From assembly GCA_922989275.2 (NCBI GenBank), contig OV277871.1:32374693-32438692 (forward strand): a stretch of 64,000 nucleotides of DNA. The letters are read 5' to 3'. A model generated the notes under the pieces. That model was not told the origin of the DNA. It did not search any database and saw nothing but the letters and a program-made list of their open reading frames with translations. Below are positions 1 to 64,000 of this stretch, one piece after another; the first letter of the stretch is position 1; each line of letters starts with the position of its first letter. A program made the position numbers and the translations under genes. The DNA is from Gari tellinella (taxonomy: Eukaryota; Mollusca; Bivalvia; Cardiida; Psammobiidae).

Positions 1-307
1 GGAACCTATTTAAATTATCTACATTTTCAAATATATTCCATTTTCTACATTGTATGGCTTTACGTTTGCGTACATGTAACAGTTTGGTTTAAACGGGAAC
101 GAATGCCGCCTTATCCAATGTACCTCATATTAGAATCGTATCTAGCGATCAGCGATATAATATGTTTAGCGATATGAAAAAACGCTGATTGTAAAATATA
201 TGTGTAGTTCAACAATACATGAAGTGGCAATCTGTGGGTCCCTTTATTATCATATTTAGCGATATGTTATTGCAGATTCTAAAATGATTCGACCATAGGG
301 GTACATG

Positions 308-551
308 TACAGTGGAGAAAACGTTGTTCTTTCCCGTTTAAACGCAAACGCAAATCGCTAAAATGTAGAAAATTACTATTTTTTGACATTTCCGATTATT
401 TGTTTTAATCTGAGTGGCAAACAGTTTGGAGCCTAACAGTTTGGAGCCTAGGTAACCCGGCGTCTGATCTGGCTCCAAACTGTTTACATTGGAAATAATA
501 GTTTTAGATTAAACGGGTTTATTGGGAAAGAATAACGTTTTCTCCTCTGTA
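308..551 (-). mobile_element. TA-1 MITE, minus, slightly decayed
   Basis: Left end TACAGTGGAGAA followed by the CCCGTTTAAACGC side; right end reads TCCTCTGTA instead of TCCACTGTA. The central hairpin carries an internal repeat of the words CAGTTTGGAGCCTA, so its left arm is disturbed. TA lies at both ends. Confidence 0.88.
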
Positions 552-672
552 TGTATATTTTCCTGTTGCACTAATATTGTTGCTTAAATGTACTCAGCAT
601 CCGATCAGATTAAGTTCTATTTGATACGTCGATTACACTAAAAATTCTAAAATACATCGTACACAGTTTTAA

Positions 673-921
673 CCCTTTAGCCCACAGTCTCCTTCTAGTT
701 TTGAAGACAACAGACAATGCAAAGAGGTTGAAAGTAAAGCTGATGCGCCTTTAAAACCATTCCGCTTTACTTTCAGCATGCTTTGAGCAACCATCTGTTA
801 AGTTATAGAAAATAATTTCTTCATGTTGGTGAATTTCATATCTGTATAAATGTGATCTATTTGTTTCAGTGGAAGAATGTATTTGAGGTGTGAAAAAAAG
901 ACACATCTATGGAGTAATGGG
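673..921. mobile_element. TTAA-type MITE, CCCATTACCCCATAG family
   Basis: TTAA occurs at 669-672 and 922-925. The right end is the CCATTAC(T/C)CCATAG terminus read inverted; the left end, CCCTTTAGCCCACAG, is only loosely related. The interior has the second hairpin type of the window, with arms GAAAGTAAAGC and GCTTTACTTTC at about 731-775. TTAA target duplication is typical of piggyBac-like elements; no transposase is present. Confidence 0.7.
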
Positions 922-997
922 TTAAAGGTTATCCATGTCACAATATACAATGCACTGTTGCGAAAGTAAAATGATTCTGATTATGTAGATGTAGATG

Positions 998-1025
998 TAC
1001 AGTGGAGAAGACGTTTTATTTATGC
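998..1025. mobile_element. TA-1 left-end fragment
   Basis: Only the terminal TACAGTGGAGAAGACG and a few following bases are recognisable, then unrelated sequence. Confidence 0.5.
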
Positions 1026-1154
1026 TTTTTGGTGGATTGCTAGGAAATAGCAGTGGATTATCACTTGATAATTTCACTGTTTCAAGCAGTAGGATTATCG
1101 TCACGCGTGCTTCTTTTGTGAATTGTCCCCGTGGTGCTCCTCAAGAATCGTAGT

Positions 1155-1530
1155 CAATCGTGTCTGATCGTTTAATTCCGGCATCCCGATTTGTCGCGAA
1201 CCATTCTACGGAAGAACACGATTCCAAGATCGGAAGTATCGACGTGTTTCCGGTGACGTCAAATCAACAAATCAGTGACGTCATTGTACGGTAAAATGTC
1301 ACGAAATGGTGTTCGATATAAACATGGGGCTCCACACGGGGTTAAAAATGTACTTTTGCTTTCAATTGACAAACAATTTAGTTCCAAAAACCGTTTAAAA
1401 AAGCATGAACTAAATAGAATAACTGTATTTTATCAGTGAAAGATCTAAATTTAATTCATTCGTGAACATCAGACTGTTATGTTTTCACTCGTGGCTTCGT
1501 ATAACGTCTGATGTTCACTCATGCATTGGG
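1155..1530 (-). repeat. Dispersed repeat G, copy 1
   Basis: Read on the minus strand this stretch matches 62684-62945 at the other end of the window. Shared landmarks are a ~95-bp inverted repeat built on CATCAGAC / GTCTGATGTTCAC around CACGAGT, then TTCAATTGAAAGC-like sequence, and finally ACTTCCGATCTTGGA and TTCTTCCGT. No ORF is shared. Type of element unknown. Confidence 0.6.
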
Positions 1531-1543
1531 TTTGGGTTTTGTA

Positions 1544-1582
1544 TCCGTTTAAACAGATGAGAATAACGTGTTCTCCACTGCA
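1544..1582. mobile_element. TA-1 right-end fragment
   Basis: Carries CCGTTTAAAC and the terminal GAATAACGTGTTCTCCACTG, then unrelated sequence. It directly follows repeat G. Confidence 0.5.
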
Positions 1583-1724
1583 CATGTTTCTTTATGTTGA
1601 GAAGGAAATGATAAAATGTCTTCAGGAGTGAAGGAAAATGCCACTACGGGTGCAAATAGTGTACATCTGGGTTAGACGCGGACCAACGCGACAGGTCAAC
1701 TAGATACAATATGCTTCTCGCTTG

Positions 1725-1986
1725 TACAGTGGAGAAAAAATTATTATTTCCCAATAAACGCGTTTACGCTAAAACTATTATTTCAATTGGAAACAGTTTG
1801 GAGCCAGATCAGACGCCGGGTAACCCGGCGTCTGATCAGGATCCAAACTATTTGCCAGTCAGATCAACATGCATTATCAGAATTGTCCAAAAGTGTTACA
1901 CTTTTCTATGTTTTAGTTCTTTGCATTTGCGTTTCGTTTGCGTTTAAAAGTTTTAAACGGGAAAGAATAGCGGAATATACACTGTA
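1725..1986 (+). mobile_element. TA-1 MITE, plus
   Basis: Complete from TACAGTGG to a weakened right end (ATATACACTGTA). The hairpin stem keeps GATCAGACGCCGGG and its partner CCCGGCGTCTGATC. A short GTTTAAAAGTTTTAAAC duplication sits near the right end. Confidence 0.9.
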
Positions 1987-2059
1987 TGTTCTTCAAACAC
2001 AGAATCTACACCATCTTGTTGATCTGTTACAGATTTTCAATGATGAACATACATTTAGT

Positions 2060-2309
2060 TACAGTGGAGAAAACGTTATTCTTTCCCAATAAACGCGTTT
2101 ACGCTAAAACTATTATTTGCAGTGCAAACAGGTTGGAGCCAGATCAGACGCCGGATAACCCGGCGTCTGATCAGGCTCCAAACTGTTTGCCACCAAGATA
2201 AACATGAAATATCAGAATTGACCAAAAGTTGTTCTTTTCTCCGTTTTAGCGCTTTGCGTTTGCGTACGTTTGCGTTTAAACGGGAAAGAATAACAGATTC
2301 TCCACTGTA
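2060..2309 (+). mobile_element. TA-1 MITE, plus, intact
   Basis: Both ends intact and flanked by TA. Belongs to a subtype whose right terminus reads AACAGATTCTCCACTGTA, and whose GCGTTTGCGTACGTTTGCG repeat replaces the TTTCG form of other copies. Confidence 0.93.
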
Positions 2310-2511
2310 AGCGTTCCTGAATATGAGTCCATTAGAAGTGCATTTGCAGCAGAGTTGAACAGTCTGGTCTGGTTCTGATATTCTATCGCCTTGTTCACTA
2401 ACTTCTCCTTATCATGTTTATTTATGGTCTGCTTCAAGTACATGTATATCGTTTGCGAAAACGTCACGAATCTGTTTTTAATCTTTTTCAATTGAATATA
2501 ATCTAATAAGA

Positions 2512-2586
2512 GTGTCAAGCAGATTGGATCCAGATCAGACGCCGCGTACGCGACGTCTGATCTGGATCCCAACTGTTTGCAAACGT
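2512..2586. repeat. Free-standing hairpin core, GGATCC variant
   Basis: A near-perfect inverted repeat of arms CAGATTGGATCCAGATCAG and CTGATCTGGATCCCAACTG with loop GCCGCGTACGCGACG. It resembles the TA-1 core but has GGATCC stems and no TA-1 ends. The second arm overlaps the start of the tandem duplication at 2572. Confidence 0.7.
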
Positions 2587-3079
2587 TAGCCAAGACGCGT
2601 TAAGTATGGTAAGGGTCAGTTAACACCTAATTCTCGATGTGCGAATCTGCTAAAAACTGCACAGTACTAGAGGAACTCAAATTATTTGAATGTTTTCCTT
2701 GAGCGTGTATCCATATAAAGATATCTCACGTTGGATAAACATGTGACTACTATGGGGGTATTCTCTCACAGTTAACATTTTTGTGCTTAAATAATAATTT
2801 CCATTTTACAAACAGTTTGGAGCCGGAACATTTGCCTTGAAACCCTTCGCCTGGCCAAAATGTTTGCCACTCAGATTAAAATGCATTGTCAAAGTATCAA
2901 AAAGATGTTCTTGTCTACACTTTATTGCATTACTATATGAAATGGACTTATGTTTAAAAATGCATTTTAAAGCAAAGGTCTATAACGGTATATTTTATCA
3001 AAAATATGCATTGTATGCAAAATAGTTGCAGTGAAGTCAAAAAATTATTTTCCGTTTATAGATGCTGCGAGTACAATGA

Positions 3080-3381
3080 CTATCTTTAAACTGCTTGACA
3101 CTCATTTTGATCATTGAGCCATCTTGCCTGCATTATTGAGCACTGCTAACATATGGCGCAATCAAATGCAGCCGCAGTACCGGCTCAAACCCTTCACAGG
3201 TACCCATTTTAACCACTGGGTGGAGAGGAGCAATTCGCGGTACATGTGTTGCTCAAGAACATTCCTGTACATCATCGAGGATTCAGAAAAAATCCCCTAG
3301 TCAGACCGCTGGTCCGGCGGGGATCGAACTCACGACCCCGGGTACCGTAGTCCAATGTGTTACAACTGGACTTCTGCCACC
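3080..3381 (-). repeat. tRNA-derived SINE-like element, minus
   Basis: On the minus strand the head (about 3381-3300) shows an A-box-like segment around AGTCCAGTTGTAACACATTGG and a B-box-like GAGTTCGATCCCCG. The body continues leftwards with a ATGGGTACCTGTGAAGGG block and CTCAATAATGC. The copy lies inside the segment that is missing from the paralogous duplication copy, which supports a later insertion. Confidence 0.55.
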
Positions 3382-3424
3382 GGTAAACGCGTTTACTGGG
3401 AAAGAATAACGTTTTCTCCACTGT
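3382..3424. mobile_element. TA-1 right-end fragment
   Basis: GTAAACGCGTTTACTGGG followed by GAATAACGTTTTCTCCACTGTA. It abuts the SINE-like element. Confidence 0.7.
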
Positions 3425-3521
3425 AAGCGAGGTATGTCATCGATGTTCAATTGTAGTAAAATGGATAAGTGAGACTTACATGTAGGTTACTTCGAGATGT
3501 TTTGGCGGTTTCTATTACAAT

Positions 3522-3722
3522 TGAGAATACGTTCTTTCTAGGTCCCTCCATAACGTGTTTATCTTTTAATTAATTTCTCAATTCAGGCTCCATACTGTTT
3601 GCCACTCAGATAAACATGAAAATTCAAAATTGTCGTAATGTTTTGCTTTTCTGCGTTTCATTGCAATGCGTTTGCGTTTCTTTTGCGTGCTAACGGGGAA
3701 GAATGACGTCTTCTCCACTGTA
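3522..3722 (+). mobile_element. Decayed TA-1 MITE, plus, core mostly deleted
   Basis: The left end is only TGAGAATACGTTCTTTCT; the right end is intact (TTCTCCACTGTA). Only the second half of the hairpin (GGCTCCATACTGTTTGCC) remains. The paralogue at 11573-11824 still has both hairpin arms, so the deletion post-dates the duplication. Confidence 0.75.
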
Positions 3723-3765
3723 CATGTACCAAGTGCTATACATTTTAATCAAACTATTTTAACTG

Positions 3766-3918
3766 TTTGCAAACGTTAGCCAAGTCGCGTTCATTATGGT
3801 AAGGGTGAGTCAACACATAATTCTCGATGTGCGAATCAGCTAAAACTGCTCGGTACAAATAGAGGAAATAATGTGTATCCATAAAAAGATATCTCACGTT
3901 GAATAAACATGTGACTGG
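3766..3918 (+). repeat. Tandem segmental duplication, unit 2, left part
   Basis: Begins directly after unit 1 and repeats its opening words (GCAAACGTTAGCCAAG, ATTCTCGATGTGCGAATC, AGATATCTCACGTTG, AACATGTGACT). It breaks off where unit 1 continues into GGGGTATTCTCTCACAG; that continuation is found at 11215. Confidence 0.8.
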
Positions 3919-4347
3919 GCATTATAAAAAAATGTCCAAATTAAAACTTTGGAAAAACTAAAAAAAATCAACATTGTTATAGGTGATGTTATAATTAATT
4001 ACTGGCAAAACAACAATTTTCAAGCACGAAATTTAAAATTTGGGATTTTCATCAAAGGTTTGAGAATTTATGGACGGAAACAATGAGATATACCATGAAG
4101 ATATTCCGTGATGTTACCATTTTATTTTCGTGTTGTTTTAAAAGAAATATTCTAAGTACAATTCTAACACACCTCTCCCACACCCCTATATAAGCGAAGA
4201 AGGACCGTCTCAGTGTACGAATTTTCAGTAGAACACTCACGCGCTAAACGTTCTAACGTGACGTCATTTGGCTTCAAAAGTGCGTACGCCAACAAATGTA
4301 GCGCCGTTGCTTCGGTGCAAATTTCGGTTAAATTATGTGTTAGAATC

Positions 4348-4518
4348 GAAATAAAAAATTCATACCAGTGTTCTATCTAACAATCGAACACTGGTAGTCG
4401 TTGAGATGCTTGTAATTAAATCACTCGGCCTAAAGGCCTCGTGATTAAATTACTACGCATATCAACTCCTACCAGTGTTCGATTGCACGATAGAACACTG
4501 GTATGAATTTTTTATTTC
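4348..4518. repeat. 171-bp palindromic element
   Basis: Ends GAAATAAAAAATTCATACCA and the exact inverse; each half contains its own smaller inverted repeat (ACCAGTGTTC ... GAACACTGGT). The centre is CGGCCTAAAGGCCTCG. It looks like a MITE or fold-back; no target duplication is certain. Confidence 0.75.
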
Positions 4519-4524
4519 TTAAAC

Positions 4525-5629
4525 AATATCTGATAGATTGTCATTCATAAATACTCTAACTATACACAAAGTGGCAAAATATATCCTAGAAATATGTTTA
4601 TGCTGATACGCCGATTTAAAAATGAATAACTAAAAAAAAAACGGAACTTGAACCTTTTAACATTTAATCATGTGACGTCACACAGAAAGTTTGGTTAATT
4701 TCAATTGTTATTGAGCACTATCTTATAAATAAGTCAGTACAATTAAAGAATTAAAAGAACTGCCTTTGCAAAATAATTCTTGAATTTAAGTACCAGTAAC
4801 AGCAGAGAAATTGTAGTAATATCATATACATGTACCAATAGTAACAGCACTGACTTTAAATACCGTCATCATATACCTTAAAGGGTGCGTTTTTACTGAC
4901 AAAATACATTCCTTTGCCATAAATCACTACCCAGATTGTTTTTTACAAGACCATTATTTCCAAAATACATAGTTGTGATTTGGTAGTGTTATCAATTTAA
5001 GGTACAATCTGTTCGGAACATATCTAATTAAAAATAACTTTAGTAACAGTATAGATAATCAAGTAACAGGATGGAATTTAATGACTGTATTAGATAAGTT
5101 GGACATGCTTGTATTATATAAAACGCACGCCGTTTATAATAAAACTCTATCCATTTATTTGCCACAACCTTTCTAGTCCATCTAACACAGTGTAGTTTTA
5201 CAGTGCTATATTCTCAATATGCAATTTGATTCGAAACAAAGTAAATGAAAACCATCAGTAACAGCACTGAAATAACAAGTAACAGCATAGACTTTGTAAA
5301 CTAGATATCAACCATATTGGACGACACATTATGACTAACAACCTATGTTTTTGCTACAAAAATGTTATCTTGTTTGGTTCACACAGCTCATGCTTTCCAT
5401 ATACATATACAGTTGAATAAAGTATGTTCTGTTCTGTTCATGTAACACTTCGTGGTTACGCACATGTCAAGATGCACGTCTATCTGAATAGCTTTAGTAA
5501 CAAGAACAGAGAATGAATAACAACTCAGAATATATTAGCAATATCAAACCAATTAGACAGCCTATCATTCATAGCAATAACAAGAGATTGTTATCAAATG
5601 CCATCTAGCTTGTTTGATATAGTCAATGG
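4525..5629. other. Non-coding stretch with GTAACAGCAC motifs
   Basis: No gene seen. GTAACAGCA-type words occur at 4796, 4841, 5258 and 5279, with weaker ones at 5043 and 5063, all in this orientation. A LINE-tail-like AATAAAGTATGTTCTGTTCTGTTC lies near 5417-5440. Confidence 0.6.
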
Positions 5630-6540
5630 TTCCATAAAGGAACATTCTGCTATACTTTATACCCACTTCAAATGGTCACATATCTTCAACTTTAGAAACA
5701 AGCTATAATGAAGTCAAGGGTTACTTTGTGGGAAAAGCACACGTTTGCAAAACCATTACTCCTTATACTCACTATACAGTCATGAATATTTATCAAATCA
5801 AACATTTTCTATGCTCTAAAAGTCGATAACCTAAAGCTTTAAGCTTAAACTTAAGGTACTATCTAGTTTACTTTAAACCCGCTTTAATTGGCCACTTATC
5901 GCCAATACTTGGCACTGGCTACAGGTTTTTTTCAGTCATTAATATATATATTGTATCAGGTTGTAGCTTTACACTTTAAGCTTAGGTCAGACTGAACGTA
6001 AAATAGTATGCGCCCTAATGCGCATTATGTCTTACTTTAAACCCTCTGTAAGTGGTCACATATCAACTTGCTATTGGACTATTGTTTATACAATCATGAA
6101 TATGTATTGCGATAAGTATTTTCAATATTAAAGCATATCAAGTGTTTTAGATACTGTAAATATGATAGCTGAAAGCCCTAAACTTAAAGCCGGCTGAAAG
6201 TACAGCAGAACGCACCTACAGGTACATTTTGCATTATTTCAGCCTGCTTTAAGCGGTCACTTATCTTCACAGCTAGGACCTGGCTATGGGCTTAGTATAG
6301 TCTATACAGTCTTAAAAATATATCAAACAAATATTGTCGATACTGTAACACTTCGTAGCTTACATTTCTAATATTAAAGCTGGCTGAAAGTGAAGCAGAA
6401 CACGCCTTAAGACGCATTCTGTTTTACTCAAAACCCATTTTGAGTGGTCACCTATCTTCACTGCTTGGTAATAGATAATGGTTAATACAGTTTGTTATAC
6501 ATGTAGCAGAAAATGAAGAGCTTTAACTATTGCTACTGTT
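5630..6540. repeat. Tandem field of ~160-215 bp hairpin-derived units
   Basis: Units are marked by a GGTCAC(C/A)TATC-like word near 5674, 5890, 6053, 6255 and 6446, each preceded by a decayed GCATTCTG...CTTTAAACCC block. Those blocks match one arm of the TTAA-type hairpin (AAAGCAGGCTGAAAG / CTTTCAGCCTGCTTT) seen at 48332, 52476 and 58857. Probably a local amplification of such an element. Confidence 0.55.
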
Positions 6541-6589
6541 TGCTGACCTCAACCAAGTGAGCGGGGGTGCTTATGCGTTACTTCCGGCG

Positions 6590-7043
6590 TCGGCGTCCTG
6601 ACTGGATATCATAAACAATAAGGGCTAGGTCTATGGATTCGCCTTAATGAGTACAGTATTCTAAAAAGTATTTAGTAACCTTGACCTTTCACCTTGGCCT
6701 CTTGGGTCAGTCAACGTTAAGATATTGCGTCAAAGTCTGTTGCATAACAACTGCCCATAGGGCCACTAAACTCCATATGCTGATGCGTCTCAGTGAGTAT
6801 TCCTCTATGTACCGTAGTTTTATGACTTTGACCTCTGACCTTGACCTCTAGGGACAACTTTACGGTTTATCGTTAAAGTCTGTTTTGAGAAAACGACTGC
6901 AAGTACGGTCACGAAACGTCATATGCTGATGCGCCTTAATGAGACGACCTAGATACACTGCAGTTTGGTGACATTGACCTTTGACCTCTAGGGTCAACGT
7001 TAATGTTTTGAATAAAAGTCAGTTCTGGTATAACTACTGTATA
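6590..7043. repeat. ~140-bp tandem repeat rich in GACCTTTGACCT words
   Basis: About three units, each with (A/G)TGCTGATGCG, TTGACCTTTGACCTCTAGGG-like and GTCAACGTTAA blocks; the landmark GCTGATGCG recurs about 142 bp apart near 6778 and 6919. The last unit is cut by the element at 7044 and continues after 9368. Confidence 0.65.
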
Positions 7044-9364
7044 TGGGCCATTTTCAAAAAATGTACATATTTCATGGGGGGAACTTGCAAAAATTAAAAA
7101 TGTACATAGTAACGTTTTATGTGCTTTATAAGCTTGTTTCAGCTTTCAAGAAACACGACAACTGCAAACAACAACACACATAACTCAGAAAACTATTAGG
7201 TTTTACTAAGCAAATGTTTTGTTGGATATCACTGTACATTGTGTAACCTATGAAAATAAATGGGTATTTTTGAAAAAATAAAGTTTACTATTACACCTTA
7301 TACCTATCATAGGGTCTCAGCCTGTATGATCCACACCATGTTTTAAGTTGGCTAATTTTTATTCAAATCCCAATCTATTGCATGTACATTTTCTTTGTAT
7401 CAGACACTACAGTACAGACAAAAGTATGATGTTTTATTTCATTACTAATTTCTGAATCAAACATTCAAGTCAGTATATCCCGTTCCAGATACAATACATT
7501 ATAAGGAAAGCTGTAATCAGAATCTTGAAAATAAATTGCCATACACCAAAGCCATGCAGTTCAATATGTTGTGGTAACACCATGGACATCATAAATGTAA
7601 CACAATGGACAGTAAAGTAACACAATGGACTTCAAACCAAAATCGTTTCGTTTGAACATTTCTATAACTTAAATAAGCTAAATGACTACGAAGGTATCAT
7701 TTATAGACATAGTTGCGCAGTGACAAGATAAAATTTGCATAATACTATGATAAGTCCCTGAGATAATTTGGTATGATTTCTTTGTAAGTAACACAAATGA
7801 CCTGAGATATAACTACATGGACATTATTAGGCAAACTTGAGGAAAAAAGTTCTTGAGACATACTATTGTCGAAGTTACACAGTTAACTATTATATTACAT
7901 AGCAGCTCTATTTTACTCATTATATTACAATTAACTAATAACCACGAAAGAACTTGTTTATTGTAGATAATTTGGCAGTCCTATATGTAACCTCATGTCA
8001 TTTGTGTTACTGTCCCATGAAATGTGTTTGAATAATATAGCGAAGTCACATTTAATACAGTGCACTATTAACACTGAAATCGGTTATATCTGTGAATCGT
8101 GTTGTCTTAATGCTATAAGGATTAAGGTCATTCGAGACACTATATCAATTGATTATCCAGTGCATAACTGCAATATAGTAATTTGTGTTACACAGAATTT
8201 CATATTCTTACACACAAGGAAGTTGAATATTTGCCAGCATTCAACTTATGCATATTTAAATACCCAGAGCACTGATTTATATTTTTCTTATTTGGATCAA
8301 TCACTAATGCATCTATTTGTGTATATGAATATGCATTTGTGTAAGTTTGTCCCTAGTGTTACCAGATCATGTCACTTGTGTTACAATTTGTGTGTAATCA
8401 GATCATGTCATTTGTGTTACCATTTTGCATGTCACTGCCACAAAGAATATCATCACACATTTTGTTAACCCTAATACTTGTATAGTGAAACAAATTTAAG
8501 ATTTCTACTTATCTAACCCAAGTTTGAAATTTTTCATGCATTTCCGAAGAATAAATCAATAAACATCTTTAGATGTCTTTCAACAACCCAAACCTGTCCA
8601 TGTTGTTACGTAACACAAAGGACAGTAACACCAAGGATATATTCCATCTAAGTTAGAATCATTTCATAAAATGATTGATCCCTAGCAGCACATTTATTTG
8701 AAGAAAACATCAGCACACTGTGATAGTACAGTTATTGCATTTACAACAACCATAAGTCGCCAAAATGTCTTTGAACATACAGTAACAACATAGACATAGA
8801 AAAAATATATTATCTTTTTCATAGATACTTTTTGATAAATATTTTCAAAAATTAAAAATGCCGCCTCATGGTTGCCATTTTTTTGAAATCACAAGAAGCG
8901 ATGTCATAAGGAAAGGCTGCTAAAACATATTTTTGACATAATCATAACTATTACAACTCCTATAGATCAAATGGTAACACCATGGACACGGCGGTAAGTT
9001 ACATATTTTGAAAGTTATTTTTCAGTACTTTTATCGCAGATGAAGGTCAAATAATGATTTTAGCATAAAAGTATAACTGGAAACAACATATTGGTGTAGT
9101 AAGCAGTATTTAAACTGCATAGAACTGACCCTAATCTCTTGCACAACATAAACTTCCGGCGAAGTCACAACATAATATAGCGTTTAAGGAGCTATTACAA
9201 TGTTATTTCCATTTATATTAAGGTGTGAACAACATGTACTAGTTGCTGGTTTTACTGTATCTGCTAACTCTGATAAGATGGAAACATAAAACTTTGTAAA
9301 ATGGACAAACAGGCTTTTGAAAATATGTATCACTGAATTATGTACTTTTTTTGAAAATGGCCCA
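7044..9364. mobile_element. 2,321-bp non-autonomous DNA element, TATA target duplication
   Basis: Terminal inverted repeats TGGGCCATTTTCAAAAAA(T/A)GTACATA(T/A)TTCA (about 31 bp, split here by two differences) lie at both ends, with TATA at 7040-7043 and 9365-9368. The insertion splits a tandem-repeat unit, so the empty site can be read from neighbouring units. Inside are many copies of GTAACAC(A/C)ATGGAC (7573, 7597, 7617, 8610, 8973) and their inverses. The longest ORF, 7995-8468, is made partly of those motifs and resembles no transposase. Superfamily not assigned. Confidence 0.75.
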
Positions 9365-9368
9365 TATA

Positions 9369-10620
9369 GGGTCAGGAAAGGTGCATTGCAGTTTGGTGAC
9401 CTTGTCTATATTATTTGGTTAAGTGACTTTTTGACAGCATCTTCATGATGGTTTATCCTTTCAAAATTTGCAGGGGGTGGGCTTTGTGATCTATGATTAC
9501 CCGTTCTGGTTTAAATAAGTATAGATCTGCTTTAAAGGATTATTCTTTTTAATGTTCTGGATTTCTCTGCCGTCACTTGGCATGTTGTGTGCTGTTATCC
9601 AAAATGTTCTGTGTCGTTACCTCTGTGTGTTCTATATTTGAAATATGTTGCGTATTATTACTGACTGTTTTTGTTGTGAAATTAAAAATGAAAACGAAGA
9701 ACTACCACTGTAGCTACTTGCCTCTGTTCATCTAGATCTACTTTGAGAAATCTTTTATCTAATCCAATAAATGTCTGTGCTGTTACAAGGCATGTTCTGT
9801 GATGTTGCCTAGTATGTTCCGTGCTGTTACCAAAAATGATATAATATATCGCTTGTATCGTTTTTCATGTTGTTTTCTTTTTCTGCTGTTAATTCTGATA
9901 TTGTTACACAACAAAATACTCCTTCAATAAAAATAAACCAATACAACTGATCTAAACCGATCTTAGCAAATGCTTTGTCTAGATAAATGTATTTTCTGTA
10001 CTGTTAGTTTCAATGTTCTGTGCTGTAACCAACCATCGCTTGGTACATATATGATTTTGTGTTTAATGCTATTCAGCCAACTGATAAAGTATGGTTCTCA
10101 ATAACAATCGAGAATGGCTTTTCTTGTAGTCATGTGTATTTGTAACACTATATCCACGTTAAAACTTTAAGCTAAATCAATACAATTTTTATCTTGTTAC
10201 GTTTCTTTTTCCATGCCGTTACTAACAATATATAATTGACAGCTTATGTGTTTACAATGTTATCACTGATTGTTTAAGTTAGGATTATATTAATAGTAAC
10301 AAACGAACATTAATCGCATCGAGCGATTTTATTATATTGTCCTTTAACTATTTCACGGGGCTTGGATCTGTGCTGTTACCAATTTAAGTCTGTGCTGTTA
10401 CTCTTTTTTTTTCGGTAACAGCACTGAAAGTAACAGCACAGAATAAAATGTACCAGTTAAAGTGCTAAACAGTGATCGACCCCTAAAAGTTTACCGCTTG
10501 TTTAAATTTTAAATTTGTTTCAAGCCATGCCATTTATTTCAAAACTTATGTATTTCTAAACGCACCCATGATCTTTGACACATAAGTAACAGCATGGAAT
10601 GTGTAAGTTGTACGCACGCA
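9369..10620. other. Non-coding stretch with inverted GTGCTGTTAC motifs
   Basis: Opens with the remainder of the ~140-bp tandem unit (to about 9430). From 9588 to 10401 the motif of the left flank recurs in opposite orientation (9776, 9821, 10369, 10391). It ends in a hairpin: GTGCTGTTAC at about 10392 pairs with GTAACAGCAC at 10415 and 10430. No gene seen. Confidence 0.6.
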
Positions 10621-11204
10621 CCCTGCAAAACAAAAGTACCTTCAAATGATCAAACGTTATACGTACGGTGTTTTCGACGTGATCACCATTTTGCTGGATG
10701 TCGTCATGATGATCATTCTGCGCATAATGTTGTGAAAAGGGGAGGCATCATTACTTAATCACAATCTATTCTTCGCGATAACAGAACGGACTAAAACCCT
10801 AGTGACAGATATTCAAGTCGTTATTTCGAAATGAAAAACTGCGGATGGTATTTAATTTGCGTATAAAAGAAAGATGTAAGATATAAACAATGTAAATGTA
10901 GGCCAAAACTAGTACTCAGTTATATTCTTTTCAACAATTGTCGATTTCTGATTAAATTTGTGACTGGGACAACACGTTTTTTCGCACCCCATGTACATCG
11001 AGGGCCGATTTTCACATTCTAAATATAGACCAAAATTAATGTAAATATTAATTATAATTCATGAAGGGTTTTCTCTAAATATGTTAATAAATAAAACTGT
11101 TTTGTTTTATTCCGCTGAACAATGACGCAAGAAAAAACCAGTTAAGTAACAAGGACACGAGTTGAGACATTTTTTTTAAAAATACCCGATTACTGTTAGG
11201 GTGT
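10621..11204. other. Non-coding, nothing recognised
   Basis: AT-rich sequence between the motif field and the resumption of the duplication; no gene or repeat identified by eye. Confidence 0.5.
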
Positions 11205-11219
11205 GTGTATGAGTGGGAG

Positions 11220-11863
11220 GGGTATTCTCTCACAGTTAACATTTTTGTGCTTAAAGAATAATTTCCATTTAACAAACAGTTTGGAGTTTGAACATGTGCT
11301 TTGCAACCCGTCGCCTGGTCAGGAACCAAACTGTTTGCCTCTCAGATTAAAATGAACTGTAAAAGTATCAAAGAGATGCTATTTTCTACACTTTATTGCA
11401 TTACTATATAAAATGGACTTATGTTTAAAATGCATTTTAAAGCAACTGTCTATAACGGTATATTTTATCAAAATATGCATTGTATGCAAATAGTTGAAGT
11501 GAAGTCAAAAAGTTATTTTCCGTTTATAGATGCTGCGAGTTACTTCGAGATGTTTTTGGCGGTTCTATTACAAATGAGAATAGGTTCTTTCTAGGTCCCT
11601 CGATAAAGCGTTTACCTTAAAATTATTATCTCAATTGCAAACAGTTTGAAGCCTGTTAAGACGCCGGGTTACCCGGCGTTTGACCAGGCTTCCACACTGT
11701 TCGCCACTCAGATTAACATGAACATTCACAATTGTCGTAATGTTTTCCTTTCCTGCGTTTCATTGCTATGCGTTTACGTTTCGTTTGCGTTGTGACGGGA
11801 AAGAATAACGTGTTCTCCACTGTACCATGTGCTATAATTTTAATCAAACTATTTTATTTATTG
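11220..11863 (+). repeat. Tandem segmental duplication, unit 2, right part
   Basis: Resumes the duplicated segment with GGTATTCTCTCACAGTTAAC and matches 2758-3765 to AATCAAACTATTTTA. It lacks the SINE-containing insertion of unit 1. Confidence 0.8.
11573..11824 (+). mobile_element. TA-1 MITE, plus, left end decayed
   Basis: Right end TTCTCCACTGTA and both hairpin arms are present (GTTAAGACGCCGGG / CCCGGCGTTTGACC). The left end is eroded to TGAGAATAGGTTCTTTCT. This is the older, duplicated copy; its partner is 3522-3722. Confidence 0.8.
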
Positions 11864-13448
11864 ACTGAGCCAGGAACGTATGTTAGATTATTTCTGGTTG
11901 TTTAATCTCCCAAAGATTAACACTGACCTGTGTTTAAGTGTCAATTCACCAGGCTTGAAATTAAATTTCTGTGAATCTGGATTTCTGTTTAAAGTTACGA
12001 TTATAATTTATTTTGTATATTGATACAGAATAGGAGATTAGGACAGCATTCGCGGGAACTTATGCTGCGATATTTAAACCCGAATAACTCGACAGATGGC
12101 TGCGAATATACGGTAATTATTATAATTGGTCTTCTCTTGTTGTTTGTTTGTTTGTTTAATATTAACCTGGTTAGTTATCAGTGAAATTATTAAGTAATTA
12201 ACGTTTCTCATCAATATTTTTCTAACACGTTCTATAGGACGCTTCACACCTTTCCTTCTGTGCGGCATCGCAGCTCATTTTTCAAATTCTGCAAAATATA
12301 TTTACACAGATTAGATATACAACCATAAAATAAATGATTATAGATCTACATGATTGCAGACAAAACTTGTAATTATCTCAATGGCAACATCAATTTAACA
12401 CGAAATAAGCTACTCTTCGTGTATAATAACAAATTACCGATCAGGCGGACCGGGAAATGCCGCCATTTTGTCAACACTGAATCAGCATGATTATGGGCAT
12501 TTTGCAAAGACAACAACTTCTTTTAAACACAGTCCACGATGAATGCAAATAGTTCATGCCACCCTTTATTCTTTTATATATCAGTACACTATGTGATCTT
12601 TTCAATCGAACCTGCAGTTTGGTCACCACAACTTGAATAAAAGTACCTATAACTACTAAATCGAACAAAAACGAGGGATTTTTTGCAAATATGACCAACT
12701 TCGCAGGGACAAAAATGTACTTCAAACATATTAAAAAATAAAAATATATACCTCACGCCACCATTTTATGTTTTATCTGTAAATGCTGCGTGTAATTTAC
12801 CCCCAATTTAGCTCGAGTTAGAAGTTGATACTGTTATAAAATACAACACAAACGCTTAACCGCTACACGCGTACGAGTAAGATATCGGGTAACACGTTAT
12901 TTTGCGAGATTTCGCGAGACTCCAATCCCTATAATCTACGTTCCTGACTGAGCGTACAACGCAAACAGTTTGGTGCCATATCAGACTCTGATTGACTTTA
13001 ACAAGGTCTACAAGTATATCAACACTGAAGAAGACGTCACGCCCGCAATCATTTTGACTTGCAGAACTAGATTCAGTACACCCCGTTTTGACCGAAACAA
13101 TGCCGTTTCATATCCCTTAAGGACATACGCGACCAAATGAAATCTCCGAAGGATCTCTATGAAAATTTCAGCATAGGTTCTTCAAACATATCTTAGTACC
13201 ATGGCAAAAAGAAAGACATAGGTTATAATGGTCTTTTTTGTCTTTGGGCATTTGAAATGTATAATGTAGCCATTCTCGGCAAAGAGTCGGCATGCGTTAT
13301 TTTGGCTTTCTAAAATTATGTAAAGTAATAAATGGCACAAACAAACATTAAAACAGTTAAAAAGTGATGCTTACTAAAAGTATGATGCAAAGAGTATGTG
13401 TATCCGATCAGGCTTCAGCCTGTTTGCCACACAATGTCGTTAGTGCTT
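11864..13448. other. Non-coding, nothing recognised
   Basis: Short ORFs on both strands show no recognisable domain. No transposon end was found except a lone CAAACAGTTTGGTGCC word near 12962. Confidence 0.5.
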
Positions 13449-13617
13449 TTAACCCATTACCCCATAAATACGCCTTTTTACGCCTTTCATTTATTCGTTC
13501 TTGCAAGAAAATAGTTCAAATTTATAATGTTACGAGTATGCTCTACAACAAATTGTTTCAATATCATAGCAGATGGTAGCTTAAAGCAGGCTGAAAGTAA
13601 AGCAGAATGCGCCTTAA

Positions 13618-14408
13618 CTCGTTCCTCACTGAAACTGTAAATGGACTATTCCAGTGTCCATTTTTAGTCTAGTCCATTTCTGACTTTTAAGGATTGTTTT
13701 TGACATTGTTCGGTATTACAGTGGTAAATACGATATTCCTGCCCACTTTACGCGTTTCTTAACCATTTCTTACGTATTTGTTATCCGTTTCGTTAAACGC
13801 ATTTCCTAGCCGTTTCTTTACGCGTTTCTTTACGCGTTTAAAAGAGCCCGGATGTCGGTCTTAATTTTCTGAAGAATACTCCTGAAATATTGATTCGAGT
13901 CATTAACAAAGTGAGCAAAACATCAAATGTTCCGACATTTCATGCGGTAAGTAAAGATTGCAGTCGTTATCGTAGCGGCGAGTCCAATGCAAGTCTGCCG
14001 CGACGGGTGGTTTATTGATTTATTGGTCTGGTTGATACTCGAGTGTCACTTATCGGATTAGCGGGTTTTTCAACGATAAGATCCGAAATCTCCGCGTGAA
14101 ACGGAAAATTGAAACACCAATCGCAACATCTCTGTTATAATCATTTATTAACGCGTTTAAACGCGTTAAAATCGTTAGGCGTTAAGCGTTCGTTAACCGT
14201 TCACTATGCGTTTGTTACGCATAGATTAACGCGTAAATGGGTAGGAATAGCGTATTTACCACTGTATGACAAACAGTGAAGACCCTGATCAGAGGGCTCC
14301 TTTCGGAGCCCTCTGATCTGGGTCTTCATTGTTTGCATATGAAAAGTGTACTTTTCAATTGAACACTGTTTGAATGAACGCCTATATGCGGGACTAGGGC
14401 TCAAAGGG
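13618..14408. mobile_element. TTAA-type MITE nested in the hairpin loop (middle)
   Basis: TTAA duplicated at 13614-13617 and 14409-14412; the right end, read inwards, begins CCCTTTGAGCCC. Its own hairpin (about 14270-14337) has arms CAAACAGTGAAGACCC and GGGTCTTCATTGTTTG with GAGGGCTCC / GGAGCCCTC inner stems. It is itself split by the TA-2 element. Confidence 0.8.
13717..14266. mobile_element. TA-2 MITE, 550 bp (innermost)
   Basis: Ends TACAGTGGTAAATACGATAT and the inverse, with matching bases for nearly 40 bp to ACGCG. The ends are clearly related to TA-1. The interior is rich in ACGCGTTT words. No hairpin core of the TA-1 type is present. Confidence 0.85.
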
Positions 14409-14499
14409 TTAAGGCGCATTCTGCTATACTTTCAACCTGCTTTAAGTTGTCATCTATCAACAAAAGTAGAAACAGGCTATGGGGTAATGGGTTAACTAG

Positions 14500-14571
14500 T
14501 CGTTCTTTATATTTTATTGAATGCGTTTAGTTTCGAATAATTGGGACAGAATAACGTCTTTACTCTGTAAC
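14500..14571. mobile_element. TA-1 right-end fragment
   Basis: Decayed GAATGCGTTTAG and TTGGGACAGAATAACGTC, then ACTCTGTA. Confidence 0.5.
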
Positions 14572-14608
14572 CATTTCAAGACCATTAAAGCATACATATG
14601 TAAATGTA

Positions 14609-14770
14609 TACAGTAAACCATATCTGTTACGACCACTAACATGAATGTTATTTGATTGTAAAAATGGCAGCTGACAGCTTAAAGCAACGTGACAGTTAAA
14701 CCGAAAGCTCCTAAAGTAGCCTTCTGTTTTACTGTCACATTGATTTAAGTAATCACCCATTCTCATAATT
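14609..14770. mobile_element. TA-3 MITE fragment
   Basis: ACAGTAAACC...TTACGACCACTAACATGAATG matches one end of the complete element at 44802-45009. It is followed by a decayed hairpin (GCTCCTAAAGTAGC) and GTCACATTGATTTAAG. Confidence 0.55.
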
Positions 14771-14896
14771 AATGGACGAAATAGAGATGCATAAACAGTA
14801 CTCTTTATTTTGTTTTACTGTTTCCAATTAATAATTCCTTTCCGAATACAGAAATATCAATACGAGTGTCAAAATACAGAAAATTAAAACGAAACT

Positions 14897-16855
14897 AATC
14901 CAAGCGATGATGCAGTAAATATTGAATCATTAGATAGAGCATTTACTGCGGATGAAATTAGGTTAACTATTTCATCACTAAAAAGAAACAAAAGTTTTGA
15001 TTTTCAAAACAATGTAGCAGATTTTTTCATTGATACAAAAGATTTCATTGCAGACTATTTGTCTTTAATTTTTAACACAATTCATGATTCTGGAGTTTAT
15101 CCAGATTCTTGGACTAAAGGTATTATTGTACCAATCTTTAAAAGGGTGAAACAACGGAACCCTCTAATTATAGAGGTATTACGCTTGTAAATGTATTAGG
15201 CAAAATCTTTTCTTTAACTCTAAGAAATAGACTAAACGCATGGTGTGAGAATGAAAATATTTTTCACAATACACAATTCGGATTTCGAGATAATTGTTCG
15301 ACGGTTGATGCAATCTTTTCACTCCATACTATAATACAAAAAGTTTTAGCGAAGAATTCTAAACTATGGTGTATTTTTATTGAATACCAGCGTGCTTTTG
15401 ACACAGTTATTCGTGATTCATTATGGGTAAAATTAATCCAGTCTGGCATTAGCTGCAAAATGTTACGAATGATAAAAAGTATATATGAAAATGTAGAAAG
15501 TTATGTTAGAGTATCGCCTGATATGAACAATTCAGATATTTTTAATATTACGTTAGGTTTGAAACAAGGGGAACCGTTGTCTCCTATTCTTTTTATTCTA
15601 TTCATAAACGACATTGTTAAACACGTAGACCTTGATAAGATGACAGATACTGACCTTGACCTTTTATCTAGATATTTAATTGCTTTTGCAGATGAATTAG
15701 TGTTGTTCACTACAAATCCTGAAAGTTTACAGCTTCAAATAAACGAGATTCATAAATACTCTCTGAAATGGGGCCTTAAAATAAATGCTAGTAAAACAAA
15801 AATATGCATTTTTGAAAAGAAAAAACAACCTAGAAATGTTGACTTTTTTATTGGTGGAGAAAAAAATTGAAATAGTAGAAAGTTTTATTTACCTTGGAAT
15901 TAAATTCACGCACACCGGAAACATGACATCGGCTGTTAAAGCATTATCTGGTCAAGCCCTTAGGGCATATCACAACCTTCTTTTTCTCTTTGATAAAATA
16001 CAGTTTGATTTTAAAACAAAGCTCCAATTATTTGAAACCATGGTTGTACCAATACTTACATATGGCGCAGAAGTTTGGGGTATATATAATATGAAAGAAG
16101 TTGATAAATTATACATTAAATTTTGTAAATACATTTTAGGAGTTCGAAAGCAAACGCCAAACATGGCTGTCTACGGTGAATTAGGCAAATATCCATAGTC
16201 ACTAGTTTGCAAAGAAAGATCTATTAAGTTCTGGGTCAAAGTTATGAGTAATACGCAATCTCCTTTATACCATTTATATATTGATCAAATAACATCTCTT
16301 AATGGAACTTGCTGGGCAAATAAAAAAAGTCTGTAATTAATAATCTTGGGTATACAAATCTTTTAGATACTTTTGACAAAAATGTTATTTAAATCTTAAA
16401 AGAAGATTAAAATACCAATATATACAGGACTGGAACGAAAAAATAAAAACCATGTCCAAACTCAAATAGTATACAAAATTTAAAACGTACTTTACTTATG
16501 AACAGTACCTTGATAACATCCAAAATGATTCCTTACGAAAACTTGTTTCTCAAATCCGCCTGAGTTCACATAAGCTTGAAATAGAATCTGGAAGATTCAA
16601 TGGAATTGATAGAGCTCAGCGTTTATGTAAGTTGTGTAATTGAGTTGTGTTATTGAGTCTGAGTACCATTTTATCATGTGTTGTCCAAAATATACTGAAG
16701 TACGAACTAAGTATCTAGGTAGACTATCATTGCCTTCATTGTTTAAATTTATTTCCATTACATGTATGTCATCTTCAAATACAGCAAGATTAAATAAACT
16801 TGCTAAATATATTAAAGAAGCCTCTGAAATTCGGACAAATGCCCTACAGTTGTAA
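14897..16855 (+). pseudogene. Decayed non-LTR retrotransposon (LINE) reverse transcriptase
   Basis: This is the remains of the reverse transcriptase ORF of a LINE, probably of the Jockey/CR1/RTE assemblage. Readable blocks in order are an N-terminal SLKRNKS-like segment, NYRGITL with GKIF, the F-GF block near 15283, motif A (AFDTV near 15395), a QGEPLSPILFI block (15565-15600), the FADE motif in place of FADD (near 15690), KWGLKIN, YLGIKF and a final HF--CCP-Y zinc-knuckle-like end near 16670. It is dead: one-base frameshifts near 15140 and 15865, stops from 16198 on, and substitutions at both catalytic aspartates (motif A D to E; FADD to FADE). No endonuclease domain was found upstream, so it is 5' truncated, as LINE copies often are. 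Family assignment is by eye. Confidence 0.88.
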
Positions 16856-17612
16856 TTAAGAAATTCGGGCTTCACGCACTTTTCTAGTAAAAGCATGGAA
16901 GTGCCATCAGCTCATGAATGCCGGAAGTACGCAATTTATTTCTTATATTTATATTCCATCGTGAGCTGAGAAATGAACCAGAAATGTACATAACCGTTCT
17001 AATAGACACTTTGCCCGTTGCTATGCGTTGCTATCGTAGCAACGATCTCTATATATGGACTGAAACTAGTCCCAATCACATATTATATTTACTGGATAAA
17101 TTTAGACTTTTAACCGGTAAACTTTCTCGTTATGTTTAAAATCCCTTTTGAGATATCTAAAAGCACACGAATTTACGAAATACTTGTAGGATAAGCATCT
17201 TAAATTTAGGTCGCGTTTTTTAAAACCGATTTACTCACACGCCATACTTGATTACTCCGCGTTAACCGCGCCTACCATACGGATACTCTGTATCGATTTG
17301 AAAGTTATCAGTATAGCTCCGCCCCTAAACCAGTCGGCTAGAACTGGATTTTAAGTGAGCATTCATTGAAATATGCAAGTCTCTTTTTAGAATAGTGTTA
17401 TATAAGGTCAATGCGGGGCGAATGTAAATATTTGTTTCTTATAGCATATGAACTTTTGCGTATATTGCGTACTATGTTATATATGTGGTTATATCATGAT
17501 AATTATATGTATTTATTCATTTTACATGTAACGCGTTTGCCATACCCTTCTATGTATTTGTAAATGGCCAAAGGCAATTATTTGCTGACTTGCCAATAAA
17601 CTGAACTGAACT
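16856..17612 (+). repeat. Probable LINE 3' untranslated tail
   Basis: Non-coding sequence following the reverse transcriptase remains, ending in AATAAACTGAACTGAACTG. A polyadenylation-like AATAAA plus a short (CTGAA) repeat is what CR1-like elements often end in. The boundary is inferred. Confidence 0.45.
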
Positions 17613-17789
17613 GTCAAACAGTTCGGACACTGATATTGTTCGATTTTTCTGACCTGTCGGAGTTATTTTTAGAACAGAATAGTTCATAATGGTAAATAGA
17701 TAACAGGGTAACATCGGATCTATTTAGTCGTACACTTTCCAACTTGAGATAACATGATCCTCGTGCAGCACGAGACCCTTGCGCTAACT

Positions 17790-18021
17790 TTACTGATATT
17801 TTATTCTTTCCCAACAAACGCATTTATATACTAAAACAATTATTTCCATTGCAAACAGGTTGGAGCCAGATCAGACGCCGGGTTACCCGGCGTCTGATCA
17901 GGCTCCAACCTGTTTGCTACTCAGATTAAAAATATAATTAAAATTTCTTAAAGTAAATTTCCACAGTTAAGTGCATTGCGTTTGCGTTTAAACGGGAAAG
18001 AATAAGGTATCCTCTACTGTA
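17790..18021 (+). mobile_element. TA-1 MITE, plus, left end lost
   Basis: Starts at TATTCTTTCCCAACAAACGC; the hairpin is well kept (GATCAGACGCCGGGTTACCC). The right end reads CCTCTACTGTA. Confidence 0.85.
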
Positions 18022-18324
18022 CATTGCGCACAAAAATTACAGCTATCCGTATCATTAACAGTATGTAGAGAAAAGTCATCCCTTTGAAAGTTTTAGAATG
18101 TTCCAATCTAAAAATAACTCCGACAGGTCAGAAGAAAACACTAATACTGAGTATATTTTAATTAACACATTGTGCAGGGTGACTGACATCTCCCGTGGTG
18201 ATGAAAGGTAAACAAATTCCACAATGCTTGAATCGTGCACAATGCGGAAAGTCGATATATTGGCATTGCTTGACCCACGGTGACCAATGCGGTATGAAAG
18301 GACCAGGGTTATGGATCGTATGAA
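18022..18324. other. Non-coding left flank of the palindromic element
   Basis: No gene or repeat end recognised. Confidence 0.5.
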
Positions 18325-18330
18325 CAGAAT
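18325..18330. other. Target site duplication CAGAAT, left
   Basis: CAGAAT directly precedes the palindrome and is repeated at 27916-27921 directly after it. Six-base duplications are the hallmark of Polinton/Maverick integrases. Confidence 0.85.
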
Positions 18331-18381
18331 AGTAGTAATGCTGGTTCTTTGCTGTCAATTAGCCCCGAGGGCGTGATGATG

Positions 18382-18422
18382 TTGACAGGCTGACCTCGTG
18401 GGCCTTGACAGGCTGACCTCGT
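18382..18422. repeat. 18-bp direct repeat pair near the left terminus
   Basis: TTGACAGGCTGACCTCGT occurs at 18382-18399 and 18405-18422, separated by GGGCC. Mirrored at 27824-27864. Confidence 0.9.
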
Positions 18423-18447
18423 AATGACCGTATACTGCGGTAAGCGA

Positions 18448-18619
18448 GTAACTCGGCGTTTCACCTGAACACGTTTTCTTCATAGGACGTCCGGTAGAAA
18501 TACCAAAGACACCGTAAATTAAGCAGGTGACACTTTACTCCGAAACGTTTAAAATTAAGATATATAGCCCGAGAGAGATAAAAACACAGTTTAACGAATA
18601 ACCAATAGTATGCAACGTC
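18448..18619. repeat. Subterminal 172-bp repeat, left arm copy 1
   Basis: Runs from GTAACTCGGCGTTTCACCTG to GCAACGTC and is repeated 514 bp further in. Contains GTCCGGTAGAAATACCAAAG. Confidence 0.9.
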
Positions 18620-18961
18620 AAAAAGTCTCGTAGGCATCAAGACGGCGGCAAAGACCTAAAAGGCTCGACCTCACTATTCGTTCGTAATGACAAAACTGGA
18701 TACTTTTTGCGCTGCATATCTGCCTATCTTATAAAACGCCTCAATTGAAAAATACTTCATTTGCAATAGCCTATAAAGAACTATTCTAAAAATAATGCGT
18801 TCATTCGCGCTATGTTTTGGGGACACATTTGCAGAACGTTATAAGGCGGCGCTTAACGTAAACACCCGAGCTACAAAAAAGCGCTGAATTGGGTCTTTTC
18901 CTAATACGATCGCGTTGAATTAACCCTTTATACGTGTGAAACGAAAATTAGTCTTACGCAG

Positions 18962-19133
18962 GTAACTCGGCGTTTCACCTGAACACGTTTTCTTCATAGG
19001 ACGTCCGGTAGAAATACCAAAGACACCGTAAATTAAGCAGGTGACACTTTACTCCGAAACGTTTAAAATTAAGATATATAGCCCGAGAGAGATAAACACA
19101 CAGTTTAACGAATAACCAATAGTTTGCAACGTC
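18962..19133. repeat. Subterminal 172-bp repeat, left arm copy 2
   Basis: Near-identical to 18448-18619, with differences such as GATAAACACAC for GATAAAAACAC near the inner end. Confidence 0.9.
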
Positions 19134-19514
19134 CAACTACCGAATACGTGCACGTACAGTTTATAAAAGTTTAATATAGCCATCACACTGCGAATTCAAT
19201 TCTGAAAACGAAACCTTTATAAACTGACCACGACGTTTGTTCAGAACATGACCTGAGTATAGCGCGCTCATTAATTTGCACGAACCCTCGTTGCAGAAAC
19301 CACCTTAGTGCCTAAACACCGTGAAATGTAAAACATACGCCTGTCGCTAAACCGGCTTCATTCGTGGTACATAGATAGCACGCTTTGGCGTTAGTTAAAC
19401 TCATTTACCTGTAGGCATTCGTTTTGACCGTACGGAACACAGAAAATGTATCTTGCCTACGAAATGTGATTATTTATTAGATGAGCCAATATGCAGCGTA
19501 CAAAGTGTCGATTA

Positions 19515-19617
19515 AGGACGTCCAGTAGAAATACCAAAGACACCGTAGATTAAGCAGGTGACACTTTCGTTACTCTGAAACGTTTGGTATAAAATTAAGA
19601 TATATAGCCCAAGAGAA
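19515..19617. repeat. Subterminal repeat, left arm copy 3, shortened and diverged
   Basis: Shares AGGACGTCC(A)GTAGAAATACC and AAATTAAGATATATAGCCC with the other two but has small insertions. Confidence 0.8.
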
Positions 19618-20230
19618 TTGAAGTTAATATTGCGGAATGTATGCAATCATGATGTATAGGCAGCTGATTACTTTAGTCCTTATTTAAGCTACACCTTTAT
19701 CTCGTAAATCAATTACATGTATGCCTAAACACTAAATAAAATGTAAACTCATTATAATACATTGAAAAGTCTCCCTATTTGGTCAAAGTTTTATTTTATT
19801 TGGACAAAGCGGCATCAATTGCATATATCACGGAGTAAATACGCGTCTTTTGACATTACTATATATTGCCTTTTTGACGAGTTTACACTTTGACGAATCG
19901 TCCGTAAGTCGGGGTTAAAAGTTCTCTAGAGTTTATGTTATATTGTTTTTATGTCCCGACAGTAAATAAAGCGTTTCTATTGTATTGTAATGAGGTATAG
20001 TTGTCACATTTACGATACTATTATATAAAAGCAATTTAAAAAACAACAATTATAGTAGTCCTAATTGGTGCGCGATATTACCAGTTTGACGAAACCACCA
20101 TATGTTAGGGTACAGTACACTATAAGATTGTCGAATTGGCTCCAGGGGGCAGTACACAATGATAAATTTTTCGATTTCCTTAAATTTAGGTGCGGAAAGA
20201 ATTCTATTGTACTCCTTAAACATTAATTTA
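19618..20230. other. Non-coding part of the left arm
   Basis: No ORF or known motif seen. The mirror is 26016-26628. Confidence 0.5.
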
Positions 20231-20345
20231 AATGTATTATAGACTACTGCTGCTTCTGCTACTACTACTTTTGCTATTTTATCGTTATAATTTCATACAA
20301 TGACAACTACTACTACTACTGTTTCTACTACTACTACAACAACTT
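20231..20345. repeat. CTA/CTG trinucleotide-rich stretch, left arm
   Basis: Interrupted runs of CTACTACTACT and TGCTTCTGCT. Mirror at 25901-26015. Confidence 0.8.
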
Positions 20346-20359
20346 CTCCTATTGCTAGC

Positions 20360-20365
20360 TTTATT
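20360..20365 (-). terminator. Candidate polyadenylation signal, left arm
   Basis: AATAAA on the minus strand about 205 bp beyond the stop of the 131-residue ORF; it is the first such signal downstream of the three-gene run. Confidence 0.4.
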
Positions 20366-20570
20366 ATCATTATGACACTCTCAGTTTCACCTCTAGCGAG
20401 GTTACTCACGTTCTGAGCCAACGAGAAGGCGGTGTCTTATTTCAGAACATCCCCACACAGTCTATTTACAGTTATGTACACTATTTTGTCCAATATTTCT
20501 CGCATTATTTTCTCTTAATTCTCACGCTCTGGCGCTAACTTTTCGTTTAGGTTCAGCTTCGTTATTCGCG

Positions 20571-20966
20571 TTAGTAGTTGTACCAGTTCAAAGGGTCACT
20601 TCCCTTCCTACCCTGCTCGTGAATAGCAGTTCTGTCCTCCCTATGGTTCTTAGCATTTTGTCTGATTTCCGACTTTACCATTTCGATCGCTTGAGCCACC
20701 GGAGTGATTAACTTGACTGTAGGCCCGCGTTTCAATTTCGCTTCCGCTTCTTCCAATTTCCGTTCCGTCTCTTTCAATTTTTCTTCCATGTCGCGTAGCT
20801 TTTTAGACATATACCCTGGTCCATGTTTCTTCGCTTCCATCCGGTCTAATATCTTTTGATAATAACGTTCGGCGTCTTCGGGGGTATCCAGAAAAGGTAC
20901 CCATTTGAGCAGGTCGTTATCGAAAACTTCTATGGATCCCATGTCTTTTTCAAATGCAACACGCAA
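20571..20966 (-). CDS. 131-residue coiled-coil protein, left copy
   Basis: Function unknown. Residues 53-80 are a charged heptad-like stretch (KKLRDMEEKLKETERKLEEA) typical of a coiled coil; the C-terminus ends in NWYNY. No membrane segment or signal peptide. Met9 (20942) is an alternative start that cuts the overlap with the preceding ORF from 37 to 13 bases. The translation is identical to the right copy at 25280-25675. Its place behind the ATPase and the 158-residue gene on one strand suggests a virion or assembly role, but that is inference from context only. Confidence 0.75.
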   Translation of the reverse strand: MRVAFEKDMGSIEVFDNDLLKWVPFLDTPEDAERYYQKILDRMEAKKHGPGYMSKKLRDMEEKLKETERKLEEAEAKLKRGPTVKLITPVAQAIEMVKSEIRQNAKNHREDRTAIHEQGRKGSDPLNWYNY

Positions 20967-21406
20967 TGTAAGTGGTTGGTGTTAAATATCACGGGCTTCA
21001 GATTTTCGTCAAGCAACTGCAACTTCAACGTATGTAACCGAGTCGTTTTCAAAGGTACGTAGAAAGGGTTGATGTAAATTTCAGTTTTGAGTTTCTTGTA
21101 ACTATGCACTTCGATATTTCTCAGCACCGGAAGTAGGGTGTCTCTGACGCAGGACTCTTGTACGAGGTCACAACACAAGTACAGTCGGGAACTTCTCGGT
21201 GTAAAATCGCAATCGAGGGTTATGTCAATGAGCGCACAGGACCATTGACCTTCCAAACTATAGGGTTTAGGCAGTTGGATCCAACACTCTGCGGGGTTGT
21301 TTTTCTTATAGAGAACGAGAGAATCTCGACTAGTCACAAATAAATGCAAGTCTTTCATTTTTATAGACGCGGTAACGCTTCTCCGAGTCGGGTTAACTCT
21401 TCTCAT
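20930..21406 (-). CDS. 158-residue conserved-looking Polinton-region protein, left copy
   Basis: Not assigned to a named family. It opens with a basic stretch (MRRVNPTRRS) that may be dispensable if Met17 is the true start, followed by a strand-rich segment (LHLFVTSRDS, QLPKPYSLEG, CALIDI). A central CCDLVQES segment and a closing FYVPLKTTRL / VLHLKK segment recall small proteins encoded beside capsid genes in invertebrate Polintons. I suspect a minor virion protein. Starts 80 bases after the ATPase stop and overlaps the 131-residue ORF in another frame. Identical to the right copy. Confidence 0.75.
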   Translation of the reverse strand: MRRVNPTRRSVTASIKMKDLHLFVTSRDSLVLYKKNNPAECWIQLPKPYSLEGQWSCALIDITLDCDFTPRSSRLYLCCDLVQESCVRDTLLPVLRNIEVHSYKKLKTEIYINPFYVPLKTTRLHTLKLQLLDENLKPVIFNTNHLHCVLHLKKTWDP

Positions 21407-21486
21407 GTGGTCATGATTTCATCTAGAATCGCTCGGTATTAATAATGCGGGTACTACAGAATGGTGACGTTTGAAGAGAGTTATTC

Positions 21487-22809
21487 TTATACTGTGTCTT
21501 CGGTCGATGATTTATCTTCATTATCGGTCATCGCATCCTCTTCTGGAATGACCTGATCAGGCCATACCTCATAAAACAAATCTTTTCTCAGTTTAACCGC
21601 TTGACGTATAGACTCTTCGACATTCATTGAATGCTGTCGCCTGAGCATTTTGGCCGACTCTAAAACATGTCGTTGTATCGGATCGCCTCTTAACTCGTGG
21701 AAATCGATAAGAAATCTGGTGTACATATTTCTCAATGCCTTTCTTAGCGAGGGAAGCTCATCATTGACAGCTCTGGGGAACGCTTTATCTAGTGCGTAAC
21801 CTCGCTTTACATAGTCGTTCGCTGTAGCTTTTAATTGATCAGCGTGATATTCTCTCAGTGGAATTTTAAACCTGTTGTTCCATATGTCAGGACGTGAACG
21901 CTCCTCGCTCAGCTCTACCTGTTTACGATGACCAGGTGGTCCCGTATCGTCACTCCAAACATCATTGGAGTCGTGTTGACTGTCATTGTCTTCCTCACTT
22001 TCTATTTCAACTCCATATGGCAACGCATTATAGGAGTCAGTCGCTTCTTCGTATTCATCGTCCAATCGCTTTCTCTTGTTTACTCCAAAAATGTTATCTC
22101 GTAAACGGTCTGGTTCCGGGGTATTCGGTTTCAAGTCTATTACCAAGTAGCCGTGAGGGTAGGACGTCGTATGTTCAAATCGCTTCATGAAAACTGCATG
22201 GGATGAAGGGTAAATCCGTCGTGCCAAAGTGGCTACTTGTTGTCTGTCGATGGGATTATTAAATAATACCAAATACTGCGTGTTTAAGGCGATGTCCCTG
22301 CAAGCTTTGCCTTGAGGAAATAAATTTTGAGTCAGATATACGATCGAGATATTTCTGTGGTGGCTGCCTTTAGTAAAGAGATCTGCTATTCTCTGGTCAC
22401 ACTTAGCTTCAGTCATTAAGTCGTCAAACACAAGAAGGGTCCTTTTACTTCCATCGATATACTGGGAATCGTCCAGATGCTCTGGGATACCTCGTATAAA
22501 TTCCATCGATGGTTTGATACGCTTCAGTGTGTCATAAAGAGGTTGCCATTGTCCGTAGCACCAGATAATTCTCTGAGGGGAAGGCTGAATTAGGGAGGAA
22601 TTCAACAGTTGTCTAGTCCAATGAGTTTTCCCGCTACAGCTGGGTCCCGACACTACCATAGAAAAAGGATGTTGAAAGGTTATTTGTTTAGACGTTGGTG
22701 GTAGAGCTAGTGTATGATCGATTGTATCGGTTCCGTGGACATTACGTTGATGTCTCACCATATTGTCATATCTAGAGAAAGTAACGGAACATTGACTGCA
22801 GCGCTTCAT
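21487..22809 (-). CDS. A32-like packaging ATPase with N-terminal C2H2 finger, left copy
   Basis: 440 residues. Residues 4-25 form a C2H2 zinc finger (C4, C7, H20, H25). A P-loop GPSCSGKT lies at 55-62, a Walker B LLVFDDL at 125-131 and a sensor-like YLTQN at 158-162, the order of FtsK/HerA-type genome-packaging ATPases such as poxvirus A32 and Polinton ATPases. These drive genome entry into capsids. The C-terminal half (about 250-440) is acidic around 265-300, then basic and helical; its role is unclear. Residue 213 is His here and Gln in the right copy, the only arm difference I found. ORF intact, no intron needed. First of three co-oriented genes. Confidence 0.9.
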   Translation of the reverse strand: MKRCSQCSVTFSRYDNMVRHQRNVHGTDTIDHTLALPPTSKQITFQHPFSMVVSGPSCSGKTHWTRQLLNSSLIQPSPQRIIWCYGQWQPLYDTLKRIKPSMEFIRGIPEHLDDSQYIDGSKRTLLVFDDLMTEAKCDQRIADLFTKGSHHRNISIVYLTQNLFPQGKACRDIALNTQYLVLFNNPIDRQQVATLARRIYPSSHAVFMKRFEHTTSYPHGYLVIDLKPNTPEPDRLRDNIFGVNKRKRLDDEYEEATDSYNALPYGVEIESEEDNDSQHDSNDVWSDDTGPPGHRKQVELSEERSRPDIWNNRFKIPLREYHADQLKATANDYVKRGYALDKAFPRAVNDELPSLRKALRNMYTRFLIDFHELRGDPIQRHVLESAKMLRRQHSMNVEESIRQAVKLRKDLFYEVWPDQVIPEEDAMTDNEDKSSTEDTV

Positions 22810-22859
22810 GATTACAAATACTAAGCTGTAAAGCCATTCTTATGTGCTTTGCAAGTGTA

Positions 22860-22919
22860 TTCTTCCTCCTCCTCCCTCCTTACCCTCCTCCTCCCCTCCT
22901 CCTCCCTCCTCCTCCAACC
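22860..22919. repeat. Polypyrimidine tract, left arm
   Basis: About 60 bases of CTCCTCC-type sequence, almost pure pyrimidine on the plus strand, between the ATPase start and the truncated RING ORF. Mirror at 23327-23386. Confidence 0.85.
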
Positions 22920-22929
22920 TCAATCCATC

Positions 22930-23118
22930 TTATGTTGTTAAAACAGATGCTGGTTGTGGAGGTGGTGGTGTTGTCCTGTGTACATCTTGTGGGTTTGTTT
23001 TTTTTTTTGCTAAAAGAAAGATTCGAGTCAAGCTTAAAACATGCTGTTTACAATAGCAACATGGCCTCTGTCGGAGAAATATGGCTCCACACGATGAACA
23101 TAGAGTATGTCCGCATGC
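22930..23118 (-). pseudogene. Truncated RING finger, left copy
   Basis: Same reading as the right copy (CGHTLCSSC...CCYC, then a proline-rich tail), but on this strand the loop sequence puts a stop immediately upstream, so no start codon precedes it. The first zinc-ligand pair of the RING is missing because the palindrome centre falls inside the domain. Confidence 0.65.
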
Positions 23119-23316
23119 TTAAACCCTGCATGCGGACATACTCTATGTTCATCGTGTGGAGCCATATTTCTCCGACAGAGGCCATGTTGCTATTGTAAAC
23201 AGCATGTTTTAAGCTTGACTCGAATCTTTCTTTTAGCAAAAAAAAAAACAAACCCACAAGATGTACACAGGACAACACCACCACCTCCACAACCAGCATC
23301 TGTTTTAACAACATAA
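23107..23316 (+). pseudogene. Truncated RING finger ORF, right copy
   Basis: A 69-residue open frame whose start codon lies in the left arm and which reads through the loop. Cys9, His11, Cys14, Cys17, Cys27 and Cys30 fit zinc ligands three to eight of a C3HC4 RING (CGHTLCSSC then CCYC). The usual first CxxC is absent, so the fold would be incomplete. RING proteins are commonly ubiquitin ligases. The tail has a PPPP run. The parental gene presumably extended further upstream before the fold-back. Expression of this remnant is doubtful. Confidence 0.65.
23119..23127. other. Palindrome loop
   Basis: TTAAACCCT, the only unpaired bases of the palindrome. It is flanked by GCATGC on each side, a sequence that is itself self-complementary. 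Confidence 0.95.
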
Positions 23317-23326
23317 GATGGATTGA

Positions 23327-23386
23327 GGTTGGAGGAGGAGGGAGGAGGAGGGGAGGAGGAGGGTAAGGAGGGAGGAGGAGGAAGAA
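23327..23386. repeat. Polypurine tract, right arm
   Basis: GGAGGAGG-type run just upstream of the ATPase start, mirror of 22860-22919. Confidence 0.85.
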
Positions 23387-23436
23387 TACACTTGCAAAGC
23401 ACATAAGAATGGCTTTACAGCTTAGTATTTGTAATC

Positions 23437-24759
23437 ATGAAGCGCTGCAGTCAATGTTCCGTTACTTTCTCTAGATATGACAATATGGTGAGACATCAAC
23501 GTAATGTCCACGGAACCGATACAATCGATCATACACTAGCTCTACCACCAACGTCTAAACAAATAACCTTTCAACATCCTTTTTCTATGGTAGTGTCGGG
23601 ACCCAGCTGTAGCGGGAAAACTCATTGGACTAGACAACTGTTGAATTCCTCCCTAATTCAGCCTTCCCCTCAGAGAATTATCTGGTGCTACGGACAATGG
23701 CAACCTCTTTATGACACACTGAAGCGTATCAAACCATCGATGGAATTTATACGAGGTATCCCAGAGCATCTGGACGATTCCCAGTATATCGATGGAAGTA
23801 AAAGGACCCTTCTTGTGTTTGACGACTTAATGACTGAAGCTAAGTGTGACCAGAGAATAGCAGATCTCTTTACTAAAGGCAGCCACCACAGAAATATCTC
23901 GATCGTATATCTGACTCAAAATTTATTTCCTCAAGGCAAAGCTTGCAGGGACATCGCCTTAAACACGCAGTATTTGGTATTATTTAATAATCCCATCGAC
24001 AGACAACAAGTAGCCACTTTGGCACGACGGATTTACCCTTCATCCCATGCAGTTTTCATGAAGCGATTTGAACAGACGACGTCCTACCCTCACGGCTACT
24101 TGGTAATAGACTTGAAACCGAATACCCCGGAACCAGACCGTTTACGAGATAACATTTTTGGAGTAAACAAGAGAAAGCGATTGGACGATGAATACGAAGA
24201 AGCGACTGACTCCTATAATGCGTTGCCATATGGAGTTGAAATAGAAAGTGAGGAAGACAATGACAGTCAACACGACTCCAATGATGTTTGGAGTGACGAT
24301 ACGGGACCACCTGGTCATCGTAAACAGGTAGAGCTGAGCGAGGAGCGTTCACGTCCTGACATATGGAACAACAGGTTTAAAATTCCACTGAGAGAATATC
24401 ACGCTGATCAATTAAAAGCTACAGCGAACGACTATGTAAAGCGAGGTTACGCACTAGATAAAGCGTTCCCCAGAGCTGTCAATGATGAGCTTCCCTCGCT
24501 AAGAAAGGCATTGAGAAATATGTACACCAGATTTCTTATCGATTTCCACGAGTTAAGAGGCGATCCGATACAACGACATGTTTTAGAGTCGGCCAAAATG
24601 CTCAGGCGACAGCATTCAATGAATGTCGAAGAGTCTATACGTCAAGCGGTTAAACTGAGAAAAGATTTGTTTTATGAGGTATGGCCTGATCAGGTCATTC
24701 CAGAAGAGGATGCGATGACCGATAATGAAGATAAATCATCGACCGAAGACACAGTATAA
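23437..24759 (+). CDS. A32-like packaging ATPase with N-terminal C2H2 finger, right copy
   Basis: 440 residues, same domain order as the left copy: C2H2 finger 4-25, P-loop 55-62, Walker B 125-131, YLTQN 158-162. Residue 213 is Gln (codon CAG, base 24075). All catalytic motifs look functional. The start at 23437 is chosen because it places the zinc finger at the extreme N-terminus and matches the left copy. Stop to next start is 80 bases. Expected to act in the nucleus or in virion assembly if expressed. Confidence 0.9.
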   Translation: MKRCSQCSVTFSRYDNMVRHQRNVHGTDTIDHTLALPPTSKQITFQHPFSMVVSGPSCSGKTHWTRQLLNSSLIQPSPQRIIWCYGQWQPLYDTLKRIKPSMEFIRGIPEHLDDSQYIDGSKRTLLVFDDLMTEAKCDQRIADLFTKGSHHRNISIVYLTQNLFPQGKACRDIALNTQYLVLFNNPIDRQQVATLARRIYPSSHAVFMKRFEQTTSYPHGYLVIDLKPNTPEPDRLRDNIFGVNKRKRLDDEYEEATDSYNALPYGVEIESEEDNDSQHDSNDVWSDDTGPPGHRKQVELSEERSRPDIWNNRFKIPLREYHADQLKATANDYVKRGYALDKAFPRAVNDELPSLRKALRNMYTRFLIDFHELRGDPIQRHVLESAKMLRRQHSMNVEESIRQAVKLRKDLFYEVWPDQVIPEEDAMTDNEDKSSTEDTV

Positions 24760-24839
24760 GAATAACTCTCTTCAAACGTCACCATTCTGTAGTACCCGCA
24801 TTATTAATACCGAGCGATTCTAGATGAAATCATGACCAC

Positions 24840-25316
24840 ATGAGAAGAGTTAACCCGACTCGGAGAAGCGTTACCGCGTCTATAAAAATGAAAGACTTGC
24901 ATTTATTTGTGACTAGTCGAGATTCTCTCGTTCTCTATAAGAAAAACAACCCCGCAGAGTGTTGGATCCAACTGCCTAAACCCTATAGTTTGGAAGGTCA
25001 ATGGTCCTGTGCGCTCATTGACATAACCCTCGATTGCGATTTTACACCGAGAAGTTCCCGACTGTACTTGTGTTGTGACCTCGTACAAGAGTCCTGCGTC
25101 AGAGACACCCTACTTCCGGTGCTGAGAAATATCGAAGTGCATAGTTACAAGAAACTCAAAACTGAAATTTACATCAACCCTTTCTACGTACCTTTGAAAA
25201 CGACTCGGTTACATACGTTGAAGTTGCAGTTGCTTGACGAAAATCTGAAGCCCGTGATATTTAACACCAACCACTTACATTGCGTGTTGCATTTGAAAAA
25301 GACATGGGATCCATAG
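24840..25316 (+). CDS. 158-residue conserved-looking Polinton-region protein, right copy
   Basis: Translation identical to 20930-21406. Met17 (24888) is an alternative start. Overlaps the next ORF by up to 37 bases (TGGGATCCATAG at the stop), a compact arrangement seen in viral rather than host genes. Role unknown; a minor virion protein is my guess from neighbourhood. Confidence 0.75.
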   Translation: MRRVNPTRRSVTASIKMKDLHLFVTSRDSLVLYKKNNPAECWIQLPKPYSLEGQWSCALIDITLDCDFTPRSSRLYLCCDLVQESCVRDTLLPVLRNIEVHSYKKLKTEIYINPFYVPLKTTRLHTLKLQLLDENLKPVIFNTNHLHCVLHLKKTWDP

Positions 25317-25675
25317 AAGTTTTCGATAACGACCTGCTCAAATGGGTACCTTTTCTGGATACCCCCGAAGACGCCGAACGTTATTATCAAAAGATATTAG
25401 ACCGGATGGAAGCGAAGAAACATGGACCAGGGTATATGTCTAAAAAGCTACGCGACATGGAAGAAAAATTGAAAGAGACGGAACGGAAATTGGAAGAAGC
25501 GGAAGCGAAATTGAAACGCGGGCCTACAGTCAAGTTAATCACTCCGGTGGCTCAAGCGATCGAAATGGTAAAGTCGGAAATCAGACAAAATGCTAAGAAC
25601 CATAGGGAGGACAGAACTGCTATTCACGAGCAGGGTAGGAAGGGAAGTGACCCTTTGAACTGGTACAACTACTAA
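25280..25675 (+). CDS. 131-residue coiled-coil protein, right copy
   Basis: Translation identical to 20571-20966, coiled coil at 53-80. The alternative start Met9 is at 25304. It is the last ORF of the arm; the remaining 2.2 kb to the terminus has none of note. Confidence 0.75.
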   Translation: MRVAFEKDMGSIEVFDNDLLKWVPFLDTPEDAERYYQKILDRMEAKKHGPGYMSKKLRDMEEKLKETERKLEEAEAKLKRGPTVKLITPVAQAIEMVKSEIRQNAKNHREDRTAIHEQGRKGSDPLNWYNY

Positions 25676-25880
25676 CGCGAATAACGAAGCTGAACCTAAA
25701 CGAAAAGTTAGCGCCAGAGCGTGAGAATTAAGAGAAAATAATGCGAGAAATATTGGACAAAATAGTGTACATAACTGTAAATAGACTGTGTGGGGATGTT
25801 CTGAAATAAGACACCGCCTTCTCGTTGGCTCAGAACGTGAGTAACCTCGCTAGAGGTGAAACTGAGAGTGTCATAATGAT

Positions 25881-25886
25881 AATAAA
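25881..25886 (+). terminator. Candidate polyadenylation signal, right arm
   Basis: AATAAA about 205 bp after the last stop codon. Confidence 0.4.
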
Positions 25887-25900
25887 GCTAGCAATAGGAG

Positions 25901-26015
25901 AAGTTGTTGTAGTAGTAGTAGAAACAGTAGTAGTAGTAGTTGTCATTGTATGAAATTATAACGATAAAATAGCAAAAGTAGTAGTAGCAGAAGCAGCAGT
26001 AGTCTATAATACATT
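25901..26015. repeat. TAG/CAG trinucleotide-rich stretch, right arm
   Basis: Mirror of 20231-20345: GTAGTAGTAGTAG and AGCAGAAGCAGCAG runs. Confidence 0.8.
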
Positions 26016-26628
26016 TAAATTAATGTTTAAGGAGTACAATAGAATTCTTTCCGCACCTAAATTTAAGGAAATCGAAAAATTTATCATTGTGTACTGCCCC
26101 CTGGAGCCAATTCGACAATCTTATAGTGTACTGTACCCTAACATATGGTGGTTTCGTCAAACTGGTAATATCGCGCACCAATTAGGACTACTATAATTGT
26201 TGTTTTTTAAATTGCTTTTATATAATAGTATCGTAAATGTGACAACTATACCTCATTACAATACAATAGAAACGCTTTATTTACTGTCGGGACATAAAAA
26301 CAATATAACATAAACTCTAGAGAACTTTTAACCCCGACTTACGGACGATTCGTCAAAGTGTAAACTCGTCAAAAAGGCAATATATAGTAATGTCAAAAGA
26401 CGCGTATTTACTCCGTGATATATGCAATTGATGCCGCTTTGTCCAAATAAAATAAAACTTTGACCAAATAGGGAGACTTTTCAATGTATTATAATGAGTT
26501 TACATTTTATTTAGTGTTTAGGCATACATGTAATTGATTTACGAGATAAAGGTGTAGCTTAAATAAGGACTAAAGTAATCAGCTGCCTATACATCATGAT
26601 TGCATACATTCCGCAATATTAACTTCAA
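26016..26628. other. Non-coding part of the right arm
   Basis: Mirror of 19618-20230; nothing recognised. Confidence 0.5.
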
Positions 26629-26731
26629 TTCTCTTGGGCTATATATCTTAATTTTATACCAAACGTTTCAGAGTAACGAAAGTGTCACCTGCTTAATCTA
26701 CGGTGTCTTTGGTATTTCTACTGGACGTCCT
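26629..26731. repeat. Subterminal repeat, right arm copy 3
   Basis: Mirror of 19515-19617. Confidence 0.8.
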
Positions 26732-27112
26732 TAATCGACACTTTGTACGCTGCATATTGGCTCATCTAATAAATAATCACATTTCGTAGGCAAGATACAT
26801 TTTCTGTGTTCCGTACGGTCAAAACGAATGCCTACAGGTAAATGAGTTTAACTAACGCCAAAGCGTGCTATCTATGTACCACGAATGAAGCCGGTTTAGC
26901 GACAGGCGTATGTTTTACATTTCACGGTGTTTAGGCACTAAGGTGGTTTCTGCAACGAGGGTTCGTGCAAATTAATGAGCGCGCTATACTCAGGTCATGT
27001 TCTGAACAAACGTCGTGGTCAGTTTATAAAGGTTTCGTTTTCAGAATTGAATTCGCAGTGTGATGGCTATATTAAACTTTTATAAACTGTACGTGCACGT
27101 ATTCGGTAGTTG

Positions 27113-27284
27113 GACGTTGCAAACTATTGGTTATTCGTTAAACTGTGTGTTTATCTCTCTCGGGCTATATATCTTAATTTTAAACGTTTCGGAGTAAAGT
27201 GTCACCTGCTTAATTTACGGTGTCTTTGGTATTTCTACCGGACGTCCTATGAAGAAAACGTGTTCAGGTGAAACGCCGAGTTAC
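27113..27284. repeat. Subterminal 172-bp repeat, right arm copy 2
   Basis: Mirror of 18962-19133. Confidence 0.9.
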
Positions 27285-27626
27285 CTGCGTAAGACTAATT
27301 TTCGTTTCACACGTATAAAGGGTTAATTCAACGCGATCGTATTAGGAAAAGACCCAATTCAGCGCTTTTTTGTAGCTCGGGTGTTTACGTTAAGCGCCGC
27401 CTTATAACGTTCTGCAAATGTGTCCCCAAAACATAGCGCGAATGAACGCATTATTTTTAGAATAGTTCTTTATAGGCTATTGCAAATGAAGTATTTTTCA
27501 ATTGAGGCGTTTTATAAGATAGGCAGATATGCAGCGCAAAAAGTATCCAGTTTTGTCATTACGAACGAATAGTGAGGTCGAGCCTTTTAGGTCTTTGCCG
27601 CCGTCTTGATGCCTACGAGACTTTTT

Positions 27627-27798
27627 GACGTTGCATACTATTGGTTATTCGTTAAACTGTGTTTTTATCTCTCTCGGGCTATATATCTTAATTTTAAACG
27701 TTTCGGAGTAAAGTGTCACCTGCTTAATTTACGGTGTCTTTGGTATTTCTACCGGACGTCCTATGAAGAAAACGTGTTCAGGTGAAACGCCGAGTTAC
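27627..27798. repeat. Subterminal 172-bp repeat, right arm copy 1
   Basis: Mirror of 18448-18619. Confidence 0.9.
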
Positions 27799-27915
27799 TC
27801 GCTTACCGCAGTATACGGTCATTACGAGGTCAGCCTGTCAAGGCCCACGAGGTCAGCCTGTCAACATCATCACGCCCTCGGGGCTAATTGACAGCAAAGA
27901 ACCAGCATTACTACT

Positions 27916-27921
27916 CAGAAT
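27916..27921. other. Target site duplication CAGAAT, right
   Basis: Second copy of the six-base flank; the host sequence continues GGTAATGTCC. Confidence 0.85.
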
Positions 27922-27952
27922 GGTAATGTCCGATTGCTTTGTTTCAGTATTG

Positions 27953-28202
27953 AACAGTGGAGAAGACATTATAATTTCCCAATAAACGCATTTATGCTAA
28001 ATCTTTTATATGCAATGCAAACAGTTTGGAGCAAGATCAGACGCCGGGTAACCCGGCGTCTGATCAGGCTCCAAGCTGTTGGCCACCTCATTTAAGATGA
28101 ACAGTCAGAATTTGTCAAACAATTGTCATTTCTACATTTTATTGCAACGCGATTGCGTTTAATTTAGGTTTACACGGACAGAAAAATGTTTTCTCCACTG
28201 TT
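27953..28202 (+). mobile_element. TA-1 MITE, plus
   Basis: Left end is AACAGTGGAGAAG (one base off); right end TTCTCCACTGTTA. Full hairpin with GATCAGACGCCGGGTAACCC. It lies 31 bp outside the palindromic element. Confidence 0.9.
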
Positions 28203-28233
28203 AAAGTCATTGTTGCTATTGTTTTCCATTTTG

Positions 28234-28473
28234 TACAGTGGAGAATCCGTTATTTCCCGTTTAAACGCAAACTCATTGCAATATTAAAACGTATGAAATG
28301 ACAATTTGTTGGCTATTCTCGCCATTTCTTTTAATCTGAGTGGCAAACAATTTGAAACCTGATCAGACGCCGTGTCACCCGGTGCCTCATCTCGCTCCAA
28401 ACTGTTTTCAATGGAAATGATAGTAATTGCGTAAACGCGTTTATTGGGAAAGAATGAGGTCTTCTCAGCGGTA
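28234..28473 (-). mobile_element. TA-1 MITE, minus, diverged
   Basis: Left end intact; right end TTCTCAGCGGTA. The hairpin has a mismatched inner stem (ACGCCGTGTCACCCGGTGCC). Confidence 0.85.
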
Positions 28474-28694
28474 AGTGTATATTTACCTGGACTAACACAG
28501 ACATGTTGCCGTGAGTTTGATAGGATATATATGGATATCTTAAATTGTATTGCAAGATTGTTATATTGGGTGTTACACGTTGTTGTTTTTTCTCTGTTTA
28601 AAAAGAAACACAATGTACATGTAAACTTTAAATTGCATGCATTATTTATCTTATATTTGAAGAAAACTGTTTTTAGCCAGATCAGAAGCAGGGT

Positions 28695-28950
28695 TGCAGT
28701 GGAGAAGACGGTATTCTTTCCCGATTAAAAGCAAATGAAACGCATAAATAATGCATTGCACTGAAATGTAGAAATATTCAACATTTCAGCAGTTCTGACT
28801 ATTTATTGTTTTCTCAACGGCAAACAGTTTGGAGTCTGATCAGACGCCGGATTACCCGGCGTCTGATCTAGCTCCAAACTGTTTGCACTGGAAATAATCG
28901 GTTTAGCATAAACGAATTTATTTGGAAAGAATAAGGTCTGCTCCACTGTA
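28695..28950 (-). mobile_element. TA-1 MITE, minus
   Basis: Left end TGCAGTGGAGAAGACG, right end GCTCCACTGTA. It interrupts an older core fragment: TTTTTAGCCAGATCAGAAGC lies immediately to its left. Confidence 0.87.
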
Positions 28951-29004
28951 CATATAAGAAGCTGCATGGTGCGCGACGGCTTATCTACATGTATGAATAA
29001 CTGT

Positions 29005-29222
29005 ATACCACAGTACAGATTCTTTCCCGTGTAAATGATACTAACCTCTAACGCATTGCAATAACATGTAGAAAATGCTAAAGTTTTGAACTTGTGGATG
29101 ATTTGTTATAATCTGGTTAACCTTGGTTTTACATTGTATCTGACTCCAAACTGTTAGAAATGGACACTCGGTTTTTAGCATATATGTAAATGCGCTTATT
29201 TGGATTGAATAATGCCTTTCCA
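29005..29222 (-). mobile_element. Strongly decayed TA-1 MITE, minus
   Basis: TACAGATTCTTTCCCGTG on the left, GACTCCAAACTGTTAG in the middle and AATGCGCTTATTTGG on the right; the first hairpin arm is gone. Confidence 0.65.
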
Positions 29223-29288
29223 TCTATTCACATTCAATTTTCAAATTGTCGGTATTTAGTGATATATCATCGATTATAAAATGGTCAT

Positions 29289-29527
29289 TACATTGGAAAA
29301 ACGCTATTCTTTCCCAATAAACGCGTTTACGCTAAAACTACTATTATTGCCTAAGCAAACTGTCTGGAGCCAGATCAGACGACGGGTAACCCGGCGTCTG
29401 ATCATGCTCCAAACTGTTTGCCACTCGGATTAAAATGAACATTGAGAATTGTAAAAAAGCTGTCAATTTATCCATTGTTTTGCGATGCGTTTGCGTTTCG
29501 GGAAAGAATGACGCTTTCTCCACTGTA
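29289..29527 (+). mobile_element. TA-1 MITE, plus
   Basis: Left end TACATTGGAAAAACGC; right end intact. Hairpin ACGACGGGTAACCCGGCGT has one mismatch. Confidence 0.87.
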
Positions 29528-29791
29528 CCTTCAGCAGTACTGATAGGAATCCGACATAACATTGTAATATTATGATCATCCACCGAACGACCAAATCCGA
29601 CCAGCGCGCATGCTAGTTCGTTTTTCTTCGGATCTTTTTGTCTTTAGTTCATTCTCTGCTTATATTTGTGAGACATTGTGGATACTACAAAAGGTAACTT
29701 TTTAATTTATCTAAAAACCTATATTGAATACTGGTCATCATTGCTGCAGTGATTTCGCCCAAAAAACGCGCCCTTACTAAACAACTAAAGT

Positions 29792-29966
29792 CTGATAATG
29801 TGTTATTCTTTCCCGATAAAAGCGTTTACGAACAGTTTGGATCCAGATCAGACGCCGGGTCTGAAAATCAGGATTTTCAATGAGTTGTCTTTTTATTCAT
29901 TTTATTGCTATGCGTTTGCGTTCCGTTTGCGTTTAAACGGGACAGAATAAAGTTTTCTCCACTATA
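29792..29966 (+). mobile_element. TA-1 MITE, plus, shortened core
   Basis: The first hairpin arm (GGATCCAGATCAGACGCCGG) is followed by TCTGAAAATCAGGATTTTC instead of the second arm. The right end reads CTCCACTATA. Confidence 0.75.
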
Positions 29967-30030
29967 CAAACGGTATGGGGCAAATATTCAGACATCTGAT
30001 CAGTTTCCAAACTGTTGCCACTCGGATTGA

Positions 30031-30518
30031 TACAGTGGAGAAAACGTCATTCTTTCCCGTATAACCCATTTATATTTACCCAGTGGATTCTTCTATGATA
30101 TATATTGGATAAGTCAATTTTTTATCAAAGGGATGCCTGGTCAAAATTTTCATTTTCATTTTGTTTTATATTGAAATTCCTATCAGCAAATAGTGTTGAA
30201 ATTCCTATCAGCAAACAGTGTAGACTCTGATCAGACGCCGCATAATGCGGCGTCTGATCAGAGTCTACACTGTTTGCCTATGTCCCATATATGGGATCGT
30301 GGGCACAAATGGGTTAAACGCAAACGTATCGCAATAAAATGGATAAATTAACAATTTATTTTTTTCCAATTCTATATGTTCATTTTAATCCGAGTGGCAA
30401 ACAGTTTGGAGCGTTTTAGATCTACCAGGCGTCTGATCTAGCTCCAGACTTTTGCACAGGAAATGTAGTTTTAGCGTAAACACGTTTATTGGGAAAGAAT
30501 AACGTTTTCTCCACTGTA
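30031..30518 (-). mobile_element. TA-1 MITE, minus, split by a TTAA-type element
   Basis: Left end intact; the CCCGTTTAAACGC box is opened at its TTAA by 30065-30313. The core is partly replaced (GGAGCGTTTTAGATCTACCAGGCG). The right end is intact and shares its TA with the next copy. Confidence 0.85.
30065..30313. mobile_element. TTAA-type MITE nested in TA-1
   Basis: Flanked by ATAA (30061-30064, one change from TTAA) and TTAA (30314-30317). Ends CCCATTTATAT and the inverse of GCACAAATGGG. Its hairpin (about 30205-30280) has AGACTCTGATCAGACGCCGC pairing with GCGGCGTCTGATCAGAGTCT. Confidence 0.75.
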
Positions 30519-30806
30519 CAGTGGAGCACACGTTATTATTCCACAATAAACGCGTTTGTGCTAAAACTAATATTTCCCATGTGAACGCAAAACGCGTAAC
30601 ACTTAATGGGAGAAAATGACATTTTTTTGATAATTCTGAGTATTTTTAATCTGAGTGGCAACAGTTTAGAACCTAATCAGACGCCGGGTAACCGCTCATG
30701 TTTAAATAGATAGTTAGAAATTTCAGAACCGTCTCTGCATGAATGTACACTGCGTTTGCGTTTCGTTTGCGTTCAAACGGGAAAGAATAATGTCTTCTCC
30801 ACTGTA
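30517..30806 (+). mobile_element. Mosaic TA-1 MITE
   Basis: Begins as a plus copy (TACAGTGGAGCACACG, AATAAACGCGTTTG, CTAAAACTAATATTTCC), then runs into minus-type internal sequence (GTGAACGCAAAACGCG, TTTTTAATCTGAGTGGC), half a core, and ends as a plus copy (TTTGCGTTTCGTTTGCG, TTCTCCACTGTA). Confidence 0.8.
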
Positions 30807-31056
30807 CAGTAGAGAAAACGTTATTCTTTCCCAATAAACGCGTTTACGCTAAAACTATTATTTCTAATACAAACAGTTTGGAGCCAGATCAGACGCCGGG
30901 TAACCCGGTGTCTGATCAGGCTCCAAACTGTTTGTCACCAAGATAAACATGAATTATCAGATTTGTCAAAAAGTTGTACTTTTCTACGTTTTAGTGTTTT
31001 GCGTTTGCGTTTCGTTTGCGTTCAAACGGGAAAGAATAACGTCTTCTCCACTGTTT
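30805..31056 (+). mobile_element. TA-1 MITE, plus
   Basis: Begins on the TA that ends the previous copy. Hairpin GACGCCGGGTAACCCGGTGTC. Right end CTCCACTGTTTA. Confidence 0.9.
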
Positions 31057-31127
31057 ACGTGTTGTCAACATTTTCGTGAAATTGCCATTTTCTACATTTC
31101 TGTGTATAAACTTTGCATTTTGTTTTG

Positions 31128-31377
31128 TACAGTGGAGAATCTGTTATTCTTTCCAAATAAACGCGTTTACGCTAAAACTATTATTTGCAGTACAAACAGT
31201 TTGGAGCCAGATCTGACGCCGGGTAACCCGGCGTCGGATCAGGCTCCATACTGTTTGCCACCAAGATAAACATGAATTATCAGAATTATCCAAAAGTTGT
31301 TCTTTTCTACGTTTTAGTGCTTTGCGTTTGCGTACGTTTGCGTTTAAATGGGAAAGAATAACAAATTCTCCACTGTA
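31128..31377 (+). mobile_element. TA-1 MITE, plus, AACAAATTCTCC subtype
   Basis: Both ends intact. Same CGTACG-containing right half as 2060-2309. Confidence 0.93.
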
Positions 31378-31424
31378 TAAACGCGAAAGAATGGGTTTGC
31401 CTGCTGTTCTAAATATAGTGTATA

Positions 31425-31665
31425 TACAGTGGAGAAAAGCTATTCTTTCCCAATAAACGCGTTTATGCTAAAATTATTATTTCCTACGCAAAAAGCATGG
31501 GGCCATATCAGACGCCGGGTGAGCCGGCGTCTGAACAGGCTTAAAACTTTGTGTCACTTGGATCAAAATGAACCTTAAGAATTGTAAAAATGATGCCATT
31601 TATTTGCTATGCGTTTGCGTTTCGTTTGCGTTTAAAAGGGAAAGAATAACGCTTTCTCCACTGTA
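31425..31665 (+). mobile_element. TA-1 MITE, plus
   Basis: Hairpin outer arms diverged (AAAAAGCATGGGGCCATATC); inner GACGCCGGG / CCGGCGTC kept. Both ends intact. Confidence 0.88.
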
Positions 31666-31746
31666 CTATAGGCCTATGACTACTCTGAAATATATTTGCA
31701 TATTGTCTGCATATTTACGTACATGTATTAGCATCTGTTGTAAACA

Positions 31747-31988
31747 TACAGTTGAGACGTTTTTATTATTCCCCTTTCAAACGCAAAACGAACACAAACG
31801 CATTGAAAATAAAATGTAGAAAATGGAAACTTTTGTACAACTCTGACTATTGTTTTTAAATGACTGGCAAACTATGTGGAATCTGATCAGACCCGGCGTC
31901 TGATCTGGTTTCTAAATGAATTGCAATGGATGTTATGACTTTAGCATAAACGCGTTTATAGGGAATGAATAACGTCTTCTTCACTGTT
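31747..31988 (-). mobile_element. TA-1 MITE, minus, decayed
   Basis: Ends TACAGTTGAGACG and TCTTCTTCACTGTT. The core is reduced to GATCAGACCCGGCGTCTGATC, a much shorter loop. Confidence 0.8.
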
Positions 31989-32025
31989 CATATAGCTCGA
32001 CGGCAACATCGATTATTTCTTGGCA

Positions 32026-32276
32026 TACAGTGGAGAATCTGTTATTCTTTCCCGTTTAAACGCAAACGAAACGCAAACGCAAAGCGCTAAAACGTAGAAA
32101 AGAACAACTTTTTGTCAATTCTGATATTTCATGTTTATCTTGGTGGCAAACAGTTTGGAGCCTGATCAGACGCCGGGTTACCCGGCGTCTGATCTGGCTC
32201 CAAACTGTTTGCACTGCAAATAATAGTTTTAGCGTAAACGCGTTTATTGGGAAAGAATAACACATTCTCCACTGTA
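32026..32276 (-). mobile_element. TA-1 MITE, minus, intact
   Basis: Perfect core GATCAGACGCCGGGTTACCC...GATC; ends intact, of the ACACATTCTCC subtype. Confidence 0.93.
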
Positions 32277-32378
32277 CATATAGTCTGGATTTAGAGAAAA
32301 AGATTTATCTCCAAAATTGGTGTATTAGGAACAAGTAAGAACTGTGCCAATTCCTTTATAACTTAATTAATATACGAG

Positions 32379-32628
32379 TACAGTGGGTAAAACGTTATTC
32401 TTTCCCGTTTAAACGCAAACGAAACCCAAACGCATTGCTAGAACATGAAGGAAATGACAATTTTTGGCAACTCTGAATGTTGATTTTAACCTGGAAGGCA
32501 AACAGATTGGAGCCTGATCAGACGCCGGGCTATCCGGCGTCCTATCTGGCTCCAAACGTTTTGCGTTGGATATAATAGATTTAGCATAAACGCGTTTATT
32601 GGGAAAGAATAACGTTTTCTCCACTGTA
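32379..32628 (-). mobile_element. TA-1 MITE, minus
   Basis: Left end TACAGTGGGTAAAACG; core GACGCCGGGCTATCCGGCGTC, a palindromic variant of the usual centre. Confidence 0.9.
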
Positions 32629-32683
32629 TCATTGCGTTAAGGTCAGACTGCATTGATATCTGAAAATACAATGTATTGAGATT

Positions 32684-32800
32684 GACAGTACGGAAGACGC
32701 TATTACATTATATTTCCCAATATAACTCGTGTTGTGCCGAACTATTTCCACTGCAAACATTTTGGTTTCTCGGCGTCTGATTCTCTGATTTTCTCTGATT
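32684..32800 (+). mobile_element. TA-1 fragment, plus
   Basis: GACAGTACGGAAGACGC, ATTTCCCAATATAAC, CACTGCAAACATTTTGG and CGGCGTCTGATT remain; the right half is missing. Confidence 0.55.
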
Positions 32801-33017
32801 TTCTATATTCATTCAGACGTTTCAAGACGTTTCAAATAAGTTGAATCCCGATTGGACACCGCGAAACACACATTCCTATCAGGCTTCAATTCAACCTGTT
32901 TGACGCTCGTGTTTAGAGTTTTAATCCAAAATTGTTTTAAAATTACAATTTAAAACAAATTACAGACAGTAGGTTTGAAGCAGGTTATTTTATGTGCGAC
33001 ACACTGCCGTATTTGAA

Positions 33018-33266
33018 TTGCAATAAGGGGAATTCTTTCCCGTTTAAACGCAAACGAAATGCAAACGCAAATCGCTTAAATGTAGAATATTACCATTTTT
33101 TGACATTTCTGATTTGTTTGTTAATCTGAGTGGCAAACAGTTTGGCGCCTGATCAGACGCCGGGTTACCCGGCGTCTGATCTGGCTCCAAACTGTTTGCA
33201 CTGTAAAGAATAGTTTAAGCGTAAACGCGTTTATTGGGTAATAATAATAACGTTTTCTCCGCAGTA
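33018..33266 (-). mobile_element. TA-1 MITE, minus, left end lost
   Basis: Starts AGGGGAATTCTTTCCCG; core intact apart from GGCGCC; right end TTCTCCGCAGTA. Confidence 0.85.
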
Positions 33267-33326
33267 ACTGAGAAAGAAGGCATGCAAGAAACTTGTGAAA
33301 CAACCAGTAAACATTTGCTGAGCAAT

Positions 33327-33498
33327 TACAATGGAGAACACGTTATTCTTTCCAAATAACCGCGTCTGATCAGTCACCAATCTGTTTGCCATTAATATCA
33401 TAATCAATAATCGAAATGGTCAAAAAGTTGTCATTTTCACCATATAAGATCAATGCGTTTTCTTAGAAAAAAAGAGAAAATAAATTTTCATAACTGTA
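33327..33498 (+). mobile_element. TA-1 MITE, plus, first core arm deleted
   Basis: TACAATGGAGAACACG, then AAATAACCGCGTCTGATCAG joins directly to the second arm. Right end eroded to ATAACTGTA. Confidence 0.7.
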
Positions 33499-33518
33499 AC
33501 ATCTTCCGCGACATTTTA

Positions 33519-33725
33519 ACCCTTAAACTGCTGATATTGACTTCACTAGTGTTTGCAAACAATTTTGATCCTGGTTAGACACCGTGTTACACAGTGGTCT
33601 GATCAGAATCAATACTGTTTGACAGCCATCGTTACGTTTCATCAATTTAAAATAAATAATTCTGAATTTTCACAAACTCTGCAGACGACAATTTCAAAGC
33701 AGACGAAAAACGACAGAATAAAGGT
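33519..33725. mobile_element. TTAA-type MITE remnant
   Basis: Starts TTAACCCTTAAACTGC. Hairpin CAAACAATTTTGATCCTGG...CTGATCAGAATCAATACTG (about 33553-33622), then the CTGCAGACGACAATTTCAAAGC block common to this group (see 39850, 45770, 56000). Confidence 0.55.
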
Positions 33726-33737
33726 TACATGTAAAAC

Positions 33738-33839
33738 AAGCAACCCGGCGCCTGATCTGGCTCCAAACTGTTTGCATTGGAAATAATAGATTTAGCGTAA
33801 ACGCGTTTATTGGGAAATAATAACGTTGTCTCCACTGTA
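33738..33839 (-). mobile_element. TA-1 right-half fragment
   Basis: Begins in the second core arm (CCCGGCGCCTGATCTGGC) and runs to TCTCCACTGTA. Confidence 0.8.
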
Positions 33840-33991
33840 AATGGAAGCTGGATTTGTTCATTTCGAAGCTATATCAGGGAAGAATGCTTTAAACCTGACA
33901 ATGTCGATATGCCAAATTCCAATTCTCTGGAGTAATTTGATAGAATATTTTATAACTTGTTATGGGTATTCTCACATTACACGTGCGGTAA

Positions 33992-34097
33992 TACAATGGA
34001 GAAGACGTTATTTATTCCCGTTTGAATTCACACGAAACGTAAAAGCAATCTCTGAAATGTAGAAAATGAGATATTTTCTCTAATTTTTTAACTACAG
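33992..34097 (-). mobile_element. TA-1 left-half fragment
   Basis: TACAATGGAGAAGACG and CCCGTTTGAATTCACACG; it ends before the core, directly against the next copy. Confidence 0.65.
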
Positions 34098-34099
34098 TA

Positions 34100-34351
34100 T
34101 ACAGTGGAGAATGTGTTATTATTTCCCAATAAACGCGTTTACGCTAAAACTATTATTGGCAGTGCAAACAGTTTGGAGCCAGATCAGATGCCGGGTAACC
34201 CGGAGTCTGATCAGGCTCCAAACTGTTTGCCACTAAGATAAACATGAAATATCAGAATTGTCCAAAAGTTGTTCTTTTCTACGTTTTAGTGCTAAATGCG
34301 TTTGCGTACGTTTGCGTTTAAACGGGAAAGAATAATAGATTCTCCACTGTA
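34100..34351 (+). mobile_element. TA-1 MITE, plus, intact
   Basis: Core with two small mismatches (GATGCCGGG / CCCGGAGTC); right half of the CGTACG subtype. Confidence 0.92.
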
Positions 34352-34824
34352 ACCTCTTTTCTCCGGCAACCCATGGTTCCACGTTTGTAAGTCGGTTAAG
34401 AGAGGTTGCCGGTTAACGAAATTATGCCAAATTTCACAAGTTTACACACCCAAAGAGTCCGTCTATTTTTCGCTGAGAGGGGAATTCCTCGATGCCGATT
34501 GACATATTTAATATGCATGACTACTATACAACATATCCTGATCAGATCCTTCCTGTTTAAATTAGGCAATTGACAAAAACAGTACACACTGATCAGCCCT
34601 CTGATCAGGCTTTACTCAATTAGCGTAGTACATTTACAAGTGTAATCTTTAAAGGTACACTGTTTGTAAATGAAGAGTATACTCATCGCTAGGATTGCAT
34701 GTGTTAATAACCTGTCAGATACATTCATTGCCTATACAGACATCAGGTCTAGTAGAACGGTTATAGAATAAGGCTTCATTCTTATGCAGAGAAGCTACGG
34801 TGACAAAAGTTCATGTACATGTAT
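34352..34824. other. Non-coding with a decayed hairpin
   Basis: Contains CACTGATCAGCCCTCTGATCAGG near 34588 and a GTACACTGTTTGTAAATG block near 34666 shared with 42185; this is probably an old TTAA-type remnant. No gene seen. Confidence 0.45.
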
Positions 34825-34935
34825 TACAGTAGAGAATACGTTATTCTTTCCCGTTTAAACGCAAACTAAACGCAAACGCAAATCACTTAAACGTAGGAAA
34901 TGACAACTTGTTGACAATTCTAACTATCTATATAG
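34825..34935 (-). mobile_element. TA-1 left-half fragment, minus
   Basis: TACAGTAGAGAATACG, CCCGTTTAAACGC, then breaks off at CTGACTA-like sequence before the core. Confidence 0.75.
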
Positions 34936-35001
34936 ACGTCTGATGGTTATGAAGCTCAATTTTAATAATTTATCTTCTGGAGTTCAATCACCGTTCGCTG
35001 C

Positions 35002-35251
35002 TACAGTGGAGAAAACGTTATTCTTTCCCAATAAACGCGTTTACGCTAAAACTATTTTTTCCATTGCAAACAGTTTGAAGCCAGATCAGACGCCGGGTAA
35101 CCCGGCGTCTGATCAGGCTCCAAACTGTTTGCCACCAAGATATACATGAATTATCAGAATTGTCAAAAAGTTGTACTTTTCTACGTTTTAGCGCTTTGCG
35201 TTTGCGTACGTTTGCGTTTAAACGGGAAAGAATAACAGATTCTCCACTGTA
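35002..35251 (+). mobile_element. TA-1 MITE, plus, intact
   Basis: Perfect inner stem GACGCCGGGTAACCCGGCGTC; CGTACG subtype on the right. Confidence 0.93.
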
Positions 35252-35287
35252 GTTGTTTCCATTATACTGTTGGGTTTATAACATGTG

Positions 35288-35440
35288 TTTCTCTATGCCC
35301 CTGTACTTATTATTATTATTTTTTATTTTTTTCATTTTTTTATTATTATTATACCCGATTTATATAGCGCTCTTCTCACACAAGAGTTGTGCGTTCAAAG
35401 GCGCTTTACATGAAATTATATAAACGTACACACAAGGCCG
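35288..35440. repeat. TTATATAGCGC / GCGCTTTACA repeat with T/ATT-rich lead
   Basis: A run of TTATTATT and T tracts followed by CCCGATTTATATAGCGCTC and AAGGCGCTTTACATG, which read like a widespread retroelement-type repeat. Class uncertain. Confidence 0.4.
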
Positions 35441-35639
35441 CGAGAAAAGACAAATAACTACATTCACAATAAACATGATACAGATGGAAACATGGCCATT
35501 CTTCCAATATTATTACCAATATTATAAAATTGTTATAAAATCAGTTTTAAAATGAGTCAAACAATTAAAAGATCAATGATATATTTTTTTATTTATTTAT
35601 TTATTTATAGAATCTGAATATGTATAATTCTATACATGT

Positions 35640-36010
35640 TGATTCAAAGATCAAGGTCAAAGATATTTAAAGGTCAAATTTATTCGCAACATTAACATGC
35701 TTATAACTTTTGAAATATAACCAATAAACACGAAAAAAACATGGCACATGTGTTGCCTTGGTAAAGAGATATATAAATATGAAGATTTTATGCAGATTGG
35801 GTCAAAGGTCAAGTCACAAAAGTCAAAAGGTCAACTATTTGAAATAGCATAACCTTTGACTTTCTTGTAATAGAAACTTCATAGTTGGTATGCATATTGC
35901 TCTTATCAAAAGACATTTGAATAAATATATTTAAGATATGAGTCAAGGTCACAGAGGTTAAACAATTTGAGGCATGTCAGACATAGGTCAAGAACATGCA
36001 TAGGTCATGT
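35640..36010. repeat. Degenerate tandem repeat with GGTCAAAGGTCA words
   Basis: At least three loose units of about 120-140 bp containing CAAGGTCA, AAAGGTCAAG and GAGTCAAGGTCAC. Similar in flavour to 6590-7043. Confidence 0.5.
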
Positions 36011-36283
36011 ACATGTAATCAGATCTTGTTCCTGTAAAATGTATATGTACTTGTCCTCATTTTGTAAAGATGAAAATAAACATTTAATGATTTATTTTTA
36101 CACAGACAATCTTCTACTTTACAGATATACATGTACTTAGATTTATTATACGCCTTTCTTAAACTAGATAGGAAGCTTTTTACTGCAATACGTTTGTACA
36201 GTACCGTTTAAATAGTTTGTATACGTACATGTTCAACTGAACTTTGATGTTGTTTCCGATGGTCGATACACATTGTACATATA

Positions 36284-36433
36284 TACAGTGGAGAATCTGT
36301 TATTCTTTCCCGTTTAAACGCAAACGTACGCAAACGCAAAGCACTAAAACGTAGAAAAGAACATCTTTTGGACAATTCTGATATTTTAGCGTAAACGCGT
36401 TTATTGGGAAAGAATAACAGATTCTCCACTGTA
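36284..36433 (-). mobile_element. Core-less TA-1 derivative, 150 bp, minus
   Basis: Both ends and both subterminal blocks are intact (CCCGTTTAAACGC; AGCGTAAACGCGTTTATTG), but they join at CTGATATTTTAGCG with the whole hairpin absent. Confidence 0.88.
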
Positions 36434-36435
36434 CA

Positions 36436-36923
36436 TACAGTGGGGAAGACGTTATTCTTTCCCAATATATGCATTTACGCTTAAACAATTATTTTCATTG
36501 CAAACAGTTTGGAGCCTGGTCAGAAGCCGGGTACAGTGGAGAAAACGTTATTCTTTTCCAATAAACGCGTATACGCTAAAGCTATACTTTCCACTGCAAA
36601 CAGTTTGGAGCAAGATCAGACGCCGGGTAGCCCGGCGTCTGATCAGGTTCCAAACTGTTTGCCACTAAGATTAAAAACCAATAATTAGACATGTCAAAAA
36701 ATGGTAATTTCTACATTTGAGCGATTTCCATTTGTGTTTCGTTTGCGTTTAAACGGGAAAGTATAACGTTTTCTCCACTGTAACAGGCTCCAAACTGTGT
36801 GCTACTTAGATTTAAATGAATAGTCATAATTTTTAAAAAGTTGCCATTTTTGTATATTTTAGTTCATTGCGTTTGCGTTTGGTTTGCATTTAAACCGGAA
36901 AGAATAACATCTTCTCCACTGTA
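36436..36923 (+). mobile_element. TA-1 MITE, plus, split by another TA-1
   Basis: Left part runs to AGAAGCCGGGTA, the centre of its core; the second arm resumes at CAGGCTCCAAACTG after 36782. Ends TACAGTGGGGAAGACG and TTCTCCACTGTA. Confidence 0.88.
36532..36782 (+). mobile_element. TA-1 MITE, plus, nested in a TA-1 core
   Basis: Complete copy, inserted at the TA in the loop of the host copy's hairpin. Both copies have the same orientation. Confidence 0.9.
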
Positions 36924-36946
36924 CCTTATTGTAGTGTCTACTTTAA

Positions 36947-37125
36947 CCATTATTCCGCGGTGATATCGTCTGCTTCGAAATTATAGTCTGCAACTTTTAT
37001 TAATATATTATTAAGGTAAAGAAAAAAATCCTTAAGACCAGTGTCAAACAGTTTTGATAAAGCAGATCAGACGCCGCGTAACTGTTTGCAACAATCATGA
37101 AAGTCGTTATCAGGCAGGCAAAGGG
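36947..37125. mobile_element. TTAA-type MITE, decayed
   Basis: TTAA at 36943-36946 and 37126-37129. Contains GTGATATCGTCTGCTTCGAA, shared with 45740, and a partial core (GTGTCAAACAGTTTTGATAA, CAGACGCCGCGTAACTG). Confidence 0.6.
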
Positions 37126-37310
37126 TTAATTAATCAATATTTTGAAGTCCGGTTGACTCATGTGACATAATTTACGGTAGATTCTATATAAAGTGTGTTC
37201 AAACTGTTCCAAATGTATTCTTGACACTTAATTTGATATATTCTAAAGTCAAAATACTTATTTAAATTTGAGAAATAACAGCAAAAGACAGTCATTGCTG
37301 AATAAGGGCA

Positions 37311-37529
37311 TACAGTGGAGAAAATGATATTCTTTCCCGTTTAAACGCAAACGAAACTCAAAAGAAAATTATTTAAATGAAGGAAATTATAATTTTTTGA
37401 CCTTTCAAACTATTTTTGCCCGGTCACCCGGCGTCTGATCTGGCTCCAAACTGTTTGCAATGGAAATACATGTAATAGTTTTAGCGTAAACGCGTTTATT
37501 GGGAAAGCATAACATTTCCTTCCACTGTA
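37311..37529 (-). mobile_element. TA-1 MITE, minus, first core arm lost
   Basis: Ends TACAGTGGAGAAAATG and CTTCCACTGTA. Core begins at CCCGGTCACCCGGCGTCTGA. Confidence 0.83.
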
Positions 37530-37830
37530 TATGCATTCCCGTGGTATCGATTGCAATATTATTGCTAATTTCGGTCAAGATTTCTTCGCAGCGAAATGAC
37601 CCTCCTGTCAATATCAGTACTTAGCTTTGTCCATTGTCGCACAAGTAACCCCTACACTGCCATGATGGACTCTATTTTAAACATATGTGGTCAGTTTCTA
37701 TTTCTCAAATTTACACTTTAGGTATTTTGGACTTACGAAGTATTAAAATTAGTGTAAAACAATTTGAATCATGATTAGACGCCGCGTTACACTGCATCTA
37801 CATGTAATCAGGTCCAAAACTGTTTGTAAA

Positions 37831-38061
37831 TACAGTGGAAACAACGTTATTCTTTCCCAATAACGCGTTTACGCTAAAACTATGATATCCATTGCAAACA
37901 GTTTGGAACCAGGCGTCTGAGCAGGCCCCAAACTCTTTGCCACTAAGATGAAATAACAATAATTAGAAATTTCCAAAAATGGTAATTTTCTACATTTTAG
38001 CGATTTGCGTTTGCCTTTCGTTTGCGTTTAAACGGGAAAGAATAACGTTTTCTCAACTGTA
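37831..38061 (+). mobile_element. TA-1 MITE, plus, core shortened
   Basis: TACAGTGGAAACAACG; core reads GTTTGGAACCAGGCGTCTGA with the loop missing. Right end TTCTCAACTGTA. An older core fragment (TGTTTGTAAA) precedes it. Confidence 0.83.
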
Positions 38062-38525
38062 ACAGCTACAAATGTAGGAGAGACCACGACCCTTGTACTA
38101 AATACGATAATTATAAGAGAGTGCTAGCCGCTCCTCAGTAAACAGTGTTAATTGCTTTGGTTTTATGGAGTTAACCCGTACATACACACTGTTAACCCTT
38201 CGGACAATGAACGCGTTTAAAGTTACAACGGTATGGTAGCCTCGATTAATGGAAGTTGTATGTATTTTAGACAATCATGTTTATACAATATATGTGGTTG
38301 GTATCTTATTAGATGTATATAAGTATATGCAATAGTTTAAAGGACAGTGAATGTAAATTTCACTGAACATAGTCTCTTATAATTCATTTATGAATGGCAT
38401 GGTCATGTTGTATCTAATGATGTATTTCCTGTTGTATTTATATTTGTTGTAACCATGAAGAGACTCAAATAAAGAATGAAGTCGAATACAATACATTCAA
38501 ATATTTAATATGTACGTTCAACCAT
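38062..38525. other. Non-coding; possible retroelement tail
   Basis: Contains GTAACCATGAAGAGACTC followed by AATAAAGAATG near 38469; a similar ATGAGACTTAAATAAA occurs at about 61190. No gene seen. Confidence 0.35.
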
Positions 38526-38776
38526 TACAGTGGAGAAAACGTTATTCTTTCCCAATAAACGCGTTTACTCTTAAACTATTATTTGCAGTGCAAACAGTTT
38601 GGAGCCAGATCAGACGCCGGGTAACCCGGCGTCTGATCAGGCTCCAAACTGTTTGCCACCAAGATAAACATGAAATATCAGAATTGTCCAAAAAATTGTT
38701 CTTTTCTACGTTCTAGTGCTTTGCGTTTGCGTACGTTTGCGTTTAAACGGGAAAGAATAATAGATTCTCCACTGTA
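38526..38776 (+). mobile_element. TA-1 MITE, plus, intact
   Basis: Perfect core; CGTACG subtype; right end AATAGATTCTCCACTGTA. Confidence 0.93.
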
Positions 38777-38952
38777 ATCTACTGAAATATACAGTGAAGC
38801 TCGCTGATAAAGAAACCGGATATAGTGAAATATTGGATAGAACAAAACAGAATGTATTCCCAATAGTTAATTTACGTAAACATGGAGTAAAATGGACATA
38901 TAACACTGCATAGAGTAAAGTTACAGTGAAGCCTCGATAATCAAACACTTAC

Positions 38953-39161
38953 TACAGCGGAGAACACGTTATTCTATCCCGTTTAAACGCGAAGCAAGTC
39001 GCTAAAATGTAGAAAATATCCATTTTTGACATTTCTGATTATTTGTTTTCATCTGTGTGGCAAACGCCGGATCTATCTCCACTTTTGAACTGTTTGCATT
39101 GGAGACTATAGCTTAAGCGTAAACGCGTTTATTGTGAAAGAATAACGTTTTCTATATTGTA
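38953..39161 (-). mobile_element. TA-1 MITE, minus, core mostly lost
   Basis: TACAGCGGAGAACACG on the left; the core is reduced to CAAACGCCGGATCTATCTCC; right end TTTTCTATATTGTA. Confidence 0.78.
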
Positions 39162-39205
39162 TCTATATTGTTCTTTGAAATACCAATGAATGCATGTGTT
39201 ACTGT

Positions 39206-39454
39206 TACAGTGGAGAAAACGTTATTCTTTCCCAATAAACGCGTTTACGCTAAATCTATTATTTCCATTGCAAACAGTTTGGAGCCAGCTCAGACGCCGG
39301 GTAACCCGGTGTCTGATCAGACTCAAAACTTTTTGCAGTCAGGTTAAAATCAGCGTTCAGAATTGTCAAACAATTTGTAATTTCTTCATTTTTTGCAATG
39401 CGTTTGCGTTTCGTGTGCGTTTAAACGGGAAAGAATAACGTTTTCTCCACTGTG
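39206..39454 (+). mobile_element. TA-1 MITE, plus
   Basis: Core with GCTCAGACGCCGGG / CCCGGTGTCTGATC; right end TTCTCCACTGTGA. Confidence 0.9.
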
Positions 39455-39573
39455 AAAGGAAATTATTTTCGCACATGCGCCTCATCATGGAAACTTTTCA
39501 ATTATCACTCATGATATAGTATAATTCCCATATTATCATATGTGATACCAGCACCCTTTTGAAACACTGACCT

Positions 39574-39625
39574 TACATTGGGGACGAACGTTATTATTTC
39601 CCGTTTAAACGCAAACGAAACGTAC
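39574..39625 (-). mobile_element. TA-1 left-end fragment
   Basis: TACATTGGGGACGAACG, CCCGTTTAAACGCAAACG, then a different element begins. Confidence 0.65.
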
Positions 39626-39628
39626 AAC

Positions 39629-39993
39629 GCCCCCTCTCTGCAACGACACCCACTTGGAGACGAAAATGTGTTCGTTGTTCGGAAGGGATCGTTATACACT
39701 GTAGGGAGGGACCCTGGTTTACATTTGCAAACAGCTTGAATCCAGATTAGACGCCGCGTAACGCGGCGTCTGATCTGGATTCATGCTGTTTGTCACGCGT
39801 CATTGAGTGTTTTTCTGTCAAAATGTCCAATATATAACTTTGAAGAAAAACAGCAGACGACAACTTTAAGCAGACGATATTGCAGCAGTAAAAGCGTTAG
39901 ACATAATTGTCGTGTTAAGGGAACTGTGGCAAGGGTCGTTGTAAAGATGGGGTCGTTGTTGGGAGGGCCGTTGTAGAGAGGGAGAACTGTAAT
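39629..39993. mobile_element. CCCTCTCT-ended MITE (family H), copy 1
   Basis: Begins CCCTCTCTGCAACG and ends near CGTTGTAGAGAGGG plus AGAACTG. Core hairpin with GAATCC stems: AGCTTGAATCCAGATTAGACG pairs with CGTCTGATCTGGATTCATGCT in two short differences (39730-39793). Then AGCAGACGACAACTTTAAGC, and near the end three GGTCGTTGT words. Second copy at about 55811-56142. Confidence 0.65.
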
Positions 39994-40009
39994 ACAATAA
40001 AACTTTAAA

Positions 40010-40173
40010 AAAGACAACAGTACGACAATTTTGAATATTCATGTTAATCTGAGTGGCAAACATTTTGGAGCTTGATAAGACGCCTGGTTACCCGGCCTCT
40101 GATCAGGTTCTACACTGTTTGTAATGACAATTATTGTATATTTAGGATATAGAATAACGTCTTTTGCACTGTA
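40010..40173 (-). mobile_element. TA-1 MITE, minus, left half lost
   Basis: Starts in CAGTACGACAATTTTGAATA; core GATAAGACGCCTGGTTACCC; right end TTTGCACTGTA. Confidence 0.72.
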
Positions 40174-40332
40174 ACTCTTTGAATGCTGTGTGAAATTGGT
40201 AGTCTGAATCCATTTTGAATCAGGGTCATGCCAGACAGTTTGGACCCTGGTGAGACGACGCATTTTTAGGGGTGTAATCATGATCAACATTGTTTGCATT
40301 GTTTGTCCTGTTTTCACCGCTATCGGGTTACA

Positions 40333-40601
40333 TTATAGAGTTGTTCCTTCCCGTTTTAACGCCAACGAAACACAAACGCATCACAATAAAATGTAGAAAA
40401 TGACAACTTGTTTGCAATTCTGAATATTCTTTTTTATACGAGTAACGAACAGTTTGGAGCCTGATCAGACACTGGTTAACACGGGGGCGAACTGTAACAG
40501 TTAACCCGGTGTCTGATCTGGCCCCAAACGGTTTGCAAAGTCAAAATTTAGTTTTATCATCAACATGTTTATTTGTAAGAAATAACATCTTCTCCACTGT
40601 A
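40333..40601 (-). mobile_element. TA-1 MITE, minus, diverged
   Basis: Left end reduced to TATAGAGTTGTTCC; core loop expanded (ACACTGGTTAACACGGGGG...). Right end TTCTCCACTGTA. Confidence 0.8.
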
Positions 40602-40647
40602 AGAGATGATAAACGGAAACTGCCGTTATAAGTAAATAATTGAGACA

Positions 40648-40897
40648 TACAGTGGAGAATCTGTTATTCTTTCCCGTTTAACGCAAAACGTACGCAAACG
40701 CAAAGCACTAAAACGTAGAAAAGTACAACTTTTGGACAATTCTGATAATTCATGTTTATCATGGTAGCAAACAGTTTGGAGCCTGATCAGACGCCGGGTT
40801 ACCCGGCGTCTGATCTGGCTCCAAACTTTTTGCATTGCAAATAATAGTTTTAGCGTAAACGCGTTTATTGGGAAAGAATAACGTTTTCTCCACTGTA
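40648..40897 (-). mobile_element. TA-1 MITE, minus, intact
   Basis: Perfect inner stem; CGTACG subtype; left end AGAATCTGTTATTC. Confidence 0.93.
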
Positions 40898-41116
40898 GTG
40901 TAACGCTGCGTCTGATCATTTTCCAAATTGTTCAGTTATGACTACCATTTAAACATGTAGCAGACAATTGTATTAAAGAAGACTATTATTAGGCATCAAA
41001 CATTGGTTGCATTTTTGTAATACCTTTTTTTATACTTTAGTTATAGATAAAAGTGGACGAGAGGTGCTTCATTAGGTCTGTGCACAGATGAGATCCCACT
41101 TACGGTAAAGGATCGT

Positions 41117-41221
41117 CTAGATTTTCATACTATAATCGTCATCAAAGTCTGCATCGTGCTGGAAAGGGTCGTCTCTACTTAGCCCATTGTCGTCATAGTA
41201 TTCAACACAGTTCTGGAGTAC
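41117..41221 (-). CDS. Candidate terminal exon of an unknown gene
   Basis: On the minus strand, after TATAG at the presumed 3' splice site, 34 codons run to a stop and encode an acidic tail (segment EYYDDNGLSRDDPF, then ADFDDDYSMKI). The composition looks protein-like, but the splice site has a weak pyrimidine tract and the plus strand is also open over much of the same stretch (with a CCCAG|GTAAGG donor-like site at 41325). I do not recognise a family. Confidence 0.22.
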   Translation of the reverse strand, partial: VLQNCVEYYDDNGLSRDDPFQHDADFDDDYSMKI

Positions 41222-41362
41222 CTATACCCCGCCTCGTTGTTATTATATTGCTTGATGTTAAGGCAGAAACTAAGGTTGGCATTGCTTCATCCTTTTTCAT
41301 TGATATACATCAACACATAACCCAGGTAAGGATTCGATACATTGAACGTTTATATGTGTTAA

Positions 41363-41596
41363 CCCTTTCAACCCTTAATTTCTCTTGTGGGTATTTATAA
41401 TCCTTTTGGATTCTTCTAGTACATGTTATTTGAACCAATCTATTGTTCCATTTTAGGCATGGAAACAAAAACAAATGAAACTATCAAACAGTGCAGACCC
41501 TGATCAGAGGGCTCCTATAGAAGCCTTCTGATCAGAGTATACACTGTTTGCATTTGTTATCAGTAATCTCTACAGAGGGCTGTAGGGTTGAAAGGG
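41363..41596. mobile_element. TTAA-type MITE, CCCTTTCAACCC family
   Basis: TTAA at 41359-41362 and 41597-41600; ends CCCTTTCAACCCT and AGGGTTGAAAGGG. Hairpin arms CAAACAGTGCAGACCC / AGTATACACTGTTTG with GAGGGCTCC...GAAGCCTTC inside (41488-41552). Confidence 0.85.
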
Positions 41597-41628
41597 TTAA
41601 AACGTGTATGCTGTAAACCGTACATGTA

Positions 41629-41735
41629 TATTCACTGCAAATGGTTTGGAGCCAGATCTGACGCCGGTTAACCCGGCGTCTGATCAGGCTCCAAACTGTT
41701 TGTCACTCAGCTTAAAATTAATCGTTAGACATTTG
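41629..41735 (+). mobile_element. Isolated TA-1 core
   Basis: GCAAATGGTTTGGAGCCAG to GGCTCCAAACTGTTTGTC with loop GCCGGTTAACCCGGC and the following CTCAGCTTAAAAT; no ends remain. Confidence 0.75.
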
Positions 41736-42242
41736 GCTTCCAATTGTGTGTCCTTACCTTGAAACATTTGTGAATGTTTTAAAACTTGGATTATTCTTTA
41801 TTTCTTAGTATTGTGTGTGTTTCTTGAAAACATTGAATTCCGATTTTTTTTTATCTTAGTTGCGAACAGAGTTTGATCAGATACAGTGGGACTGATTTGA
41901 CGAGCGAATACTCTTCTTGGGAATAAAATAACATGATTTCTCCAATGTTGTGAAATATAAACATTGTACAGCAATGTAAAACAAGCACTATATTTAACAA
42001 CTTACGGATACATGTACTAATATATGTCTTAATATACTACGACATCTACATGTATAATGGCAAATATATATGTGAAATGTAGGTGACTATCGGTACTGTA
42101 CAAAGTACGATCATATAGGAGCCCTCTGATCAAGAGCATCACAGTTTGCATATGAAAAATGTACTTTTTCCATGTATATGTACATGTACACTGTTTGTTA
42201 ATGGCTAGTATACTCGTATACAGGGTTGAATGTGACGAGTGA
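41736..42242. other. Non-coding, fragments of hairpin elements
   Basis: A half-core near 41862 and a GAGCCCTCTGATCAAGAGC block near 42119 followed by sequence shared with 34666. No gene seen. Confidence 0.45.
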
Positions 42243-42487
42243 TAAAATGGAGAATACGTTATTATTTCCCTAAAACGCGTTTACGTTCAAACCATTTTGT
42301 TAATTTCAAACAGTTTCGAGCCAGATCAGTCGCCGGGTAAACCGGCGTCTGATCAGGCTCCAAACCGTTTGCCGCTCATATTAATATGACTAGTCGAAGT
42401 CAAAAACTTGTCATTTTCTACATTTAAGATCAATGCGTTTGGGTTTAGTTTGCGTTAAAATTGAAAAATAACGACTTCTCAGCTGTA
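42243..42487 (+). mobile_element. TA-1 MITE, plus, diverged
   Basis: Left end AAAATGGAGAATACG; core GATCAGTCGCCGGGTAAACCGG; right end CTTCTCAGCTGTA. Confidence 0.82.
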
Positions 42488-42598
42488 GCACGATTCCATT
42501 TTCAATGAGATGTATACATGTACTTAACACAATATCAACATAGCATTCTGACACAGGGTCGTGCGAAACTGCAGTCATCCATGTGTTTCATATATTAA

Positions 42599-42836
42599 CC
42601 CTTTCACTGTCATTTTTAGTGAGAATTTTACCCCTTCGCCGTTTCATTGTCGCCTGCTTCACTTTTGTTGTCTGCAATGTTGTTTCAAAGTTAAAAAACA
42701 AGGCAGTATGACTGAAGAAATTTCAAAACGAGTGTCAAACAGCTAAAATCCTGATCAAACGCCGCGTTACGCGGAGTCTGATCAGAATCCCAACTGTTTG
42801 ACAACACGCGTTTAAGCGTCATAAGGAGCGAAGGGG
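42599..42836. mobile_element. TTAA-type MITE, CCCTTTCACTG family
   Basis: TTAA at 42595-42598 and 42837-42840; ends CCCTTTCACTGTC and GGAGCGAAGGGG. Core GTGTCAAACAGCTAAAATCC...AATCCCAACTGTTTGAC with CGCCGCGTTACGCGG loop. Confidence 0.8.
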
Positions 42837-42891
42837 TTAAGTTGAAATTCCAAAAGAAATATAATAGAAGTTTTCTAACACACGCAGCTGT

Positions 42892-43141
42892 TACAGTGGA
42901 GAATCTGTTATTCTTTCCCAATAAACGCGTTTACGCTAAAACTATTATTTGCAGTGCAAACAGTTTGGAGCCAGATCAGATGCCGGGTAACCCGGCGTCT
43001 GACCAGGCTCCAAACTGTTTGCCACCAAGATTAACATGAAATATCAGAATTGACCAAAAGTTGTACTTTTCTATGTTTTAGTGCTTTGCGTTTGCGTACG
43101 TTTGCGTTTAAACGGGAAAGAATAACAGATTCTCCACTGTA
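42892..43141 (+). mobile_element. TA-1 MITE, plus, intact
   Basis: CGTACG subtype with both ends intact, 528 bp before the receptor start codon. Confidence 0.93.
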
Positions 43142-43360
43142 AATTCAATGTGGTTACTGAATGAAAATCAAATTTCTCTTCGGATTATAATGCATTACCA
43201 TTTACTTGCATGACCTTAATTTAGTCATATGGATGGTTCTGTTTTTACAGTCGAGCAAAACAGGTATATGTATGTCCTACATGTATACAATGTAGTTAAT
43301 ACGTATATGCATCGACACGACTCTTTATGTTAACAGTATATAAACATTTCGTTGTTTTAA

Positions 43361-43386
43361 CCCATTACACCATAGACTGTTCCTGG
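43361..43386. mobile_element. TTAA-type left-end fragment
   Basis: TTAA then CCCATTACACCATAGACTG, cut by the next TA-1 copy. Confidence 0.55.
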
Positions 43387-43636
43387 TACAGAGGAGAAAA
43401 CGCCATTCTTTGCCAATAAACGCGTTTACGCTTAAACTGTTATTTCCATTGCAAGCAGTTCGGAGCCAGACCATACGCCGGGTAACCAGGCATGTGATCA
43501 GGCTCCAAACTGTTTGCCACTCGTATGAAAATGAATAGTCAGATTTGTCAAAAAGTTGTTATTTTTGTACATTTTATTGCAAAGCGCTTGCGTTTCGTTT
43601 GCGTTTAAACGGGAAAGAATAACGTTTTTGTCTGTA
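43387..43636 (+). mobile_element. TA-1 MITE, plus, next to the receptor gene
   Basis: Left end TACAGAGGAGAAAACG; core slightly mutated; right end GTTTTTGTCTGTA. Ends 33 bp before the receptor start codon, just outside a 3' splice-site-like tract. Confidence 0.88.
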
Positions 43637-43650
43637 ATTATATGCTTTCT

Positions 43651-43669
43651 ATTCTTACATGTTTTTTAG
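43651..43669 (+). promoter_or_regulatory. Candidate 3' splice site before the receptor ATG
   Basis: ATTCTTACATGTTTTTTAG directly abuts ATG. A pyrimidine-rich tract ending in AG suggests that a 5' untranslated exon lies upstream and that the MITE at 43387 is intronic. Inferred from sequence only. Confidence 0.45.
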
Positions 43670-44782
43670 ATGGCGAATACTACTCATTCCGTCAACTACA
43701 GTATGGGCTATGACCTACATGAACCTAATTCTAATATAAGCTCAGCCTTTCCACAAGTTCGTAATGACTTTCATGACGTTGTGATTATGGCAGAAAAATG
43801 CATTTTGCCATTTATCTGTATCTTTGGATTCGTAGGAAACACTATATCCTGTGTTTTATTTCTCAAAAAGTCTCTAAGGATCAGCTCATGCAGTATATTT
43901 CTCGCTGCTAGAAGCATTGTAGACCTTGGGTTTTTAACGAGTGTTTTCGTAGTGTGGGTGTCATCAACGTTCAAGCTCCAATTGAGTCACGTGCCAAACT
44001 TGTGCAAGGTGCTTGCGTATGTGACGTATGTGTGCGCGTGTATGTCGGCATGGCTCGTTGTGTTCCTGACCATTGAAAACTATCTCCGAATCTGCCGACC
44101 GGTACTGGTCCAGACGTTTTGTAACACCAGGCGTGCCCGAAACACAATTGTCATTTCGCTGTTTCTGTTTCTGTGTTTTTACCAAGTGCCATTGTGGATA
44201 TTTGACGAGTACTGCCGACCAGTTCCGAGGTTTCCCGAACTAACACATGTACTTGTTTACGGAGACACCCTCATAACGCTCATCATTCCGACAATAGTCA
44301 TTTTCGTATCGTTGTGTTCAATAACTACGGCCATGCTTAGATCAGTCAACTTTAGACGACGACGAAGTTCGACTTCACAGCTTGCAAGCAAAAGTCTCCT
44401 GGGCAAAGTCACGCGGCTTCTATACTCTGTAACTGTCAGTTTCTTTTGTCTGAGTCTACCGTCCCATATCTTAAGAATTCGACTGTTAATTAAGTCATTC
44501 GCAGACCAGTCGAACCAAATGACAGCCACTGACGCTGCAATACAGACGCTTGCCTTATTAATATACTACTTATCAATGTCCATTAACGTCTGCGTTTATT
44601 ACGCGTTCGGCAGTTCGTTCAGGAAATCTTTTAATGACATTTGCTGTAGATGCTGCAGAACACTGCGTAGACAAACTGGACCGAGAGGTAGCAGTAAAGG
44701 AAGCGAACTTTTCTCAAAGGAAACGGAAGCGTCCAGAAAAACATCGTACGTGGCCTTGTACATTCTCAAAGGGAAAGGGTAA
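43670..44782 (+). CDS. Rhodopsin-family G-protein-coupled receptor
   Basis: 370 residues in one open frame. A class A seven-helix receptor of the plasma membrane, probably for a peptide or other small ligand (orphan). Outer N-terminus has three N-glycosylation sequons (N3, N9, N22). Helices approximately 44-66, 73-97, 112-134, 158-178, 197-222, 245-270 and 291-313. GN at 56-57 and D85 mark helices 1 and 2; C112 and C182 give the usual disulfide. Departures from consensus: ENY (136-138) for DRY, CLSLP (260-264) for CWxP, and NVCVY (306-310) for NPxxY. The cysteine cluster CCRCCR at 325-330 suits palmitoylation. Length is normal for the family. The three altered motifs may mean atypical signalling. 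Transposons flank it on both sides (43387-43636 and 44802-45009). Confidence 0.9.
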   Translation: MANTTHSVNYSMGYDLHEPNSNISSAFPQVRNDFHDVVIMAEKCILPFICIFGFVGNTISCVLFLKKSLRISSCSIFLAARSIVDLGFLTSVFVVWVSSTFKLQLSHVPNLCKVLAYVTYVCACMSAWLVVFLTIENYLRICRPVLVQTFCNTRRARNTIVISLFLFLCFYQVPLWIFDEYCRPVPRFPELTHVLVYGDTLITLIIPTIVIFVSLCSITTAMLRSVNFRRRRSSTSQLASKSLLGKVTRLLYSVTVSFFCLSLPSHILRIRLLIKSFADQSNQMTATDAAIQTLALLIYYLSMSINVCVYYAFGSSFRKSFNDICCRCCRTLRRQTGPRGSSKGSELFSKETEASRKTSYVALYILKGKG

Positions 44783-44801
44783 CCATTTGTCTATATTGCA
44801 A

Positions 44802-45009
44802 TACAGTAAAACCTCTCTAATACGACCACTAAATTTTGCTAAATATCATGTATTTAAGGCAGGTGACTGCTTAAAACAAGGTAACATTGAAACAGAAAGC
44901 TCCTTCAGGAGCTTTCTGTTTCACTGTTACCTTGTTTTAAGCTGTCACCTGTCTTTATTCAATCAATTAGCCTTCATGTTAGCGGTCGTAATATAGAGGT
45001 TCTACTGTA
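44802..45009. mobile_element. TA-3 MITE, 208 bp, strongly palindromic
   Basis: Ends TACAGTAAAACCTC and GAGGTTCTACTGTA. Central hairpin: GAAACAGAAAGCTCCT pairs with AGGAGCTTTCTGTTTC, extended by GCAGGTGACTGCTTAAAAC / GTTTTAAGCTGTCACCTG. It begins 19 bp after the receptor stop codon, so it probably lies in the 3' untranslated region. Confidence 0.88.
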
Positions 45010-45735
45010 GTTGACTAAGTCAGCAGGGGGCCAGAAACAATAGTGAAGACGTTATTCTTCCAACGTTGCCTATATGGGATAGGTCTATGAAGTTAGCTGT
45101 TAGTTGGTTTTTAGACTGTCGGCACGACAGGATTTTGAAGTGTATAAGCTATTTTCCAGGGTAATGCTTCTTGAGACTTGCAAGGTTAACTATTTCAGAT
45201 AAATGCGCCAGATGCGTATCCACACACAAACAATATTGAGTGGAGCAATATAGTGGTTAGGATCTACATGTAGAAACACCACTTACATTTGGCATTTTAC
45301 TCACACATTATTTTTTAGACGAATTTGGAAGTTATTTACTGAAAAAAAATAACTAAAACACGCATAGCGTTTGCAGAATGCGTATTTGATTCGGTAAAGG
45401 AATTGCTGATCCGCCCTTGAGCTTCTTACAAGCTGGCGCATAATTCTGGTAAGTCAGCGGGGGTAGGCTTACACAGTGAAAAATAGTGCGCGTGATAAAA
45501 GTTTTAAAGCAATATTTCAAGAAAATTCTTGCAGTTTTTGCTAACTTCTTTGTAGTAAAACCTAATTACTTCAATAAAGCAGTGAGTGTTGCCTTACACA
45601 GTATATCCCGTGTTAAAATACCAAAAGCAAACCAAGATTATGTGAGGTCAACACCTGTTTAGTTCACGCTGGTACCCTAATCGACCTAGGGTCTGTTAAT
45701 AAAGCCTGGTACCAGATACCCCCTGCACATGTCAA
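45010..45735. other. Non-coding, nothing recognised
   Basis: No gene. A short AATAAAGCCTGG near 45698 and AATAAAGCAGTG near 45571 are possible polyadenylation signals; the second lies about 790 bp after the receptor stop. Confidence 0.35.
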
Positions 45736-45737
45736 TC

Positions 45738-45972
45738 CTTAGGCTGCGGTGATGTCGTCTGCTTCGAAATTGTCGTCTGCAAAGTTTGTTTTAATTTAGA
45801 TTTATAAATGTTTAAGTAAAGAAACCTAATGAAGAGTGTCATGTTTAACAGTTTGGATCAAGACCAGACACCTCGTAACGCGGTGTCGGATGTGGATCTA
45901 AACTGTTTGCGAAAATCAATATAGACGCGACCAGCAGGCAGAGGCACGGAATAATTCCGTGCTTCAGTACAT
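45738..45972. mobile_element. TTAA-type MITE relative, ends unclear
   Basis: GCGGTGATGTCGTCTGCTTC matches 36955; core CAGTTTGGATCAAGACCAGA...GATGTGGATCTAAACTGTTTG at 45850-45910. Confidence 0.5.
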
Positions 45973-46640
45973 TGACTCTGGGTGCGATTTTACAGTTTGG
46001 ATTCAGATAAAATATTAACCTTCTGCACGTTACGGGCGATTTCGTGATTATTACTGCAAATAGTTTGGATCCAGTTCAGGTCGTGATATGAACTATTTGA
46101 CACTCGGTGCGATTTTACAGTTCGGATCCAGATGAATATTTTCAGAGACATACAATATATATGTCTCTGAATATTTTCCTTCTGCACGTTACGGGCGAAT
46201 TCATGATAATGGCTGCAAATAGTTTGGACCCAGACTAGATCGTGATACGATGAGTTTGGTACTCGGTGCGATTTTAGTTTGGATCCAGATGAATATTAAG
46301 TTTTATTAACCTTCTGCACGTTACGGGCGATTTCTAGACTATTGCTGCAAATAGTTTGGATCCAGTTCAGATCGTGATACGAACTGTTTGACACTCGGTG
46401 CGATTTTAGTTTGGATCCAGAAGAATATTAACCTTCTGCACGTTACGGGCAATTTCGTGATTATTGCCACAAACAGTTTGGATCCAGATCAGATCGTGAT
46501 ACGAACTGTTTGACACTCGGTGCGATTTTACAGTTTGGATCCAAATGACTACACGCTACGAGCGAATTCATGATTATTGCTGCAAATAGTTTGGATCCAG
46601 ATCAGATCGTGATACGTACCGTTTGACCAATCGGGTTCGA
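45973..46640. repeat. Tandem array of ~120-155 bp hairpin-derived units
   Basis: Five units start at CTCGGTGCGATTTT (45976, 46103, 46260, 46393, 46515), each with TTCTGCACGTTACGGGCGA, GCAAATAGTTTGGATCCAG and GATCGTGATACGAACTG. The second unit has a small palindromic insertion (GAGACATACAATATATATGT..). One unit is a GGATCC-type hairpin core plus spacer, repeated head to tail. Confidence 0.85.
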
Positions 46641-47470
46641 TTTATAAAGATATAAAAAAAACTCATGGAATTGGTGAAGACGCAAAGTTTGCAGACGACA
46701 ATTACATATCAAGCAGCTAGAGGGCTAACCCAGAGGGGGAGGGTCGAATCTAACGCTGTGAGAATTTGTGATCCGACCCCATTTCAATATGTATATATGG
46801 AAATAAAATATGTTTAAAATAACCCATGCAATTGGCAAAAGTGATTATTTGTAAAAACATTTTTTTTGTGCAAATATTTTAGATCGAGATGAGATCTGGA
46901 ACAACTGCTTTACACTCGGATGCTATTCTATGTTGATATGAAATGCATTACAATCCACTAAGACGAAATTTGCAGACGAAACTTTCATACTTGATCAAGG
47001 AGAAGGCTAACTCAATTTGGAAGTATGATTATTGATGGAAATAATTTGAATCAAGACGATTATTAACCTTTAATATATACACGATACCGCGAATTCATTA
47101 TTACTGTTGCAAACAGTTTGCATCCAGATGAGATCTGGATCAACTGTTTGACACTCTGCATGCTATTTCATGATGAAATACAATGCATAAAAATCACTCG
47201 TGTAGAAACATTAACTTTTAATTGCATCATGTATATAAGCCAGTTCTTAAATTAACACTTCTGCATTGATTTGTTTTTTAATTATCAAATACTTATCGAG
47301 TATTAGTTACAGACTGTAAAGATTGCAATGGGTGTCATTATGATATATACTAAACTCGCGGCAATACATTTTTTTATACATCAAAGTGTTAGCAGTGTGA
47401 ACCAAGACCTCGCGTAACGCTGGGTCTAATCAATATCCAAACTGTTCGACATATTTTAGATCAGGCAATG
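46641..47470. repeat. Diverged continuation of hairpin-derived repeats
   Basis: Isolated cores near 46880-46920 and 47108-47160 (CAAACAGTTTGCATCCAGAT / ATCTGGATCAACTGTTTG), and half-cores near 47430, with GCAGACGA words between. Confidence 0.55.
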
Positions 47471-48030
47471 TCATTATGACATTCCATACATTACATTAAA
47501 CTGTTGTTTTGACAGTTTGCAACAAGTACATGTTTTACTCAGCGGGTACAAGATACAAGATTTATTTAACGTCAGATACAATATAACAGTAAACATTAGC
47601 TGTAACAGCCTTATTCCGACAAACACAAGTATAATATAAACAAGAGTAAAAGGCTGTAAAAAGTAGAGCTGTAAAAGAAAGGGTTTACATATACAGTGGA
47701 TGCAAGCTAGGACTACAAACTATCAAAGGGACTCGCAACCGGATGGTGTACTTGTCAAAATAAAATAAAATACTCGAATAAAAGCACATCTGTGGCATAA
47801 TTTGGCCTCTGACATTAGAAAAATATGATCAGTCCAAAAAAAAGTCTCAAGAATCGTCACCGAATCTTAGTTTTTTTTATATATTTTCCATTGTTTTTCT
47901 ATAGCGTTAGCTAACGGTATAGTTGTTGTTGTTGCTTATCTACACGGGCTCAGACATAAACCCGAGTCGAATAAAGTACTATCGATCGCTACCAGTGAAG
48001 TACGTTAATTCGCTACCATATAGGTAGAGA
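47471..48030. other. Non-coding, nothing recognised
   Basis: No gene; GTTGTTGTTG and ACAAGATACAAGATTTATTT words only. Confidence 0.4.
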
Positions 48031-48135
48031 GGCCCAGTTGCCGCGTGGATAAAGGCGTTTCCCTTTTTGTCATGTTTGTCTCCGCATGGAGGGTCACGGG
48101 TTCGAATCCCACCAGAGCTTCTTTTTTTTTTTAAA
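48031..48135 (+). repeat. tRNA-derived SINE head (Leu/Ser-like)
   Basis: GTTGCCGCGTGGATAAAGGC resembles an A box of a long-variable-arm tRNA and GGGTTCGAATCCC is a perfect B box, followed by a run of eleven T. The acceptor and T stems do not pair properly, so I call it a tRNA-derived repeat or pseudogene and not a working tRNA. Confidence 0.5.
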
Positions 48136-48272
48136 TGCGTTTTTTAACAGAATTTTTTATCCTAAACTAAATCTTACCCATTTATATAATCATTTGACAT
48201 ATATTTACAAATTACTATTTTTAATGCTAAATCCGGTTGCGAGCCTCTTTAAGGTTGTTTCGTTTTGTTTTC

Positions 48273-48528
48273 CAGGGCTGCCATTTCTCCGGTTTTCCCC
48301 TAAATCTCCGGATATTTCCCCAGTACATTGTAGCTTAAAGCAGGCTGAAAGCAAAGCAGACTGCGCCCTACGGCGCATTCTGCTTTACTTACAGTCTGCT
48401 TTAAGTAGTCACATGTCAACAAATTAAGGAAAAGGCTATGGGGGTAAAGGTACGATTCGTAAAATCGTACTTGAAAAATTCAAATTTGGAAATCTTAGGA
48501 TTTTTTATGTCAACTTATGGCAGCCCTG
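48273..48528. mobile_element. CAGGGCTGCCAT-ended MITE (family D), copy 1
   Basis: Ends CAGGGCTGCCAT and ATGGCAGCCCTG. Termini of this kind are seen in hAT elements, but no 8-bp duplication was found. A TTAA-type hairpin (48332-48412; AGCAGACTGCGCCCTACGG.. / GGCGCATTCTGC) lies inside. Confidence 0.65.
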
Positions 48529-49527
48529 GAACTAGGAGCTTTGATTCATTAGTCTCTGCACGGTAAGTATAGTAATAATTGATCAGGCACTAAATCATCG
48601 AGAATCAGAATCAACTTTGGAACTAATTTAAATAATACGTCCACTCAATGATAGGTCACATTTGAAGAGAAGGTGTTGCTTAATGAAGGGCAACAGTAAT
48701 CATCAATACTTGAAACAGACTATGGAGTAAAGGGTTAAATGACCGCTTAACACAAATTTTAAAGAACAGAACATCTTTAATACGCTCAGGCATGCAAGCA
48801 GCATTTGATGAGGTATAAATAGTATAGCATGTACATATAATATCACGTGACAACAGTGAAACTAATATTCGTATTGTATCAGCCTGAAAATGGAGTGAAC
48901 ATTCTAAGGGTTTAAGCGGGGGCTGGGTCTATTTACGTGCACTGTCGAAACCTTCGAAATATTATAGGCATGCATTATATTTAGCTTAAATCAGACTGAC
49001 GGTGAAGCATACTAAAGTGTACATTGTATTATGAGGTCACCTCTCTCCAAAAAAACAACTTAGTACGAGGTGCTGATCAGTTAAACAATAGACGTTTTAG
49101 AATATAAAAACGTTCAGTGTTTGCTGTTACGAATAAAAAGCTCCATTTTCCACATTTTACAACAACATTCAAAACTTTTCATAATGTTGAACAATTTAAA
49201 AACATTTACGACGTCGCGGAAGAGAATGATATAAGTTAAATTGAGCATCGGCGACTCGAAGGAAAATAATTGATTGTCGACCATCTAGCGATAATCGTTA
49301 CACACCTAATTTTTATACTATATAGATATAATAATAGTATATTGTTTTACGAGAAGAAATTGCCTTCATCTTAAAACTCTCCTGGTTTGTAACAGACCAA
49401 GTTTTCCAATCGTAATCTGACTAAGAATAGGTTAAATGTTGTTGTTTTTGCTAGTTGTTAATGTTTAATTGAATGCACTTGCAATTGGAAAGGAATAAAG
49501 GACATTTTTGCCCATTGCTTTTTTACT
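48529..49527. other. Non-coding with decayed TTAA-type pieces
   Basis: A right end CTATGGAGTAAAGGG-TTAA at about 48720-48737 and a half hairpin near 48983. No gene seen. Confidence 0.4.
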
Positions 49528-49774
49528 TACAGTGAAGAAGGCGTTATTATTTACCGTTCAAATGTTACAGAAATGCACACGCAACACACTAAATGACAAC
49601 TTTTAGACAATCCTGAATATCCATTTAAATCTGAATGGCAAACAGTTTATAGCCTGATTACACACCGGGTTACACAGCGTCTCCAACCTGTTTGCAATGG
49701 AAATAATAATTTAGAGCAGTTTTTAGGTGTTTTTTTACACGTTTATTGAAAAGAATGACGTTTAATCCACTGCA
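49528..49774 (-). mobile_element. TA-1 MITE, minus, old
   Basis: Ends TACAGTGAAGAAGGCG and TAATCCACTGCA; the core has lost most of its second arm (ACACCGGGTTACACAGCGTC). Confidence 0.72.
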
Positions 49775-49832
49775 CATATCCCCTTATGTAGCTGGTTTGA
49801 GATTATGGGGAAACAGATTGATAGACTTCGCT

Positions 49833-49915
49833 GGCTGGCTTGATAGCTCAGTGTGTAGAGTGCTGGCATAGTAAGCCAAAGGCACTAGATTAAAGTCCCA
49901 GTTGAGTCACAACTT
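49833..49915 (+). repeat. tRNA-derived SINE head
   Basis: GATAGCTCAGTGTGTAGAGTG is an A-box region; GATTAAAGTCCC is a weak B box, spaced as in tRNAs. Followed by unrelated sequence. Confidence 0.55.
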
Positions 49916-50104
49916 TTTCACCATGTTACATTTTGCGCACGAAGTAAACAAAACCGTTATTCTTCATTACGGGAATTTGCATGGAATTATCTCAGAACGT
50001 TTAATAAATAGAATGGTACAACTGGAAGCAGGTGTTCTTTTATTATACCGACAGTCTTCCAGCGCCTTCAGCGCTTTGATTGGTTATTCAGAAGTGTATT
50101 CGGC

Positions 50105-50292
50105 AATATGTATTTTCGAATACACTTCTGAAAAACCAACTCACGACTGGCCGTGGAGTCAAAATTGCAATGTATTTTCGAATACACTTCTGAATAACTA
50201 ACTCACGGCTGGCTGTTTGTTCGGGCGTACATGTTTATGTACGCCTGTACGGTGTTTAGCATTTTAGCCGAAGACACTTCTGAATAGCAAAC
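50105..50292. repeat. Short direct repeats of TATTTTCGAATACACTTCTGAA
   Basis: A ~63-bp unit containing TTTTCGAATACACTTCTGAA and AACTCACG(A/G)CTGGC occurs twice (about 50112 and 50172), with decayed relatives at each side. Confidence 0.6.
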
Positions 50293-50440
50293 TACAGTGG
50301 AGAAAACGTTATTCTTTCCCCAATAAAATTAAAACAAATAATCAGAAATGTCAAAATATGGTTATTATCTACATTTTAGCGATTTGCATTTGCGTTTCGT
50401 TTGCGTTTAAACGGGAAATAATAACGTTTTCTCCATCGTA
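50293..50440 (+). mobile_element. Core-less TA-1 derivative, 148 bp, plus
   Basis: Left end intact, then CCCCAATAAAATTAAAACAA joins directly to the region right of the core; right end TTCTCCATCGTA. A second independent loss of the hairpin (compare 36284). Confidence 0.82.
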
Positions 50441-50478
50441 TATGGAATAGGTATTTGTCTCATTGGGAATCAGGCTAT

Positions 50479-51016
50479 GTAGAACCTTATATGTCACAAA
50501 AACTTATATGTCACAAGTGTGACGTATACGTGCGAATTCATCACAAGGGGGTTGCGACAGCCACGTATATGTCACAACGTGACTTTTTGATAGTGTTGAC
50601 ATTAGAACCGTATATGTCACAAAATCGCAAAGTTTTCACAACATGACTTTTTGATAGGGTTGACATTAGAAACCTATACGTCACAAATGTGACAACCCTA
50701 CTTCGCTAGGGGTGACACTTTAATAAACAAACAATTATACGTTTCTAATGTCAACCCTATAATAAAAATCACGTTGTGAAAAAATCGCAATTTTGTAACA
50801 TATACGGTTCTAATGCAACCCTATCAAAAAGTCACATTGTGACATATACGTGCATGGATGTCGCAACCCTCATTGTGATTTAATTCGCACGTATACGTCA
50901 CAATTGTGACGTTTACGTTTTGTGACATATAAGGTTCTTTTCGTAGAGCCTTATATGTCGCAAAACGTATACGTCACAATTGTGACATATAAGTGTTGTG
51001 ACATATAAGGTTCTAC
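50479..51016. mobile_element. 538-bp fold-back element built on TATATGTCACAA words
   Basis: Ends GTAGAACCTTATATGTCACA and the inverse. The two halves are imperfect mirror images around about 50700 and are filled with (T/C)ATATGTCACAA, GTATACGTCACAA and GACTTTTTGATAG-GTTGACAT. The right half has an extra terminal duplication (50932-51016). Confidence 0.75.
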
Positions 51017-51288
51017 AACGCTATCCTCTATAGTCAGGACGTCAATTGTTTGCCCTGATTCAATACAAGCGCTGCATGACGCGGGTAACTAAATTACGTC
51101 ATTTGTGATTACTAGGTTATTTGTATCATGTTTGAATTTTTTGAACGGGAGAGAAAAAATCCACCGTTCGTTTTGATGATGTAGGATAGGAACTTCTTCC
51201 ACTTGGCTGCAACTTGCGCCGTATGTAAACAGCCGACATGTGACTCGATGATCAGGGAGGTAAATGTAAATGTCGGAAGAATACGAAT
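51017..51288. other. Non-coding, nothing recognised
   Basis: No gene or element end seen. Confidence 0.4.
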
Positions 51289-51526
51289 TACAGAGGAGAA
51301 TATGTTATTCTTTCCCGTTTAAACGCAAACGTAGGCAAACGCAAAACACTAAAATGTAGAAAATAACAATTTCTTGACAATTCTGACTATTGATATTTAG
51401 CTGAGTGGCAAACAGTTTGAAGCCTGATCAGACGCCGGGTTACCCGGCGTCTGATCTGGCTCCAAACTGTTTGTATTGTAAATAATAGTTTGAGCGTAAA
51501 CGCGTTTATTGGGAAAGAATAACGAC
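51289..51526 (-). mobile_element. TA-1 MITE, minus, right end lost
   Basis: TACAGAGGAGAATATG on the left; perfect inner stem; breaks after GGGAAAGAATAACGAC. Confidence 0.88.
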
Positions 51527-51832
51527 TTTATATACCCACACCTTTACCTTTACCTTTGGGGAGAATAAATATCAGTGTTGATCATTCAATTGTACGTTAT
51601 AAACAATTTTGTTTTTTTTAACAAACACTTTATTTAGTTGCTTGGAACTAGTTTTATGTGGATGCTCACTATTTGTGTGTCGGCCTTTCGTCACTAATTA
51701 TGCTATTTAATGCGTCTGGGCTATAGTTTATTTTACAGTAAAAACGACCTTATTATATGTTCTGTGATAAATCGAATCTTACACTCGTGCTTTTTTGTTA
51801 TTGCTTTTTATGAAACTCGTTGACTGAAATGA

Positions 51833-52077
51833 TACAGTGGAGAAAACGTTATTCTCTCCCAATAACGCGTTTACGCTAAATCTATCATTTCCCATGCAAA
51901 CAATTTGGAGCCAGATCAGACGCCGGGTAACCCGGTGTCTGATCAGGCTCCAAACTGTTTGTAGTCCAGGTTAAAATCAGCGCTCAGAAATGTCAAAAAA
52001 GTTGTCATTTTCTTCATTTTTTGCGATTCGTTTGCGTTTAAACGGGAAAGAATACCGGTAACGTGTTCTCGACTGTA
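51833..52077 (+). mobile_element. TA-1 MITE, plus
   Basis: Left end intact; right end has an extra CCGGTAA before CGTGTTCTCGACTGTA. Confidence 0.9.
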
Positions 52078-52149
52078 TGCCACTCGGCAAAGCTTCGCGT
52101 CATATCATTGTACTCAACTCGTTTCATGAAAATAATAACAAAAACACTC

Positions 52150-52198
52150 ATCTTAGATTCTCTATTTATAGGAAAAGAATAATGTTTTCACCACTGTA
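52150..52198. mobile_element. TA-1 right-end fragment
   Basis: TTTATAGGAAAAGAATAATG and TTCACCACTGTA. Confidence 0.6.
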
Positions 52199-52431
52199 AG
52201 AGGAATGTACTCAAATTATCCCCCACCCAATCTTGTCTGTACTTACATGTCACCCTACGGTGTAACTTATCATTATAATCGTTTCTTGGGATTCTAATGA
52301 GTAGTTACATGTATACCATAGGATTTGGCGCAGGAAAAAAATCAGTTTATCTGGAACCCTGGTCGTTTTTTATTACTTCTCCCGTTAAAACGAAACGAAT
52401 CACAAAAGAACAATGCAAAAACTTTAGTTAG

Positions 52432-52560
52432 CCCATTACCCCATAGCCTATTTTTAGTTAAGATGACATGTGATCACTTAAAGCAGGTTGAAAGTAATGC
52501 AGAATGTGCCCTAAGGCACATTCTGCTTTACTTTCAGCCTGCTTTAAGCTATTATCCGCC
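52432..52560. mobile_element. TTAA-type MITE, CCCATTACCCCATAG family, right end missing
   Basis: Begins CCCATTACCCCATAGCC after TTAG. Hairpin AGCAGAATGTGCCCTAAGGC / ACATTCTGCTTTACTTTC (about 52476-52552) is well kept. TA-1 follows 21 bp later. Confidence 0.75.
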
Positions 52561-52580
52561 TTGATACAGAACACAATTCT

Positions 52581-52830
52581 TACAGTGGAGAATCTGTTAT
52601 TCTTTCCCAATAAACGCGTTTACGCTAAAACTATTATTTCCATTGCAAACAGTTTGGAGCCAGATCAGACGCCGGGTAACCCGGCGTCTGATCAGGCTCC
52701 AAACTGTTTGCCACCAAGATAAACATGAATTATTAGAATTGTCCAAAAGTTGTACTTTTCTACGTTTTAGTGCTTTGCGTTTGCGTACGTTTGCGTTTAA
52801 ACGGGAAAGAATAACAGATTCTCCACTGTA
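52581..52830 (+). mobile_element. TA-1 MITE, plus, intact
   Basis: Both ends perfect with TA duplicated; perfect inner stem; CGTACG subtype. A good reference copy. Confidence 0.95.
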
Positions 52831-53192
52831 TACAGCATATTCATGATTGAATAAAATCAAACTATTGTCTGCAGTGGAGGAGTAAATTAAAGGCGTAAAA
52901 AGGCGTTTTTATGGGGTTATGTGTTAAATACTTTTTTGACACATTATTTAATCAGATTTTCAAAACTTAGGTGCCTTCTAAGGTACCTTTTATTTCGGAA
53001 TAATATCCGTCTTGAAACTATTTGCAACGGATGTCAGATCTGGAAGAGTTTTATTTTTGATAGTTATATAGTTTGTCATTTTTGCATCGAATCGTATAAA
53101 ACAGCCCTGAAAAGATGTGATTTGGAAACCAGACCTTTGGAAATATCAATACTAAATTGGTTAATGCAAAACATTCATTCCCTGCTGTATGT
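52831..53192. other. Non-coding, nothing recognised
   Basis: An open frame here has no recognisable domain. Confidence 0.4.
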
Positions 53193-53420
53193 TACAGTGG
53201 AGAAAACGTTATTCTTTCCCAATAAACGCAATTACGCCTAAATTATTAGTTCCAGTACAAATAGTCTGGAGCCTGATCAGACGCCGTGTTGGCTCCTAAC
53301 TGTTTGCCATTCAGATAAAAAAGAAAAGTCAGAATTGTCAAAAAGTTACTACACTTTAGTGTTTTGCATTTGCGTTTCGTTTGCGTTTAAACGGGAAAGA
53401 ATAGCGTATTCTCCACTGTA
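53193..53420 (+). mobile_element. TA-1 MITE, plus, core loop deleted
   Basis: Core reads GATCAGACGCCGTGTTGGCTCC with the second inner arm gone. Ends intact. Confidence 0.87.
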
Positions 53421-53421
53421 T

Positions 53422-53673
53422 TACAGTGGAGAAAACGTTATTCTTTCCAAGTAAAAGCGACTACGCTAAAACTATCATTTCCATTGCAAATTGTTTGGAG
53501 CTAGATCAGACGCCGGGTTACCCGGCGTCTGATCAGGCTTCAAACTGTTTGCCACTCAGATTAAAACAAATAATCAGAAATGTCAACAAAATGGTTATTT
53601 TCTACATTTTAGCGACTTGCGTTTGCGTTTCGTTTGCGTTTAAACGGGAAAGACTAACGTTTTCTCCACTGTA
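53422..53673 (+). mobile_element. TA-1 MITE, plus
   Basis: Starts one base after the previous copy. Perfect inner stem with TTACCC loop; ends intact. Confidence 0.92.
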
Positions 53674-53755
53674 TGTCTGAATAAGGCTGTCCGTGTTTTG
53701 TAAAGACGTAAATAATGTACATGTAATGTGTCGCCTAAAAGAACAAACGTTCAAT

Positions 53756-53954
53756 TACAGTGGAGAAGGCGATATTCGTTCCCACTAAACGCGTTTGCAC
53801 TAAAACTATTATTTCCATTGCAAACAGTTTGCAGCCTGATCAGACGCCGAGTTAACTGGCGTCTCGTCAGGATCAAAACTGTCAGTCAGATTTTCTACAT
53901 TTTATAGCATTCGTTTGTGTTTTAACGGGAAAGAATAGCGTCATATCCACGGTA
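53756..53954 (+). mobile_element. TA-1 MITE, plus, decayed
   Basis: TACAGTGGAGAAGGCG; core GACGCCGAGTTAACTGGCGTC; right end TATCCACGGTA. Confidence 0.8.
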
Positions 53955-53974
53955 ACGATAGAATGAAAAAGATG

Positions 53975-54204
53975 TACAGGGGAAAATTTATTCTTTCCAA
54001 ATTAACGCATTTACGCTATACCTTTTATGTCCACTGCAAACAGTATGATCCAGATCAGACGTCAGTTAGCCCGGCGTCTGATCAGGCTCGAAACTGCTTG
54101 CCATTCAGAAGTAGGAAAACTTTCAGAATTGGTTAAGATTTCAGTGCAATGCGTTTGCGTTTCGTTTGCATTTAAACGGGAAAGAATAACGTTTTTCTCC
54201 TCGG
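53975..54204 (+). mobile_element. TA-1 MITE, plus, decayed
   Basis: TACAGGGGAAAATTTATTC; core GACGTCAGTTAGCCCGGCGTC; right end TTTCTCCTCGG. Confidence 0.78.
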
Positions 54205-54326
54205 AATCATATACCTTGATATAAAAATGATTGCGATGTTTTATTTAGCCACTGTTGGTGTCCTTGTTTCATATCGTTTGTAGTTTGTCAAGTCTCTCTT
54301 TCGACAAAAGTGACGTCTTGTATACG

Positions 54327-54573
54327 TCCAGTGGAGAAGTCGTTCATCTTTCCCAATAAACGCGTTTATGCTAAAACTATTATCCCATTGCAAACAGTTG
54401 GGAGCCAGATCAGACACCAGGTAAACCGGCGTATGATCAAGATTCAAACTGTTTGTCACTTAGATTGGAATGAATGGTTAGTATTGTCAAAAAGTTTTAT
54501 TTTTATTTTTGTGCAATGCGTTTGCGTTTCGTATGCGTTTAAATTGAATAGAAAAACGTCTTCTCAACTTTAC
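54327..54573 (+). mobile_element. TA-1 MITE, plus
   Basis: Left end GTCCAGTGGAGAAGTCG; core GACACCAGGTAAACCGGCGT; right end CTTCTCAACTTTA. Confidence 0.82.
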
Positions 54574-54719
54574 ACGTAGAAGTTCCGCGATCATTTTTGT
54601 TGATATCAGCCTTTATTCTAATTCAAATTTCAAACTGTTTTGGATATAAAAGGATTTAAACTTTTTATTTATTTCCTGGCGGTGTATATTGAAGCCATGA
54701 GATTACAAGTTAGCGGTTA

Positions 54720-55333
54720 AGCCTGTCTCACACAGAACACGGTTGGGCACACGGTTCCAATACGGTACATGTATACTCGGTTATACACGGGTTGACTGGT
54801 ACGAATGTAGCACGAGTATGTGCGAACAAAGCACGGATATACTCGGTCAAGCAAGGTTTGTCACGGTTTGAACACGATTTGCAAAACGATTTTCATACGA
54901 TTGTTGTACGGTTCCAAGTACGGTCTAGTACGGTCTGTTACGGCCTAGTACGATTAAACACGACTTTTACTGGATTAATTGGACATTTACAGGGTTTACA
55001 TACGGTCCCACTGACTTTTGCTCCATACGATTTATATACGATATTGACACGGTTGAGCTCACTCGTGTTAAGTGGAATTCATGTGCGGTTGTGTATACGG
55101 TCTCGTACGGTCTCACGCGGTCTCTCACGGTCTTGTACGATCGCTAATACAACCATACACGGACATGGCACCCGTGCCAGTTTTTTAAAAGTTTTAAAAA
55201 TCATACACGGCTTTCACGGATACACTCGAATGGCCCGAGTGTAACTCGGATAAGGCCACGGTTGGTTCGGTTGTATGTACGGTTTACACGGGTGGCCAAC
55301 CGTATAAGCCGTGTGTTCTGTGTGAGACAGGCT
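54720..55333. mobile_element. 614-bp Harbinger-like MITE with TACGGT repeats
   Basis: Ends AGCCTGTCTCACACAGAACA(CGG) and its inverse (about 23 bp), flanked by TTA at 54717-54719 and 55334-55336. A 3-bp TTA/TAA duplication suits the PIF/Harbinger superfamily. The interior is a field of short TACGGTCT, CACGGTTT and TACGATT words, denser on the right. No transposase. Confidence 0.82.
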
Positions 55334-55548
55334 TTAGCTACTGTACAGGGCGGTGTATTGAGCTCGAAACAGTCTTGACGGAAACAGCCGATCTAACGAG
55401 CGTCAGTGGCCGAGCGTCTGTGGCGCTGTTGGGTCGGCTGTTTCCGTGTACAAAGTCCCGACTTAAATCCATTGCCCTTTATCGAACCCAAACTGGTAAT
55501 GCATACCGCATGGAACCGCAAACTGGTATTGTGTATGTACAGTGCTTG

Positions 55549-55775
55549 CAGGGCCGCCATAAGTTGACATGAAAAATCCTAAGATTTCCAAATTTGCATT
55601 TTTCAAGTGCGAATTTACGAATCGTACCTTTACCCCATCGTCTGTTTCTAGTTTTGTTGACACGTGGCTGCTTTAAGCAGGCTGAAAGTAAAGCAGCCTG
55701 CTTTAAGCTACCATGTACAATAAAAAAAATCTGAAGATTTAGGAAAAATCCGGAGAAATGACAGAAATGTGCTTC
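55549..55775. mobile_element. Family D MITE, copy 2, inverted relative to copy 1
   Basis: Begins CAGGGCCGCCATAAGTTGAC, then AATCCTAAGATTTCCAAATT as in the right half of 48273-48528 read inverted, with a shortened hairpin (GCAGGCTGAAAGTAAAGC / GCCTGCTTTAAGC). The other end is eroded. Confidence 0.62.
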
Positions 55776-55810
55776 CTCTCTACAACGTTACCCAATGTAA
55801 CACAAAGAAT

Positions 55811-56142
55811 ATATGTGTTGTTCGGTGGAAGTCGTTATAGGGAGGAGAAATTAAGACTTTAAGTACTTTAGCAAACAGCTTGAATCCAGATCAGACGCCA
55901 AGTAACGTGGCGTCTGATCTGGATTCAAGCTGTTTGTCACCCGTTATTGTGTTTTATTTCTGTCAAAATATCCATTATGTGACTTAGTGAAAACAGCAGT
56001 CGACAATTTAAGCAGACGATTTTGCAGCCGTGAAAAGGTTAGACATAATTGTCTTGTTTAAGAAAGAGCGGCAATCGTTGTTCAACATTGTAAGGAGGGA
56101 ATCGTTGTTCAGAGGGCCGTTGTATGGAAGGGAAAACTGTAG
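55811..56142. mobile_element. Family H MITE, copy 2
   Basis: Core hairpin with perfect GAATCC stems: AGCTTGAATCCAGATCAGAC / GTCTGATCTGGATTCAAGCT around GCCAAGTAACGTGGC (55867-55936). The following CAGCAGTCGACAATTTAAGC and repeated TCGTTGTTCA words parallel 39629-39993. Confidence 0.65.
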
Positions 56143-56192
56143 CTCATAACTACATGTACATGTTCGTATCAATTCCAGGATATGACTGGGTG

Positions 56193-56450
56193 TACAGTGT
56201 AGAAAACTTTATTCTTTCCCGTTTAAACGCAAGGGAAACGCAAACGCATTGCAATAAAACGTAGAAAAGGACAGTCTTTTGAACAATTCTGATAATTCAT
56301 GTTTATTTTAGTGGCAAATCGTTTGCAGCCTGATCAGACGCCGGGTTACCCGGTGTCTGATCTGGCTCCAAACTGTTTGCAATAGAAAATTCAAATAATA
56401 GTTTTAGCGTTAACGCGTTTATTGGGAAAAATAACGTTTTCTCCACTGTA
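56193..56450 (-). mobile_element. TA-1 MITE, minus
   Basis: TACAGTGTAGAAAAC on the left; core GACGCCGGGTTACCCGGTGTC; right end perfect. Confidence 0.9.
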
Positions 56451-56574
56451 AGTGTAGCAATGTAAATAGTTTGTACATGTACGTCCATACTGGTGCTGTC
56501 AGTGTTTGTTATTGTTATTGTTATTAAAAAATAAAACAAATCGATCTGGTGTTTTGTATTTGTCATTACTATTT

Positions 56575-56752
56575 TGTATTTTCTTCAGAATATCTATCTT
56601 TACTAATTAACCGTTCGGTTGTCTGCCGCAATAATTCAAGAGATCCACGGTGAACTAAGTTATTTCTTGCTGTACTAAATTGTACCGAACAATAGCGTAC
56701 TATAATATTTTGCGCTGCACTGTGAATCACTTTGCTCTTACGGCTCGTATAT
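56575..56752 (+). repeat. Local duplication, copy 1
   Basis: TTTACTAATT, TGCC(G/T)CAATAATT, CTGTACTAAATTGTAC and AATCACTTTGCTCTTACGGC recur in order at 57047-57333. Confidence 0.65.
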
Positions 56753-56800
56753 GGTGTGTTGAATGTGCTGTACTGTGCAGTGCTATAAACATGTACTACA

Positions 56801-57031
56801 TACAGTGGAGAAAACGTTATTCTTTCCCGTGTAAAGGCAAACGAATGGAGAAAATTACAATTTTTGGACAGTTCTGACTATTCATTTTAATCTGAGTGGC
56901 AAACAGTTTGGAGCCTGTTCAGACGCCGGGTTACCCGGCGTCTGATCTGGCTCCAAACTGTTTTCAATGGAAATTATATAGTTTTAGCGTAAACGCGTTT
57001 ACTGGGAAAGAATAACGTTTTCTCCACTGTA
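56801..57031 (-). mobile_element. TA-1 MITE, minus
   Basis: Left block shortened (CCCGTGTAAAGGCAAACG); core perfect; ends intact. Confidence 0.9.
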
Positions 57032-57046
57032 TCATTCAAACGGTCC

Positions 57047-57333
57047 TTGCATTTTCCTCAAATTATTTATCTTTACGAATTTACTACTAGGTTGTATGCC
57101 TCAATAATTAAAAAGATTCACAATAAAGTATGCTATATCTTACTGTACTAAACTGTACTGTACTAAATAGTGCTATATTAGGCATTACCGTACGGTGATG
57201 TAGATGAAGACGTTCGACGACACTCAAATTTGACCAATACCAGGGAGATACTCAAAATTGGACTAATATCGGCCAAACATGCAAACTTCTACTTTGTGTG
57301 CTGCACTGTCAATCACTTTGCTCTTACGGCTCG
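57047..57333 (+). repeat. Local duplication, copy 2
   Basis: Paralogue of 56575-56752 with a ~100-bp extra segment (about 57185-57285). A TA-1 copy begins exactly after its CTTACGGCTCG end, where copy 1 continues TATATGG. Confidence 0.65.
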
Positions 57334-57520
57334 TACAGTGGAGAAAACGTTATTCTTTCCCAATAAACGCGTTTACGCTGAAACTGTTATTTCCAATACA
57401 AACAGTTTGGAGCCAGATCAGACGCCGGGTAACCCGGCGTCTGATCAGGCTCCAAACTGTTTGCCACTCAAATTAAAATAGATAGTAAGAATTGTCGAAA
57501 AGTCGTCATTTTCTCCAGTG
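57334..57520 (+). mobile_element. TA-1 MITE, plus, right end lost
   Basis: Perfect left end and core; breaks at TCATTTTCTCCAGTG and passes into an unrelated TTAA-type remnant. Confidence 0.87.
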
Positions 57521-57600
57521 ATTATCAGTTTTATTATGCGTCTGATCAGGATCACAACTGTTTGCAAGTGCGCTTTATTACATCATTGAGAGTGAAAGGG
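57521..57600. mobile_element. TTAA-type right-half remnant
   Basis: GCGTCTGATCAGGATCACAA, then AGAGTGAAAGGG ending at TTAA (57601-57604). Confidence 0.55.
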
Positions 57601-57889
57601 TTAAAGCTGGTTGAAAGTTTAACTCAATTTCAATTTCAATTTCCTTTTAGTATACTCAGTTCATGATATACATGAATACATGAGGACAGGGCACATTCTA
57701 CTTTACTTTCCACCTGCTCATCGGTAAGAATATAGAAATTGTTCGTTATGGTTAATAGTCATATTAAAACACAACTCATACATCCATTTGTTTGGTGGAA
57801 GAATATTCTAGAGACGTAAGAAGGCGTAGAGCGAATCCTAAATGTAGCATACAATGTACATGTATGTGTTTACGTTCTTTCTCGCTTAT

Positions 57890-58139
57890 TACAGTGGAGA
57901 CTCTGTTATTCTTTCCCGTTTAAACTCAAACGTACGCAAACGCAAAGCGCTAAAACGTAGAAAAGAACAACTTTTGGACAATTCTGATATTTCATGTTTA
58001 TCATGGTGGCAAACAGTTTGGAACCTGACCAGACGCCGGGTTACCCGGCGTCTGATCTGGCTCCAAACTGTTTGCACTGGAATTAATAGTTTTAGCGTAA
58101 ACGCGTTTATTGGGAAAGAATAACACATTCTCCACTGTA
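57890..58139 (-). mobile_element. TA-1 MITE, minus, with a ~33-bp flanking duplication
   Basis: Complete, with perfect inner stem. CATGTATGTGTTTACG(T/C)TCTT... lies directly on both sides (57858-57890 and 58140-58172), far longer than the expected TA. Confidence 0.92.
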
Positions 58140-58172
58140 CATGTATGTGTTTACGCTCTTTCTTGCTTATTA

Positions 58173-58401
58173 TCTCTCTCATCCCTAATCCACACAAACA
58201 TTCTTACCCCATCAACGTAGAAAAAAACATATCTTATTTGATACATAAACTATATAGACCATTTCTGAATAACGTCTATAGTTTATAGATAATCTGTCAT
58301 AGAATGATACATTGTACCACAGATCCACAACCAGCTGGTTTCAACGAGATCAAGGATAATTCCTACAACAAAGATCCACAAGACAGGCACCGGGTCATTG
58401 G
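58173..58401. other. Non-coding, nothing recognised
   Basis: No gene or element seen. Confidence 0.4.
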
Positions 58402-58637
58402 TGCAGTGTAGAAGACGTTATTATTTCCCATATAATCGCAAACGCAAATCACTAAAACGTGGAAAATTACAACATGTTGACACCTTTTAAATCTATTTTC
58501 ATCTGAATAGCAAACACTTTGGAGCCTGATCAGCCGGCTACCCGGCGTCTGATCTTGGCTCTAAACTGTTAACAATTTGAATATTTATTTGAGCGTAAAC
58601 GCGTTTGTTGGGAAAGAATAACGTTTCCTCCACTGTA
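58402..58637 (-). mobile_element. TA-1 MITE, minus, with a 12-bp flanking duplication
   Basis: TGCAGTGTAGAAGACG on the left, TCCTCCACTGTA on the right; CCGGGTCATTGG abuts both ends. The core has lost bases (GATCAGCCGGCTACCCGGCG). Confidence 0.85.
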
Positions 58638-58729
58638 CCGGGTCATTGGTATCACTCGGGGACCGCATTCAGTATAAGACTTTGGAAGGTGTTCAATTCA
58701 TGTCAAAAACACGCACAAATATCTCTAAA

Positions 58730-58972
58730 CACATTACCCCATAAATACGCCTTTAGTTTATTCCTTCACTGAAGAAATAGTTCAAACTTATACAGTTAGA
58801 AATATGTATGATAAGAAATATTTCATATAGTCTACATGTAACTTATGTTACATTTGTAGCTTAAAGCAGGCTGAAAGTAAATCAGAATGTGCCTTAAGGC
58901 ACATTCTGCTTTACTTTCAGCCTACTTTAAGTAGCCATCTTCAAAACTAAAAACAAGTTATGGGGTAATTGG
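58730..58972. mobile_element. TTAA-type MITE, CCCATTACCCCATAG family
   Basis: Right TTAA at 58973-58976; left TAAA. Ends CACATTACCCCATAAATACG and TATGGGGTAATTGG. Hairpin CAGAATGTGCCTTAAGGCAC.. with CTTAAAGCAGGCTG / CAGCCTACTTTAAG arms. Confidence 0.8.
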
Positions 58973-58976
58973 TTAA

Positions 58977-59502
58977 TGTTTAACCCTAAACTGTCTATAT
59001 GTTTCGTCTCCTTTCGTGACAACCCGAATCCGACAACTTGATCTACGTGCGTGAGTACGTTGTTTAAACCCTTCTGCTGACATGTGCTTTAACACCTGCG
59101 AAGCCTTTCATGTTTAGTTTATATATTCAGAATTATGACCAGACAAATGTTAACAAGTTTGGACCCTAATCCGACGTCGATTACATGTAACTCTGTGTTT
59201 GATCTTGATTCATGCTCATTGTATAAAAGAACCATTTTATTATCGATAGGGAAATAGCTAAGTTCTGTCTTCATCTTCTAATCACGTACTATACTATTAC
59301 TTTATCACTTTAGCATCAGAGATTATAAGGTCAAATGGTGAAAATAGAAATAGGTAGGTATTAAGTTTTCATGATAAAAGTCCCGATCGATCTGTCAGCT
59401 CATCAAATACAGTCAAAATATGTAACCCCCTTACTGCTTGCTTTAACCTTATAACCGTTTAGGCAGGTTGATGTTTTTGTTCACAATAGATCCTAAATAC
59501 GC
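58977..59502. other. Non-coding, a decayed core only
   Basis: ACAAGTTTGGACCCTAATCCG...TCTTGATTCATGCTC near 59152-59213 is an old hairpin. No gene seen. Confidence 0.4.
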
Positions 59503-59506
59503 TTGA

Positions 59507-59856
59507 TCCTTTCAACCCTAATTTTCTCTTATGGGCATTTGTAATCCTTTTTGACTCTTCTAGTACAGATACAGTGGAGAATCTGTTATTCTTTCCCAAT
59601 AAACGCGTTTACTATTATTTGCAGTGCAAACAGTTTTGAGCCAGATCAGACGCCGGGTAACCCGGCGTCTGATCAGGCTCCAAACTGTTTGCCACCAAGA
59701 TAAACAAGAATTATCAAAATTGTCCAAAAGTTGTTCTTTTCTACGTTTTAGTGTTTTGCGTTTGCGTACGTTTGCGTTTAAACGGGAAAACGGGGTAACA
59801 GATTCTCCACTGTATGTAATCAGTAATTTCTCCATAAGGTTGTAGGGTTGAAAGGG
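59507..59856. mobile_element. TTAA-type MITE, CCCTTTCAACCC family, with nested TA-1
   Basis: TTAA at 59857-59860 and TTGA on the left. Outer halves match 41363-41596 (CCTTTTTGACTCTTCTAGTA; GTAGGGTTGAAAGGG). A TA-1 copy replaces its hairpin region. Confidence 0.8.
59570..59814 (+). mobile_element. TA-1 MITE, plus, nested
   Basis: Missing CGCTAAA next to the left block; ACGGGGTAACAGATTCTCC near the right end. Perfect inner stem. Confidence 0.9.
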
Positions 59857-59867
59857 TTAAACAAATT

Positions 59868-59940
59868 CGGTAATTTCATTGCAAATAGTTTGGAGCCAGA
59901 TCAGACGCCGAATTCTGATCAGGCTCCAATCTGAAGAGGG
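59868..59940 (+). mobile_element. Isolated TA-1 core, loop lost
   Basis: GCAAATAGTTTGGAGCCAG, GATCAGACGCCGAATTCTGA, then GGCTCCAATCTG. Confidence 0.7.
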
Positions 59941-59979
59941 GGTTGATGGCATGCTATTCCACCTTTGTCAATTGCAATC

Positions 59980-60190
59980 TGTTATAGTGGGTGTGGTATT
60001 CTTTATAATTTTATTCTTGATTATTGTGCAATGAATTGAGAATTATCTACATTTTGAAAATGTTGTCAATGTACATTTTCTGACTGGCCGACAGTTTAAA
60101 CCCTGGTCTGATTCCAAATGTTTCTATGGAAATAGAAATATTAACCTAAGTGCGTTTATTAAGAAATAATAGCTTCTTTTCCAACTGTTA
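59980..60190 (-). mobile_element. Very old TA-1 relative, minus
   Basis: ATTGTGCAATGAATTGAG, ATCTACATTTTGAAAA, AAACCCTGGTCTGATTCCAA and AAGTGCGTTTATTAAG keep the order of a TA-1 minus copy. Confidence 0.45.
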
Positions 60191-61227
60191 TCGGACTATA
60201 TTTACTTTCGCCCCATTCAATTCCATTGACAAAATGGGTGTTCATTTCGTATAAGCACCATTTCTCGAGCGGGCGGGACTTGTGGAAAAGTTTCGAAGAT
60301 GCGGCGGGGCATAAGCAGTTTTCATTCGCGAATTAATCTTTGGAACTTTGGACAGCAAACATTTGGCGGATTTTTTCAAAATGTGTTCTTAACCGATCTA
60401 TGCCTTCCTATTAGTGGAAACCATGATTCCCGACTAATATTCTTCTTTATTAATGAGATAAATTGCAAGAAAATTGACATACCTTATAAACAACAACTGT
60501 CTGCATTGCTTTATGCCAAAAAAAAACGATATATTTATCCTACTTTAAAAATGACGTCACTTTCAATGACGTCAAATCGTCATTTTCGCGCCAAACTGTC
60601 AAAGTTGTTGATCTCAGGATGTAAACAATGGAACTTTTTGTTTGCTTTCGAATGTACGCATCTACAGTTATTCAGTCATGGCTGTTTCTGATAGTACACA
60701 TTATTCGTGTTATAAACATCTTATATGGATTTAAAAAACACATGCATATTACAAAATGTTAATATAATATTAGAAATTGCAGCAAATTAATTGTAAATAT
60801 AAGAAATGAACAGATTTTTTTTCGGCGTTCAAGCGAAATGAACGACAGAAAATTATCGGCAAATTTACCATGAATCGCTAGCGTGCATTCGCTTGAACGC
60901 CGAAAAAATCAGTTCAATTCTAAATTGCATTGAACATTCTTACAATTTTCAAATGCACACAAGTGCGTCTTTTAATCTTAGGTTACTGAATTCTAAATTT
61001 TGTACAGTTGTTTTCCTAATTTTCTTTTTTAAATAAGCGGCTGAAACTTTTTTTTATATTGTAAATAATTACTTTGTTTATTAATTTATATAAAGATATT
61101 AGGTTATGATTAATTTTTGAATGGTCATGTACTTATATCATGTACTTATTTTATATGTTATTTGATTTGTATTCATTGCTTGTACTGAATGAGACTTAAA
61201 TAAAAAAAAAAATCCTACTTACACGTG
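60191..61227. other. Non-coding; one unassigned ORF and a hairpin
   Basis: A 130-residue open frame at 60299-60691 has no domain I recognise and contains TGACGTCA-rich repeat-like sequence. At 60818-60910 TTTTTTCGGCGTTCAAGCG pairs with its inverse. Near 61190 a GAGACTTAAATAAA tail resembles the one at 38460. Confidence 0.4.
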
Positions 61228-61448
61228 TACACTGGAAATGACGTTGTTTTCCCCAATTTTCGAAAAAAAAATCATTATTTCACTGCAAACAGTTTGGGAC
61301 CAGATCTGACACCGTCTGATCAAACTCAAAACTGTTTGCCGCTCAGATTAAAGAAGATAGACAGTTAAACAAAGCTGTAATTTCTTTCTACACTTAAGTG
61401 CATGTCTTTCGCATTTGAACGGAAAAGCAAAACGTCTGCTCTACTGTA
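61228..61448 (+). mobile_element. TA-1 MITE, plus, decayed
   Basis: TACACTGGAAATGACG; core GATCTGACACCGTCTGATC, short loop; right end CTGCTCTACTGTA. Confidence 0.78.
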
Positions 61449-61871
61449 TAGCTGCATGTTTGATTATAAATTACATCTAGTTCAACTTATTCTTAATTAA
61501 TGCTAACTCTAACTCACTCATATCTATTATGGTTCGAGTCTTCAACGGAATGAATGCAATGGTAATGACAAGAAAGTAAGCAATGACATGGTGTCATATT
61601 ATTGACAATATTCTAGCATGTTAAACTGGCTTATACGGGGGTGTAGCCATAAATTAATTTAGACATGTATTTGACGTCATTAATGATCATGCACACATGC
61701 TAACTTTGGTAACATGACAGAATAAACCTGAAAGAAATATTCAATCTGAGATTATTAAACCAATCTAAATATAGTAGTAAAACTCCAACAAGGTCAATTA
61801 CAGGTCGAATCACAAAGGACTGATGGTTCAAGAGTTCCAGTGAGGGAATGCAGTGGGCAAGGTGTTACATG
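61449..61871. other. Non-coding, nothing recognised
   Basis: No gene or element seen. Confidence 0.4.
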
Positions 61872-62117
61872 TACAGTGTATAAGTTATTTTCCCCAATAA
61901 ATGCTTTGACGTTATATCTATTTTTCCATTGCAAACAGTTTGGAACCAGATCACTCGGACGCCGGATAACCCGCTGTCTGATCAGGCTCCAAACTGTTGG
62001 CCACTCAGATTAAAAATGAATCGTTAGAAATTTCAAAATATGTCTTTTCCTACATTTGAGTATATTGCATTTGCGTTTCGTTTGCGTTGAAACGGGAAAG
62101 AATAATTCTCTACTATA
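61872..62117 (+). mobile_element. TA-1 MITE, plus, decayed
   Basis: TACAGTGTATAAGTTATTTT; core ACTCGGACGCCGGATAACCC; right end ATTCTCTACTATA. Confidence 0.82.
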
Positions 62118-62163
62118 ACATAAACGCGTTTTTTGGAAAGAACAATGTCGTCTTCAATGTATA
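62118..62163. mobile_element. TA-1 right-end fragment
   Basis: CATAAACGCGTTTTTTGGAA and CGTCTTCAATGTA. Confidence 0.55.
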
Positions 62164-62233
62164 TATGCGTCATTTACAATGAGTAGACCTACGTGAATAG
62201 CGTGTTTCCCCATTGTATTCGTTTTGTCCTATG

Positions 62234-62361
62234 CAAACAGATTAGACCCAGATCAGACGTCGGATGACTTTGGAGTCGTGATTAGCGTTTCGCGGCGTCT
62301 AATTTTGATCTAAACTGTCTGCATATTTGTGTCAGTGTTAAAGAGCCTGGCAGCGAAAGGG
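62234..62361. mobile_element. TTAA-type right-half remnant
   Basis: Decayed core (CAAACAGATTAGACCCAGAT ... ATTTTGATCTAAACTGTCTG) and right end CAGCGAAAGGG before TTAA (62362-62365). A piece of family D (GGAAATCTTAGGATTT) follows. Confidence 0.55.
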
Positions 62362-62683
62362 TTAAAGGAATGGTTCCTAAAATCTTGCTTGAAACTTTGG
62401 AAATCTTAGGATTTGTATAAACAATTAATGGTACATGTAGCTCTGACTTTAGCACGTCGTTTATAATAATATCAGATATTAAAAATGATCAAATAGACAA
62501 TGTTTAAGAAGATTGTATAACCGTTGCTTATTATATCAAATACTTTGATGCATTTATGTGCATGTCGTTAGACATAACTGAATAGGCATAACATTAGATA
62601 TATAAATTACTACGCCACACAATCTTATAACCTCTGTGGCATGATATAGAGGATGGCTGTTTGTTTGTTTGTTTTTTCAGTGT

Positions 62684-62945
62684 AAGATCGAAATTTAATC
62701 CATTGAGTGAAAATCAGACGTTATATTTTCACGAGTTGCGAAGCCAAGAGTGAAAATACAACAGTCTGATGTTCACGAAATGGATTAAATTCAATCTTGC
62801 ACCGAAAATACAATTATTCTATTTATTTAAGCTTTTATACCACTTTTTAAACGAAAGTGTTCGACAATTGAAAGCGAAAGCATATTGTTTATCCTGTGGT
62901 ACTTCCGATCTTGGATTCGTATTCTTCCGTTGAATGGTAAGGAGT
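62684..62945 (+). repeat. Dispersed repeat G, copy 2
   Basis: Matches 1155-1530 inverted. CAGTGTAAGATCGAAATTTA at the left, CACGAGTTGCGAAGCC in the inverted-repeat centre, TACTTCCGATCTTGGATTCG at the right. Confidence 0.6.
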
Positions 62946-62965
62946 GTCTTTAGATGCGTCTCTAC

Positions 62966-63043
62966 CTCTATATCATTTAGAAAGTCACAATTACAAACTG
63001 AAATGATTACTAAAATTAAGAGAAAACCATATAGTATGAGCAA
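62966..63043 (-). CDS. Candidate signal-peptide exon
   Basis: Minus-strand ATG at 63043 opens MLILYGFLLILVIISVCNC, a textbook hydrophobic leader with a cysteine-containing end, then DFLNDI. A splice-donor-like AG|GTAGAG follows at 62966/62965. Reading on past it enters repeat G, which argues that the coding exon ends at that donor. Gene unknown; no partner exon identified. It could also be a chance open frame. Confidence 0.3.
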
Positions 63044-63313
63044 ATCTTCCTACAAATGAAGCGATATTATCATGGTTTTAATTATTTTAATTATTATGTA
63101 ACAAACAATGATACTGTAGATTAGAAGTGTTGTTTAAAGACCTTTGATTTAATTTCTTTAGTCGGTAAATACATGCTTGTCCAGAAAATCATTATTTGTT
63201 TTGTACAGTGAGACTTGTCTAACTCAAAACTATAGAGAGGTACATGTACAAGTATTGTAATTCAACAGTTCTGCTGAAAGCAATCAACTGTATGCGTTAC
63301 GAAAAACGCTTTG

Positions 63314-63451
63314 TTATTTTTGTATTTGTTGAGCAGTAAGTCTTTCTTTACCAAACATGTTCCTCATATTAACAATCGCTTCAGACAGGGTCCACTGTTT
63401 ATGAGAGAATAATTCACGATAAAAATTATTCATTTGTTTTCGAAAAACTAC
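63314..63451 (-). CDS. Candidate CHAT-domain C-terminal piece
   Basis: A 45-residue minus-strand open frame ending in TAA. The segment FYRELFSHKQWTLSEAIVNM and the following RNMFG recall the last helices of CHAT (caspase-like, TPR-associated) domains, which end with an FY-x-L-x-G ... EA(L/I) pattern. No start codon upstream and the frame is closed at 63452, so it is either a terminal exon or a fragment of a dead gene. Family assignment is from memory of the pattern and weak. Confidence 0.35.
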   Translation of the reverse strand, partial: VVFRKQMNNFYRELFSHKQWTLSEAIVNMRNMFGKERLTAQQIQK

Positions 63452-63476
63452 TTATTGGCGAGTTCAAATTAGATTT

Positions 63477-63545
63477 TATCTAGATTCGAACCGACGGCAT
63501 CTGTCCTTAGAGTCAGCGACACATGCAATTGAGCTATTGAAACTG
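63477..63545 (-). repeat. tRNA-derived SINE head, minus
   Basis: On the minus strand AATAGCTCAATTG (A box) and CGGTTCGAATCTAG (B box) are spaced as in a tRNA; the stems pair poorly. It lies immediately upstream of the CHAT-like piece. Confidence 0.45.
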
Positions 63546-63586
63546 TATTGCTATTTTGAATGCGTGTGTATAGTATAATTATTTGG

Positions 63587-63836
63587 TACAGTAGAGACGA
63601 CGTTATTCTTTCCCGCTTAAACGCAAACGAAACGCAAACGCATTGCAATAAATCTGAAAAATGACAACCTTTTGATAACTCTGACTGTTTGATTTTAAAC
63701 GAGTGCCAAACAGTTTGGAGCCTGATTAGACGCCGGATAACCCGGCCTCTTATCTGGCTCTAATTTTGTTGCAATGGAAATAAATGTTTTCGCGTAATCG
63801 CGTTTATTGGAAAAGACTAACGTTTTCTTCACTGTA
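63587..63836 (-). mobile_element. TA-1 MITE, minus
   Basis: TACAGTAGAGACGACG; core GACGCCGGATAACCCGGCCTC; right end TTCTTCACTGTA. It ends 31 bp before a splice-acceptor-like site. Confidence 0.87.
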
Positions 63837-63867
63837 ATTATCTACTGATTTTATCTCTACAATTTAG

Positions 63868-63973
63868 GAAAATTCCCGACTTCATTGATGAAAGTTGGCG
63901 GAAAGTGGTGACTGCCAGTTCAAACATTATTGACAATACCGAAATCTACGGAAGCCCATTGGGGCCCTTTTGA
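63868..63973 (+). CDS. Probable 3'-terminal coding exon of an unknown gene
   Basis: TTTTATCTCTACAATTTAG at 63849-63867 is a good 3' splice site. The 106-bp exon then supplies one base to the previous codon plus 34 codons and a TGA: KIPDFIDESWRKVVTASS, then NIIDNTEIYGSPLGPF. Composition and the fit of phase, splice site and stop make a real exon likely. The gene is not recognised and no upstream exon was found in the window. A TA-1 element lies in the presumed intron just upstream. Confidence 0.5.
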
Positions 63974-64000
63974 GATAGAAGTTAGAAGGCATTCGTTCGA

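Follow-up and report, generated by a model that had tools for sequence, protein, structure and literature searches.

How a 9.6-kb element whose two halves mirror each other almost base for base came to lie in a chromosome of the bivalve Gari tellinella, and how such an element might be copied, are the questions raised by one locus in the window (the whole stretch of DNA analysed, 64,000 nucleotides of contig OV277871.1).

Architecture and gene content of the palindrome

The element consists of a left arm of 4788 bp (18331..23118, + strand) starting with AGTAGT and a right arm of 4788 bp (23128..27915, − strand) terminating in ACTACT, separated by the central loop TTAAACCCT (23119..23127), which is flanked by GCATGC stems at 23113-23118 and 23128-23133. 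Position x is complementary to 46246-x at 4787 of the 4788 arm positions, the sole mismatch being 22171/24075, and a repeat finder returned an inverted pair of 4788 nt with arms 9 nt apart. Direct reading and flank comparison placed a CAGAAT target-site duplication at 18325..18330 and 27916..27921; beyond the arms, pairing drops to chance level (26 of 131 adjacent positions) and the flanks are unrelated. The paired arms, their coordinates and the CAGAAT on both sides had been read correctly in the original prediction, and the 6-bp duplication and Polinton ends uphold its view that the palindrome derives from a Polinton and entered the chromosome in one piece. The window palindrome is thus confirmed as genuine, its length excluding a chance origin. 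A direct repeat unit in the left arm (18441..18622, + strand) recurs at 18955-19136 with 97% identity, 514 bp apart, and is mirrored in the right arm (27110..27291, − strand; second copy 27624-27805). From the spacing of inverted-end elements, arm lengths of other copies vary in steps of approximately the size of this repeat.

The right arm encodes a zinc-finger/A32-like packaging-type ATPase of 440 aa (23437..24759, + strand; mirror copy in the left arm, 21487..22809, − strand). Its match to Pox_A32 in Pfam (E 6.1e-06, 26.3 bits against a cut-off of 22.8) agrees with the A32-like ATPase initially predicted; Adeno_IVa2 was also matched (E 1.5e-04), and the N-terminal C2H2 finger had a Pfam score below its cut-off. 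A database search retrieved 266 relatives of the ATPase (120 listed), and in a profile search of the PDB the zinc-finger part alone was matched, among the best 60 of 65 matches. A penton (single jelly-roll minor capsid) gene follows at 24888..25316 (+ strand, in a frame opening at 24828; mirror copy 20930..21358, − strand), assigned from the predicted fold and from identity to Polinton pentons. It is overlapped by a 123-aa ORF, coiled-coil-like by eye (25304..25675, + strand; mirror copy 20571..20942, − strand). The pN/pS values of the arm genes (0.38, 0.17 and 0.25 over 13, 14 and 15 copies, from summed, non-independent pairs) are below 1, and the genes of the palindromes look constrained.

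Among the five ORFs of the element that were scanned, neither protein-primed PolB (PF03175) nor retroviral-type integrase (rve) gave a match up to E 1, and a Rep gene was likewise absent. No double jelly-roll major capsid protein or protease was found in the arm, whose longest further ORF is 162 aa (spliced genes could escape this survey). PHROGs and NCBIfam returned nothing for the element's own proteins, or weak matches of a 136-aa frame only, and viral contig scans with the penton, the ATPase and a penton alignment gave 3, 2 and 11 pattern matches, none of them confirmed.

According to PMC8097293, (AGT)2...(ACT)2 is the commonest end motif of vertebrate Mavericks. The element resembles Polintons/Mavericks as described there in having these ends with terminal inverted repeats, 6-bp target duplications, an A32/FtsK-type packaging ATPase and a penton gene, and its outermost 1.3 kb is 97% identical to the end of a PolB-bearing Polinton of its own genome. 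Unlike them, it lacks PolB as well as any ORF with a match to integrase, protease or major capsid protein, and it measures 9.6 kb instead of ~17 kb, is fully palindromic and carries each gene twice. A likeness to adintoviruses/meldviruses is suggested by the penton model, whose best BFVD match, at E 4.2e-10, is to a protein of Drosophila-associated adintovirus 2. The OTU-PolB, chromodomain integrase and hexon by which adintoviruses are recognized in the available part of PMC11071296 were not found in the element; the same part makes no mention of a palindromic layout, and reports that some genomes with adenovirus-class virion genes have no recognizable PolB or integrase. Our literature search, covering titles and abstract openings, found no description of a palindromic Polinton or Maverick, which is no proof of absence.

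A multi-copy family inserted as units

Genome-wide, the end pattern was detected 69 times (reversed control, 0), and 66 of these ends form 33 inverted pairs. Mirrored ATPases at equal outer distance occur in 20 of the 33, according to the ATPase matches listed (best 94 of 566 candidates; all 95 matches were used in pairing). The remaining pairs comprise two with ATPases in broken symmetry, three with a single ATPase, two with an open PolB, three with NADAR-region matches on both strands, two with such matches on one strand and one without any of these. For the NADAR region, 17 of 34 matches were used, short ones being dropped; the query includes sequence beside the gene, and C3:57.2M and C7:83.6M matched in its downstream part only. 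Other searches were confined to the best 40 of 215 and the best 40 of 395 matches for the ends, and to the best 40 of 80 for penton DNA. The search for further palindromic copies that the original prediction had proposed was productive, with 20 inverted-end elements carrying mirrored ATPases, whereas its idea of a one-off snap-back event gave way to a multi-copy family.

Target duplications of 6 bp matched in 17 of the 18 ATPase-family copies for which both flanks were read (15 symmetric, three asymmetric). All 17 are different, perfect and directly outside AGTAGT/ACTACT. The copy at C9:20.05M lacks such a duplication, and one of its arms has an 8-nt gap relative to the other. The palindromes are thus a family of about 20 copies, nearly all of those checked having been inserted as units. 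Chromosomal inverted duplication or assembly fold-back does occur in this assembly, since the mirror at C15:1152521-1164293, dropped as a candidate palindrome of a PolB end, continues into the host flanks. As the source of the palindromes described here such a process is nevertheless highly improbable, given that the window flanks pair at chance level and that different duplications sit at the exact ends of copies with their own flanks; for the window copy itself, we reject both an artefact and a chromosomal inverted duplication in view of the unrelated flanks and the distinct duplications, and the existence of so many independently flanked copies makes an assembly error very unlikely.

Arms were compared in 11 or 12 of 15 fetched copies (one comparison took 12 symmetric copies and skipped three asymmetric ones), with gaps uncounted. 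Own arms differed from each other by 14 mismatches summed over 11 symmetric copies, and the closest relative of an arm was its own second arm in 11 of 11 copies, the nearest foreign arm lying 6-19 mismatches away. The family is apparently recent. GCATGC is constant on both sides of the 16 centres read, which together contain nine different loops, including a 20-nt loop that is itself perfectly palindromic. In the asymmetric copy C16:3.57M the ends differ at 13 of 1055 positions, as much as they differ from other copies, a divergence that post-insertion deletion of a clean palindrome does not explain.

Polintons and other elements sharing the ends

Over arm positions 1-1911, which correspond to 18331..20241 (+ strand) in the left arm and, by mirror symmetry, to 26005..27915 (− strand) in the right, the element shares homology with one end of a 17.0-kb Polinton, that on the PolB side (identity 97.2% over 1-1286 and 89.6% over 1334-1911). 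In two inverted-end pairs the ends lie 17.0 kb apart and enclose an open PolB. One, C15:49341151-49358192, is an apparently full-length element with an arm-matching end, as had been sought; the other, C17:9121843-9138878, was recognized as a second 17.0-kb element by end motif and PolB, and each has an open 1492-aa PolB frame. The candidate helper (L058; PF03175, E 5.8e-49 for its 1492-aa PolB) carries the end sequence of the arm, with 97.2% identity over 1.29 kb. An rve search for a helper integrase found none in the helpers among the best 150 of 1817 matches, and 9.9 kb of one 17.0-kb helper were read.

Pentons inside or beside the two PolB Polintons are 90% and 92% identical to the arm penton (protein search, best 150 of 301), but the ATPase of the one Polinton read is only 37% identical to that of the arm, and on this ground we reject derivation of the whole arm from the full-length Polinton. 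Among the 95 ATPase matches and 64 PolB places listed (one per locus, 64 of 129 matches, from the best 79 of 275), the closest approach of an ATPase to a PolB is 343 kb. The proposal that the arm represents one genome end of a Polinton therefore stands for the outer 1.9 kb and fails for the ATPase, leaving the earlier interpretation partly supported overall.

Three elements with the same ends have ATPase and penton matches once each, and one of the three, C3:55539257-55549201, also has a NADAR match. The mirrored half of the palindrome looks like the ATPase-penton half of this shorter, non-autonomous element. A separate palindrome with the same ends carries NADAR alone, and no match was obtained between its inner part and the NADAR-bearing single-ATPase element. 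A sister family provides a graded series: mirror arms of 1.8 kb surround a single ATPase and penton in L055; L051 has 3.0-kb arms with the penton twice and the ATPase once; and L053 is a full palindrome made from the opposite side, without duplication and ending in ACTACG. Judged from these layouts, palindromes arose more than once, one carrying NADAR and another in the sister family.

The occurrence of PolB, ATPase-penton and NADAR on separate elements with common ends, and pN/pS below 1, would also be compatible with segments of a multipartite Polinton virus. We regard this as improbable, considering that both PolB elements have their own penton, and the one read its own ATPase frame, so that another segment is not needed for these.

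Proposed origin and replication of the palindromes

Our preferred reading, which we hold to be rather likely, is that the window family is a non-autonomous satellite of the 17-kb Polinton, born by copy-back during protein-primed replication and propagating as palindrome or hairpin. From the shared ends, the single-copy-gene relatives and the near-identical arms we infer copy-back, a hairpin stage, PolB and integrase acting in trans, and descent from a NADAR-ATPase-penton element. Replication of a non-palindromic satellite with the order end-NADAR-ATPase-penton-end would have turned back between NADAR and ATPase, thereby mirroring the ATPase-penton half. The helper's protein-primed PolB would initiate at the AGTAGT end, and the displaced or nascent palindrome strand may snap back, its two halves pairing as a 4.8-kb hairpin with the central loop at its tip. 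Synthesis continuing past this loop would turn the hairpin into a double-stranded palindrome of 9.6 kb, the same at both ends, which the helper's integrase would insert with a 6-bp duplication. The palindromes probably spread as parasites of full-length Polintons.

Parvoviruses and AAV replicate by single-strand fold-back and copying round a hairpin. The proposed step would be analogous, with the differences that the scanned ORFs yielded no Rep gene and that the fold is central, not terminal. One end of a protein-primed linear genome is mirrored, giving a palindrome with two origins, in the symmetrical defective genomes of adenoviruses, in palindromic forms of the linear plasmid pGKL1 and in the phi29 palindromes obtained in vitro; these are laboratory or short-lived products, defective by-products. 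The palindromes described here, by contrast, are integrated, multi-copy and equipped with genes that look constrained.

Arm identity could instead reflect youth or chromosomal gene conversion, by which the arms of Y-chromosome palindromes are held alike. A palindrome formed once and then moved as ordinary double-stranded DNA by the Polinton integrase, hairpin-free and with its arms kept alike by conversion, would explain this identity as well as the hairpin cycle does, and the identical GCATGC stem in all 16 centres read indicates that the ATPase palindrome is probably of single origin. We nonetheless think this account unlikely: palindromes with other cargo or made from the opposite side point to a recurring process, loops vary while stems are constant, and the 1-kb ends of C16:3.57M were not homogenized. 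Satellite status and copy-back thus remain our preferred reading. A bolder version, to which we give little credence, would make the palindromes satellite viruses with hairpin genomes and a lineage of their own. Their own packaging ATPase and penton would load the 4.8-kb hairpin or 9.6-kb palindrome into helper Polinton capsids, and they would compete with their helpers in the way that virophages compete with giant viruses; palindromy would be adaptive, heritable and of at least three origins in one host genome.

Near-perfect palindromes are usually thought to be poorly tolerated in chromosomes, and the present family shows a mobile element persisting in this form. The palindromes described here make up a sizeable, gene-bearing and apparently recent family beside PolB-bearing Polintons. 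Polinton copying outside the chromosome is hard to see, and because of this setting the extrachromosomal step may have left a readable trace, leading from a protein-primed end through fold-back and a mirrored genome to integration. The family therefore offers natural material on virus-like replication and packaging by such Polintons, and on their possible satellites.

A palindrome inserted as a unit and its genomic copies

The palindrome described in the original prediction was recovered in place (18325-27921), with arms at 18331-23118 and 23128-27915 complementary at 4787 of 4788 positions around a central loop of TTAAACCCT. CAGAAT lies at both outer sides, also as claimed, and the flanks are unrelated (26 of 131 outside positions pair). 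Read outward from the centre, each arm first encodes an ATPase of 440 aa that bears a C2H2 finger, then a penton-like protein and an overlapping ORF of 123 aa; beyond these, the outer ~2.2 kb holds no ORF longer than 104 aa. The ATPase family is widespread, matching 266 database proteins (120 of these listed). The window (1-64000) also contains dense short-repeat families with the palindromic core TCAGACGCCGGGTAACCCGGCGTCTGA, one 61-nt stretch with 53 copies at ≥60% identity, 348 inverted pairs of ≥60 nt and, at 46011-46664, a short tandem array with units of ~122-132 bp.

An arm used as query on the 1.6-Gb host genome (80 contigs, numbered with the prefix C; 15 of 1033 candidates scored) gave at least 32 matches, mostly as inverted pairs at other places. 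The window palindrome is a member of a family and not an accident. The further palindromic copies that had been sought in the same genome were found: we retrieved the halves of 15 copies, and four more palindromes. Fourteen of the 15 end in AGTAGTAATGCTG and 13 of these carry a perfect 6-bp duplication, every one different, C9:20.05M being the sole exception with none. The fifteenth (C11:34.78M) ends in AGTAGTAATGTTG with TGTGCG at both sides, as judged by eye. Duplications were likewise read by eye in three of the four further palindromes (GATAAT, ATGTTT and AATACT); the fourth, with one base of left flank only, stands outside the count. Insertion as a unit with a 6-bp duplication was thereby borne out for 17 of 18 copies, including three asymmetric ones (C16:3.57M, C16:41.90M and C2:107.36M). 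The penton region (window 24757-25680) was 99-100% identical at all of at least 40 places (40 of 80 candidates scored), likewise at C16:41.90M, though its outer 1.2 kb is off by several percent. It seems that the ends of copies are swapped, or else change more quickly than the genes do.

Element ends and arm identity

An end pattern allowing at most one mismatch matched 69 genome places, its reversed control none, and these resolve into 33 inverted pairs, with 3 ends left single. Twenty pairs have ATPase genes mirrored at equal distance from both ends (C16:41.90M among them, with a shortened left arm), two have the ATPase in broken symmetry, three a single ATPase and two an open PolB. NADAR-region matches occur on both strands in three pairs, with equal outer distance in one of these, and singly in two others. 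The last pair, C9:52578116-52592410 (14.3 kb; penton at 90%; no PolB or ATPase among the matches listed), is perhaps a PolB-deleted Polinton. These counts are lower bounds, since not every end fits the pattern; the one next to PolB at C7:50.16M, for example, escapes it. Inverted ends resembling those of the sister-family element L055, and 6.7-8.2 kb from one another, were observed at C14:43.32M, C6:98.17M, C9:66.42M, C16:58.00M and C5:21.90M, with no PolB among the matches listed; these pairs are possible additional satellites.

In each of the 11 symmetric copies compared, an arm's nearest match in the set was its partner within the copy (0-4 mismatches vs 6-19), despite 1.0 to 17.6 differences per 1000 between copies; something therefore equalises the two arms, either during each cycle or once the copy is inserted. 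The 14 arm-arm differences in these 11 copies of ~4.79 kb correspond to 2.7e-4 per site, so the insertions are recent unless gene conversion erases differences. The 16 centres read comprise nine loop types, one centre being a perfect 20-nt palindrome, and GCATGC beside the loop is constant. The arm genes look to be kept by constraint, judging from pN/pS values of 0.38, 0.17 and 0.25 (summed over non-independent pairs) and from the density of differences across 12 copies, which in genes (0.0025) is about a quarter of that in the outer 1.9 kb (0.0099).

Putative helper Polintons and NADAR-bearing elements

A full-length element sharing the arm end, for which the original prediction proposed a search, was located. 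Both 17.0-kb pairs, C15:49341151-49358192 and C17:9121843-9138878, contain a stop-free 1492-aa PolB frame, and their pentons are 90% and 92% identical to that of the arm. The right 9.9 kb of the former (locus L058; PolB = PF03175, E 5.8e-49) is at its end 97.2% identical to arm positions 1-1286 and 89.6% to 1334-1911, and bears an A32-like ATPase frame of 215 aa (Pox_A32, E 4e-06), 37% identical to the window ATPase. A different, 16.2-kb Polinton lies at C3:52886873-52903121, where AGTAGT ends and an AGTGTT duplication enclose an open PolB of 1597 aa. Polintons with open PolB and the right ends are therefore present. In an integrase (rve) search of the host genome, none of the 150 candidates scored, out of 1817, lay in these putative helpers. 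The palindrome at C15:1152521-1164293 has its centre close to PolB matches of either strand, and its mirror extends into both host flanks; it is an inverted duplication or an assembly fold-back.

Three elements with the same ends have one ATPase and one penton match each, among the matches listed: C3:55539257-55549201, C12:53458461-53468436 and C17:1210458-1222369. In the first, a NADAR gene in the same orientation precedes the ATPase by 1.6 kb; the NADAR-region search gave no match in the other two (24 of 24 candidates scored). The same order of NADAR and ATPase, at similar spacing, recurs at two places without a matched end, C14:19.98M and C9:32.85M. A further palindrome (loci L056 and L057) has arms 99.6% identical, the duplication GATATT and the window-family end sequence at 95%, and encodes NADAR (PF08719, E 1.5e-44; positions 2233-2760 of L056, C9:28005773-28011000) without ATPase or penton. 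Inverted ends at C3:55203037-55211173 and C3:57199220-57209868 enclose NADAR-region matches on both strands, in one of them only beside the gene. Both halves of a NADAR-ATPase-penton element thus seem present as palindromes, which may derive from such a parent; for the interior of the NADAR palindrome no match to it was obtained. Given a sub-threshold NCBIfam match to a NADAR anti-phage protein, NADAR may be defence or counter-defence cargo.

Sister family and proposed replication

Mirror growth also occurs in a sister family, probably independently, because its ATPase is 43-60% identical to that of the window family. In L055 (duplication TAACGG), 1.8-kb mirror arms flank a single ATPase and a single penton gene, and in L051 (duplication ATTACC) 3.0-kb arms each contain one penton, with one ATPase between; L052 shares the latter layout. 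L053 is a full palindrome from the opposite side, in which two N-terminal ATPase gene portions face each other, with no penton or target duplication. Locus L054 (C3:88701300-88711200) is a chimera, its ATPase N-terminal part 95% like the window family and the rest, with the penton, sister-like, which indicates that the two families recombine.

Palindromic forms of protein-primed genomes have precedents in adenovirus, pGKL1 and phi29. For Mavericks, AGT repeats have been argued to fit a jumping-back start of protein-primed replication (PMC8097293), and the AGT repeats at the palindrome ends fit such a start. A helper PolB would copy the palindrome by fold-back, and a helper integrase would insert it.
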